DNA of 38,708 nt from a virus, in the IMG/VR virus record IMGVR_UViG_3300010392_000899, positions 1 to 38,708 of that record; one strand, written 5' to 3'. Below the pieces are notes generated by a model, which saw nothing but the letters and a program-made list of their open reading frames with translations, had not been told where the DNA came from and did not search any database. How positions within the stretch are numbered: position 1 is the stretch's first letter; each line of letters starts with the position of its first letter. The translations under genes were made by a program, and so were the position numbers. Positions 1 through 38,708 of this stretch are shown in pieces.

Positions 1-2
1 AC

Positions 3-127
3 AGGGATAAAGATAACCACCACGCGGGTTGCAGAACCATTGCCGAAAACAATTGGCTCCTTAAAGATCGGCGGTCAGATATTTACGATATGACATTATT
101 TGCGTTGATTCGCGGCTTTAATACCGG
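3..127 (+). pseudogene. Host gene, upstream part, interrupted by the prophage
   Basis: An open frame enters from the left edge and gives 41 residues ending IRGFNT before the junction. In the lysogen it reads into the phage end, adds G-E-P-T and stops at 138-140. Joined to the bases after 38588 it continues in frame for 18 more codons (IRTWLSTL...NIKE) to a TAA at 38644. The host protein therefore loses its last 18 residues and gains three foreign ones. I do not recognise the family; visible features are HHAGCRT and a hydrophobic MTLFALI stretch. Whether the truncated product works cannot be told. Confidence 0.7.
122..127. repeat. Target-site duplication TACCGG, left copy
   Basis: TACCGG directly precedes the TG of the phage left end and recurs directly after the CA of the right end at 38583-38588. 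Mu-like transposases usually make 5- or 6-bp duplications, so the length fits. Confidence 0.88.
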
Positions 128-252
128 TGAACCAACCTGAGATAAATCCAGGGGTATAACTGAGATAAATCGGGAAGAGCTTAAAAGAAACGGGAAGATA
201 CGGGAAGCCGAATTTAAAGAGAGTTTGGAAATATCAAATAAGGCGGGCGGCC
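128..252. other. Left phage end with transposase-binding-type repeats
   Basis: This non-coding stretch lies between the junction and the end of the mor-like gene. GAGATAAAT occurs at 139-147 and 162-170, each inside TGAGATAAATC, 23 bp apart. CGGGAAG follows at 171-177, 191-197 and 201-207. The outermost GATAA lies at bases 14-18 from the end, exactly as in the inverted right end. 13 of the first 21 bases match the right terminus. In Mu the A protein binds about 22-bp sites spaced in this way, so these are candidate L1 and L2 sites with a weaker third. No gene is visible. Confidence 0.75.
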
Positions 253-612
253 TCAGCTACCGAACAAATCGGGCTGTTCCTCGGCGCGGATGACCTGCCG
301 GATGGAGCGGAGGCGCTGATAGACCCCCTGGAGGGTGAGGTTGTACTTCCGGGCCAGCTCGGCATGGTTGGAGCCGTTGAAATCCTCCCACATGCTGCGA
401 TCGCGCTCATCGATGTCAAGATCCTTCCCCTTGGGAAAGTAGATCAGCTGGCCGCCCCAGTTGGCCCGCATTTCATCAACGATTTTCCTTGCAGCCGACT
501 TTACCTGTTCGACAGGTAGTTCGGTAGTGGCCTGCAATACAGCGATTGTGTGGTCACCCAAATCAGACAGCAGTTCGCAGCCTCGTGAACGCGCATCCTT
601 CTTTACCGCCAT
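253..612 (-). CDS. mor: Mor-family transcription activator
   Basis: This 119-residue protein is of the Mor/C family, the activators of middle and late transcription in Mu-like phages. The family core is visible: an alpha-helical dimerisation part, then WGGQLIYFPKG at about residue 52, then a helix-turn-helix (HAELARKYNLTLQGVYQRL, about 83-102). The ATG at 612 is chosen because it overlaps the end of gemA; a longer frame up to 636 starts inside gemA. It is the last gene of the leftward early operon, right beside the phage end, and the gemA-mor order is that of Mu. It is the only Mor/C-type protein in the element, so it probably drives all late transcription. Its targets may be the twin dyads at 12687 and 24164. 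Confidence 0.88.
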   Translation of the reverse strand: MAVKKDARSRGCELLSDLGDHTIAVLQATTELPVEQVKSAARKIVDEMRANWGGQLIYFPKGKDLDIDERDRSMWEDFNGSNHAELARKYNLTLQGVYQRLRSIRQVIRAEEQPDLFGS

Positions 613-1052
613 TTCACGCCATCCCTTGCAGCCCACTGTTTCAGCTGCTCGATGATTTGGTTCTTCTGGTCATCCGGCAGGAATTCCGGTTTGGACCACC
701 CAGTTCCCTGCGGGTGGGATCGCCGGGTATTCGATATCAGCCATGCCCTCAGCCCAGACTTATGCTCAACAGAGCCCGCGTCCGCCAGGCGGTTCCAGAT
801 GTGATAGATGAGCCCTGCCCTGGGCGGTGGCTTACGATGCTTACCGGGGCGACGTAAGCCGACTTTAGCCCCTCTGGCCACCAGGTGAGAGAGAACGGCC
901 TGGCGGCCAGCCTCGTCGAGATCTGCGGCCGAGTGGACGCGGGCCACTGTCCATAGCATGGCCTGGTAGGTTTCATCGTCCATTCCCAGATCCTTCTTTG
1001 CGATATGGATCTTGGCGAGATCGGTGCGTCTTGTACCTTGCATGCTTTGCAT
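603..1052 (-). CDS. gemA: GemA-like regulatory protein (DUF1018, Mu gp16 type)
   Basis: 149 residues. The signature LAKIHIAKKDLGMDDETYQAML near the N-terminus is that of the GemA/gp16 family, which modulates host gene expression in Mu. The C-terminal half is basic and ends in a Trp-rich helix (IIEQLKQWAARDGVKWR). The ATG at 1052 or the one three codons on (1043) is likely. AACAACAGG stands just upstream, and the same layout recurs in the truncated duplicate at 1528-1587. The end overlaps mor by 10 bases. The family is clear but its molecular mechanism is not well understood. Confidence 0.85.
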   Translation of the reverse strand: MQSMQGTRRTDLAKIHIAKKDLGMDDETYQAMLWTVARVHSAADLDEAGRQAVLSHLVARGAKVGLRRPGKHRKPPPRAGLIYHIWNRLADAGSVEHKSGLRAWLISNTRRSHPQGTGWSKPEFLPDDQKNQIIEQLKQWAARDGVKWR

Positions 1053-1063
1053 CCTGTTGTTGT
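1006..1063. repeat. Direct repeat A (start of gemA)
   Basis: This stretch matches 1541-1600 at about 50 of 58 aligned bases with one 2-base indel. It covers the ribosome-binding region and the first codons of gemA (the residues TRRTDLAKIH). Confidence 0.85.
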
Positions 1064-1068
1064 ATTGC

Positions 1069-1188
1069 TTAGCGGCTGTTTGCAATTACCAGCCATCCAT
1101 CAGCAGTCTTCCGGCTCAATCTCCAATACTTCCCCGGTTGTCGCTCAAACCAAAACCCGAGAAATTTAATGTTCTGTTCTGCTCCCAT
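1069..1188 (-). CDS. Small hypothetical protein, 39 residues
   Basis: The frame has an excellent ribosome-binding site (AGGAGG, spacing 6) before its ATG and encodes a Trp- and Arg-rich peptide (MGAEQNIKFLGFWFERQPGK at the start, then YWRLSRKTADGWLV). It ends 17 bases before the gemA start and lies inside the segment bracketed by the two direct repeats. I do not recognise a family. The aromatic pattern suggests one small beta-rich domain. Confidence 0.55.
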   Translation of the reverse strand: MGAEQNIKFLGFWFERQPGKYWRLSRKTADGWLVIANSR

Positions 1189-1258
1189 CGGTGCCTCCTA
1201 CAACTCGTAACAAGCCATTGTTTGCGACGGCATAAACCGCCGCGCCAAAATTCGATCG

Positions 1259-1531
1259 CTACGTGATCGTTCGCGTCCGGGGGTGACAGGTCCTGTTGGT
1301 CGGCCTGCGCATGGCGCCGGTCTTCCTCAGTTCACAGGCCCGTTGCATAACAGTGTGAATAGTCCGCCCAAGAGCCAGGCTCACCTGCTCTGGGCCTAGC
1401 TTCTCGTGATACTCGATAAGATATTTCTGATCCCGCGTGGTCCAGGGCCTACCCTGGTTTGGGTGGTACTCCGGGTGGTAATTCATCCGGCCGTATCTGT
1501 CATATGTCGGTGTCTGATTCATATCTTTCAT
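1259..1531 (-). CDS. Myb/SANT-like helix-turn-helix protein
   Basis: 90 residues. Residues about 30-72 (PWTTRDQKYLIEYHEKLGPE, then QVSLALGRTIHTVMQRACELRK) form a Trp-led three-helix HTH with a wide loop, of the kind found in SANT/Myb-like or GcrA-like phage proteins. The N-terminus is Tyr/His/Pro-rich and the C-terminus is basic. The ATG at 1531 overlaps the stop of the 19-codon gemA remnant upstream (ATGA). It probably binds DNA; target unknown. It is the main gene of the cassette between direct repeats A and B. Confidence 0.7.
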   Translation of the reverse strand: MKDMNQTPTYDRYGRMNYHPEYHPNQGRPWTTRDQKYLIEYHEKLGPEQVSLALGRTIHTVMQRACELRKTGAMRRPTNRTCHPRTRTIT

Positions 1532-1587
1532 TGTTCCTCGTGGATCTTTGCGAGATCGGTGCGTCTGGTACTTAGCATGGGTTTCAT
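1528..1587 (-). pseudogene. Truncated duplicate of the gemA N-terminus (19 codons)
   Basis: The frame reads MKPMLSTRRTDLAKIHEEQ and stops. Positions 7-16 (TRRTDLAKIH) are identical to the start of the intact GemA, and the upstream AACAACAGG is also conserved. It sits in direct repeat B and joins its neighbours by overlaps at both ends, so it may still be translated and pass ribosomes on to the HTH gene downstream. Confidence 0.7.
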
Positions 1588-1600
1588 GTCCTGTTGTTCT
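1541..1600. repeat. Direct repeat B (gemA head remnant)
   Basis: Second copy of the repeat at 1006-1063, same orientation, 537 bp between equivalent bases. Confidence 0.85.
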
Positions 1601-1694
1601 GCCAGGAAATGAGCAATTCCATTTTGCCGTTGTACCGGTCGCGGTCTGCAGCCGCCTCGTGCACCGGGCGCACTTCGATGCGGAGGTTGTCCAT
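1584..1694 (-). CDS. Small hypothetical protein, 36 residues
   Basis: The frame reads MDNLRIEVRPVHEAAADRDR and then YNGKMELLISWQNNRT. It has balanced composition and its stop overlaps the next start (ATGA at 1584-1587). It begins 16 bases after the DUF551-like gene. No family recognised. Operon position and overlap are the evidence that it is translated. Confidence 0.5.
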   Translation of the reverse strand: MDNLRIEVRPVHEAAADRDRYNGKMELLISWQNNRT

Positions 1695-1710
1695 CAGTAA
1701 GCCTCCATTA

Positions 1711-1938
1711 TTAACGTACTGCTATCGGTGCAGATGGTTGATCTGCCCAATAGAGAAGACCATGATTAACTCTCCCGTAATACGGGTTGTCTTTATTTCC
1801 GCAGCAATCATTAACAACCATACTAACCCCCATGTAGGGGCCATCCCCATGATCGTGGATGCACAGCACGTATTTGCCTGGTTCTGGCAACGATTCTTTA
1901 GCATCGAACCAGTTTGGGCCAAACAAATCAGCCTGCAT
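1711..1938 (-). CDS. DUF551-like small protein
   Basis: 75 residues. The pattern WFDAKESLPEPGKYVLCIHD near the N-terminus, followed by a WAD near the C-terminus, is that of DUF551 proteins, common in phages and of unknown role. The ATG at 1938 overlaps the upstream stop (TGATG) and follows AGGAGG. A GTG one codon earlier is also possible. Confidence 0.7.
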   Translation of the reverse strand: MQADLFGPNWFDAKESLPEPGKYVLCIHDHGDGPYMGVSMVVNDCCGNKDNPYYGRVNHGLLYWADQPSAPIAVR

Positions 1939-2138
1939 CACTGCCTCCTAGAGGGTGTGGTCCATCCCTCATCTGACTGCCACCAGGCGACAACTTGATC
2001 CTCGTCATCCAGGATCCGGAGTTTCACATCTGCGACTCTGGCCAACTGTTCTGCGGCGTGCCGCACTTCGGCACCGCGCTCGGCGGGGTAGCTGAGACAG
2101 TTACGCCACGCACCGCTCTCATTGATCTGTAGTTTCAT
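1938..2138 (-). CDS. Hypothetical early protein, 66 residues
   Basis: A small acidic/polar protein with a helical middle (GAEVRHAAEQLARVADVKLR) and a Trp-rich end (VVAWWQSDEGW). The ATG follows AGGAGGAG closely and overlaps the upstream stop (ATGA at 2135-2138). No family recognised. Confidence 0.65.
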   Translation of the reverse strand: MKLQINESGAWRNCLSYPAERGAEVRHAAEQLARVADVKLRILDDEDQVVAWWQSDEGWTTPSRRQ

Positions 2139-2794
2139 TGCTCCTCCTGTGGATCAGGCACATGGTTGGGCTCGTTCCTCGGCAAGCGGCTAATCATGGC
2201 CAGCACCCTCGGGCTGTCGCGAGGGCGTTCGGTTCCGCTGAGACCTCCAGTGGCAATGAATGTGATGTTATCGAAGGCCTGCTGTACCTCCAGATCGTAG
2301 GATTCGAGTACTTCACGTTCAGAGTCGCCGAGTGTGGTCTTCCACTGGTCTACTGAGCCGTAACTGCCGGCCAGCTCGCTTTCGGCAAGCAGTAGGGCTT
2401 CGCGGTGGCTGAGCAGGTGGAACAGGTCTGGCTCAGGCGGTACCTGCTTAGCGTTACGCTGAGCGATCTCCTCGCGAGCCGCCGCCAAGGTGTACCAGAA
2501 ATTGTGCACCCCTGCGCCCCGCTCCGATTGTGCTGTTGCCGCCTTTTCCACCCTGGCCAGAACGGCTATTGCCATGCTCGCCAGGCGCGTATCTCCTGAT
2601 CTGCGCACCTCTTGCGCAAAGTCGGCCAGTGCCTCTATTTCAGCGCGTTTATTCCAGGTATTGCATGGGGCCGCGGCCAGGCATTCGTTACACTCGATGG
2701 CGTCATATTCGCCGGTGTCGTCAGACCAGGGCACTACGCGGAGCTTGGTCGAGCCGCAGAATGGGCAGGCTGATTTGTGTGTTTGAGTGTTCAC
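2135..2794 (-). CDS. Lar-like zinc-ribbon protein with C-terminal extension
   Basis: 219 residues from a GTG at 2794 that overlaps the upstream stop (GTGA). The first 50 residues carry CPFCGS, then IECNECLAAAPC and TWNKRAE, the pattern of the Lar restriction-alleviation family (PF14354) found in many phages and prophages. Lar proteins modulate type I restriction, but many family members are untested. The remaining 160 residues are helical, with no recognised domain. The protein is about three times the usual length of Lar, so the zinc ribbon may be only a module. Confidence 0.65.
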   Translation of the reverse strand: MNTQTHKSACPFCGSTKLRVVPWSDDTGEYDAIECNECLAAAPCNTWNKRAEIEALADFAQEVRRSGDTRLASMAIAVLARVEKAATAQSERGAGVHNFWYTLAAAREEIAQRNAKQVPPEPDLFHLLSHREALLLAESELAGSYGSVDQWKTTLGDSEREVLESYDLEVQQAFDNITFIATGGLSGTERPRDSPRVLAMISRLPRNEPNHVPDPQEEQ

Positions 2795-3312
2795 GCCATC
2801 TCCTCGCTGGCTTCGGCCAGCCATGCGTCTATCAGTTTGTCGAGGGCGCTGGCGACGGGCTTCACCACAACAGCATCGTCGGTGTCCTCGATGCGGATGC
2901 CCAAGCGCTTCAGATCGGCGGCGGTGAGGTCGTAGACGCTGGGCTTATGCACACTTTCCCGCCGACGGATCAGCAGTTCCGCTTGTTCTTCCGGGAGCTG
3001 CTTGCGGATCCGGGCAATGGTGGCGGCTTCATCGTCGATCACCACCTGGCCTTTCTGTTTCTTTACGCCACAGCGGATTCCGCTCATGACCTGGGTGCGC
3101 GGTTTCTCGAACAGTTGGCGGGCAGCGTCGATGGCATTGCGCAGGCGGTCTTCAGCCTCTGCGGCCTTTTCGGCAGCCTGGCGCAGGCCCGGCAGTTCAC
3201 GCTGGGTGACCTGCTCTATCTCCGCCTTCAGGACGGCGGCGCGGTCGATTAGATTGATACGGGCAGCAGCAAATTCAGCCGCCAGACTCTCAATATCGGT
3301 GAGTGAGGTCAT
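2791..3312 (-). CDS. Coiled-coil protein, possible Gam-like host-nuclease inhibitor
   Basis: 173 residues. Residues about 1-70 form an Ala/Glu-rich coiled coil. A segment follows with KPRTQVMSGIRCGVKKQKGQ, and then a helical part rich in Arg and Glu (ELLIRRRESVHKPSVYDLTA). This order (coiled coil, a beta hairpin with K-x-K-G, then 'dLkrlGI') resembles Mu Gam, which protects linear DNA ends from RecBCD. Similarity is by architecture only and Mu Gam shares little sequence. Its place downstream of the transposition genes fits. An alternative is an unrelated structural coiled-coil protein. Confidence 0.5.
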   Translation of the reverse strand: MTSLTDIESLAAEFAAARINLIDRAAVLKAEIEQVTQRELPGLRQAAEKAAEAEDRLRNAIDAARQLFEKPRTQVMSGIRCGVKKQKGQVVIDDEAATIARIRKQLPEEQAELLIRRRESVHKPSVYDLTAADLKRLGIRIEDTDDAVVVKPVASALDKLIDAWLAEASEEMA

Positions 3313-3569
3313 ATGTTCTTCTCCCGGAGTTCAACGGCTTGGCTCATGATGCTGTTTGCACGGGAGAGCAGTTCATTCGCCTGATTTTGTTCCCGATAGT
3401 AGGTGTTACCCTCGGCGTATTTTGCGTTTTCGCGGATACGCTTTGATTGCTGGGTGAGATGAACCGCCACGGTTTCCAGGGCAATAACCCCGGCCGCTGG
3501 TTGTTCGTGACCCGCGCGCATCACTGCCGCCGTGGCAATGTCTACCAGTTGTTGTTCGATGTGGTTCAT
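3309..3569 (-). CDS. Hypothetical early protein, 86 residues
   Basis: An almost wholly helical, Gln/Asn/Ala-rich small protein (HIEQQLVDIATAAVMRAG, NELLSRANSIMSQAVELRE). It is coupled to both neighbours by ATGA overlaps. No family recognised. Confidence 0.6.
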   Translation of the reverse strand: MNHIEQQLVDIATAAVMRAGHEQPAAGVIALETVAVHLTQQSKRIRENAKYAEGNTYYREQNQANELLSRANSIMSQAVELREKNI

Positions 3570-3910
3570 GTGGGCAGCCTCAGTTGACCGCGAATATCAG
3601 GCATCGCGACCTTTTTCATGCGCGAGATCTGCTTCAAGCTACAGATGGCGCGTTCATAGAGAAATTCGCAGGTGGCATCGAGTTCCTCGGCATTCTCTGC
3701 GATGAAATATCCGGTCGCTGGATGTGCACAAATGTGGTGGCCATCGCCCCGCAGCCGCTGAATGATCTTCCGCAGATGGCGGAGATCGTGAGGTGATACT
3801 GGACGGATAAGGCAAGCCTCAGCCAGTGATTGCGCACTGATCCCCTTACACTTTCCGATGTGATGTGAAAGCACCTCTATAACGGAATCCGATGAGATAT
3901 CATTCTTCAC
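3566..3910 (-). CDS. Hypothetical protein, possible winged-helix
   Basis: 114 residues from a GTG at 3910. The middle (SAQSLAEACLIRPVSPHDLR, then KIIQRLRGDGHHICAHPATGYFIA) looks like a recognition helix followed by a wing with the G-Y-F-I-A turn typical of winged helix-turn-helix proteins. A short helical tail follows. It may bind DNA. It overlaps the upstream gene by 11 bases. Confidence 0.55.
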   Translation of the reverse strand: MKNDISSDSVIEVLSHHIGKCKGISAQSLAEACLIRPVSPHDLRHLRKIIQRLRGDGHHICAHPATGYFIAENAEELDATCEFLYERAICSLKQISRMKKVAMPDIRGQLRLPT

Positions 3911-4460
3911 GTTTTACTCCCTCCACCTTTTCAACCAGATCCGTGCGTCCCAGCCGTTCCATGTCCCGTTTCCAGGCCTCCGCCGGGTTGTATCCCAGCG
4001 GAACTGATGAATCCTTCGGGCCAGTACGCACTTGGTGTTTGCGTTGCTCCTCGAGCTTTTTTTCCGCCTTGGCCTCCGCCCGGTCGGACTCACCGGCAAC
4101 CACTTCGAACAGGTAACCGTGATCCTTCAGGGGCAAGGTCAATTTGTCGCGGCGCGATATGACCTGGTCGAGTGCGTGTTTCCAGATCTCCACCGGTGCC
4201 GACCAGTCGCGGCCATTGCGGCGGAGCTTGCCTGCCTCAATCGGCTCCAGCAGCTCCGTCAGAATCCGTTCGACGCGATCCATGCTGTGTCCGCGCTTTG
4301 CTGGTCTGAACAATCCGATATAGACCTGGATCTGCATCGCCAGTGGGTGCGGCATGCGCAAGGCCTTTAAAATGGCCTCACGCTTGACCGCCTCGGCCAG
4401 GAAGATCTCGGGTGCACCGAACGCTCCGCAGACGGGGCACATGGCCTGGTACTTGCTCAC
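3900..4460 (-). CDS. Hypothetical early protein with N-terminal CxxC
   Basis: 186 residues from a GTG overlapping the upstream stop (GTGA). The N-terminus has CPVCG with no second pair of cysteines close by, so a full zinc ribbon is unlikely unless it dimerises. The middle has a short motif (RPAKRGHSMDRVERILTELL) and a helix-rich charged C-terminus (EAKAEKKLEEQRKHQ). I do not recognise a family. Position directly after the transposition genes suggests an accessory early function. Confidence 0.6.
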   Translation of the reverse strand: MSKYQAMCPVCGAFGAPEIFLAEAVKREAILKALRMPHPLAMQIQVYIGLFRPAKRGHSMDRVERILTELLEPIEAGKLRRNGRDWSAPVEIWKHALDQVISRRDKLTLPLKDHGYLFEVVAGESDRAEAKAEKKLEEQRKHQVRTGPKDSSVPLGYNPAEAWKRDMERLGRTDLVEKVEGVKREE

Positions 4461-4861
4461 CCGAGCACCTCCGCAGATCGCCGAAAGCCGCAGCGGTGTC
4501 CCCGCTTCGCCGGATGGGCGTTATGCTCCAGCGGTTCATATAAGCGGCCGGCGTTCCGTTTTACCGGGTGGGGTCCGGATGTATCGACGTGCTCAAGCAC
4601 AGCGGCCAACGCCTCATCTTCGCGATCGGCCTCTTCGTTGAAAATACGCTCCATCAGTTCCTCCTGGACCGGCAGTAGGCGCCGAAACTTCTCGCCTTCC
4701 TCCAGCGGCATTGGGAGATTGAAGGCCGCTGCAGCGAGGATCTCGTCCGGTGCGTGCAGAAAGGTGATAAAAAGGATGCCCCGAGCCTGCAGCAGCGCCC
4801 AGTTGGCGAGATAGAGATTGCCGTAGAACTCGATGTACTCGTCTCTGTAGGTTGTTGCCAT
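4457..4861 (-). CDS. Hypothetical early protein, 134 residues
   Basis: The ATG at 4861 (MATTYRDEYIEFYGN) is one base beyond the stop of the transposition ATPase gene and is preferred to a start within that gene. The N-terminal half is helical and hydrophobic (LANWALLQARGILFITFLH), the middle acidic, and the end basic with H and C (HPAKRGHRCGF). No family recognised. Confidence 0.6.
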   Translation of the reverse strand: MATTYRDEYIEFYGNLYLANWALLQARGILFITFLHAPDEILAAAAFNLPMPLEEGEKFRRLLPVQEELMERIFNEEADREDEALAAVLEHVDTSGPHPVKRNAGRLYEPLEHNAHPAKRGHRCGFRRSAEVLG

Positions 4862-4862
4862 G

Positions 4863-6107
4863 TCACACCCCCTTGATGATCTCGGCATTGACCTTTTCCT
4901 CGCCGATCTCGGCGGCCAGGTTCATGGCCTTGCTGACGGTGTTGTTGACCACCAGCGGATACATCATCGACACGGTGGCGCCCAGGCTACGGCCGGGGAT
5001 CTGCAGGCGGGTGCGGATGGCGTCGAATGCTTCGGGATGGAATATGTCGCCCAGGCTTCTGCCAACCCGCTTCAGCTTGGCGCGGATGTAGTCCTCCAAG
5101 TTGCCGTTCAGCGGGTGCAGTTCGGCGATCTCGCAGCGGTTGATCACCTCGCGGGCATCCCAGTTGCGGCGCAGATCCAACGCCCCTTTCAGTTCCGGCT
5201 GGCCGACCAGGACGATGCCCAGCAAGCGTTTGAACCCGTCCTCCAGCTCCCAGAAACGCTTCAGGTATTTGAGCGTGGCGACGGTAAGGTCATGGGCCTC
5301 CTCGATGATCAGCACATGTGCGTTGCCGCTGCGTCCTGAGCCTGTCAGCAGACGTTCAATCTGCCGAGCCTTGGCCTCTAAAGTCCGCTTCGGGGTTTCG
5401 GATGAGACATCCTCGATGATGGCATCACAAATCGCACCAGCGGTCAGGCGACCCTTGTCGATGATGCGAGGCTGGATGACGGTGAGCGGCTCGGCATTGC
5501 GGGTGATACGGTCGATAAGATCCTTGCGCAGCGTGCTCTTACCGGCCCCGGATTCGCCGATCACAGCCAGGAAACCGGCGTTCTTGGCGGCGTAGTACAT
5601 GGCCTCGCGGATGTAGCGCTGATCCTCGCTGAGGTAGACATCGTCCGGGCCCTTCACGTCGTCGATGAAAGGGTCATTGAACAATTTAAAGTGGCGTTTT
5701 GCCTGTTGTGATAACATCTCGTTCTCCGGGAGTTGAATTTCATTGATAACCGGGGCGGTGGTTCCGGTGGACTTACGCGTGTTGCCTGGCCGGGCAGCGT
5801 AGCCACTGGGATCATCGTCAATTTCCAGCGCAGTGCTGATCTCGTGTTCCGGCACCTCGTGGGTGCGCAAAAAATCATCAATCTGCTTCTTTAAGAATGA
5901 CTTCGGTGTGCGCCGGGGCCATATATCCCGCCGAATGATTTGGGACACGGTCGCCTCACTGGGCGTCGTGCCGTCAACCAGCGTTAGGGCATTGCACAGG
6001 CTGACCTGCGACACGCCCTGTTGGGCCAGGATGCGCTTGAGGTTCAAGGGTGTTGGTTCTCTCATACGACGTACTTCCCATCCTTCTTGATAGATTTTTG
6101 GGTACAT
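4863..6107 (-). CDS. Transposition target activator ATPase (MuB/TnpB type)
   Basis: 414 residues. The N-terminal 60 residues carry an HTH (RILAQQGVSQVSLCNAL, EATVSQIIRR). An AAA+ domain follows, with Walker A GESGAGKST at about 184-192 and Walker B LIIEEAHD at about 266-273. This is the MuB/BcepMu-type partner that binds target DNA in an ATP-dependent way and delivers it to the transposase. The start at 6107 follows a perfect AAGGAGGT with spacing 6, placed in the 13-base gap after the transposase stop. A later ATG at 6065 is less well placed. No residue appears to be missing. Confidence 0.9.
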   Translation of the reverse strand: MYPKIYQEGWEVRRMREPTPLNLKRILAQQGVSQVSLCNALTLVDGTTPSEATVSQIIRRDIWPRRTPKSFLKKQIDDFLRTHEVPEHEISTALEIDDDPSGYAARPGNTRKSTGTTAPVINEIQLPENEMLSQQAKRHFKLFNDPFIDDVKGPDDVYLSEDQRYIREAMYYAAKNAGFLAVIGESGAGKSTLRKDLIDRITRNAEPLTVIQPRIIDKGRLTAGAICDAIIEDVSSETPKRTLEAKARQIERLLTGSGRSGNAHVLIIEEAHDLTVATLKYLKRFWELEDGFKRLLGIVLVGQPELKGALDLRRNWDAREVINRCEIAELHPLNGNLEDYIRAKLKRVGRSLGDIFHPEAFDAIRTRLQIPGRSLGATVSMMYPLVVNNTVSKAMNLAAEIGEEKVNAEIIKGV

Positions 6108-6120
6108 TGCGTTACCTCCT

Positions 6121-7908
6121 TCATTTCACGACGGCCAGTCCCGGTCGCTGCATCTCAATCGGTTGATTAAGGCGCGTCGCCAGGTCCGGCAGCTCCTCTT
6201 CGGGCACACCGTTGGGGAAGGTGGCACGAATCCATGCGTTCTCCTCCGCCGACAGGCTACGGCCCAACTTGCCAACCAGAGCCCGGCAGGCCTGGATATG
6301 TGAAAGGGGTTTGATTTCGACCTGCGCCCGGTTGGGCACCTCCAACTCAGTGCCGGGGCGGTCCATGTAGCTGGGCAGGTAGACCTTGCCCAAGTGGGTA
6401 TGGGCATCCAAGCCGCCGAAGGGTTTCGCCTTCTTCTCCTTGGACTTTTCGATCTCTTCCTGTGTCATATCCGGGTAGGCGGCGCGGTCAGCCGCCTTGC
6501 CGGCCTTCTCGATGGGGGTGTCCGGCATCTTGTCGAACGCCTCTCCCCATACCGGTGCATCCACTCGGAACCCGGCCTCATTGAACTGAACCGGCTCGAT
6601 GATGTGCTCCGCAGTCTCGCCGCGATAATCGGTTATGCCGACAATCACCTGGCAGGCGTCACCCATCACCAGCGGCGACACCATCACCTCCTGGCGGGGA
6701 TACACCCCATCGACATGGCGCAGGTCATACGTGAGTGATTGCTTGGCCACTGGGTGAACAAAGGTGATGGTGAGATTCGGCCGCACCTTGCGGGACTGCG
6801 GCTCTGCGGTCAGCAGGAAACGGCACACCTCCAGATCGGGCAGCAGCCGCAATTGATCTCTGCGGATGCGCTGCCAGATCTCGAACCGGGCAAAACCCCG
6901 CGCCATGCCCGGGCGCTTAAGCCTGGCGTCATATTCAGGAATGCAGTCGGCGTTGTAGGCCAACACCCACTTCTCGGCGGCAGTGTTCAGCTCATCGATC
7001 GACTGCACCGGCTCGTACTGCAGACGGGATTCAAATAGCTTCTCAACCCGATTGTTAGCCTCCTCCACGCCGCCCTTGGCGCGGGGGTTTCCCGCCTTGT
7101 GCTCGTAGGTGGCCACCTGCAGCGCACGCAGCGCATTCTTGATGGCGCTAGCCGTGTTGGCACTACCTTTGTCCCATACCAGCAGCAGCGGCACGCCGTG
7201 AAACAGGCGATCACCCAGTTTTTGCCAGCAGTAGAGGAGGAAATCGTAGAGATTGGCCTGTGTCTCGCCCTTGCTCTGGTAGTAGCGAACGATGACGGTA
7301 TTCGAGTAGTGATCCACCAGCACATAGCGCCAGCACTTCAGCTCGCCCACCCGCTCCAGGAATTCTGGTTTGTTCTTGTAGGCCTCGTCATCGCGGATCA
7401 TGTGCTGCTTGCCGTCCGGGGTGTAGAACAGTAGGCAGAGCGACGGGTCCACCATGTGCACATGGTTCGGGTGCAGGCTGCGCAGGTTCACATGAGGAGA
7501 CGCCTGGCGCTGACTGGCCAGGTCCAGTTTCCTCTGGCGAAGCAGCTGGTTGATGCGGCTGTTACTCACATCGAACCGGTGGCCGTTGGCCGCCAACAAT
7601 GCCCTGGCATTAGGCGTCTCCATCGTCGCCTTGCCGTTCTTGCGCACACCCAGGCGAAGAGTGGCGCCCAGTGCGGTCAATGACGCGGTATCCTGGCTCG
7701 TGGTGCCGGCATCAGCCCGGCGCTTGCGACCGGACTGCCAACCGACCTTCGACAACTCCCGATGCAGTCGCTGCAGGGTCCAGCCGTAGTGATCACAGAA
7801 CGCTTGCTTGATCTCGGTCTTGGTGCCCCATGCGGCGGCATCCAGGCGGCATGCAAGATCCCGCAGCGCATCCTGCACCGCCAGCTGAGCTGTTTGTTGT
7901 ACGGCCAT
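6121..7908 (-). CDS. DDE transposase (MuA-like, BcepMu type)
   Basis: 595 residues. An N-terminal DNA-binding part (about 1-135) leads to an integrase-core RNase H fold and a C-terminal beta-barrel-like part. Candidate catalytic residues are D154 (HMVDPSL), D246 (LLVWDKGSAN) and E282 or E283 (NPRAKGGVEEANN), with DDE-type spacing. A conserved VLVDHYS strand lies between the first two. It carries out strand transfer of the phage ends into target DNA, both at integration and during lytic replication, and needs the ATPase encoded next. Likely binding sites are the GATAA repeats at the phage ends. Usual length for the family, intact. Confidence 0.93.
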   Translation of the reverse strand: MAVQQTAQLAVQDALRDLACRLDAAAWGTKTEIKQAFCDHYGWTLQRLHRELSKVGWQSGRKRRADAGTTSQDTASLTALGATLRLGVRKNGKATMETPNARALLAANGHRFDVSNSRINQLLRQRKLDLASQRQASPHVNLRSLHPNHVHMVDPSLCLLFYTPDGKQHMIRDDEAYKNKPEFLERVGELKCWRYVLVDHYSNTVIVRYYQSKGETQANLYDFLLYCWQKLGDRLFHGVPLLLVWDKGSANTASAIKNALRALQVATYEHKAGNPRAKGGVEEANNRVEKLFESRLQYEPVQSIDELNTAAEKWVLAYNADCIPEYDARLKRPGMARGFARFEIWQRIRRDQLRLLPDLEVCRFLLTAEPQSRKVRPNLTITFVHPVAKQSLTYDLRHVDGVYPRQEVMVSPLVMGDACQVIVGITDYRGETAEHIIEPVQFNEAGFRVDAPVWGEAFDKMPDTPIEKAGKAADRAAYPDMTQEEIEKSKEKKAKPFGGLDAHTHLGKVYLPSYMDRPGTELEVPNRAQVEIKPLSHIQACRALVGKLGRSLSAEENAWIRATFPNGVPEEELPDLATRLNQPIEMQRPGLAVVK

Positions 7909-7976
7909 TCTTATTATCCCCTAATAACTGCTGAGCCCTTTTTATTATTGGGTCCGCTTCTTGTTGTTTGAGGTTG

Positions 7977-8900
7977 TTAATCCACCACCCCGGGTGCGTT
8001 CAACTCACGCTCATCGGCGCGCATCTTGTAGCCGATAAAAACCTCTTCAGAGGTAGCCATCAGATCGCCCACATGCGCCCACATTTGGGTAATCACGTGG
8101 TGATAAGTCACCGCCATTGCCTCGATACCGGGCTCCGCCTCTTCTTCGGTCATATCGCCCAGGTCACCGTTGAGAATCTGATCGCGCAGCACGGCCAGCT
8201 TGTCGAATGCTTCCAACGCCTGGAAGGCGGCGGTCTGGGTCTGGATTTGGGTTTCGGAAACCAGCTCTGGCCAGCTGGGCAACTTCCGACCGCCGTGCAG
8301 CTGCTTGTCCAGTTCATTGATCTTGGCGTCTTTCTGCGTGAGGAGCTTTTCGTGGACCTCGTTGTCCTGTTCCCGCTTGTCTTTTTCCTTACGCAGGTTC
8401 TCGCGCAACTCCCGCGTCGACATCCGGTCGATTTCATCCAGCGTCAGCCCGGCGATGGTGCCGCCCTCGGCCAATTCCTCCAGCTCATCGTCATCCTCCA
8501 CCATCAATTCCAGGAGCTTTGACTTGCCCAGGTTGGCCAGCGCCGCTTTCTTGGGACCGCTGTATTTGATTGCGGCCTGCATTGACCTCTGTGCCATGCG
8601 ATGGGACACACCGATCTCATGCAGCGTTGGCAGGAACTCACCGTGGGGCAGATGCTCCTTCAAGAGAATCAGCCGTTTCCCCGCTTCCAGCATGGATTCC
8701 GCCGAGTTCTGAAAGTAAAACCTGACTTCGTTGATTAACCGGAATTGATCGAACGGCAGGCCATCGCCGTATTGCGCATCGATCACCGTGAGGCGCTGGA
8801 TCAGCTCATCACTGGCCGCCGTCACTTCGTTGATCGCCTCGACATCCACGGCGTCCATCGGGTCGGCGGGCGGCGTTGCGGGTTTTCTTCCTCTTGCCAT
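7977..8900 (-). CDS. DUF3102-type early protein
   Basis: 307 residues. Residues about 60-120 (MLEAGKRLILLKEHLPHGEF, then HEIGVSHRMAQRSMQAAIKY) match the DUF3102 pattern, an HTH-bearing domain common in transposable phages next to the transposase. A long charged coiled coil follows (about 170-220, RELRENLRKEKDKREQDNE), then a helical end. It probably binds DNA, possibly with a role like a partition or regulatory protein; no function is established. The ATG follows GAGGAG. A 68-base AT-rich gap with no gene separates it from the transposase. Confidence 0.75.
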   Translation of the reverse strand: MARGRKPATPPADPMDAVDVEAINEVTAASDELIQRLTVIDAQYGDGLPFDQFRLINEVRFYFQNSAESMLEAGKRLILLKEHLPHGEFLPTLHEIGVSHRMAQRSMQAAIKYSGPKKAALANLGKSKLLELMVEDDDELEELAEGGTIAGLTLDEIDRMSTRELRENLRKEKDKREQDNEVHEKLLTQKDAKINELDKQLHGGRKLPSWPELVSETQIQTQTAAFQALEAFDKLAVLRDQILNGDLGDMTEEEAEPGIEAMAVTYHHVITQMWAHVGDLMATSEEVFIGYKMRADERELNAPGVVD

Positions 8901-8910
8901 TGCTTACTCC

Positions 8911-9219
8911 TCAGTAGGGGTTACGGGTAAAGCGGTTTTTGGTTTCCGCCAGCTTGTTTTCGCGGCGGCTGATACCGTTCAGCATCGCCACCCCGATCTG
9001 GGGGATGCGCGGCGTCAACCGCCAGCGGTTGGTATCCGGCAGCTTCTCCGCCAGGCCGGCTTGCTTCAGGTTGGCCAGGTCGTGGGTGACATGGGCCGGG
9101 TTGATATCCAGGGACTTGCTGATCTCTCCCGGGGCCAGGCCGTCCACCTCGTGCCCGCCCAGGTGCACCAGGATGCGTAGAACTCGCTGCTGGCTGTTGC
9201 TGATATACCGGTCAGTCAT
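8911..9219 (-). CDS. Winged helix-turn-helix regulator
   Basis: 102 residues. QRVLRILVHLGGHEVDGLAP, then EISKSLDINPAHVTHDLANL and a wing (GLAEKLPDTNRWRLTP) give a complete MarR/IclR-like winged helix covering nearly the whole protein. It should bind DNA. It overlaps the upstream gene by 8 bases and sits in the regulator cluster of the early operon. Confidence 0.75.
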   Translation of the reverse strand: MTDRYISNSQQRVLRILVHLGGHEVDGLAPGEISKSLDINPAHVTHDLANLKQAGLAEKLPDTNRWRLTPRIPQIGVAMLNGISRRENKLAETKNRFTRNPY

Positions 9220-9439
9220 GGGCGATCTCCCCGCGCCGGGACAGGTCGTAGTCGCTCATCCCGCAGGTGCCGTCGTCGTCGGGGCCATTCAGCCCGGCAT
9301 AGGCAGGGAAGCGCAGCAGGTTGACCGCCGGCCGACCGCCGGCCGCGGGACGGCGCTTGACGAAATAGGCCGTTTCCCTGCTGCTCAGCGGCATGCGGAT
9401 GGACAGGCGGTCGCCGGGTTTGAGTGTTGTGGGTCTCAT
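9212..9439 (-). CDS. Hypothetical early protein, 75 residues
   Basis: Begins MRPTTLKPGDRLSIRMPLSS; the rest is beta-rich with AYFVKRR and a C-terminal GMSDYDLSRRGE. The ATG at 9439 is chosen because GGAGAG lies just upstream, overlapping the end of the previous gene. No family recognised. Confidence 0.6.
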   Translation of the reverse strand: MRPTTLKPGDRLSIRMPLSSRETAYFVKRRPAAGGRPAVNLLRFPAYAGLNGPDDDGTCGMSDYDLSRRGEIAHD

Positions 9440-9443
9440 GGGG

Positions 9444-9932
9444 TTACTCTCCAAAGTCCAGTTCAGGTAAATCGGTCCGTTCCACCTCAGCGCGGTGCCA
9501 AGCCAGGTCTTCCATCGTGGCCGTCAGGGCCTGGAGGGTTTCGTCGGCGCTTATGTGCCGCTCGGCGAATCGCAACAGGGCGTCGATAGCCGTGGTGCAT
9601 GAACTCTGCAATGCGTTGATATTCTTGGCTTTTGCCTTGCGACCGGTAGGTATAGCAATGGTCATCAGGTGGCCACTGTGGGCGATGTAGCGCGTCAAGT
9701 ACTGATACGGGCACTCGCAGGCATGCTCCAGGGGCCGGATCAGGTGGCTGGGCAGGCTGCCGCCGTCCGCATACTTATAGAGTGTCCAGTGCTTGATACC
9801 CATGCGGTCGGCCACCCGCTCCACAGACAGGTTGTGGACCTCCTTTGCGTACTCCAGCAGGAGCCGCATGGCATGGCCCATGCTGCTGGGCTGCAGGCGC
9901 TTCCAATTACGCCGGTACATTGGAACCCCCAC
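9444..9932 (-). CDS. HTH regulator, possibly CII-like
   Basis: 162 residues. LSVERVADRMGIKHWTLYKY at about 35-54 is an HTH of the kind found in phage regulatory CII-type proteins (such as the CP76 family). Later segments are helical (TAIDALLRFAERHISADETL, QALTATMEDLAWHRAEVE). Start GTG at 9932 has AAGGGGGG at spacing 5; an ATG four codons on (9920) is also possible. The 59-base AT-rich gap upstream (9933-9991) may carry a secondary promoter, but I see no clean -35/-10 pair. Confidence 0.7.
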   Translation of the reverse strand: MGVPMYRRNWKRLQPSSMGHAMRLLLEYAKEVHNLSVERVADRMGIKHWTLYKYADGGSLPSHLIRPLEHACECPYQYLTRYIAHSGHLMTIAIPTGRKAKAKNINALQSSCTTAIDALLRFAERHISADETLQALTATMEDLAWHRAEVERTDLPELDFGE

Positions 9933-9991
9933 GAATACCCCCCTTGCAGAAATAAAAGGAATTTGGATATTTCAAAATCATTTCTAAACCG

Positions 9992-10393
9992 TTAGTCTTT
10001 CCTACAGGCGGAAGAACAAGAGGTTGCAGCACATGGGCAAGGAACTAGGCACAACCGTACTTGAAGAACGACTGGGGGCTCAGCGCACGCTGCTGGCGAT
10101 GCTGGTTGCTCACCTGGAGGACAACGGCCTGATTGATCGGGCCGCACTTGAGTCGGGGTACTGGCAGGTGCACGAGCAGTCTGGTCTTGGCGATCATGCG
10201 CAGTACGACATGATTGGGCTTTTTCATCAGGTCGACTTGACGCTTGATCTATGGGAGGCGCGGCGGCAATAACCCTCTCGGCAGTCTCATTCGAGATATA
10301 ACGCTTGCCGTTCCTGCGGATACCCTGTCGTACCAGGGCCGCTATGCGGTTAAGCGATGGGTCATCAAGTGGGGTTGTATCACGCGACTTCAT
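9992..10393 (-). CDS. Early operon protein with doubtful C-terminal part
   Basis: 133 residues from an ATG overlapping the Ner-like stop (ATGA). The first 50 residues look real (NRIAALVRQGIRRNGKRYIS, then NETAERVIAAAPP) and suggest a small helical DNA-binding protein. After about residue 53 the sequence becomes Ser/Pro/Ala/Cys-rich with no visible structure. That part is antisense to a well-composed plus-strand frame at 10033-10272. Either the C-terminus is disordered or the gene once ended earlier and was frameshifted. The N-terminal part is much surer than the rest. Confidence 0.5.
   Translation of the reverse strand: MKSRDTTPLDDPSLNRIAALVRQGIRRNGKRYISNETAERVIAAAPPIDQASSRPDEKAQSCRTAHDRQDQTARAPASTPTQVRPDQSGRCPPGEQPASPAACAEPPVVLQVRLCLVPCPCAATSCSSACRKD
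10033..10272 (+). CDS. Possible small protein encoded against the early operon
   Basis: 79 residues (MGKELGTTVLEERLGAQRTL..., YDMIGLFHQVDLTLDLWEAR). The composition is typical of a real helical protein, leucines are mostly CTG, and AGAGG lies about 9 bases before the ATG. It lies on the opposite strand from every gene around it, inside the C-terminal part of 9992-10393. If expressed it would come from a plus-strand promoter in the AT-rich 9933-10030 stretch. No family recognised. The overlap means one of the two frames may be spurious in this interval. Confidence 0.45.
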   Translation: MGKELGTTVLEERLGAQRTLLAMLVAHLEDNGLIDRAALESGYWQVHEQSGLGDHAQYDMIGLFHQVDLTLDLWEARRQ

Positions 10394-10716
10394 CGGCTGG
10401 ACTCCCGGCGGTTGGTCAGGAGGTAACCGGCGGCAGCGAGCGCCTCTTGAGCGGCCTGGCGGTGTTTGGCACGGGCCACAAGGTCTACCACCGGCCGCTG
10501 GCGATATTGCTGGTGGTACTGGGGCTGGTCGTCGAAGACCTTCTCAAAGGGTTGGCCGATGGCGATGGACAGGGCCCGGGCGATGCGCGCCGAGTAGGCC
10601 TTTCGGTGGGCGACGTTGTGGATGTGCTGGGGGGTTACGCCCAGCAACCGGGCGATGTCAGTGAATGTCAATTGCTTGTCATTCAGTGCCTGGAGGATCT
10701 CTTTACCGGTCAACAT
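10390..10716 (-). CDS. Ner/Cro-like HTH regulator, first gene of the early operon
   Basis: 108 residues. FTDIARLLGVTPQHIHNVAH at about 17-36, followed by RIARALSIAIGQPFEKVF, is a Cro/Ner-type HTH. The C-terminal half is basic and Gln-rich. In Mu, Ner is the first early gene and shuts down early and repressor transcription. The position here, first in the operon and divergent from the repressor, is the same. A 7-bp stem (10732-10747) lies in the leader before its GGAG and ATG. Confidence 0.75.
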   Translation of the reverse strand: MLTGKEILQALNDKQLTFTDIARLLGVTPQHIHNVAHRKAYSARIARALSIAIGQPFEKVFDDQPQYHQQYRQRPVVDLVARAKHRQAAQEALAAAGYLLTNRRESSR

Positions 10717-10751
10717 GGGTGGTCTCCAAATCGGCCGCTGGCGGCCGGTTT

Positions 10752-10776
10752 CAAATGCGACAGCATGTCGTATTTG
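10752..10776. promoter_or_regulatory. Operator-like dyad O1
   Basis: Half-sites CAAATGCGACA and TGTCGTATTTG are inverted repeats (10 of 11 bases) around a 3-base centre. The outer CAAATGCG is shared with O2. Confidence 0.65.
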
Positions 10777-10798
10777 AGTGAATTAGATTCTAGGTTTC

Positions 10799-10823
10799 CA
10801 AATGCGCAGACGTGACGCATTTG
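10799..10823. promoter_or_regulatory. Operator-like dyad O2
   Basis: CAAATGCG and CGCATTTG are perfect inverted repeats 9 bases apart, extended by one more pair outside. Same 25-base length and outer sequence as O1, with centres 47 bp apart. Confidence 0.65.
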
Positions 10824-10862
10824 GAAAATTTAATAACGCGAAAACAGGTTAAGAAGGATTAT

Positions 10863-10878
10863 GGGACATTAATGTCCC
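10863..10878. promoter_or_regulatory. Perfect 16-bp palindrome before the repressor start
   Basis: GGGACATTAATGTCCC is its own reverse complement and lies 18 bases before the repressor ATG. It may be an operator for autoregulation or for a second regulator such as the Ner-like protein. Confidence 0.6.
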
Positions 10879-10895
10879 GTTGTAAAGGGGCTTTT

Positions 10896-11303
10896 ATGAC
10901 TCTATCAGTAGGGGAGCGCATTAAGTCGATTCGTGGATCACGTGGAGTGGCCGAGTTCGCTGGAGCTCTCGGCGTAAACCGGAAGACGGTAACTCGATGG
11001 GAGGCTGATAAAGCTTTCCCTGATGGAGCCTCTTTATTGGCTCTCCGAGAAAAATTCGGCGTTGATCCTGGCTGGGTGCTCACCGGCGAGGGCGAGGCAC
11101 CCTGTGATTCAACCCTATCATCCGATGAGCGCGAGCTTCTCGCGCTTTACAGATCCGCACCACTGACCGGGAAGATGGCCGCAGTGGGCGCCCTTCAGGG
11201 GGCGATGGGCGCGGCACCGGTCAAGAAGCAGGTCAATGTCAGCGCCAGCGGCGGTCAAGCTGCCGGGCGAAAGATCGTCAATAAGAAGGGAGGGAAGTCT
11301 TGA
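10896..11303 (+). CDS. Phage repressor, CI-like HTH without protease domain
   Basis: 135 residues from the ATG at 10896, preceded by AAGGGG at spacing 5. Residues about 4-60 form an XRE/CI HTH (RIKSIRGSRGVAEFAGALGV, NRKTVTRWE) followed by the GVDPGWVLTGEG motif common in CI/C2-type phage repressors. There is no S24 self-cleavage domain. The tail instead holds KKQVNVSASGGQAAGRKIVN, repeated in similar form at the start of the next protein. It should maintain lysogeny by repressing the early operon. Confidence 0.85.
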   Translation: MTLSVGERIKSIRGSRGVAEFAGALGVNRKTVTRWEADKAFPDGASLLALREKFGVDPGWVLTGEGEAPCDSTLSSDERELLALYRSAPLTGKMAAVGALQGAMGAAPVKKQVNVSASGGQAAGRKIVNKKGGKS

Positions 11304-11929
11304 GCAAGAAAGTCAATGTGGCCGTGACGGATGGCCAAGCAGCAGGCAACGATATCATTAACGAAGCGCCCCGCACTCGTATCCAGACCGGTGCAATCAA
11401 CGGCGGCCAGAATATCATCGGGCAGACGGGAGACATTCATCTGCAAATGCCTGCTCAACCAAGAATCAAGGTGGTCATCCAGCCCGGTCCGGAGCACATC
11501 ACCGATGCGCAGAAAGTTCGGCTGCGGGATCTGGTCAACGAGGTGATCGAATTAGAGGCGGCCATCAAGCGCACCCCGAAGCGCCACGCCATTGTATGGT
11601 CGGCCCTGACCCGCAAGCTTAAGGTCACCAGCTACCACCTGATCCCTGCCACCGCCTTCGCCCGGGCAGAGAAGTATCTGATGACCTGGTCTGCCCGACT
11701 GCGTTCGACCAAACGTGCCCCAAAAAAAGACCCCAACTGGCGTAACAGCCGTTATCGCTACATCCATGCTGCCCTCAAAGAGATCGGGCAGCAGGATGAG
11801 CTGCCCCAGTTGCTGGCAAATCGCTACAGCGGTCGATCGCTGAAAGACTTGTCCGAGCTGGAGCTGGAGGCCGTATATCGGGCGGTTGCGGAGAAGAAAA
11901 AAGCAGCGCGCCGGAACGGCGCCATCTAA
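11300..11929 (+). CDS. ORF6C-like protein co-transcribed with the repressor
   Basis: 209 residues from a TTG that overlaps the repressor stop (TTGA), after AGGGAGGG. The N-terminus has VNVAVTDGQAAGNDIINEAP, then TGAINGGQNIIGQTGDIHLQ, a beta-repeat-like Gly/Gln/Ile pattern. Residues about 70-135 (KVRLRDLVNEVIELEAAIKR, VWSALTRKLKVTSYHLIPAT) resemble the ORF6C domain of phage antirepressor-type proteins. The C-terminus is basic. Role likely in immunity control, perhaps as partner or antagonist of the repressor. This is inferred from coupling and the shared motif. Confidence 0.6.
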   Translation: MSKKVNVAVTDGQAAGNDIINEAPRTRIQTGAINGGQNIIGQTGDIHLQMPAQPRIKVVIQPGPEHITDAQKVRLRDLVNEVIELEAAIKRTPKRHAIVWSALTRKLKVTSYHLIPATAFARAEKYLMTWSARLRSTKRAPKKDPNWRNSRYRYIHAALKEIGQQDELPQLLANRYSGRSLKDLSELELEAVYRAVAEKKKAARRNGAI

Positions 11930-11945
11930 ATCAGCCCCGCAGGGT

Positions 11946-11975
11946 GTAGGGGCATCGCCCCTACCGCTGCGCGGT
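11946..11975 (+). terminator. Tandem hairpins after the repressor operon
   Basis: GTAGGGGC and GCCCCTAC form a perfect 8-bp stem with loop ATC (11946-11964). ACCGC and GCGGT form a second, overlapping stem (11963-11975). No T-run follows, so this is a weak or factor-dependent terminator or another RNA structure. The rest of 11930-12026 holds no gene I can see. Confidence 0.35.
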
Positions 11976-12026
11976 CAGAAAGGAGCAGTCTCGACTGCCC
12001 CAACAACCAGACAATGGGGTACACCA

Positions 12027-12650
12027 ATGGAGCCCGAAAGCACCTGTCCCTACTGCCACCAGGCCTTGGCCAAACGCCCACAGCGCAAAACCAAATGCCC
12101 TCACTGTGAGCAACCTATTCATGTAAAGCGCCCGTTCGGTGCACCGAAAGGCACCAAAGCCCTGCTCACCGCTGAACAGGCGCAGGAAGAGGAAGCAAAA
12201 TGGCAGGCCAGCCAACAACTCGATTTCTGGCGGCGCATCGTGGCGGATGCCGGGGACCTGGGTCTATTCGAGAAGCATGTGGCCGCCGGTATGGCCCCAG
12301 ACCTAGCTATAGAGCAGGCGCTGAACGATGCCATGTTCTGTGGCGATCTGCAGAGGATGAAGATGGCGAATGGCGCGATGGCCACGCTACGGCGTCGGCA
12401 AGACCGCGACCCCATGCCATACAAGGAGACGGTCTATCGGCTGGAATTGGAGCAGCTACGGGGGCAAGCGAGGGGTGTTACCGTTAGCAAGCCCAAGCCC
12501 GGCCCCTACGGCGAGGACCGTCGCACCGGCGCGCAGTGCGACCGTTTTCAAGGACGTCAGTTCACGATTGATGAGGCCTTGTCCGAGATGCCGCTGCCCT
12601 GCGGTGCGGATTGCATTTGCGACTATCGACCGATATTCAAATGGGAGTAA
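12027..12650 (+). CDS. Zinc-ribbon protein of unknown role
   Basis: 207 residues. The N-terminus has CPYCHQ and CPHCEQ 17 residues apart, a rubredoxin-type zinc ribbon. The middle is helical (QLDFWRRIVADAGDLGLFEK). The C-terminus has a second cysteine group, CGADCICDYRPIF, like the end of some gpF-type phage proteins. The ATG at 12027 is chosen because the zinc ribbon follows at once; the frame is open further upstream without sensible sequence. It may be a regulator. It lies between immunity and lysis genes. Confidence 0.6.
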   Translation: MEPESTCPYCHQALAKRPQRKTKCPHCEQPIHVKRPFGAPKGTKALLTAEQAQEEEAKWQASQQLDFWRRIVADAGDLGLFEKHVAAGMAPDLAIEQALNDAMFCGDLQRMKMANGAMATLRRRQDRDPMPYKETVYRLELEQLRGQARGVTVSKPKPGPYGEDRRTGAQCDRFQGRQFTIDEALSEMPLPCGADCICDYRPIFKWE

Positions 12651-12686
12651 AGTAGAGGCTTACGGCCTGCTGATAACCCGCATCCT

Positions 12687-12706
12687 TTTTAAACCCGTTT
12701 AAAATA
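12687..12706 (+). promoter_or_regulatory. Late-promoter-like dyad, copy 1
   Basis: TTTTAAAC-CC-GTTTAAAA is a perfect 18-bp dyad with a following TA that gives a -10-like TAAAAT. Nearly the same 21 bases recur at 24164-24184. It lies 24 bases before the endolysin start in the only gap of this arm before the lysis genes. It may be the late promoter bound by the Mor-like activator. The rest of 12651-12729 has a small ATGCC/GGCAT hairpin beside the start and no gene. Confidence 0.55.
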
Positions 12707-12729
12707 CATCCCCCCCATGCCCCGGCATC

Positions 12730-13260
12730 ATGTCGGGCATGTCTCAATATCCAATATCCTTCAGCCTGATCTGCAACTGGCTGCTCTCTCCTGAAATCGA
12801 GGGCGGCTATGTCAATGATCCCGACGATCGCGGCGGTGAGACCCACTTCGGCATCTCCAAGCGGGCGTATCCCGATCTGGACATTGCCAACCTGACGGAA
12901 GATCAGGCACGTGCCCTCTATTTCCGCGATTACTGGCTGACTGCTGCTTGCGACCAGTTTCCGGCCCAGCTGGGCTGGGCGCTGTTTGACGGCGTGGTGA
13001 ATCACAAGATGAGCGTGGCCATTGGGTTGATGCAGCAGTCCCTCGGCGTGAGGGCCGACGGTATCAACGGGCCAGTCACCCAAGCTGCGGCATACCGGTC
13101 CTACCTGCCCGCACTACTCATAGATTACCTGTCTCGGCGTGCCCAGCTGTATCACGACATCACGTTATCCAATCACACCCAATCAAAATTCTACCGGGGC
13201 TGGCTGCGGCGGCTGTTCTTGCTGCAGCGGGCCATTCAAAACCTGGGAGGTTCCCTGTGA
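12730..13260 (+). CDS. Endolysin, glycoside hydrolase family 108
   Basis: 176 residues. SPEIEGGYVNDPDDRGGETH, then FGISKRAYP, is the GH108 N-terminus; E24 of EGGY is the expected catalytic glutamate. The C-terminal half (LGVRADGINGPVTQAA) is the peptidoglycan-binding part usual in this family. It cleaves the glycan chain of murein at host lysis. No signal peptide is evident, so a holin is needed; none is clearly seen, unless a small membrane protein nearby serves. The start has no strong ribosome-binding site; the ATG three codons later is also possible. Confidence 0.9.
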   Translation: MSGMSQYPISFSLICNWLLSPEIEGGYVNDPDDRGGETHFGISKRAYPDLDIANLTEDQARALYFRDYWLTAACDQFPAQLGWALFDGVVNHKMSVAIGLMQQSLGVRADGINGPVTQAAAYRSYLPALLIDYLSRRAQLYHDITLSNHTQSKFYRGWLRRLFLLQRAIQNLGGSL

Positions 13261-13526
13261 GACTTATGCTACTTCTGATTACCGTATTTATCGCCTTGAC
13301 TATAACCGGCTGTGCAGGTGTTGGACTGGAGCGGGACGGCAACGCTTTGGGCACGCACAAGTACGAGGTCGCACCTGACGGGACGGTCTCTGTCGATACC
13401 CGCTCACTACGCGGGGCACCTGACGTAGAGATCCAGCGACCGGACGGGACTGTCGTGCGCATCCTATCGTCCGATGCCCAGAATCAGTTGGGCAAGCTGC
13501 TGTTGCAGTCGCTGACGCCGAATTGA
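13257..13526 (+). CDS. Phage lipoprotein of the lysis cassette
   Basis: 89 residues from a GTG overlapping the endolysin stop. The hydrophobic signal ends in LTITGC, a good lipobox with C19 as the lipidated residue. The mature part is short and polar (YEVAPDGTVSVDTRSLRGAP, IQRPDGTVVR). Its place after the endolysin suggests a lysis role such as an outer-membrane spanin, but it lacks the Pro-rich character of Rz1 proteins. Confidence 0.75.
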   Translation: MRLMLLLITVFIALTITGCAGVGLERDGNALGTHKYEVAPDGTVSVDTRSLRGAPDVEIQRPDGTVVRILSSDAQNQLGKLLLQSLTPN

Positions 13527-13527
13527 T

Positions 13528-14112
13528 ATGCGCATCCTGGGCATCAACGGCATCCGGACCAATGGCGAGGAGAGCACCGACCGGGCGCTCTCCTGCTTGC
13601 GAAAACGCGGCTTTGATGCTGTGGATGCGGACTACCCGGTCACCCGCTGGTTACTGCAGGCCCGCAGCCGTGCTCGGCAGTACAGGGATGCCAAGTTAGT
13701 CATGGATCAGCAGTGCGACGGGGATGCGGTGGTCGCCCACAGCCGTGGCTGTCTGGTGAATTTGCGCATGATGGAGCTCGGCGCCCGGTTCTCCACAGTG
13801 TTCTGGTTCCGGCCGGCGATGAATTGCGATATGCACATTCCGGCCCACGGCTGCAAGCGGTTGATCATCATCCACCACCCGGGGGATCGCGCGATCTGGT
13901 TGGGTGCCCGGCTGCCCTGGCACGATTTTGGTGATGCAGGTCGCCTGGGGCTACATGCCGGCAACTCGGATCACCCCGATTTCGATCCCCGGTGCATGAA
14001 TATACAGGCGCCGGATTACCTGCGGCATGAGTTGTGGCGCCACTCGGATGACTTTCTGCCAACCAACATCGGCCGCTGGATCCGCTACATGGAGGCCCAT
14101 TTCAATGGATGA
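13528..14112 (+). CDS. Alpha/beta-hydrolase-like protein in the lysis cassette
   Basis: 194 residues. MRILGINGIRTNGEES is a typical first strand with an oxyanion-type loop. AHSRG at 70-74 is a nucleophile elbow (S72). HHPGD (D120) and RHSDD (H172) are candidate acid and base. This is a small serine hydrolase fold, perhaps an esterase or lipase. Gram-positive phages encode such an enzyme (LysB) for lipid layers. In this setting it may act on outer-membrane lipid or be an accessory lysogenic function. No signal peptide is visible. Confidence 0.6.
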   Translation: MRILGINGIRTNGEESTDRALSCLRKRGFDAVDADYPVTRWLLQARSRARQYRDAKLVMDQQCDGDAVVAHSRGCLVNLRMMELGARFSTVFWFRPAMNCDMHIPAHGCKRLIIIHHPGDRAIWLGARLPWHDFGDAGRLGLHAGNSDHPDFDPRCMNIQAPDYLRHELWRHSDDFLPTNIGRWIRYMEAHFNG

Positions 14113-14338
14113 CGCCGACCGGGCCAAGGAACGCGAGATGGCGCATCGCGACCGCGCGTTGGCGAACGAGCTCGCTGCCCACATGGAGTCCGAACCACCG
14201 CTCATCATCGATGGCAGACGCTGCTGCATTGACTGCGAAGAACCCATCCCGGAAGAACGCCTGGCGGCCAGACCTGATTCCGTGCGTTGTATCGAGTGCA
14301 AACAGATCAAAGAACAAAAACAAAGGGGCTATCGGTAA
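14105..14338 (+). CDS. TraR/DksA-type C4 zinc-finger protein
   Basis: 77 residues. After a helical N-terminus (DRAKEREMAHRDRALANELA) come CIDC and, 17 residues further, CIEC, the pattern of TraR/DksA zinc fingers (RRCCIDCEEPIPEERL, VRCIECKQIKE). Family members bind RNA polymerase and change promoter response. The ATG overlaps the hydrolase end by 8 bases. Common at this position in Mu-like phages. Confidence 0.85.
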   Translation: MDDADRAKEREMAHRDRALANELAAHMESEPPLIIDGRRCCIDCEEPIPEERLAARPDSVRCIECKQIKEQKQRGYR

Positions 14339-14748
14339 TGAAGTGGAGTGACTGGGTCTTTATCGTTTTGGGCATTATCACTCTGCTGTTCGCACTCTAT
14401 AAGTGGGTGATCGTGCGCAACGATAACCGTCGCGGCGAGTTGAAAGATGGCCATGACCGGATTCTGAAGGGTCATGCCGAGCGGTTGGACCGCCATTCTG
14501 CCAGGCTGGAAAAGCTCGATGAACTGATCGGCTTGACTCGATCTGACCTGCATCAGAACTATCCCCGGTTGGATCGAATCGAGAAGATGGAGCTCTCCAT
14601 CGATGCGAAAATAGATGGCGTGTATCGGCGCTTGGCGGCTGTCTCGCGTGATGTCAACCAAGCGATGGGCACGCTCCGGGCCAATCACGACAATGAAATC
14701 ACCAACCTGGTCGCGCAGATCAGACAGGCCATCGAGCGCCAATCATGA
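14338..14748 (+). CDS. DUF2730 membrane protein
   Basis: 136 residues. One N-terminal membrane helix (WVFIVLGIITLLFALYKWVI), then a long charged coiled coil rich in His and Arg. Members of DUF2730 are found beside DUF3486 in Mu-like phages and some may act as inner-membrane spanin or holin-associated proteins. The ATG overlaps the upstream stop (TAATG). Confidence 0.8.
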   Translation: MKWSDWVFIVLGIITLLFALYKWVIVRNDNRRGELKDGHDRILKGHAERLDRHSARLEKLDELIGLTRSDLHQNYPRLDRIEKMELSIDAKIDGVYRRLAAVSRDVNQAMGTLRANHDNEITNLVAQIRQAIERQS

Positions 14749-15086
14749 TTGACTCTGTCAAAAGAAAACAGCTCCGCCGTCTGCGCCTCCTGCAATGGCT
14801 GCAACACGTCGAAGGCGAGTGGTTGGCCGCCCCGCTACTGCTGAAACTGCTGCAGGATGACCCCGATCTCAACCCCGACCTGGTGAAGGTGCTGCGCTCA
14901 CTGATCTGGCTGGAAGACCAGGGGCTGGCCGATGTACGGGTAGTGGACGGGCTGGATGATGAGGCCACCACGTTCGCGCGGATCAGTGAGTGGGGCAACG
15001 ACCGGCTGAACGCCGACCTGGGGATCCTTGAAGGGATCATGCATCCGAATGATGGCGTATGGCTGGAGGTGTCCTCAGATGCCTAG
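14745..15086 (+). CDS. Hypothetical winged-helix-like protein
   Basis: 113 residues. LRLLQWLQHVEGEWLAAPLL, then DLVKVLRSLIWLEDQGLADV, look like an HTH with a following wing. Similar small proteins precede DUF3486 in Mu-like phages. Overlaps both neighbours by 4-8 bases. Confidence 0.65.
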   Translation: MIDSVKRKQLRRLRLLQWLQHVEGEWLAAPLLLKLLQDDPDLNPDLVKVLRSLIWLEDQGLADVRVVDGLDDEATTFARISEWGNDRLNADLGILEGIMHPNDGVWLEVSSDA

Positions 15087-15636
15087 ACGCTCGTTTGTGG
15101 TCGATCTCAGCACTGCGGATAAGGCCTGGCTGGATCAAGAGCTGGTCCGGGGTGGCTTTGCCGGCTATGAGGACCTGGTGGCGAAGCTCAAGGCACGAGG
15201 CGTCGACTCCAGCACCAGCGCCGTGCACCGCTACGGTCAGCAGCTGCAGCGCAAGATCGATTCGATCAAAAGCAGCACGGAGGCCGCCAAGGCGATCGCT
15301 GAAGCCGCGCTGGACGATGCGGACGCGCGCAGCGCCGCGGTGATCTCGATGGTGCAATCCGATATGTTCGATGTGCTGATGGACCTCCAGGACGCCGAGG
15401 ACGCGGATCCCGCCAAGCGGGTGAAGCTGATCTCTAACGCCGCCCGGGCCATATCCGACCTGGCCCGTGCCAGTGTCAGTCAGAAGCGCTGGGCGGCGGA
15501 GGTGAAAACCAAGCTCGATGCGGCCAAGCAGGCGGCAGCCACCAAGGCGGAAACGGTCGCCCGGCGCAATGGCCTCAGTGACGCGGACTGGGGAGAGATC
15601 CGTGCGCACATTCTGGGTATTGAGGTGGAGGCGTGA
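15079..15636 (+). CDS. DUF3486 protein, probable small terminase (Mu gp27 type)
   Basis: 185 residues. VVDLSTADKAWLDQELVRGG, then FAGYEDLVAKLKARGVDSST and SAVHRYGQQLQRK, fit DUF3486. It directly precedes the large terminase and is believed to recognise DNA for packaging. The middle forms an Ala-rich helical part, suitable for a ring oligomer. Start ATG at 15079 is inside the end of the previous gene. Confidence 0.85.
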   Translation: MPRRSFVVDLSTADKAWLDQELVRGGFAGYEDLVAKLKARGVDSSTSAVHRYGQQLQRKIDSIKSSTEAAKAIAEAALDDADARSAAVISMVQSDMFDVLMDLQDAEDADPAKRVKLISNAARAISDLARASVSQKRWAAEVKTKLDAAKQAAATKAETVARRNGLSDADWGEIRAHILGIEVEA

Positions 15637-15788
15637 GTGTTTCCGGGCAGTGGTGTTCCGGCACCGACGAATGTTTGAACTGCGGTGCGGCCTTGGCCGC
15701 CGTATGGCCTCTCGGTGCGGAGGCGCTTGAGTGCCCTGGATGCGGCGGCACGGATACCGTGCGCGAGATAGACAGTGATGACGACTGA
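15633..15788 (+). CDS. Small zinc-ribbon protein, 51 residues
   Basis: A GTG start overlaps the DUF3486 stop (GTGA) and the end overlaps the terminase start. The sequence has CSGTDECLNCG and, 20 residues later, CPGCGG, giving two CxxC knuckles for one zinc. Composition and double overlap argue for a real gene. Role unknown. Confidence 0.7.
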   Translation: MSVSGQWCSGTDECLNCGAALAAVWPLGAEALECPGCGGTDTVREIDSDDD

Positions 15789-17451
15789 CATCACCGAGGA
15801 ACCACTCGAAATTTCCCAGGGCGAGCGCAAGGATCTGCTCGACTTGGTGGAGGAGAAACAGCAGTCGCGTTTGGGCCGGCTGATACCAGCCGAAAATGTG
15901 CCGAAGATCCTGCTGTCTTACCAGGCGCGCTGGCATGCCGACGACTCGGTGGTGCGGTTGGCGGAAAAGAGCCGGCGTATCGGCTGGAGTTGGGGAGCTC
16001 TGGCCGCTGAGGGGGCACTGGAAGCCGCGCTTCCCCAGGGACACCCCAAGGGGATGGATCAGTTCTACATGGGCTACAACATGGCGATGGCTGCCGAGAA
16101 TATCGGTGACGTGGTGTTCTTCGCCAATGCTTACGGCTTCGCAGTCAGTGAGATTGGCGTAAAGCGACACCGGGAGCATGTCATTCAGACCGATGCCAAG
16201 GGCCAGGTGATCCGTAACGAAAAGCGTGACATCACCACTTACAAGGTGCAGTTTGCCTCCGGCCATGTCTACGAGGCGCTCTCATCCAACCCCCACAACT
16301 GGCGCGGTCGCCAGGGCCATGCTCGCATTGACGAGGCCGCATTCCATGACAACCTCCAGGAGGTGGTGAAGGCCGCTCTGGCGTTTCGTCTGTGGGGTGG
16401 GCGTATCTCCATCGTCAGTACCCACAACGGTGATGACAACCAATTCAACCTCTGGGTGCGGGAGATCAAGGCCGGCAAGTTGGGATGGAGTCTGCATCAT
16501 GTGGACTTTGACGAGGCGCTGCGTGACGGATTTTACCGGCGCATCTGCCTGGTTACCGGCCAGGAGTGGAGTCAAAAGGCCGAGGCGCGATTCCGAGAGG
16601 AGGCCTTTGCCGACTATCCCGATGAAGCTGACGCCAATGAAGAGCTTTTGTGCATTCCAAAGCGTGGTAGCGGTGTATATTTCAGCCGGATTCTTATCGA
16701 GCAATGCCAGGAGGAAGGTATTCCCGTTGTTCGCTGGGTCCAGCCGGAGGAGTGGGTCATAGATCCCTCACGCATACAAGTAACCGAGCGCTGGTTAAAA
16801 GACACTATCAAGCCGCTGATAAATGACCTGCCCACTGATCAGCGAACGGTTTATGGCCAGGACTTTGGTCGTGATGGTGACCTTTCAGTGATCTGGGTGC
16901 TGCAAAATGATGCACCCCTCCATTGGCGTACAGCACTGCTTATTGAACTGAGGAAGATCCCATTCGATGTACAAGCACTTATTCGTGATTACGTTCTTAG
17001 TGAGCTGCCTCTACTTCACGCTGCCAAATTCGACGCCAGAGGAAACGGACAGTCACATGCTGAAGGTGCAATGCAGCGGTTTGGTCCTAATCGCATCGAG
17101 TGCGTCATGCTCACTGCACAGTGGTACGCAGTGGCTTTCCCGAAATACAAGTCGGCCTATGAAGGCCGCAATCTCACCGTGCCGAAGAGCGAAGACATTA
17201 TTGCAGACCACCGACGCGTGGTACTGCATAAGGGCAGGCCCCACATGGACGATGGGAGAGACAAGGGCAGTGACGGCATGCCGAGGCATGGTGATTCCGC
17301 CGTCGCTGGCCTGCTCGCCTGGATGGCGGCGCTGGACGAAGGCGAACCCGCCTACGGAGAAACCATCGACAGCGAGGACGTGAATCGCCTCTATGCACCC
17401 GAGAGCGCCCGGGGGCGGAAATCGATAGCCATGTTCAGGAGCAAATCATGA
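15778..17451 (+). CDS. terL: Terminase large subunit (Mu gp28-like)
   Basis: 557 residues. EKSRRIGWSW (about 63-72) is the variant Walker A of this terminase group, HARIDEAAFHD (about 183-193) is Walker B, and the nuclease domain starts with YGQDFGRDGD (D at about 363). It pumps DNA into proheads and cuts it at headful. In Mu-like phages packaging starts near one phage end and takes some host DNA at the other. Start ATG at 15778; a GTG one codon earlier is possible. Confidence 0.92.
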   Translation: MTTDITEEPLEISQGERKDLLDLVEEKQQSRLGRLIPAENVPKILLSYQARWHADDSVVRLAEKSRRIGWSWGALAAEGALEAALPQGHPKGMDQFYMGYNMAMAAENIGDVVFFANAYGFAVSEIGVKRHREHVIQTDAKGQVIRNEKRDITTYKVQFASGHVYEALSSNPHNWRGRQGHARIDEAAFHDNLQEVVKAALAFRLWGGRISIVSTHNGDDNQFNLWVREIKAGKLGWSLHHVDFDEALRDGFYRRICLVTGQEWSQKAEARFREEAFADYPDEADANEELLCIPKRGSGVYFSRILIEQCQEEGIPVVRWVQPEEWVIDPSRIQVTERWLKDTIKPLINDLPTDQRTVYGQDFGRDGDLSVIWVLQNDAPLHWRTALLIELRKIPFDVQALIRDYVLSELPLLHAAKFDARGNGQSHAEGAMQRFGPNRIECVMLTAQWYAVAFPKYKSAYEGRNLTVPKSEDIIADHRRVVLHKGRPHMDDGRDKGSDGMPRHGDSAVAGLLAWMAALDEGEPAYGETIDSEDVNRLYAPESARGRKSIAMFRSKS

Positions 17452-17885
17452 TCCCAGCCACCCTCACGCCACCCGCCCACTACAGTGCCGATGTCGCCTA
17501 TCGTGCGTTATCTCCATTGCGCCCGTTTATTAACTCTGCACTCCCGTTGCTGACCACCGGACTCACCGCGAGAACCGCCAGAGAGTTGTTCGCCCAGTTG
17601 GAGCGAATCTCCGCAAATCTGCAACAGGCGTATGAGTCTGGTGTGCTTGATGGAGAAGCTACCTGGAAAGCAAACGTCGGTGCTGCACTGATGGATGTGG
17701 GCCAGATTGCTGCTGTCGCTGGCCCTATCCAACTCAAATATGCGGAACAGACAGGTGCTGTCATCGCCGCTGGCGCACAGAGCGGCACGGCTATCAGCCT
17801 GGATGAAGCGAATGCAACCATAATTTTCGATCAGGCTGATATTGACTCCATCGTCACTGTCATTAACAACGTGATTGAACCGTAG
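17448..17885 (+). CDS. Hypothetical protein after terminase
   Basis: 145 residues, Ala-rich and helical (ELFAQLERISANLQQAYESG), with a C-terminal beta-like region. The ATG overlaps the terminase stop. No family recognised. First gene of the accessory block 17448-20682; somewhat lower GC than the terminase. Confidence 0.6.
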   Translation: MIPATLTPPAHYSADVAYRALSPLRPFINSALPLLTTGLTARTARELFAQLERISANLQQAYESGVLDGEATWKANVGAALMDVGQIAAVAGPIQLKYAEQTGAVIAAGAQSGTAISLDEANATIIFDQADIDSIVTVINNVIEP

Positions 17886-17887
17886 TC

Positions 17888-18160
17888 GTGTGTGAATTCC
17901 TCGTCCGATGTTCCGACAACCGCATCATCCGGTGTGTTGAGGATGGTTTTGCATGGGGCGCGATGGAAACTTATTCCGCATTTGTAAACTCACATCGTCA
18001 GTTCGGCGACTGGCATAACAAGCTCTATCTGATCCGTTGTCCTGATATGTCGGCTCCAGAGGGCGAAGGTCTGATAGGTAGCGTTTACGCTGGGCCAGAG
18101 ATTGAGCATGAGTGCACGATGGCAAAGTGGGAAATCATGTCGAGTGTGACCGATGACTGA
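17888..18160 (+). CDS. Hypothetical protein, 90 residues
   Basis: From a GTG just after the previous stop. Trp/Phe/Cys-containing small protein (CEFLVRCSDNRIIRCVEDGF, DWHNKLYLIRCPDM). No family recognised. Overlaps the next gene by 8 bases. Confidence 0.55.
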   Translation: MCEFLVRCSDNRIIRCVEDGFAWGAMETYSAFVNSHRQFGDWHNKLYLIRCPDMSAPEGEGLIGSVYAGPEIEHECTMAKWEIMSSVTDD

Positions 18161-19886
18161 GAGTGTGAAAACACTACGCGCCTCTGGTGGTGATTACACA
18201 AGCATTCAGACCTGGTGGAATACTGAGTGCAAAGAGTTCGACTGCGTTGCAAATGCAACAAGCCCCGTACTGGAGTGCTATAACGACTGGCCAACGGGTT
18301 TAGCCGAAAGTTTTGTCAACTTGGCTGGTGGCGCTGTGTTCGCTCGGAACAGCACCTACCGCCCAATTCTCCGTGCTGCAGCAGGCAACGGCCACAACAT
18401 GACGAAAGGTGCCGGATTTTTTGTAACCGGCAGTGTCGCATATGGCTATATATTATCCCCTGAATCGTGTGACACCGATGAGATAGAAGTCAGAAACACC
18501 AAATCTGGCACCGCTGCTAATTCAACAGCACTCGGCGGCAGTGCCAAACATCGACGGCTTATCTCAGTAGCACGAACAGGGTCTGGCAGTTGCGCATTTT
18601 ACAACTTGCAATCGAATTTGGATGCACGGTATCTACTCGCGTACGGCGCAGCTATCGGATACAACACAAACACGTACCAGACCATTACACTAGACTGCTG
18701 CGGGGCAGCCAATTGTGTGAGTGGGTTTAGCGTCGGTAGTAACTCCACAATAACAGCCAGAAACAACTGGGCACTGGGCTGCACAACAGGGTTTGGCGGA
18801 GGAGGTGCCTGGAGCGGAGCATCAACAAATAACGCATCGGATGACGCAACTGTCACATCGCTTGGGATTGGTACAATCACAGCGCTATCCAACGCGGATT
18901 TCGCAGACGCTGCCAACGATGATTATCATCTTTCCCCAACATCACAACTGATCGGCGCAGGCGCGAATCTCTACACGGACGGTAGCGATGTCGATATAGA
19001 CGGCGAGGCGTGGCCGAATGCAGCGTGGGATATCGGGTTTGATTATTATGTGGCGGCTGGCAGTACCACCCCCATCACCACCGATCTGAACCTGCAATGG
19101 AACATCCTTCAGCAGCTCACCACCGACAACGACATGCGGTGGCAAATCCTCAACACCGTGGACACCGATCTGCAAACGGCCTGGCACCTGCTCAACCAGG
19201 TCACAAAAGACGAATTCACCAGCTGGGATGTGCTGCAGCAGCTATCTCGCGACGTGAACCTGAGCTGGGACGTGATTGCCGCCCTGTTCCACATCACCGG
19301 CGATATGAATCTGCGCTGGAGCATTATTAACGCCGTGCAGAAAGATCAGCAAACCGCCTGGGACTTACTGAACAGCGTCAACCGCAGCACGGCGATGAGC
19401 TGGAACCTGCTTAACGCCATGACCCGGGACATGCAGGCCGGCTGGCACATCCTGGAGTCTGTGGAGCAGGATGTGGATCTGCGCTGGAACGTGGCCAGCA
19501 CGCTGACGCCGATCACCACCGACCTGGGACTGCGCTGGAACCTGCTGCAGGCCATCAGCCGCTCATTCGACACCCAGTGGGATCTGCTGGAGGCCGTCAC
19601 CCAGGACCAGGATATCCGCTGGGGCGTGGCCAATGCGGTGGTTACCGAGCTGAATACCCGCTGGGATATCCGCCACCAGGTGGTAACCGATTTCAACCTG
19701 CGCTGGAACAGCCTCGAGGTGAGGCAGAACAGCCTGACCCTGCAGTGGTCGGTTGACGGTCAAACCATCACACCCATTTCATTCATACCGGTCCAGGCCG
19801 AGCGCCGTAATATCGCGCTGGCGAGCGAAAACCGGATGATTTCAATCCCCGCCGAAAACCGTACCTTAACCGTCAGGAGGGCATAA
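18153..19886 (+). CDS. Beta-helix virion protein with 14-residue Trp repeats
   Basis: 577 residues. The first 300 residues are Asn/Ser/Gly/Thr-rich with short strands (SGGDYTSIQTWWNTE at the start), as in right-handed beta-helix phage proteins. Residues about 309-535 are about sixteen repeats of 14 residues, consensus T-x-D-x-x-x-x-W-x-L-L-x-x-V, for example TTDLNLQWNILQQL and TRDMQAGWHILESV. Two repeats carry three or four extra residues. The end (about 536-577) is a short basic beta part. It is probably a fibre or spike of the head. A 14-residue period equals two heptads, so the repeat region may form a trimeric rod. Confidence 0.7.
   Translation: MTESVKTLRASGGDYTSIQTWWNTECKEFDCVANATSPVLECYNDWPTGLAESFVNLAGGAVFARNSTYRPILRAAAGNGHNMTKGAGFFVTGSVAYGYILSPESCDTDEIEVRNTKSGTAANSTALGGSAKHRRLISVARTGSGSCAFYNLQSNLDARYLLAYGAAIGYNTNTYQTITLDCCGAANCVSGFSVGSNSTITARNNWALGCTTGFGGGGAWSGASTNNASDDATVTSLGIGTITALSNADFADAANDDYHLSPTSQLIGAGANLYTDGSDVDIDGEAWPNAAWDIGFDYYVAAGSTTPITTDLNLQWNILQQLTTDNDMRWQILNTVDTDLQTAWHLLNQVTKDEFTSWDVLQQLSRDVNLSWDVIAALFHITGDMNLRWSIINAVQKDQQTAWDLLNSVNRSTAMSWNLLNAMTRDMQAGWHILESVEQDVDLRWNVASTLTPITTDLGLRWNLLQAISRSFDTQWDLLEAVTQDQDIRWGVANAVVTELNTRWDIRHQVVTDFNLRWNSLEVRQNSLTLQWSVDGQTITPISFIPVQAERRNIALASENRMISIPAENRTLTVRRA
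19077..19755 (+). repeat. 42-bp coding repeat array (14-residue Trp repeat)
   Basis: About sixteen tandem degenerate copies of a 42-base unit, each with an in-register TGG for Trp. The protein repeat is better conserved than the DNA, which points to old duplication under selection rather than recent slippage. Confidence 0.8.
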
Positions 19887-19888
19887 CC

Positions 19889-20398
19889 GTGCCAATGGAA
19901 GCTACCGACATGAAATCCTACCTCTCCGGAGGTGCTGCAAATGCCGACCCCAACGCGGCCCTGGGCGGCATAATTTCCAGCGTGGAACTCAGCGGCACGC
20001 CGCTGCACAACCTGTTCGACCAAGTGGACGGTGCCGAAGCCAGCGCCGGCGATACCGAGTACCGCTGTATCTACGTGAAGAACACTCATGCCACCTTGAC
20101 GGCCCAAAACCTGAAGGTATGGGTAAATTCGGAATCCGCCAGCGCCGACACCGATGAAGAGATCGGCCTGGGCACCAGCGCGATCTCGGGCACCGAGCAG
20201 ACCGTGGCCGACGAAGACACCGCGCCGATCGGCGTGACCTTTGCCCAGGCTAACGGTTCAGGTGCCGCCCTGGTGATCGGTAACCTCGCGCCGGGTGAAT
20301 GGAAAGCGATCTGGATCAAGCGGGTGGTATCGGTAGCGGCGGCAGCCGCCAACGACGACGGCCCCACCATTCGCCTGGGCTGGGATACCGCCGCATGA
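19889..20398 (+). CDS. Probable capsid decoration or head-fibre-associated protein
   Basis: 169 residues from a GTG after AGGAGG. Begins with MKSYLSGGAANADPNAALGG at residue 8, then beta-rich (YRCIYVKNTHATLTAQNLKV) and ending with IRLGWDTAA. The strand pattern suggests a jelly-roll or Ig-like fold, often found on virion surfaces. It directly follows the repeat protein. No firm family. Confidence 0.55.
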   Translation: MPMEATDMKSYLSGGAANADPNAALGGIISSVELSGTPLHNLFDQVDGAEASAGDTEYRCIYVKNTHATLTAQNLKVWVNSESASADTDEEIGLGTSAISGTEQTVADEDTAPIGVTFAQANGSGAALVIGNLAPGEWKAIWIKRVVSVAAAAANDDGPTIRLGWDTAA

Positions 20399-20682
20399 TC
20401 CCCGTGTCAGACGTGCCGCCCAAGCACCCGGCCAGTGCCAAGTGGTACTGGCTGAAATGGCACGACCAGGAGTTGCAGGGTGCGGCCATACTCACCAGCG
20501 ACTGGAGTACCGGTAGCACGCTGACGATCGCGGATCAGGCTATCAACGGGCAGATGACGGGCGTGAAGGTCTCGGGCGGTGTTGAGGGTCAGTATGTTGA
20601 GTTGGAGGTGGAGATCACCACCTCCGCCGGCGAGACGCTGCATGAGCAGTTGGTCATCAAGATCGATCGGCACGGTCATTGA
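20395..20682 (+). CDS. Ig-like-fold virion-associated protein
   Basis: 95 residues. The ATG overlaps the previous stop (ATGA). VPPKHPASAKWYWLKWHDQE, then DWSTGSTLTIADQAI and VEGQYVELEVEITTSAGETL, give the strand pattern of an Ig-like domain common in phage structural modules. Probably acts with the two genes upstream. Confidence 0.55.
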   Translation: MIPVSDVPPKHPASAKWYWLKWHDQELQGAAILTSDWSTGSTLTIADQAINGQMTGVKVSGGVEGQYVELEVEITTSAGETLHEQLVIKIDRHGH

Positions 20683-20749
20683 CCAAACGGCGCGCAGGCC
20701 GGGCAGAAGCAGCCCCGGCGCGGTGATGGCACGTGGAAAAGGCAATATA

Positions 20750-20773
20750 GCCTTTATAAAGCTTTATAAAGGC
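20750..20773. promoter_or_regulatory. Perfect 24-bp palindrome before the portal gene
   Basis: GCCTTTATAAAG is followed at once by its reverse complement CTTTATAAAGGC, with no spacer. It lies in the 112-base gap between the accessory block and the portal gene, 21 bases before the portal ATG. It holds TATAAA on both strands. It may be an operator, a bidirectional promoter element or a processing site. Without a loop or T-run it is not a usual terminator. Confidence 0.6.
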
Positions 20774-20794
20774 ATCTGAGGCGGATTATTGAAC

Positions 20795-22279
20795 ATGAGC
20801 ACAGCTACAGACGACATCAGACAACGCATTGCCAGCACATTGGGGGATTCATCACTCCAAGCGGCTATCGATATCATTGAGCAGAACCTGGCCCAGGCTG
20901 ATCAGGTGAGGATGGTGGAGGCTGCCGGCGCCACCGTGGATGCCGATGATGATCAGTGGCGCCGACTGACCGGGAGCACTAACCGGGACCTCGCGCCGAT
21001 GACCCACACGCGCATGCAGAACCTGGCATTGTATCTGTGGGAGAGCAACCTGCTGGCCAATCGGCTGATCGAATTGCCGGTGGCGTACCTGTTGGCCGAG
21101 GGTGTGGAACTGCGGGTAACCGATTCGGATGCGCAGAAATATCTCACCGCCTTTTGGAATGACCCCATCAACAATATGAAGCGCAAGCTGAAGAAGAAGG
21201 TACGTGAGTTGCTGTTGTTCGGCGAGCAGTGCTGGCCGGTCTTTGTCAATGAGCACAATGGCCACGTGCGACTGGGCTACCTGGATCCGGCGCTGATCGA
21301 GACGGTGGTGATGGACCCGGACAATGCCGAGCAGCCAATCGGCATCGTCACGGTCAAAAACAACAAGGGTGTTGCGCGGCGCTATCGGGTCGTCTTGAAC
21401 GGCACCGAGGAAGACCTGTTCACACGCCGCACCCGGGAGATCCGCGAGAGCTTTAACGACGGCCTCTGCTTCTTCAACCGCATCAATGAACTGAGCAACG
21501 GTACCCGCGGGCGCTCCGCCCTGCTGGCGCAAATCGACTGGCTGGATGCGTATGACCAGTTCCTGTTTGGCGAGATGGATCGCAGTCAGTTTCTGCGCGC
21601 CTTCATGTGGGATGTGACCATGACCGGTGCCACCGAGGAGCAAATCAAGGCCCGCGCCCGGCAGATCACGGCGCCCAAGCCCAACAGCGTGCGGGTGCAC
21701 AACGATGCGGAGTCATGGGCCGCCGTGACGCCGGAACTTGGCGCCGGCGAGAGTGCGGAAAATGCAAAGCTCTTCAGAAATCACATGCTGGGTGGCGCTA
21801 CCTATCCGGAGCACTGGTATGGCGGTGCGGATGACGTGAACCGGGCCACCGGTGAATCGATGTCTGAGCCCACGTTCAAGGTGTTGTCCTCTCTGCAGAG
21901 CGATATCGGCGGTATTCTGGAGGATATCGGAACGTTTGTGATCAATCGCAAGCTGGACCCGGATGGCCGGCAAGTATTCATCGACCCTTATGACCCGGAT
22001 CCTGACCTTGTCCCCGAAGCGGTGTGGCCGGAGATGACGGCCCGCGACACTACCCGCTATGCCGCCGCGCTGCAGCAGGTGACCGCCGCGGCGGTGATGG
22101 CCATCAATGAAGGGTTGATTACCCAGGGACTGGCCCTGCGCCAGATAAATGCCATCAGTGGACGGTTGGGTGTGGAGTTCGACGCTGAAAACGAATTGGC
22201 GGCCGCAATGAAAGAGACGGACGACCAAGCGGAAAGTGACATCTATTCAGATGATCCAACCAAGGATGGTGAATCATGA
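20795..22279 (+). CDS. Portal protein
   Basis: 494 residues from the ATG at 20795 (GAGGCGG about 10 bases before; a TTG two codons earlier is also possible). The pattern of an anti-CBASS/SPP1-like portal is visible: THTRMQNLALYLWESNLLAN, LLFGEQCWPVFVNEHNGHVR, then HWYGGADDVNRATGESMSEP. It forms the dodecameric ring through which DNA enters the head and to which the tail joins. It lacks the look of Mu DUF935 portals, in line with a siphovirus-type head module. Confidence 0.85.
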   Translation: MSTATDDIRQRIASTLGDSSLQAAIDIIEQNLAQADQVRMVEAAGATVDADDDQWRRLTGSTNRDLAPMTHTRMQNLALYLWESNLLANRLIELPVAYLLAEGVELRVTDSDAQKYLTAFWNDPINNMKRKLKKKVRELLLFGEQCWPVFVNEHNGHVRLGYLDPALIETVVMDPDNAEQPIGIVTVKNNKGVARRYRVVLNGTEEDLFTRRTREIRESFNDGLCFFNRINELSNGTRGRSALLAQIDWLDAYDQFLFGEMDRSQFLRAFMWDVTMTGATEEQIKARARQITAPKPNSVRVHNDAESWAAVTPELGAGESAENAKLFRNHMLGGATYPEHWYGGADDVNRATGESMSEPTFKVLSSLQSDIGGILEDIGTFVINRKLDPDGRQVFIDPYDPDPDLVPEAVWPEMTARDTTRYAAALQQVTAAAVMAINEGLITQGLALRQINAISGRLGVEFDAENELAAAMKETDDQAESDIYSDDPTKDGES

Positions 22280-22650
22280 TCAGACTGGGAGTTTTCGCGC
22301 TATTGCTCGGGTATGCAGGATGGTTGAATGCCGGCCACCTGCACTCAGAACGTTGGTACCAGGCGCAGTGGTGTGAGTGGATCGCCGAGCACCGATTGGA
22401 AGATGGCACCCGCGTGGACTGCTTGACACCTGATCACGCTATTGAGGTGGATTTTGCCCACAAGTGGTATGAGGGCGTCGGGCAGGCTCTGCACTACTCC
22501 CGCTTGACCGGCCGCTGTCCAGGGGTGCTGCTGATCATCGAGCATCCGGATGACTGCAAGTACCTGGCGCGCCTGCGGGCTCTGGCTGCTGGGAATCGGC
22601 CGCGACTGACCGTCTGGAGCACGGGGCCAGCCGCCGCTTTGTGCCAGTAG
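22276..22650 (+). CDS. Exported PD-(D/E)XK nuclease-like protein
   Basis: 124 residues, ATG overlapping the portal stop. An N-terminal signal peptide (LGVFALLLGYAGWLNAG) is followed by LEDGTRVDCLTPDHAIEVDF and AHKWYEGVGQALHYS. D48, E57, K63 and Q70 suit a PD-(D/E)XK fold with the motif II-III E-x-(n)-K pattern and the conserved Q on the next helix. It may cut or bind nucleic acid outside the cytoplasm, or the signal-like segment may be an anchor. Similar proteins occur as small phage genes of unknown role. Confidence 0.65.
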   Translation: MIRLGVFALLLGYAGWLNAGHLHSERWYQAQWCEWIAEHRLEDGTRVDCLTPDHAIEVDFAHKWYEGVGQALHYSRLTGRCPGVLLIIEHPDDCKYLARLRALAAGNRPRLTVWSTGPAAALCQ

Positions 22651-22653
22651 CCG

Positions 22654-23865
22654 ATGGTCGATAAACGCACTCGGGCATTCAACAAGGCGCGCACCGCGCA
22701 GCTGAAGGCCGGCCTGATGATCCGCAAGGATACCTATAATGAGATCGTCCATCTGCTGAATCAGGCGGAGACCGAGATCCAGGCGACCCTGGCCGCCACC
22801 CCCACCGACTACCAGAGCCACTACCTGCCCCAGCTGCAGCGCCAGGTGAAGCGTGCCCTGATCGAAATCCAGGCGCGCTCCGCCGAGATCGCCGGGGCTG
22901 GCATGGACAATTCCTGGCAGGCGGGGCTCGACCTGGTGGACCAGCCCCTGGCCGCCGGCGGCGTGGAGATCGCCGGCCTGGTGCCGGCCATCTCCACCGA
23001 CCAGCTGTTGGCCATGCGCGTTTTCACGGTCGACCGCATCAAGGATGTCTCGATGCAGTTGGCGAACAAGGTCAGCACCCAGCTCAGCCTGGCGATGATC
23101 GGCACGCAGAGCGTGGGCGACACGGTTACTCATATTCAAAGGTTGTTTAAAAACCAGGGCCGCTCCCGGGCGCTGACCATCGTGCGCACCGAACTGGGCC
23201 GGGCCTATGCGGTGGCCACCCACCAGCGCATGGCCCAGGCCAGGAAGGTGCTGCCGGGTCTGAAAAAGCAGTGGCGGCGATCGGGCAAGATCCACTCCCG
23301 CACCAATCACGACACCATTGACGGCCAGATCCGTGAGCAGGATGAGCCGTTCCAGCTGGCCAATGGCGTGGAGCTGCAGCACCCCCGGGACCCAGCGGCG
23401 CCGGCGGCCGAGACTATCAACTGCGGCTGCGAGGGCCTCCCGTACATGGATCACTGGGAGGTTAAGCATCCAGAGCGCAAACCGTTTTCTGATCTGGAAA
23501 AGCAGCTCAATCCGCGCAAAGCGGCGCTGTCGCGGGCCAATGCCGCCGCTCAGCGCCAGGCCTACAACCAGGCCAGCTTGGGGGGCAAGCGCGCGGGCAT
23601 GCTGCGCCAGTATGTAGACAAGCCCAGTGAGCAACTACGCAAGGGTATCGCCTCGCTGGAAAGGCAGATCGCCAAGCACCAGAAGTGGATCAGCAACCCG
23701 AGCAGCCTGCCAAGGTCCAAGTTGAAAGTGGGCATTAAATCTTTCTACGAACTGCCCCAGGCGCAACAGACTGGTCTGCTGGAAAAGCGTTGGCCCAACG
23801 ACGTCGCGCGCCAGCGTGAAAAACTCGCTATACTGAAGGGCATATTGGAGAGCCGTGATGAATGA
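22654..23865 (+). CDS. Mu gpF-like head morphogenesis protein
   Basis: 403 residues. Residues about 165-280 (ALTIVRTELGRAYAVATHQR, SGKIHSRTNHDTIDGQ, ETINCGCEGLPY) carry the phage minor head domain of the gpF/SPP1 gp7 family (PF04233). The rest is helical. It is a minor capsid protein tied to the portal and DNA ejection. Follows the portal, as is usual. Confidence 0.9.
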   Translation: MVDKRTRAFNKARTAQLKAGLMIRKDTYNEIVHLLNQAETEIQATLAATPTDYQSHYLPQLQRQVKRALIEIQARSAEIAGAGMDNSWQAGLDLVDQPLAAGGVEIAGLVPAISTDQLLAMRVFTVDRIKDVSMQLANKVSTQLSLAMIGTQSVGDTVTHIQRLFKNQGRSRALTIVRTELGRAYAVATHQRMAQARKVLPGLKKQWRRSGKIHSRTNHDTIDGQIREQDEPFQLANGVELQHPRDPAAPAAETINCGCEGLPYMDHWEVKHPERKPFSDLEKQLNPRKAALSRANAAAQRQAYNQASLGGKRAGMLRQYVDKPSEQLRKGIASLERQIAKHQKWISNPSSLPRSKLKVGIKSFYELPQAQQTGLLEKRWPNDVARQREKLAILKGILESRDE

Positions 23866-24121
23866 ACGTAAACCCCTGGACAATGAAGCCAAACTTGCGC
23901 TGATACTCGACGAGGTACTGAGCGTCGCCCTGGAGCGTCTCAAGGAAGGGGCTGCCAGTGACGCCGACCTGCTGTCCCAGGGCGAGGCAATGGCCTATGC
24001 CGATGTGCTAAACCGCGCCGAGGATATGGCCGAGACGGTCGGCTATAACCTGCATGAACTGGGCCTGGACGGCCAGCGCATGGAGACCCGGCCGAAGCCG
24101 CCAGAGCGCCAAGCGAGCTGA
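23858..24121 (+). CDS. Hypothetical head-module protein, 87 residues
   Basis: Acidic, helical (EAKLALILDEVLSVALERLK, SQGEAMAYADVLNRAEDMAE). The ATG at 23858 overlaps the gpF end; a GTG one codon before is possible. Last gene before the terminator, so it closes the first late transcript. No family recognised. Confidence 0.65.
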   Translation: MNERKPLDNEAKLALILDEVLSVALERLKEGAASDADLLSQGEAMAYADVLNRAEDMAETVGYNLHELGLDGQRMETRPKPPERQAS

Positions 24122-24139
24122 TCGTACTATCCCTACCCT

Positions 24140-24165
24140 AAACCGCCCTCCCGGGCGGTTTTATT
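24140..24165 (+). terminator. Rho-independent terminator before the capsid genes
   Basis: AAACCGCCC and GGGCGGTTT form a 9-bp stem with loop TCCC (24140-24161), followed by TATTTT. It ends the portal/gpF transcript. Confidence 0.88.
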
Positions 24166-24184
24166 TTAAACCCCTTTAAAAGAC
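24164..24184 (+). promoter_or_regulatory. Late-promoter-like dyad, copy 2
   Basis: TTTTAAA-CCCC-TTTAAAA followed by GAC matches copy 1 at 12687 in 19 of 21 bases. It begins inside the T-stretch of the terminator and lies 66 bases before the next gene, so transcription probably restarts here for capsid and tail genes. The rest of 24122-24249 has no gene. Confidence 0.55.
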
Positions 24185-24249
24185 CCGCCCGCCACCTCCC
24201 GGTAGTTTGGACACACCAATGTGATTCCGAACCTATCCGGAGAGAGAAC

Positions 24250-24471
24250 GTGGCAGAAAAGAAACCCGAGGACAACGCCCCTGCAGAGCTGACACCGGCC
24301 CAGGCGGCAAAGCTGGTCAAACGCGAAGTGCCGGTCATGAAAGACGGCAAGCCTACCGACAAGACACGCCCTGCGGCCATCGGAGTGAATGAGATCCTGG
24401 ACGTCAAAGACTACGACACCTATGTGGTGGTGGTCACCAAAGACGGTCAGAAATTCCGGGGCGACAAGTGA
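24250..24471 (+). CDS. Small head-module protein, 73 residues
   Basis: From a GTG preceded by GGAGAGAG. Charged and soluble (MAEKKPEDNAPAELTPAQ, then YDTYVVVVTKDGQKFRGDK). Small proteins of this type commonly precede the capsid protease in transposable phages; role unknown. Overlaps the next gene (GTGA). Confidence 0.65.
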   Translation: MAEKKPEDNAPAELTPAQAAKLVKREVPVMKDGKPTDKTRPAAIGVNEILDVKDYDTYVVVVTKDGQKFRGDK

Positions 24472-26786
24472 AGCGGCGCATCCCCAAAGGCGGGATTCAG
24501 GGCGAAGCCCTGCGCGAGGCTGCTGCCAGTGAACTGAACCAGGTGATTGATATGCTGCGCAACGCACTGCGCAAGCATCTTGGTCTGGCCTCAGATGGCT
24601 ACGTTGCCGCTAAGGCTTACTATCCTGACCGGATTATTGTCCACACTGAGCCCGGTCTGTTGCATGCCTACCCCTACACCCTGAGCGACGACAACCAAGT
24701 GACGTTCGGTGCGCCGGTTGAGGTAGTGACCGACCACAAGCCGGTGTTTCGCGAGGCGGTCGATTCGATCTTTGTCGAAGCGCTGGATGGTGAGGCCGGC
24801 TCCAAGTTCCGCATCCGCGTCATCCGCGCCGGACTCTCTGGTAACAAGACCCTTTATCCCGACACAGTGCTGCGTGAAGCAACCCCGCTGTTCAATGGGG
24901 TTCGGGTATTCGTCAAGTCGGATGCGGAGCATTTAGCAGGTAAAGGGAAGGACTTCCGCAACCTGATTGGCCGGCTGAGTAACGCGCAGTTCGTGGAGGG
25001 ACGGGGCCCGGACTCCGGCGAGATCCAGGCAGACCTGGAGCTGCTCGATGCCGCCGAGGTAACTGCCAAACTGCGTGAGGCGGTACAGCGGAATATGGCA
25101 GATGACCTGTTTGGCTTCTCCATCGATGCCGATGGCACGGCCAAGAAGCGCCGGGGGTTCCGCGAGGCCCAGAAGATCACCAAGGTCCAGTCCGTGGACC
25201 TCATCATCGAGCCCGGAGCAGGCGGGCGAATCATCAAGCTGCTTGAGGCAGTGAATACAGAGGAGACCGACGACGTGCTGAGAGACCGCATGATCGAGGC
25301 CGTGAAAAAGGCCAACAAAGGCAGCCTGCCCAACGGGCTGGATGTGAACGATGACGAGGCGCTCGAGGTAGCCTACCGCGAAGCGCTGACCGAGGATACA
25401 ACCACCACCGCCGCCAAATCGCAGGAAGCGAAGCTTGGGGCGCAGCCGGGCCAGGGTGGCCAGGCCGCCCCAGCCGGGGTGTCGATGGGTGACGTGGATG
25501 AGCGCATCCGCATGATGGAGGCGCGCGGCCATGCCCGTATCGCCATCGCCGGGAGCAATCTGCCCGAGCCGGCAAAGGCGCGGCTGCAGCAGCTTTTCGG
25601 CGCGGAGAACGTATGCTTCACCGAGGCCCAGGTTGAACAGGCCATCCGGGATGAGCGGGACTACCTCGCCAAGTTCACCGAGTCCGGACACGTCCAGGGC
25701 CTGGGCGGCGACATTCGTCACGGACAGGATCGCTCCGAGAAGGTTACCCAGATGTTGGATGACTTCTCCGATCCGTCCAAGCCGGCTATGTCATTCCGGG
25801 AGTGCTATGTCGAGATCACCGGTGACCGGCGTGTAACCGGCCTGATGTCGAATGTGGACGTGACCCGTCTGCGGGAGGCGGTCGGCGAGACATCGTTCCG
25901 GGAGGCTATCAGTGCCGCCACCTTAGGCAATGTGCTGGGTGATTCCATTACCCGTGCCATGCTGCGCGAATATGCCACCGAGGATATGTGGAGCAATTGG
26001 CGCTGGCTGGCCGACGTGGTGCCGGTGACCGATTTCCGCACCCAGGAACGCACCCGGGTGGGTGGTTATGGCGATCTGCCTGCCGTGGCTGAGAACGGGT
26101 CCTACGACGCGCTGACCAGCCCCAGTGACGAGAAGGCGACCTACGCCCTGAGCAAGCGCGGCGGTAAGGAGACCATCAGTCTCGAGACTATCGCCAATGA
26201 TGATGTTGGGGTGATCTCCCGGATGCCGCTCAAACTAAGCCAGGCGGCGAAGCGGACGTTGTACAAGTTCATCTTCGACTTCTTCCGCACCAACGCGACC
26301 ATCTATGACACCACGGCGCTCTACACCGTCGGTCATGGCAACCTGGGGACAGCTGCACTCAGTGCCACCAGCTTTGCGGCGGGCCGCCTGGCCATGTCCA
26401 AGCAGGCGGAGTTGGATTCCGCCGCTCCCTTGGGGCTGATTCTGCGGCACCTGGCCGTACCGTCCGACCTGTTGGAAACCGCGTTCGATATGTTCGTCCG
26501 CAATACCAACAATGACGAGACCTTTGTGCAGTCCCGCAAGCCGATGGTGCACGAAATCCCCTACTGGACCGATGCCAACGACTGGTGCGGGTTTGCCGAC
26601 AAGCGCGAGATTCCACTCCTGGAGGTCGGTTTCTACAACGGCCAGGAGGACCCGGAGCTGTTCATCCAGGACAACCCCAGCCAGGGATCGCTCTTCAGTA
26701 ATGACCAGATCACCTACAAGATCCGGCATATCTACTCCGGCGCAATTCCGGATTTCCGGGGGCACTACAAAGGCGTGGTCGCCTAA
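24468..26786 (+). CDS. Prohead protease - major capsid protein fusion
   Basis: 772 residues from a GTG. Residues about 120-245 (LREATPLFNGVRVFVKSDAE, GKGKDFRNLIGRLSNAQF) resemble a capsid maturation protease. Residues 270-420 are charged and low in structure (VNDDEALEVAYREALTEDTT, TTAAKSQEAKLGAQPG), like a scaffold. Residues about 440-772 look like an HK97-type major capsid protein (TEDMWSNWRWLADVVPVTDF, WCGFADKREIPLLEV). A single polypeptide thus seems to carry protease, scaffold and shell. The frame is open throughout with no internal stop, and no separate capsid gene exists here, so the fusion is real. The mature shell would come from self-cleavage. Confidence 0.85.
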   Translation: MKRRIPKGGIQGEALREAAASELNQVIDMLRNALRKHLGLASDGYVAAKAYYPDRIIVHTEPGLLHAYPYTLSDDNQVTFGAPVEVVTDHKPVFREAVDSIFVEALDGEAGSKFRIRVIRAGLSGNKTLYPDTVLREATPLFNGVRVFVKSDAEHLAGKGKDFRNLIGRLSNAQFVEGRGPDSGEIQADLELLDAAEVTAKLREAVQRNMADDLFGFSIDADGTAKKRRGFREAQKITKVQSVDLIIEPGAGGRIIKLLEAVNTEETDDVLRDRMIEAVKKANKGSLPNGLDVNDDEALEVAYREALTEDTTTTAAKSQEAKLGAQPGQGGQAAPAGVSMGDVDERIRMMEARGHARIAIAGSNLPEPAKARLQQLFGAENVCFTEAQVEQAIRDERDYLAKFTESGHVQGLGGDIRHGQDRSEKVTQMLDDFSDPSKPAMSFRECYVEITGDRRVTGLMSNVDVTRLREAVGETSFREAISAATLGNVLGDSITRAMLREYATEDMWSNWRWLADVVPVTDFRTQERTRVGGYGDLPAVAENGSYDALTSPSDEKATYALSKRGGKETISLETIANDDVGVISRMPLKLSQAAKRTLYKFIFDFFRTNATIYDTTALYTVGHGNLGTAALSATSFAAGRLAMSKQAELDSAAPLGLILRHLAVPSDLLETAFDMFVRNTNNDETFVQSRKPMVHEIPYWTDANDWCGFADKREIPLLEVGFYNGQEDPELFIQDNPSQGSLFSNDQITYKIRHIYSGAIPDFRGHYKGVVA

Positions 26787-26808
26787 GTAACCTGAGAGTG
26801 GGACTGAT

Positions 26809-26850
26809 GCCCGGGCCGGCATAACAATAACAGCGGCCCGGGCTCTTTTT
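26809..26850 (+). terminator. Strong rho-independent terminator after the capsid gene
   Basis: GCCCGGGCCG and CGGCCCGGGC form a 10-bp GC stem with a 15-base loop (26809-26843), followed by TCTTTTT. It lies in the gap between capsid and neck genes and may let capsid mRNA outnumber tail mRNA by partial read-through. Confidence 0.92.
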
Positions 26851-26862
26851 ACAGAGACGAAG

Positions 26863-27531
26863 ATGCTTGGTGATTATCAAAGTTTAATTGAACGCAAGGT
26901 GCGGGCGGATGCGGGTGACATCCTGCCGTCCGACCTGACGGATGCCATTGACGCGGCGGTGATCCGCTATAGCAAGGACCGGCCTCGCACGCTGGTCGAG
27001 GATGTCACCGCGCCGGGTGGCCAGGTGCTGGACCTGCCCGGTGACTGGGTGCCCGGCTTCTCGATGGTTCAGCTGTTGGAGTATCCGATTGGCCAGGTGC
27101 CGCCAGCGACCCTGGATGAGTGGGAGATCTACCAGGCACCTGCCGGCGAGTCGGTATTGATCGCAGACAGCTTGCCAGCGGCTGCCGTGGTACGGGTCTC
27201 GTATAGCGTGTTTCACTTTCTGGATGAGACCACCGACACCGTGCCGCTGGTCGACCGTGACGCGGTGGCCAGTTGGGCAGCTGCACTGGTCTGTGACCAG
27301 TTGGCCAGTCGCTACAGCGGGGACTCGGAATCCACTATCCAGGCTGACAGCGTGGATCATGGCGGGAAGTCTCGGCAGTACGCCTCACGGGCCAAGACCT
27401 TGCGCCAGCGCTATTTTGATGATCTGGGCATCGATCCCAAGAGCAATGCCGCGGCTGGCGTGGTGGTGGATTTGGATATGCCGAACAGCCTTGGGCATGA
27501 CCGGCTGTTGCACCCGGGGAGGCTGCGTTGA
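26863..27531 (+). CDS. Head-tail connector protein
   Basis: 222 residues. LGDYQSLIERKVRADAGDIL, then AAVIRYSKDRPRTLVEDVTA, and a C-terminal helical part (QYASRAKTLRQRYFDDLGI) are typical of neck adaptor proteins placed after the capsid. It probably forms the ring below the portal. Family assigned by position and pattern, not by a motif. Confidence 0.65.
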   Translation: MLGDYQSLIERKVRADAGDILPSDLTDAIDAAVIRYSKDRPRTLVEDVTAPGGQVLDLPGDWVPGFSMVQLLEYPIGQVPPATLDEWEIYQAPAGESVLIADSLPAAAVVRVSYSVFHFLDETTDTVPLVDRDAVASWAAALVCDQLASRYSGDSESTIQADSVDHGGKSRQYASRAKTLRQRYFDDLGIDPKSNAAAGVVVDLDMPNSLGHDRLLHPGRLR

Positions 27532-28028
27532 AGATCTCGATTGATGCGGGGGATATCGGCCAACTCGCCGCAGCCTGGGAGCAGGTGCCTAACGTGGTGG
27601 AGGCGGAGTTGGTCGCCACCACCTATGAGGCCGAAATGCTCCTGGAGCGGGAGATCAAGGAAGACACGCCGGTGGGCGCGACCAGCTCACTGCGCCAGTC
27701 GATTCACTCGGAAGCGCCCCGGACGCTGGCCAACACCGTGATTGGTGTGGTGGGTACGTCCTCGATGCATGCCCTGCCGGTTGAATTAGGAACTCGTCCC
27801 CATTTTCCACCGGTCGAACCTCTGATTGACTGGGTTCAGGCCAAGTTGGATATCCGGGACGAGGAGCAGGCCACGGGAGTGGCCCTGGCGATTGCCCGCA
27901 AGATAGCGGTGCGCGGCACCCTGGGCGTAGGCATGTTCCACCGCAACTTCCATCAGCTGCGACCACAGATCGACCGGATGTACGAGGAGGCCCGAAAGCG
28001 TATTGCCGAGGGATTGCTCCATGTCTGA
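27528..28028 (+). CDS. Neck / tail-completion protein (gp10-like)
   Basis: 166 residues from a TTG overlapping the previous stop. LLEREIKEDTPVGATSSLRQ and ALPVELGTRPHFPPVEPLID are typical of HK97 gp10-like proteins. It is expected to join head and tail. Confidence 0.75.
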   Translation: MKISIDAGDIGQLAAAWEQVPNVVEAELVATTYEAEMLLEREIKEDTPVGATSSLRQSIHSEAPRTLANTVIGVVGTSSMHALPVELGTRPHFPPVEPLIDWVQAKLDIRDEEQATGVALAIARKIAVRGTLGVGMFHRNFHQLRPQIDRMYEEARKRIAEGLLHV

Positions 28029-28476
28029 CCTGGAAACCATCCGCAGCGCCATCGTTGCCAAGCTGGTCGGTGTGACCGACGTCGGCCAGGTACATGGCTA
28101 TGAGCGGTACGCGAAGAACAAGCCAGACCTGGTGGAGTACTACGTCGCCGACAACCGGTTGAAAGGCTGGCATGTGCGCCGGGTGGGTACCCGTGAGACC
28201 AGCAAATCCCTGGGGCGCTACGTGCGGGTTTACCGCTGGCAGATCAGAGGGTTTATGGCACTGGATGATGCCGATCAGAGCGAACTGCTGTTCGATACGC
28301 TGATTGAGTCCATCTGCTCCGCATTTCGGGCTGACGACACCCTGGGGGGTGTAGTCGACAGCTGCATTATTGGGGAGGAAGCCGGCATACAGATTCAGGA
28401 TTCAGGGCCGGTGATGTTCGCCGGCGTGTTATGTCACAGCGCCACACTGGCGCTCAACACGAGGGTTTATCTGTGA
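28021..28476 (+). CDS. Tail terminator-like protein
   Basis: 151 residues. DLETIRSAIVAKLVGVTDVG, then RWQIRGFMALDDADQSELLF, and a beta-rich end (HSATLALNTRVYL) match the tail terminator fold by pattern and place. It would cap the tail tube. Overlaps the neck gene by 8 bases. Confidence 0.65.
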   Translation: MSDLETIRSAIVAKLVGVTDVGQVHGYERYAKNKPDLVEYYVADNRLKGWHVRRVGTRETSKSLGRYVRVYRWQIRGFMALDDADQSELLFDTLIESICSAFRADDTLGGVVDSCIIGEEAGIQIQDSGPVMFAGVLCHSATLALNTRVYL

Positions 28477-28631
28477 GAACAGGCGGGAGATATGAACGCA
28501 AGGGTGATGACCTGAAAAGGGTTGAAGGCACCCAGGATCATCCGGACGGAAACCGTCCCAGGACTGCGGATGGCCAGCCGATGGGTGTGGCTCCTAAACA
28601 GCAGCCCAAGGACAAAAAGGCCAAGGGGTAA
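28473..28631 (+). CDS. Small basic protein, 52 residues
   Basis: From a GTG overlapping the previous stop (GTGA). Low-complexity and charged (RTGGRYERKGDDLKRVEGTQ, PKQQPKDKKAKG), probably disordered. It sits before the tube gene. Small linkers of this kind are seen in other siphovirus modules; role unknown. Confidence 0.6.
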   Translation: MRTGGRYERKGDDLKRVEGTQDHPDGNRPRTADGQPMGVAPKQQPKDKKAKG

Positions 28632-28634
28632 GCT

Positions 28635-29561
28635 ATGAAATTCAGAAAGAAGGTGTTGTTGGCGAAGCTCGAGACCGTGTATGGCACCGACGCCACACCC
28701 ACGGGTGCCGCCAACGCAATCCAGGTGAGTGATCTGGCCATTTCGCCAATGGAAGGAAGCACGGTCAATCGTGATCTGGTGCGCCCTACATTGGGTAACG
28801 ATCTGCAGATCCACGTGGGTACCCATGTCAAGTTGGAGTTTGATGTGGAGATGGCCGGCGCCGGCGCGGCCGGTACCGCACCGGCCTATGGTCCGGTGCT
28901 GCGCATGTGCGGCTTGGCCGAGACGATCAATGCCGGGACCAGTGTTGAATATGATCCGGTCTCCGGCAATGAGGAGTCCGGGTCGCTCTATTTCCATATT
29001 GATGGCCAGAAACATGCTCTGCTGGGAGTGCGTGGAGGGTTCAGCCTGAAAGGCGACCCCGGCAGCATTCCAAAGTTCCACTTCATGATGACGGGTTTAT
29101 GGGTAGATCCAGCAACGGTTGCCGATCCCACTCCGGACTTCTCGGCCTTTCAGGTGCCCCTGGCAGTCACTAACGACAATACGCCCACGTTTAGTCTGCA
29201 CGGCATCTCGCCCAACAAGATCGGTTTCTCTTTCGACCAGGCCAACCAGGTGGTGTATCGCAATGTCGTGGGTGAAGAGAGCGTGCAGATCACCGATCGG
29301 GCTCCCGCAGGCCAGGTGACCATCGAGGCGCCGGTCCTGGCCACCAAGAACTTCTTCACCATTGCCAAGGCCAACACGACCGGCGCGCTGCAGCTGATTC
29401 ACGGTGTAACCGCGGGGCATATCGTCCAGTTTGACGCGGCGCAGGTGCAGGTGTTGCAGCCGAAGTATGGGGACAGTGATGGTATTGCCACGCTGCAGAT
29501 GGGGCTGTCGGTGATTCCGACCAGCGCGGGTGATGACGACTTCAAGATCACGGTGAAATAA
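28635..29561 (+). CDS. Tail tube protein
   Basis: 308 residues. KFRKKVLLAKLETVYGTDAT, then LRPTLGNDLQI-type patterns and a beta-rich whole, fit the siphovirus tail tube family (two-domain). The ribosome-binding site AAGGGG overlaps the previous end. It polymerises around the tape measure protein to form the tail. No sheath gene is present, so the tail is non-contractile. Confidence 0.8.
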   Translation: MKFRKKVLLAKLETVYGTDATPTGAANAIQVSDLAISPMEGSTVNRDLVRPTLGNDLQIHVGTHVKLEFDVEMAGAGAAGTAPAYGPVLRMCGLAETINAGTSVEYDPVSGNEESGSLYFHIDGQKHALLGVRGGFSLKGDPGSIPKFHFMMTGLWVDPATVADPTPDFSAFQVPLAVTNDNTPTFSLHGISPNKIGFSFDQANQVVYRNVVGEESVQITDRAPAGQVTIEAPVLATKNFFTIAKANTTGALQLIHGVTAGHIVQFDAAQVQVLQPKYGDSDGIATLQMGLSVIPTSAGDDDFKITVK

Positions 29562-29563
29562 GC

Positions 29564-29893
29564 ATGTTTGTAATTCAGAAACACGATACACCCATTAACT
29601 GGCCGGTAGTGGTTGAGGTGCCCGTTGATGGGGGTAAGACCGACCGTCAAGAGTTTACTGCGCAGTTTGTCATGCTGGGGAAAGATGAGATTGACGCCCT
29701 GGCAATCCAAGGGGACGCCGCCTTTATTCGTGGGGTGTTGGTGGGCTGGGGTGAGGATGTGAAAGACCCCGATGGCAAAGCGATCAAGTTCGGCAAGAAA
29801 CCCCTGGCCGAGATGACCCGTCGCCCCTATATCTGCAGGGCGTTGATAAGTGCTTATTACGAGATGGCTGGAGGCGTGGTAAGAAAAAACTGA
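29564..29893 (+). CDS. Tail assembly chaperone, short form (gpG-like)
   Basis: 109 residues, ending ...GGVVRKN. Begins MFVIQKHDTPINWPVVVEVP. Position between tube and tape measure genes and the slippery site at its last codons identify it as the G part of the G/GT chaperone pair. It coats the tape measure protein during tail assembly. Confidence 0.85.
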   Translation: MFVIQKHDTPINWPVVVEVPVDGGKTDRQEFTAQFVMLGKDEIDALAIQGDAAFIRGVLVGWGEDVKDPDGKAIKFGKKPLAEMTRRPYICRALISAYYEMAGGVVRKN

Positions 29894-30219
29894 TCGGCGC
29901 GGCCAGGCACTGGGCCGCAGAGGGTAAAAAAAGCGGTGCCGATGAAGTGGATGCAGACCTGGCTGCAATGAATGCGCCTGCAGCGATCAGACAAAGCGCC
30001 AAGGCAAAGCCCGATAATTTCTACGTGCTCGAGGAGAACTGGCCTGCCGTTTTGGCCTGGTTAACGGTACAGACCCAGATGACTCGTACAGGGTTCCGGT
30101 ACGAGGGTATGGAAGCGGGGCTAAGGATGGCCAATATCGAATTGACACCCGAAATCTTTTCAAAGCTGCAGGTGATGGAAGGTGCGGTTTTGGAGGTCTT
30201 GAATAACCGCTTTACGTGA
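29564..30219 (+). CDS. Tail assembly chaperone, frameshifted long form (gpGT-like)
   Basis: A -1 slip at A-AAA-AAC (29884-29890) bypasses the TGA at 29891 and joins the G part to a second frame: next codon CTG at 29890, then LIGAARHWAAEGKKSGADEV and on to 30219. The product is 218 residues. The downstream frame has no proper start of its own before residue 20, which supports frameshifting. The T domain is expected to bind the tube protein and recruit it to the tape measure complex. Confidence 0.85.
29884..29918 (+). other. Programmed -1 frameshift signal
   Basis: Heptamer A AAA AAC in the right phase (codons AGA AAA AAC), followed by the zero-frame stop TGA. After 8 bases GCGGCC and GGCCGC form a perfect 6-bp stem (29899-29904 with 29913-29918) with an 8-base loop. 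Heptamer, spacing and stem are all those of known -1 signals. Confidence 0.88.
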
Positions 30220-30286
30220 TCGGTCTTGCTGGTTTTAGGGGCGTTTATCAACTGAATCATGCTGATCTGAGCAAGCGAGGAATCCA

Positions 30287-30640
30287 ATGAATGACTGGTT
30301 AATTGCCCTGGGTAATTTTATGGAAGGACTCAGCATTACTGTAGTGATGGTGGTAGGTGTCGCAATACTAGCAAGTGCTGCATTGAGATTTGTTGAATGC
30401 CATTTATTCTGGGCTACCACCTGGAGACACAGAAGGGAAGGCAGAAAGCAATATGCAGAGAAGGAGTGGAACACCGTTGCCGAGGAAATACCTGAAGGGA
30501 GATATGTTGTAGCGGTGTGCGAAGGCTGGAAGCCAGTAATAGCCCAGAGAAAAGGCGGCAGAATGGTTAGTGACGGCATCATTTTTGATCTGGATTCATG
30601 CGCCGGATGGTTGGAACTTCCGCAGATGCAAGACATTTAG
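30287..30640 (+). CDS. Small membrane protein inserted before the tape measure gene
   Basis: 117 residues. One membrane helix (LSITVVMVVGVAILASAALR), then a soluble part with EEIPEGRYVVAVCEGWKPVI and a C-terminal FDLDSCAGWLELP. The soluble part is reminiscent of DUF551 proteins such as the one at 1711-1938. GC is visibly lower than in the neighbours (near 45 percent). Virion genes do not usually lie here, so it may be a lysogenic or superinfection-related addition. AGCGAGGA precedes the ATG. The 67-base gap before it shows nothing else. Confidence 0.6.
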   Translation: MNDWLIALGNFMEGLSITVVMVVGVAILASAALRFVECHLFWATTWRHRREGRKQYAEKEWNTVAEEIPEGRYVVAVCEGWKPVIAQRKGGRMVSDGIIFDLDSCAGWLELPQMQDI

Positions 30641-30643
30641 CAT

Positions 30644-32674
30644 ATGAATGATCTAGTCCTATCCATCAAGCTGGAGGGTGATGCCGGTGATCTCAATGGT
30701 GAGGTTCGCGTATCACAAAAAGAGTTTCAAAAACTAGCCACTAGCGAAGATCAAGCCACACATTCGGCTAAGAAACTATCCAGTGAATCTAATAACTTGT
30801 CGGGCCGACTGGCAAAGATGAGCGGGACGGTAGCCAAGGTGGCCGGTATTGTATCTGGTCTGGCGACGGGTGCAATGGCACTGGCTGTCAAACGTGCTCT
30901 GGATTTCGGTGATGGTATACAAAAGCTCTCTATCAGGCTGGGAGCCTCAACAGAGGCCCTATCAGAATACAATCATGTAGCTCAACTGACGGGCGTCAGT
31001 TTTGAACAGCTAACCACTTCATGGCAGAGACAAACACGCCGAATTGCAGAAGCCGCCAATGGCGCTGGTGAGGCCAAGGATGCAATTCATGAACTGGGTC
31101 TCTCCGCGGTTGACCTAGCCCAGCTCAGGCCGGAGGAGCAGTTCGAGATACTGGCTGATGCTTTGAGTAATGTAGAGTCAGAATCAGATCGTGTGCGCCT
31201 GGCCATGAAGCTATGGGATTCAGAAGGCGTTGCTCTTTTGCAGACCGTAGATGGGGGCAGTGAGAGCTTGCGAAAAATGCGTGATGAGGCTCATCAGCTC
31301 GGCCTGACGCTATCCCGTGAGCAAGTCGATCAGATGGCGGCAGCAAATGATGCCATCACTCGTATGTCGGCATCTGGTACCGCCCTGGCGAATACCTTGG
31401 CGATTCACCTTGGACCAACCATAGAGAGTGTGACCAACTGGCTGAATGTGAATATGCCCAGTGCGATTGAATTCGCCAAAGATGCTTTTGATAGCCTACG
31501 TGACTTCATCCTATCAGGTGCCCAGCTGATTGCTGGCGGTTTAAGCAATATCTATGAGGCGATGAGCGTACTGCCTGGCTCGTATGGCGAAGCCTATGCC
31601 AGAGCAGCTGAGGACATGCGACAGGTTCAATTCAATATCGGAGGGTTACGTGAGGCTTATCAATTCGCAAAGCGTGAGGCTGAGACGTTTACCGTAACGG
31701 GAAGAGAGGGCTTCAAGCAGATTGTGGTGGGTGCTTCCGCAGCATCACAGGCGGTCAAAAAACTCTCTAAAGAGCAGGAGAAGTCTGGACAAGCCCTGAT
31801 GGCGACCCTGTTCCCCGAGGAGGCATCGTTTGACCAGTATGCTGAACAGCTGAATACCATCAGTCAGATGCGCCAGGCTGGACTGATTGACCTAGAGAAA
31901 GAGCAGGAGGCGATCGACCAGCTCACCATCCAGTACCTGGATCTGGATGAAGAGGTCAAAGAAACAGGCAAGACCAGTTCAAAAACCATGAAAAGCATGG
32001 CCCAGGATACCTCCAAGGCGATGCGCATCATCCAGCAATCCACCGACCGAGCTATGTGGTCAGCAGAAAACTCCTTTGTGAATTTTGCCAAAACCGGCAA
32101 GTTAGAGATTAGAGATCTGATTGACACGATACTGGATGAAATGTTGCGCCTGCTATTCAGGCAGAATTTCGCATCTGGTGGGACAAGTCTGTTCAGCGGA
32201 TTGTTCGGTGGGATGTTTGGCGGCGGTGGTGACTTCTCATCGACACCTGGCATTGACCTGGGCTCGTTTGGTGGCGCTACACCAATCCAGGGGTCGTCAT
32301 GGCTTTCAGGTCTGACATCACTTTTCTCGTTTGGCGATGGCGGCATCATGACATCCGCAGGTCCTATGCCGCTGCAGAAATATGGTGATGGTGGCGTTGT
32401 TAATGGCCCTCAGTTTCGTGTTGCTGGTGAACGCTATCAACCCGAGGCCATCATCCCGCTGCCGAACGGTCGCAGTGTGCCGGTAGAGATGACCGGTGGC
32501 GGATCTCCTTCCATCGTGTTCTCACCCAACTACAACATTACTGCCGGGAGTGGAGCCGATAAGGCAGAGATCTATGCCATCGCCCGGCGCACTTCAGACG
32601 AGGCAGTCGCAAAACTCATGCAGCAGATCAATCGCGGTGGTAACACGGCCAAGATAGTCGGGAGGCGTCGCTAA
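30644..32674 (+). CDS. Tape measure protein
   Basis: 676 residues. A helical N-terminus, a hydrophobic segment (VAGIVSGLATGAMALAVKRA at about 66-86), long helical stretches, then a lambda gpH-like end (FVNFAKTGKLEIRDLIDTIL) and a Gly/Phe-rich part (FSGLFGGMFGGGGDF). At about 0.15 nm per residue the tail would be near 100 nm, as in siphoviruses. It also helps DNA pass the inner membrane. Confidence 0.9.
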   Translation: MNDLVLSIKLEGDAGDLNGEVRVSQKEFQKLATSEDQATHSAKKLSSESNNLSGRLAKMSGTVAKVAGIVSGLATGAMALAVKRALDFGDGIQKLSIRLGASTEALSEYNHVAQLTGVSFEQLTTSWQRQTRRIAEAANGAGEAKDAIHELGLSAVDLAQLRPEEQFEILADALSNVESESDRVRLAMKLWDSEGVALLQTVDGGSESLRKMRDEAHQLGLTLSREQVDQMAAANDAITRMSASGTALANTLAIHLGPTIESVTNWLNVNMPSAIEFAKDAFDSLRDFILSGAQLIAGGLSNIYEAMSVLPGSYGEAYARAAEDMRQVQFNIGGLREAYQFAKREAETFTVTGREGFKQIVVGASAASQAVKKLSKEQEKSGQALMATLFPEEASFDQYAEQLNTISQMRQAGLIDLEKEQEAIDQLTIQYLDLDEEVKETGKTSSKTMKSMAQDTSKAMRIIQQSTDRAMWSAENSFVNFAKTGKLEIRDLIDTILDEMLRLLFRQNFASGGTSLFSGLFGGMFGGGGDFSSTPGIDLGSFGGATPIQGSSWLSGLTSLFSFGDGGIMTSAGPMPLQKYGDGGVVNGPQFRVAGERYQPEAIIPLPNGRSVPVEMTGGGSPSIVFSPNYNITAGSGADKAEIYAIARRTSDEAVAKLMQQINRGGNTAKIVGRRR

Positions 32675-33273
32675 TGGTAATTCGAACTTGGCCAACGGCG
32701 CTGCGCCCATCTGAGATGGTGTGGCGGCCAGTGCCCAATACTGCGAAGTTTGTTTCACCCTTCAGTGGCAAAGTCAAAACGCAGGAGTTTCCCGGTTCCA
32801 AATGGATGGCGACGCTCATCTATGAAGATTGGCGGCGTCATGAGATGCAAGCATACGAGGCATTTCTGGTCTCACTGCGCGGGAGTGCAGGCCGTTTCTA
32901 TCTCTGGAATCACGCCAGGGAAACCCCCTTGGGTATCGCAACAGGTACACCATTAGTTAATGGCGCTGGCCAGGAAGGAGCCAGTTTGATGACTGATGGC
33001 TGGACGCCAAACCAAGCGGGTATTCTGCTCGGGGGAGATTATATCGGTGTGAATGACGAGTTAAAGATGGTTGTGGACGATGCAGACACTGACGCCACAG
33101 GCCAGGCAACCCTCTCATTCGAACCCCCGTTGCGTGCCTCACCGCCGGACAATGATCCGGTCATCCTCACTCGACCCACCGCAAGGTTTCTGCTGGTAGA
33201 CGATGAGCAGGCTGCATTCAGTTACAAAGGGCCGCTCGGTTCATTCACCATTGATGTGATGGAGGATATCTGA
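32674..33273 (+). CDS. Distal tail protein-like
   Basis: 199 residues, ATG overlapping the previous stop (TAATG). TWPTALRPSEMVWRPVPNTA, then WMATLIYEDWRRHEMQAYEA and GRFYLWNH, are the pattern of distal tail proteins of Mu-like siphoviruses. It joins tube and hub. Confidence 0.75.
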   Translation: MVIRTWPTALRPSEMVWRPVPNTAKFVSPFSGKVKTQEFPGSKWMATLIYEDWRRHEMQAYEAFLVSLRGSAGRFYLWNHARETPLGIATGTPLVNGAGQEGASLMTDGWTPNQAGILLGGDYIGVNDELKMVVDDADTDATGQATLSFEPPLRASPPDNDPVILTRPTARFLLVDDEQAAFSYKGPLGSFTIDVMEDI

Positions 33274-33824
33274 TGAGTTCTCGAGTCACACATCCCGATA
33301 CTGAAGCTGCATTGGATGAATCCAATATTCCCCTGGCCATTTTTGCTGAGCTGGACTTTGAATCAGGCGTTACACGTTGGCATTCTGGTACCGGCCAAGT
33401 TAACTGGAACGGCGAGGTATGGGTGGGTGCTGGTGACCAGGGGGAGATCTCTGAGATACAGGAAGGTGATGAGCTGCAGAGCAGTGATATTCAGCTTGGG
33501 TTGAACGGGGTGGATCCGGTGATTATTGGAAAGGCGCTCAGCGAGAATTTTCAGGGGCGTCCCGCAAAGATCTGGTTGGGTGTTCTCGACAGCGACTATC
33601 AGATCGTGGGGGAACCTGTAGGCCCTTTTTCAGGCACGATGGATACGATGGATGGCGAAGTGGGCGAGTCGGGAAAAATCATTTTGACGATTAAGAACCG
33701 TCTGGCCGACTGGGAGCGTTCCAAGACCCGTCGCTACACCAACGAAGACCAACAATCCGAATATCCCGGTGACCTGGGTATGGAGTTTGTCTCTCAAATG
33801 GTCGAGAAGGAGTTGGTGTGGTGA
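33273..33824 (+). CDS. Baseplate hub N-terminal protein (DUF2163-like)
   Basis: 183 residues. IPLAIFAELDFESGVTRWHS, then GDELQSSDIQLGLNGVDP and the ending NEDQQSEYPGDLGMEFV, are typical of hub proteins placed between distal tail and NlpC-like genes. Overlaps the next gene by 7 bases. Confidence 0.75.
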   Translation: MSSRVTHPDTEAALDESNIPLAIFAELDFESGVTRWHSGTGQVNWNGEVWVGAGDQGEISEIQEGDELQSSDIQLGLNGVDPVIIGKALSENFQGRPAKIWLGVLDSDYQIVGEPVGPFSGTMDTMDGEVGESGKIILTIKNRLADWERSKTRRYTNEDQQSEYPGDLGMEFVSQMVEKELVW

Positions 33825-34246
33825 GGCTGTCTGGTTGGGAGAAGCGCCTGATGGAGCTGATCAGGGACTCTGAAGATCGCCCATTTGAGTGGGGTGTATT
33901 CGATTGCGCCCTGTTCGCTGCTGACGCAGTTAACGCGATAACCGGAGTAGACCTGGCAGCTGATTTCAGAGGCCACTACAGCACGGCCAAAGGTTCCGTT
34001 AAGGCGCTTAAGAAATATGGCGCGGGGGATCTGGAGAGCACCTGGACAGAGCTGCTCGGACCGCCTATTGACATTCGCCAGGCGGGGCGTGGTGATGTGG
34101 TTTTAGTTGAGTCCATTTATGGACCTGCCGTGGCCGTCTGTATGGGGTCGGTGGCTGTTTCGACAGCAGTGGAAAAAGGGCTGATTTCGATTGACCGCGC
34201 CCTGTGGTTGAAGGCCTGGGCCTGTGACATGAGGGAGGTTTCCTAA
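33818..34246 (+). CDS. NlpC/P60-like tail protein (DUF6950 type)
   Basis: 142 residues from one of two tandem GTG codons. FEWGVFDCALFAADAVNAIT places Cys30 at the start of a helix as in NlpC/P60 peptidases, but no clear catalytic His follows in the usual GHVGI-type strand (here GPAVAVCMGS). It may have lost activity or belong to the DUF6950 branch. It would act at the tail tip on murein. Confidence 0.75.
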   Translation: MVRLSGWEKRLMELIRDSEDRPFEWGVFDCALFAADAVNAITGVDLAADFRGHYSTAKGSVKALKKYGAGDLESTWTELLGPPIDIRQAGRGDVVLVESIYGPAVAVCMGSVAVSTAVEKGLISIDRALWLKAWACDMREVS

Positions 34247-37200
34247 TGCCACAAGTCGCGGTTGGTGCTCTTATGGGCGGCCTCCAGATTACCGGCTCGC
34301 TGGCCGCTGGATTTAGTATCGGTTTTTCAGTAAGCGGTGCCATTATGGGTGGCGCAATGGCGCTGGTGAGTGGTCTACTTGCAGAGACGCCATCCAGGGC
34401 CGCTGCTTTCACTAGTGAGGCAACCGACCGAAACGTTATTGTTCGCTCCCCCATCTCACCTCATCGGGCCATCTACGGACGTGCTCGCGTTTCGGGCACT
34501 TTGGTATTCGCTGAAGTCACTGAGAGCGGCGATGATAAGTATCTGCACCTGGTCATTGTGCTGGCGGGACGGGAAATCTCGAATATCGGCGAAGTGTACT
34601 TTAACGATGAAGCCGTGAGTAGTGCTCGGTTCAGCGGTTACGTTCGTATCAACCGACACTTGGGCAGTCCCGACCAGCTTGCCGACGCCGACCTGGTGGC
34701 CGAATCCACTCTCTGGACTGTCAATCATCGTCTCAGGGGTCGCCCCTATATCTATGTTCGGCTTAAGAAATCCTACGATGTATTCCCCACTGGTATTCCA
34801 AACATCAAGGTCGACACAGAAGGGCACAAAGTCTACGACCCCAGAACGTCTCTGACGGCCTACAGTGAGAACCCAGCGCTTTGCATTAGAGACTATCTCA
34901 CATGGCAGTATGGGGTGGGTTCTCCTGAATCAGAGATCAACGACACCAAATTAATCGCTGACGCGAATATCTGCGACGAAGATGTCGTGATCGATGCCCA
35001 GAGCAATGTGCAGCCCCGCTACACCTGTAACGGTTCGTTCACGTTAGACCGTGCGCCACTCGATATATTGCATGAACTGAAGACCAGCATGGCGGGAGCC
35101 GTAGTTTGGTCGATGGGCCAGTGGGAGACACACGCCGGTGCGGCGGTGCTCGCCTCCGGTGATATCACTGAGGATGATATTAGGGGTACTGTCTCTTATC
35201 GCCCGAGACCGGGGCGCGATCAGCTGTTCAACGCGGTGCGAGGCACCTACGTCAATCCGGCAGATTACTGGCAGCCGACAGACTTCCCCCCTATCATCAA
35301 CAGCCTCTATGAGTCTCAGGACGGTGAACGCATCTATAAGGATGTCACACTGTCATTCACGATCGACGGCATAGAGGCTCAACGCAACGCCAAGATCGAG
35401 CTGGAGAACCACCGCCAGAGTATCACCGTCAACATGCCGTTGATGCTGAGTGCCGGCCTCAAATTTAAGGTGTGGCAAGTGGTGCGGGTTACGCTGAGCC
35501 CACTGGGGTGGGTGAACAAGCTCTTTCGGATTATCGATTGGAAATTGGTACCGGCTGGTAGAGGGCTTGGCGTTGATGTTGTGCTCCAGGAATACTCCGA
35601 TGCCAACTACGACTGGGTCTATGGTGAAGCCACGACCATTGATACCGCACCCAACACCATTCTGCCGACTCCACACCTGGTAGAGGCTCCGACTAATCTG
35701 ACCCTGGCCACCGGTGATGCAGTGGCACTCATCCAGGGTGATGGAACGGTAGTGCCTCGTATCAAAGCGACGTGGACCAAATCAACTGATACGTTCCTCA
35801 TCGGCCACGAGATTCGGTGGAAGGCCACCACCGATAGCGTATGGCTAAGCCGTCTGTTAGGTGTTGATGCTGAAGAGGAGTATCTCAGCCCCATCCTGGA
35901 TGGTGCTGATTACGACGTAGAGCTGAGGGCCATTAATAAATATAGTGGTACCAGCCCCTGGGTGCCTGCCAACACCATCACCGGGGCCGGTAAAACCCTG
36001 GCCCCCACCGCCCCTTCAGCTGCCACAGTTACACCGAAGACGGCAGCACTATTTCTGGAATGGAGCAATGCCGATGATCTCTATACAGAAATATGGGTCT
36101 CGGCAACCAATGATCGCAATACGGCCACCCGTGCGGGTCGCATTCTGAGCAATACACTGTTACACCCAACACCAGCCGGTGAAACTCGTTACACCTGGTA
36201 TCGCTCTGTCGATACCAGCGAGAATTTCTCTACCTGGTACCCAACCAGTGCCACGGCGGGTATCAGCGGTACTGCGAAATATATCACCTCTGAAGACCTG
36301 ATCAGCTACCTGCGTCAGGCCTCGGCCACTTCATTCAGAAATGGCTTTGAAGACTATGAGTTTAGCGATTGGACCGATTACCTAACAAACACGGTGGTTC
36401 AAAATGTTGACTCACATAGCGGTACTTGGTCAGGTCTGTTCACACAGCATGATGTGGTTGGTACTACATGGTGTGGATCTGTATTGATATCAGATGAAAT
36501 AGCACAGTCATTTATTGGTCAGCGCGTTAGAGTTTCTGTTTATGCTAGGCAGCCTGCCACAAATCCATCTGCAACATTTAAGTTGATGGTACGGACTCCA
36601 GTAGGAAATAGCGGATGGAATGAATTTACACCAAATGTTTCATGGACGAACCACGGATTTGATTTTGACGTGCCAGAGTCTTGGGCTGGTAATACGATGC
36701 AGGTTGTTGTTCAAGCTGATCCGACTGGCTCTGGTAAGAGCGTCCTAATAGACGGCGTAAATGTTCAGCTAAACCCAAGTGTCTTTATTGAGGCCGGCAA
36801 CATCGATCAGTACATCGGTGTGGCTGCCATTAGCCAAGCATATTTGGGCCTAGCCGCTGTAGGTGAAGCAAATATTCAGGATCTCGCGGTCGATACACTG
36901 AAGCTGAAGGATCAGGCAGTAACGATACCAGTTTCAGCGCATACAGGTGCCTCTACGTCCACGACGGGTTCATCATGGCTCACCTTGCAGTCAGCAACGA
37001 TCGTATCTACAGGGGCACCAATCTATCTTTGGTTCTCATTCGTGAGCCTACAGTACAGCTCCAATTGGCCTCAAATGCGCATTCTAAGAAACGGCGGCGA
37101 GATCTATCAGTCGTATCTGAGGGGCTACAACCTGAGCAGCCTGGATGAACGAGACATGATCTCTGGGTCACTCAAAGACCAACCTGGATCAGGAACATAC

Positions 37201-37284
37201 ACCTACACCGTCCAAATTCAGCGTGCCTTCGGAGGAGTAAAGGCCGCCAAGCGCAGCCTTATGTTGATAGAGACGAAGAAATGA
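34246..37284 (+). CDS. Tail tip / host-recognition protein (gpJ-like)
   Basis: 1012 residues. The N-terminus has a Gly/Ala-rich hydrophobic segment (ITGSLAAGFSIGFSVSGAIM), then the hub-type core (HRAIYGRARVSGTLVFAEV ... CIRDYLTWQYGVGSPE). About 480-590 is a fibronectin type III-like domain. About 700-850 is a jelly-roll, carbohydrate-binding-like domain (FRNGFEDYEFSDWTDY ... VLIDGVNVQLN) encoded by lower-GC DNA. A C-terminal beta domain follows (about 890-1012). It determines adsorption. Confidence 0.88.
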   Translation: MPQVAVGALMGGLQITGSLAAGFSIGFSVSGAIMGGAMALVSGLLAETPSRAAAFTSEATDRNVIVRSPISPHRAIYGRARVSGTLVFAEVTESGDDKYLHLVIVLAGREISNIGEVYFNDEAVSSARFSGYVRINRHLGSPDQLADADLVAESTLWTVNHRLRGRPYIYVRLKKSYDVFPTGIPNIKVDTEGHKVYDPRTSLTAYSENPALCIRDYLTWQYGVGSPESEINDTKLIADANICDEDVVIDAQSNVQPRYTCNGSFTLDRAPLDILHELKTSMAGAVVWSMGQWETHAGAAVLASGDITEDDIRGTVSYRPRPGRDQLFNAVRGTYVNPADYWQPTDFPPIINSLYESQDGERIYKDVTLSFTIDGIEAQRNAKIELENHRQSITVNMPLMLSAGLKFKVWQVVRVTLSPLGWVNKLFRIIDWKLVPAGRGLGVDVVLQEYSDANYDWVYGEATTIDTAPNTILPTPHLVEAPTNLTLATGDAVALIQGDGTVVPRIKATWTKSTDTFLIGHEIRWKATTDSVWLSRLLGVDAEEEYLSPILDGADYDVELRAINKYSGTSPWVPANTITGAGKTLAPTAPSAATVTPKTAALFLEWSNADDLYTEIWVSATNDRNTATRAGRILSNTLLHPTPAGETRYTWYRSVDTSENFSTWYPTSATAGISGTAKYITSEDLISYLRQASATSFRNGFEDYEFSDWTDYLTNTVVQNVDSHSGTWSGLFTQHDVVGTTWCGSVLISDEIAQSFIGQRVRVSVYARQPATNPSATFKLMVRTPVGNSGWNEFTPNVSWTNHGFDFDVPESWAGNTMQVVVQADPTGSGKSVLIDGVNVQLNPSVFIEAGNIDQYIGVAAISQAYLGLAAVGEANIQDLAVDTLKLKDQAVTIPVSAHTGASTSTTGSSWLTLQSATIVSTGAPIYLWFSFVSLQYSSNWPQMRILRNGGEIYQSYLRGYNLSSLDERDMISGSLKDQPGSGTYTYTVQIQRAFGGVKAAKRSLMLIETKK

Positions 37285-37682
37285 TTGCCACGATCTTCAA
37301 TATCGATACTGGCGAAATTCATCGCTGTGTCACCTGCCATGAGTCTATCGTCAGGAACCAACTGCTGCCAGGAGAATGGTACACGCCAGGCTATTCCAAC
37401 GATGTCACTCAGTACGTCGATCTGGATACCGGCGAGATCACAGATAAGGCTCAAATGCCTGCTGTGATCGATAAGACGACGCTGGTGGCTGATAGCGTGG
37501 ACGCCGTTAATATCAGCGGGCTACCCATCCCCTGCCTGGTGCAGGTCGAGGAAACGGTGTACCAGGTAGATGATGGTGAGTTCTCTACCACTGTGGATCT
37601 ACCTGGCCCATACCGCATCGTCTGCGCTGCGATTTCATATCACGAAAAGGTATTAGAAATTGAAGGTCAATCACCAATCTGA
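37281..37682 (+). CDS. Tail-tip-associated protein
   Basis: 133 residues, ATG overlapping the tip gene. IFNIDTGEIHRCVTCHESIV, then YVDLDTGEITDKAQMPAV and VQVEETVYQVDDGEF, suggest a small beta protein with repeated DTGEI turns. Similar small proteins follow tip genes in Mu-like phages, where they may be chaperones or receptor-binding parts. Confidence 0.6.
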   Translation: MIATIFNIDTGEIHRCVTCHESIVRNQLLPGEWYTPGYSNDVTQYVDLDTGEITDKAQMPAVIDKTTLVADSVDAVNISGLPIPCLVQVEETVYQVDDGEFSTTVDLPGPYRIVCAAISYHEKVLEIEGQSPI

Positions 37683-37866
37683 TTATGCCCAGCGGCGACG
37701 TGGTGCCTATCCCGATCTGTCAGATCAGCTAGATGCCTTTTGGAAGGTAATTGAGGAACTGCACACAGATGGGATCAACCTGCCTGTCGAAACCGTTCAA
37801 ATGCTCAACCAAGTGATGGCCGTCAAGGACACTTTCCCGAAACCCAAACCGGAGCGGAAACTGTGA
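37660..37866 (+). CDS. Small tail-fibre-assembly-like protein, 68 residues
   Basis: From a TTG at 37660, overlapping the previous gene by 23 bases. AYPDLSDQLDAFWKVIEELH is the short conserved motif found in many phage tail-fibre region proteins. Rest is disordered (FPKPKPERKL). Confidence 0.65.
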   Translation: MKVNHQSDYAQRRRGAYPDLSDQLDAFWKVIEELHTDGINLPVETVQMLNQVMAVKDTFPKPKPERKL

Positions 37867-38027
37867 AAAAAGTATTATGCACCATCATAGTCAGCGGCCT
37901 ATTGCTGAGTGGCTGTGCAACAGGCCCCGATGCCAAGAAACTGAGCCCAGAACAAAAACAACGAATGAAACAGGAGATCATCCAGAACCAGCTCCCTGTC
38001 TGGATAAAGACTTACCCCTACTACTGA
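37863..38027 (+). CDS. Small phage lipoprotein, 54 residues
   Basis: GTG overlapping the previous stop (GTGA). KKVLCTIIVSGLLLSGCAT gives a clear lipobox (LLSGC, C18). The mature part is helical and charged (LSPEQKQRMKQEIIQNQLPV) and ends with aromatic YPYY. Lipoproteins at phage right ends often block superinfection by masking a receptor, but this is only an inference. Its end adjoins the broken methylase. Confidence 0.75.
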   Translation: MKKVLCTIIVSGLLLSGCATGPDAKKLSPEQKQRMKQEIIQNQLPVWIKTYPYY

Positions 38028-38028
38028 G

Positions 38029-38475
38029 AGCGGAGCTGCGGCGATCTTCTTTGCCAAGCCGCCCAGTAAGGTTGAAGTCATCAACGACATCAATGGAGAG
38101 CTGGTTAATATGTACCGGGTCATCCAGCACCACCCTGAGGAGCTGATCCGACAGTTCAAATGGGCGTTGTCTAGCCGGCTGTATTACGAATGGGAGCAGA
38201 AGAAAGATCCGGAGACCCTGACTGATATCCAAAGAGCAGCCAGATTCTACTACCTCCAGAAACAGGCATTTGGAGGCCGAGTAGACGGACAGAGCTACGG
38301 CACAGCCACGACATCTGGCCCGAGGTTGAGTTTTATGAGGCTAGAGGAGGACCTGAGCCAAGCCCATTTGAGGCTGCACGGGACCTACGTTGAGAACCTG
38401 CCCTGGAATGACGTAGTAATGCGGTATGACAGATCTCATGCGCTGTTCTATCTGGATCCACCCTACTGGGTTTGA
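38029..38475 (+). pseudogene. Truncated DNA adenine methylase (D12/Dam type)
   Basis: The frame SGAAAIFFAKPPSKVEVIND and INGELVNMYRVIQHHPEELI to FYLDPPYWV is a D12-class N6-adenine methyltransferase, with the catalytic DPPY at the end. The first 30-odd residues with the SAM-binding FxGxK are missing; open frame begins only after the TAA at 38005 with no good start. An in-frame TGA (38473) follows DPPYWV, and the same frame stays open after it (FQLLELCSGMLNYLEKAFIS) to the phage end and into the host. So the gene has lost its head, gained a stop and its tail is cut by the phage terminus. Inactive in all likelihood. Confidence 0.8.
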
Positions 38476-38582
38476 ACAAACGGGAACCACTTTCAGTTAT
38501 TGGAATTATGTTCAGGCATGTTAAATTATCTGGAGAAGGCATTTATCTCGCTTTTCAGCGTGAATTATCGCGCGCGGCATCA
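38476..38582. other. Right phage end with transposase-binding-type repeats
   Basis: TTATC sites at 38526-38530, 38543-38547 and 38565-38569 (read on the other strand as GATAA) are spaced 17 and 22 bp. The outermost lies at bases 14-18 from the end, as at the left. ATTTATCTC at 38541-38549 is the exact inverse of the left GAGATAAAT. The last bases are CATCA. Confidence 0.75.
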
Positions 38583-38588
38583 TACCGG
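38583..38588. repeat. Target-site duplication TACCGG, right copy
   Basis: Direct copy of 122-127, directly after the final CA of the phage. Confidence 0.88.
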
Positions 38589-38646
38589 CATTCGAACCTG
38601 GCTGAGCACTTTGGATAATCAGGATCAGGTAAATATTAAGGAGTAA
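38583..38646 (+). pseudogene. Host gene, downstream part, separated by the prophage
   Basis: In the frame carried over from the left flank this gives TG-IRTWLSTLDNQDQVNIKE and TAA. The AAGGAG of the next host gene overlaps its end, showing that the two formed an operon. Confidence 0.65.
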
Positions 38647-38648
38647 CG

Positions 38649-38708
38649 GTGAGACTGCACCCCCTGCTGATTATTCTGCTGTTGACCGCCCTGGCGGGGT
38701 TCGCCGCG
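38649..38708 (+). CDS. Host gene start, exported protein (partial)
   Basis: GTG start after AAGGAG at spacing 6. The first 20 residues (RLHPLLIILLLTALAGFAA) are a signal peptide. The gene leaves the window, so its function is unknown. The prophage lies upstream and could disturb its transcription. Confidence 0.7.
   Translation, partial: MRLHPLLIILLLTALAGFAA

Follow-up and report, generated by a model that had tools for sequence, protein, structure and literature searches.

A 14-residue tryptophan (Trp) repeat, found in a protein encoded by the 38,708-nt stretch of viral DNA analysed here (IMG/VR record IMGVR_UViG_3300010392_000899; hereafter the window), was shown to be associated with a neighbouring gene, the partner, that belongs to phrog_13135 and encodes a predicted beta-sandwich protein. 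The partner accompanies the repeat in almost all cases; the link runs both ways, is seen on the strand of the repeat, and persists inside a single family of N-terminal heads. The tie of the repeat to the partner ORF and to a Gp77-like adaptor is the stronger functional clue, and it had gone unseen in the sequence-only reading of this DNA. We propose a rope-and-bead virion fibre in which strand repeats are coated by the partner, anchored by a Gp77-like protein or gp15, and carry the head as payload; we give this proposal about an even chance of being correct. The features concerned are, in window coordinates:

18153–19886, plus strand: repeat ('rope') protein, 577 aa, stop included in the span
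18153–19052, plus strand: N-terminal head, aa 1–300, putatively beta-helix-like by sequence, with five relatives (L357–L361)
19077–19755, plus strand: sixteen 14-residue Trp repeats, seen in Trp spacing and hydrophobic pattern
19287–19295 (placement approximate), plus strand: three-residue insert between units 5 and 6 (W372 to W389 = 17)
19506–19514 (placement approximate), plus strand: three-residue insert between units 10 and 11 (W445 to W462 = 17)
19761–19883, plus strand: C-terminal tail of short strand repeats (RNIALASENRMISIPAENRTLTV)
19889–20398, plus strand: partner (candidate 'bead'), 169 aa, GTG start, phrog_13135, beta-sandwich in the AlphaFold2 model
20395–20682, plus strand: Gp77-like protein, 95 aa, PF23148 (GP4 fibre-tail adaptor), E 7.4e-14

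The Trp codons of the array were located at 19098–19748, within the span 19077–19755 given earlier, corresponding to residues 316, 330, 344, 358, 372, 389, 403 and 417 (units 1–8) and 431, 445, 462, 476, 490, 504, 518 and 532 (units 9–16). The earlier count of about sixteen repeats of 14 residues was confirmed, as 13 of the 15 Trp spacings within the 16-unit array were exactly 14 and the other two were 17; in 20,000 composition-preserving shuffles of the protein, at most five spacings of 14 were obtained. Hydropathy autocorrelation of the ORF showed peaks at 14, 28 and 42. Besides the Trp itself (16/16 units), I, L or V was found at position +2 in 15/16 and V, L, I or M at +6 in 14/16. The motifs T-x-D and W-x-L-L described previously were fair but loose, since D at −5 was present in 12/16 units, L at +3 in 10/16 and T at −7 in 7/16. 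Mean identity between the 16 units was 30% on amino acid level and 48% on DNA level, and no tandem DNA array was detected at the repeat by TRF. Because the units have diverged to this extent and the DNA contains no tandem repeat, we conclude that the array is old and kept by selection on the protein, and a recent tandem duplication as its origin was rejected. No Pfam or NCBIfam model covering the repeat was found, and a PHROG profile search with the repeat protein gave only a weak match to PHROG 6079 ('tail protein'), in agreement with the previous statement that the pattern belongs to no named repeat family. Searches for close relatives with the Trp repeat itself as query gave none, and a PDB sequence search matched neither the repeat nor the partner. 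Plasmid matches to the repeat were rejected (19% identity, chance-level E-values, unrelated neighbours).

Analysis of 751 units from 102 non-redundant loci, selected for W or Y at position 0 (Trp in 78%, Tyr in 22%), showed hydrophobic fractions of 0.65 at −4, 0.79 at −2, 1.0 at 0, 0.86 at +2 and 0.85 at +6, and of 0.13–0.25 at −5, −3, −1 and +1. For the units of the window, the hydrophobic moment from −5 to +2 was 0.76 at 180 degrees, compared to 0.03 at 100 degrees. This alternation of hydrophobic residues at i and i+2, together with a helical moment close to zero, points to a beta strand. Each unit is predicted to consist of roughly seven residues in an amphipathic beta strand plus a linker, and not of a pair of heptads, with which the period had earlier been equated. 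A coiled coil with two heptads per unit would fit the period (14 = 2 × 7), but hydrophobic positions spaced by 3–4 residues, as in a heptad coiled coil, are absent from the repeat, where they fall at 0, +2, +6, +10 and +12; contradicted by this pattern and by the low helical moment, this explanation is hardly credible.

Partner homologues were present in about 60 loci that had been fetched solely for their Trp ladder, always on the same strand as the repeat and mostly 0–60 bp from it; the terminase, portal, MuF and capsid proteins of the window were matched in just 0–3 of these loci. In the reverse direction, 60 new non-redundant loci were fetched by the partner alone, and a same-strand ladder (at least four W/Y at period 14) was found within 3.5 kb in 35 of them, compared to a ladder on the opposite strand in 2/60 and further away in 5/60. 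Several of the partner loci without a strict ladder contained degenerate Tyr/Phe forms. For 18 ladder loci the fetched stretch contained no partner; in nine of these, one was present elsewhere in the record. The partner was not found in four repeat records of good length (L213, 38 kb; L141, 114 kb; L216, 67 kb; L164, 29 kb), for which divergence or fragmentation is a possible explanation. Within the head family, L359 contained both the repeat, in its Tyr form, and the partner (E 1.8e-65) in its contig, and L357, L358, L360 and L361 contained neither. Nor was the partner found in nine records whose 14-residue Trp ladder is of another kind (SANWNSVY type). Each single negative among these controls is weakened by fragmentary records, and the overall pattern is consistent. 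In KVP40 and its relatives, where the repeat is part of gp15, the partner is the next gene (KVP40.0353 in KVP40).

The GTG start of the partner lies 2 bases past the stop codon of the repeat ORF. The partner matched the phrog_13135 profile over its full length (E 1.2e-31), and homologues were found as 66 ORFs in the fetched loci and in 54 GenBank phage records. AlphaFold2, with 46 homologues, gave a confident beta-sandwich model (pLDDT 88, pTM 0.85). A Foldseek search against PDB returned the AP2 mu2 domain and type 1 pilus subunits (FimA/FimG) as weak neighbours, with TM scores of about 0.3–0.4 and none with E below 1e-3, and the single good match in BFVD was an uncharacterised siphophage protein. 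AP2 mu2 and the chaperone-usher pilus subunits are both beta-sandwiches that take up a peptide strand; at these TM scores the likeness of the partner to them is only a hint. In six siphophage-like loci (L040, L011, L032, L079, L076 and L362) the partner domain formed the N-terminus of proteins of about 800–1,200 aa, and a looser repeat was found at the N-terminus of a tail protein of about 600 aa.

The start of the third gene, which encodes the Gp77-like protein, overlaps the stop codon of the partner (ATGA), and its product also showed a weak match to 8jou_D. Gp77-like proteins or domains were found in 53/150 partner loci (not deduplicated), many of them 0–20 bp downstream. Repeat, tail and Gp77-like domain were fused in one protein in L432, L435 and L441, the domain call being strong for L435 and made by eye for the other two. 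In Alteromonas podophage PT15-A5 the order is repeat, partner, Gp77-like protein and portal, as in the window. The downstream position of the Gp77-like gene, the natural fusions and the PT15-A5 order support that the products belong to one physical assembly. In the window, the module lies in the interval from terminase to portal; the gene for the main tail-tip fibre is at a different place (34246–37284). The phage resembles Mu-like transposable siphophages, judging from its rve transposase-like, AAA, MuF, tape measure, distal tail and gpJ-like hub proteins. A reverse-strand AAA ATPase, an rve transposase-like protein and a DUF3102 protein are encoded at 4863–8900. Two small ORFs upstream of the repeat gene (17448–18160; 145 and 90 aa) had no family matches and occupy the same position in L357.

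The same repeat, in Trp or Tyr form, was found in many phages of all tail types, and W, Y and F were mixed within single arrays. TGG-ladder scans detected it in L050, L074, L133, L156, L161, L210, L215, L220, L297 and others; the first scan also yielded many microsatellite and SANWNSVY-type ladders, the latter being retained as controls. By tblastn, the repeat was found in the gp15 C-terminal extension of KVP40-like vibriophages, including the C-terminus of KVP40 gp15, and a weaker match was found in a tail protein of Shewanella phage 1/44. Arrays in the 102 non-redundant loci contained a median of 13 units, with a maximum of 49 in this count. RxIxV tails resembling the C-terminal tail in the window terminate many repeat proteins. 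The N-termini differed: among the heads of 50 repeat proteins, seven were LamG-like, three were SASA esterases, one was gp15 (PF16724, KVP40 type), and others were present. The head in the window had no Pfam or PHROG match, and the repeat protein as a whole had no Pfam match, the PF16724 domain included; the sequence of the head reads as beta-helix-like, as had been proposed.

Some further arrays were observed beside these. In L357 (6904–8148), the Trp array of a head relative is replaced by another long repeat (FSAQLAGVSGALSG / LEGITASLTG); the two are separated by a stop codon, located where the head ends, that breaks the frame, and the partner is absent. The other 14-residue Trp ladder (S-A-N-W-N-S-V-Y-x-x-V) occurred in phage proteins in L021, L030, L066 and L105 and also in L053, L058, L068 and L096, where no partner was found. 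In Vibrio phage 1.081.O (L364, 7560–7753), the public record lists the 42-bp period of the gp15 repeat as 'CRISPR spacers', which is an annotation artefact of the Trp repeat.

In the proposed fibre, the repeat region would be the rope, consisting of sixteen short amphipathic beta strands (D-L-x-L-x-W-x-V) on linkers, and each strand, or strand pair, would be held by one copy of the Ig-like partner. This would result in a beaded, flexible fibre whose length would depend on the number of repeats. Attachment to the virion, at its neck or tail, would be through the C-terminal tail together with the Gp77-like protein, with gp15 as the anchor instead in the KVP40 types, and the N-terminal beta-helix head would be the distal payload in contact with host polysaccharide. 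We infer the binding of the partner to the repeat, its stoichiometry, the location on the virion (from gene position) and the payload role of the head. In a broader form, which we hold tentatively and at somewhat less than an even chance, this would be a widespread appendage of podo-, sipho- and myophages, in which one strand site corresponds to about one Ig-like bead, repeat number determines length, and both the anchors (Gp77-like or gp15) and the differing, carbohydrate-active payloads are swapped. Jointly with that broader form, and equally tentatively, an appendage system of this kind may be undescribed so far.

Alternatively, the repeat might adopt a fold of its own, as a beta-solenoid or as a trimeric beta rod in which the Trp are stacked, with the partner acting as a cap, a connector or a separate subunit of the same appendage. 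The strict 14-residue period, the beta-type alternation and the fixed W agree with this, 14-residue coils are present in YadA-type heads, and trimers are common among phage fibres. However, the three-residue inserts and the mixing of W, Y and F within an array would be more natural in a loose arrangement than in a stacked core, and a glycine-turn signature is absent. Regular beta-solenoids are usually recognised by AlphaFold2, but in one monomeric model of the read-through fusion in L133 (eight repeats, tail and partner, with only five alignment rows covering the repeat) no confident fold was predicted for the repeat: pLDDT was 50–66, it was modelled as a mixture of helix and hairpin that was mostly helix, with strands assigned to just the final two units (pTM 0.56), and the partner part reached about 95 pLDDT. 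A fold of the repeat alone is thus without support from this model, which, given its lack of contact output and the five-row coverage of the repeat, is silent either way on binding between repeat and partner. Taken as a whole, we regard a self-folding repeat as rather unlikely.

It is still less probable that the partner acts on the repeat protein as a chaperone of assembly or as a stabiliser and stays outside the finished virion. A small conserved gene beside a repetitive structural gene, frequently at translational-coupling distance, would suit such a role, but the occurrence of the partner domain at the N-terminus of large siphophage proteins is unlike a chaperone, and the Ig-fold protein of a comparable module in phage LSH1 was detected in virions (PMC13243795). 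Very improbable, in our judgement, is that the repeats serve as exposed sugar binders or flexible linkers with their Trp on glycans, and that the linkage to the partner reflects modular inheritance only. Heads are frequently carbohydrate-active (LamG, SASA), which counts in its favour; the hydrophobic residues, with W, I/V and V in constant positions along an alternating face, instead indicate burial, and the partner tracks the repeat over unrelated heads and tail types and is gone where the same head occurs without the repeat.

The window's module was further compared with known systems. In fibre I of podophage GP4, Gp80 dimers are reportedly strung along a 'rope'. The window shares a Gp77-family protein with this module (PF23140 Gp80, PF23148 Gp77; PDB 8JOU). 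The repetitive protein that the window encodes next to a beta-sandwich protein and Gp77 might correspond to a rope threading the beads, but its period differs. However, Gp80 (PF23140) was not found among 30 scanned window proteins, and the partner was rejected as a Gp80 homologue (hhalign probability 0.2% against BcepMigl Gp80). Since the partner is not homologous to Gp80, the module was not classed as GP4 fibre I; by analogy, we propose that it may work like it. In BcepMigl the order is Gp80, directly 5′ of a repetitive strand protein with a window-like tail, then a lyase-like protein and Gp77, and RxIxV-like tails end the repetitive proteins upstream of Gp77 in both BcepMigl and Itty13; the BcepMigl repetitive protein differs from that of the window in having a period near 20 instead of 14 and no Trp ladder. 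In KVP40-like phages, gp15, the T4-type tail sheath stabiliser, has a C-terminal extension made up of this same W/Y repeat, and the partner is the next gene, as in the window, but the repeat is anchored by the N-terminal gp15 domain and not by a C-terminal tail or Gp77.

Two published modules are similar by description. In Alishewanella phage LSH1 (PX020959), gp34–gp36 make up a virion module whose three proteins were detected by mass spectrometry: a lyase-like beta-helix protein whose C-terminus is poorly predicted, a fibril protein resembling GP4 8JOU, and an Ig-fold protein. Its working model comprises adaptor, fibril and payload; the authors suspected a repetitive motif in the unpredictable C-terminus and identified none (PMC13243795). 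This module is likened to that of the window by its published description and not by sequence, and Slicko01, a relative of LSH1, showed no partner match and no convincing ladder. Anabaena myophage A-1(L) gp82–gp81–gp80 forms a bead-chain neck fibre of many bead subunits, the distal protein of which bears a carbohydrate-binding module, but its beads link head-to-tail via their own N-terminal hairpins with no repeat rope, unlike the proposed fibre (PMC10966104).

The findings join three sets of 'hypothetical' genes, encoding repeat proteins, phrog_13135 proteins and small Gp77-like proteins, into one testable virion module across all tail types. This module could account for the C-terminal extension that KVP40 gp15 carries, and perhaps also for the gp34–gp36 module of LSH1, so far unexplained. 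If true, it would be a general modular way to mount lectin or depolymerase domains on phages, on a beaded tether whose length would be encoded by the repeat count.
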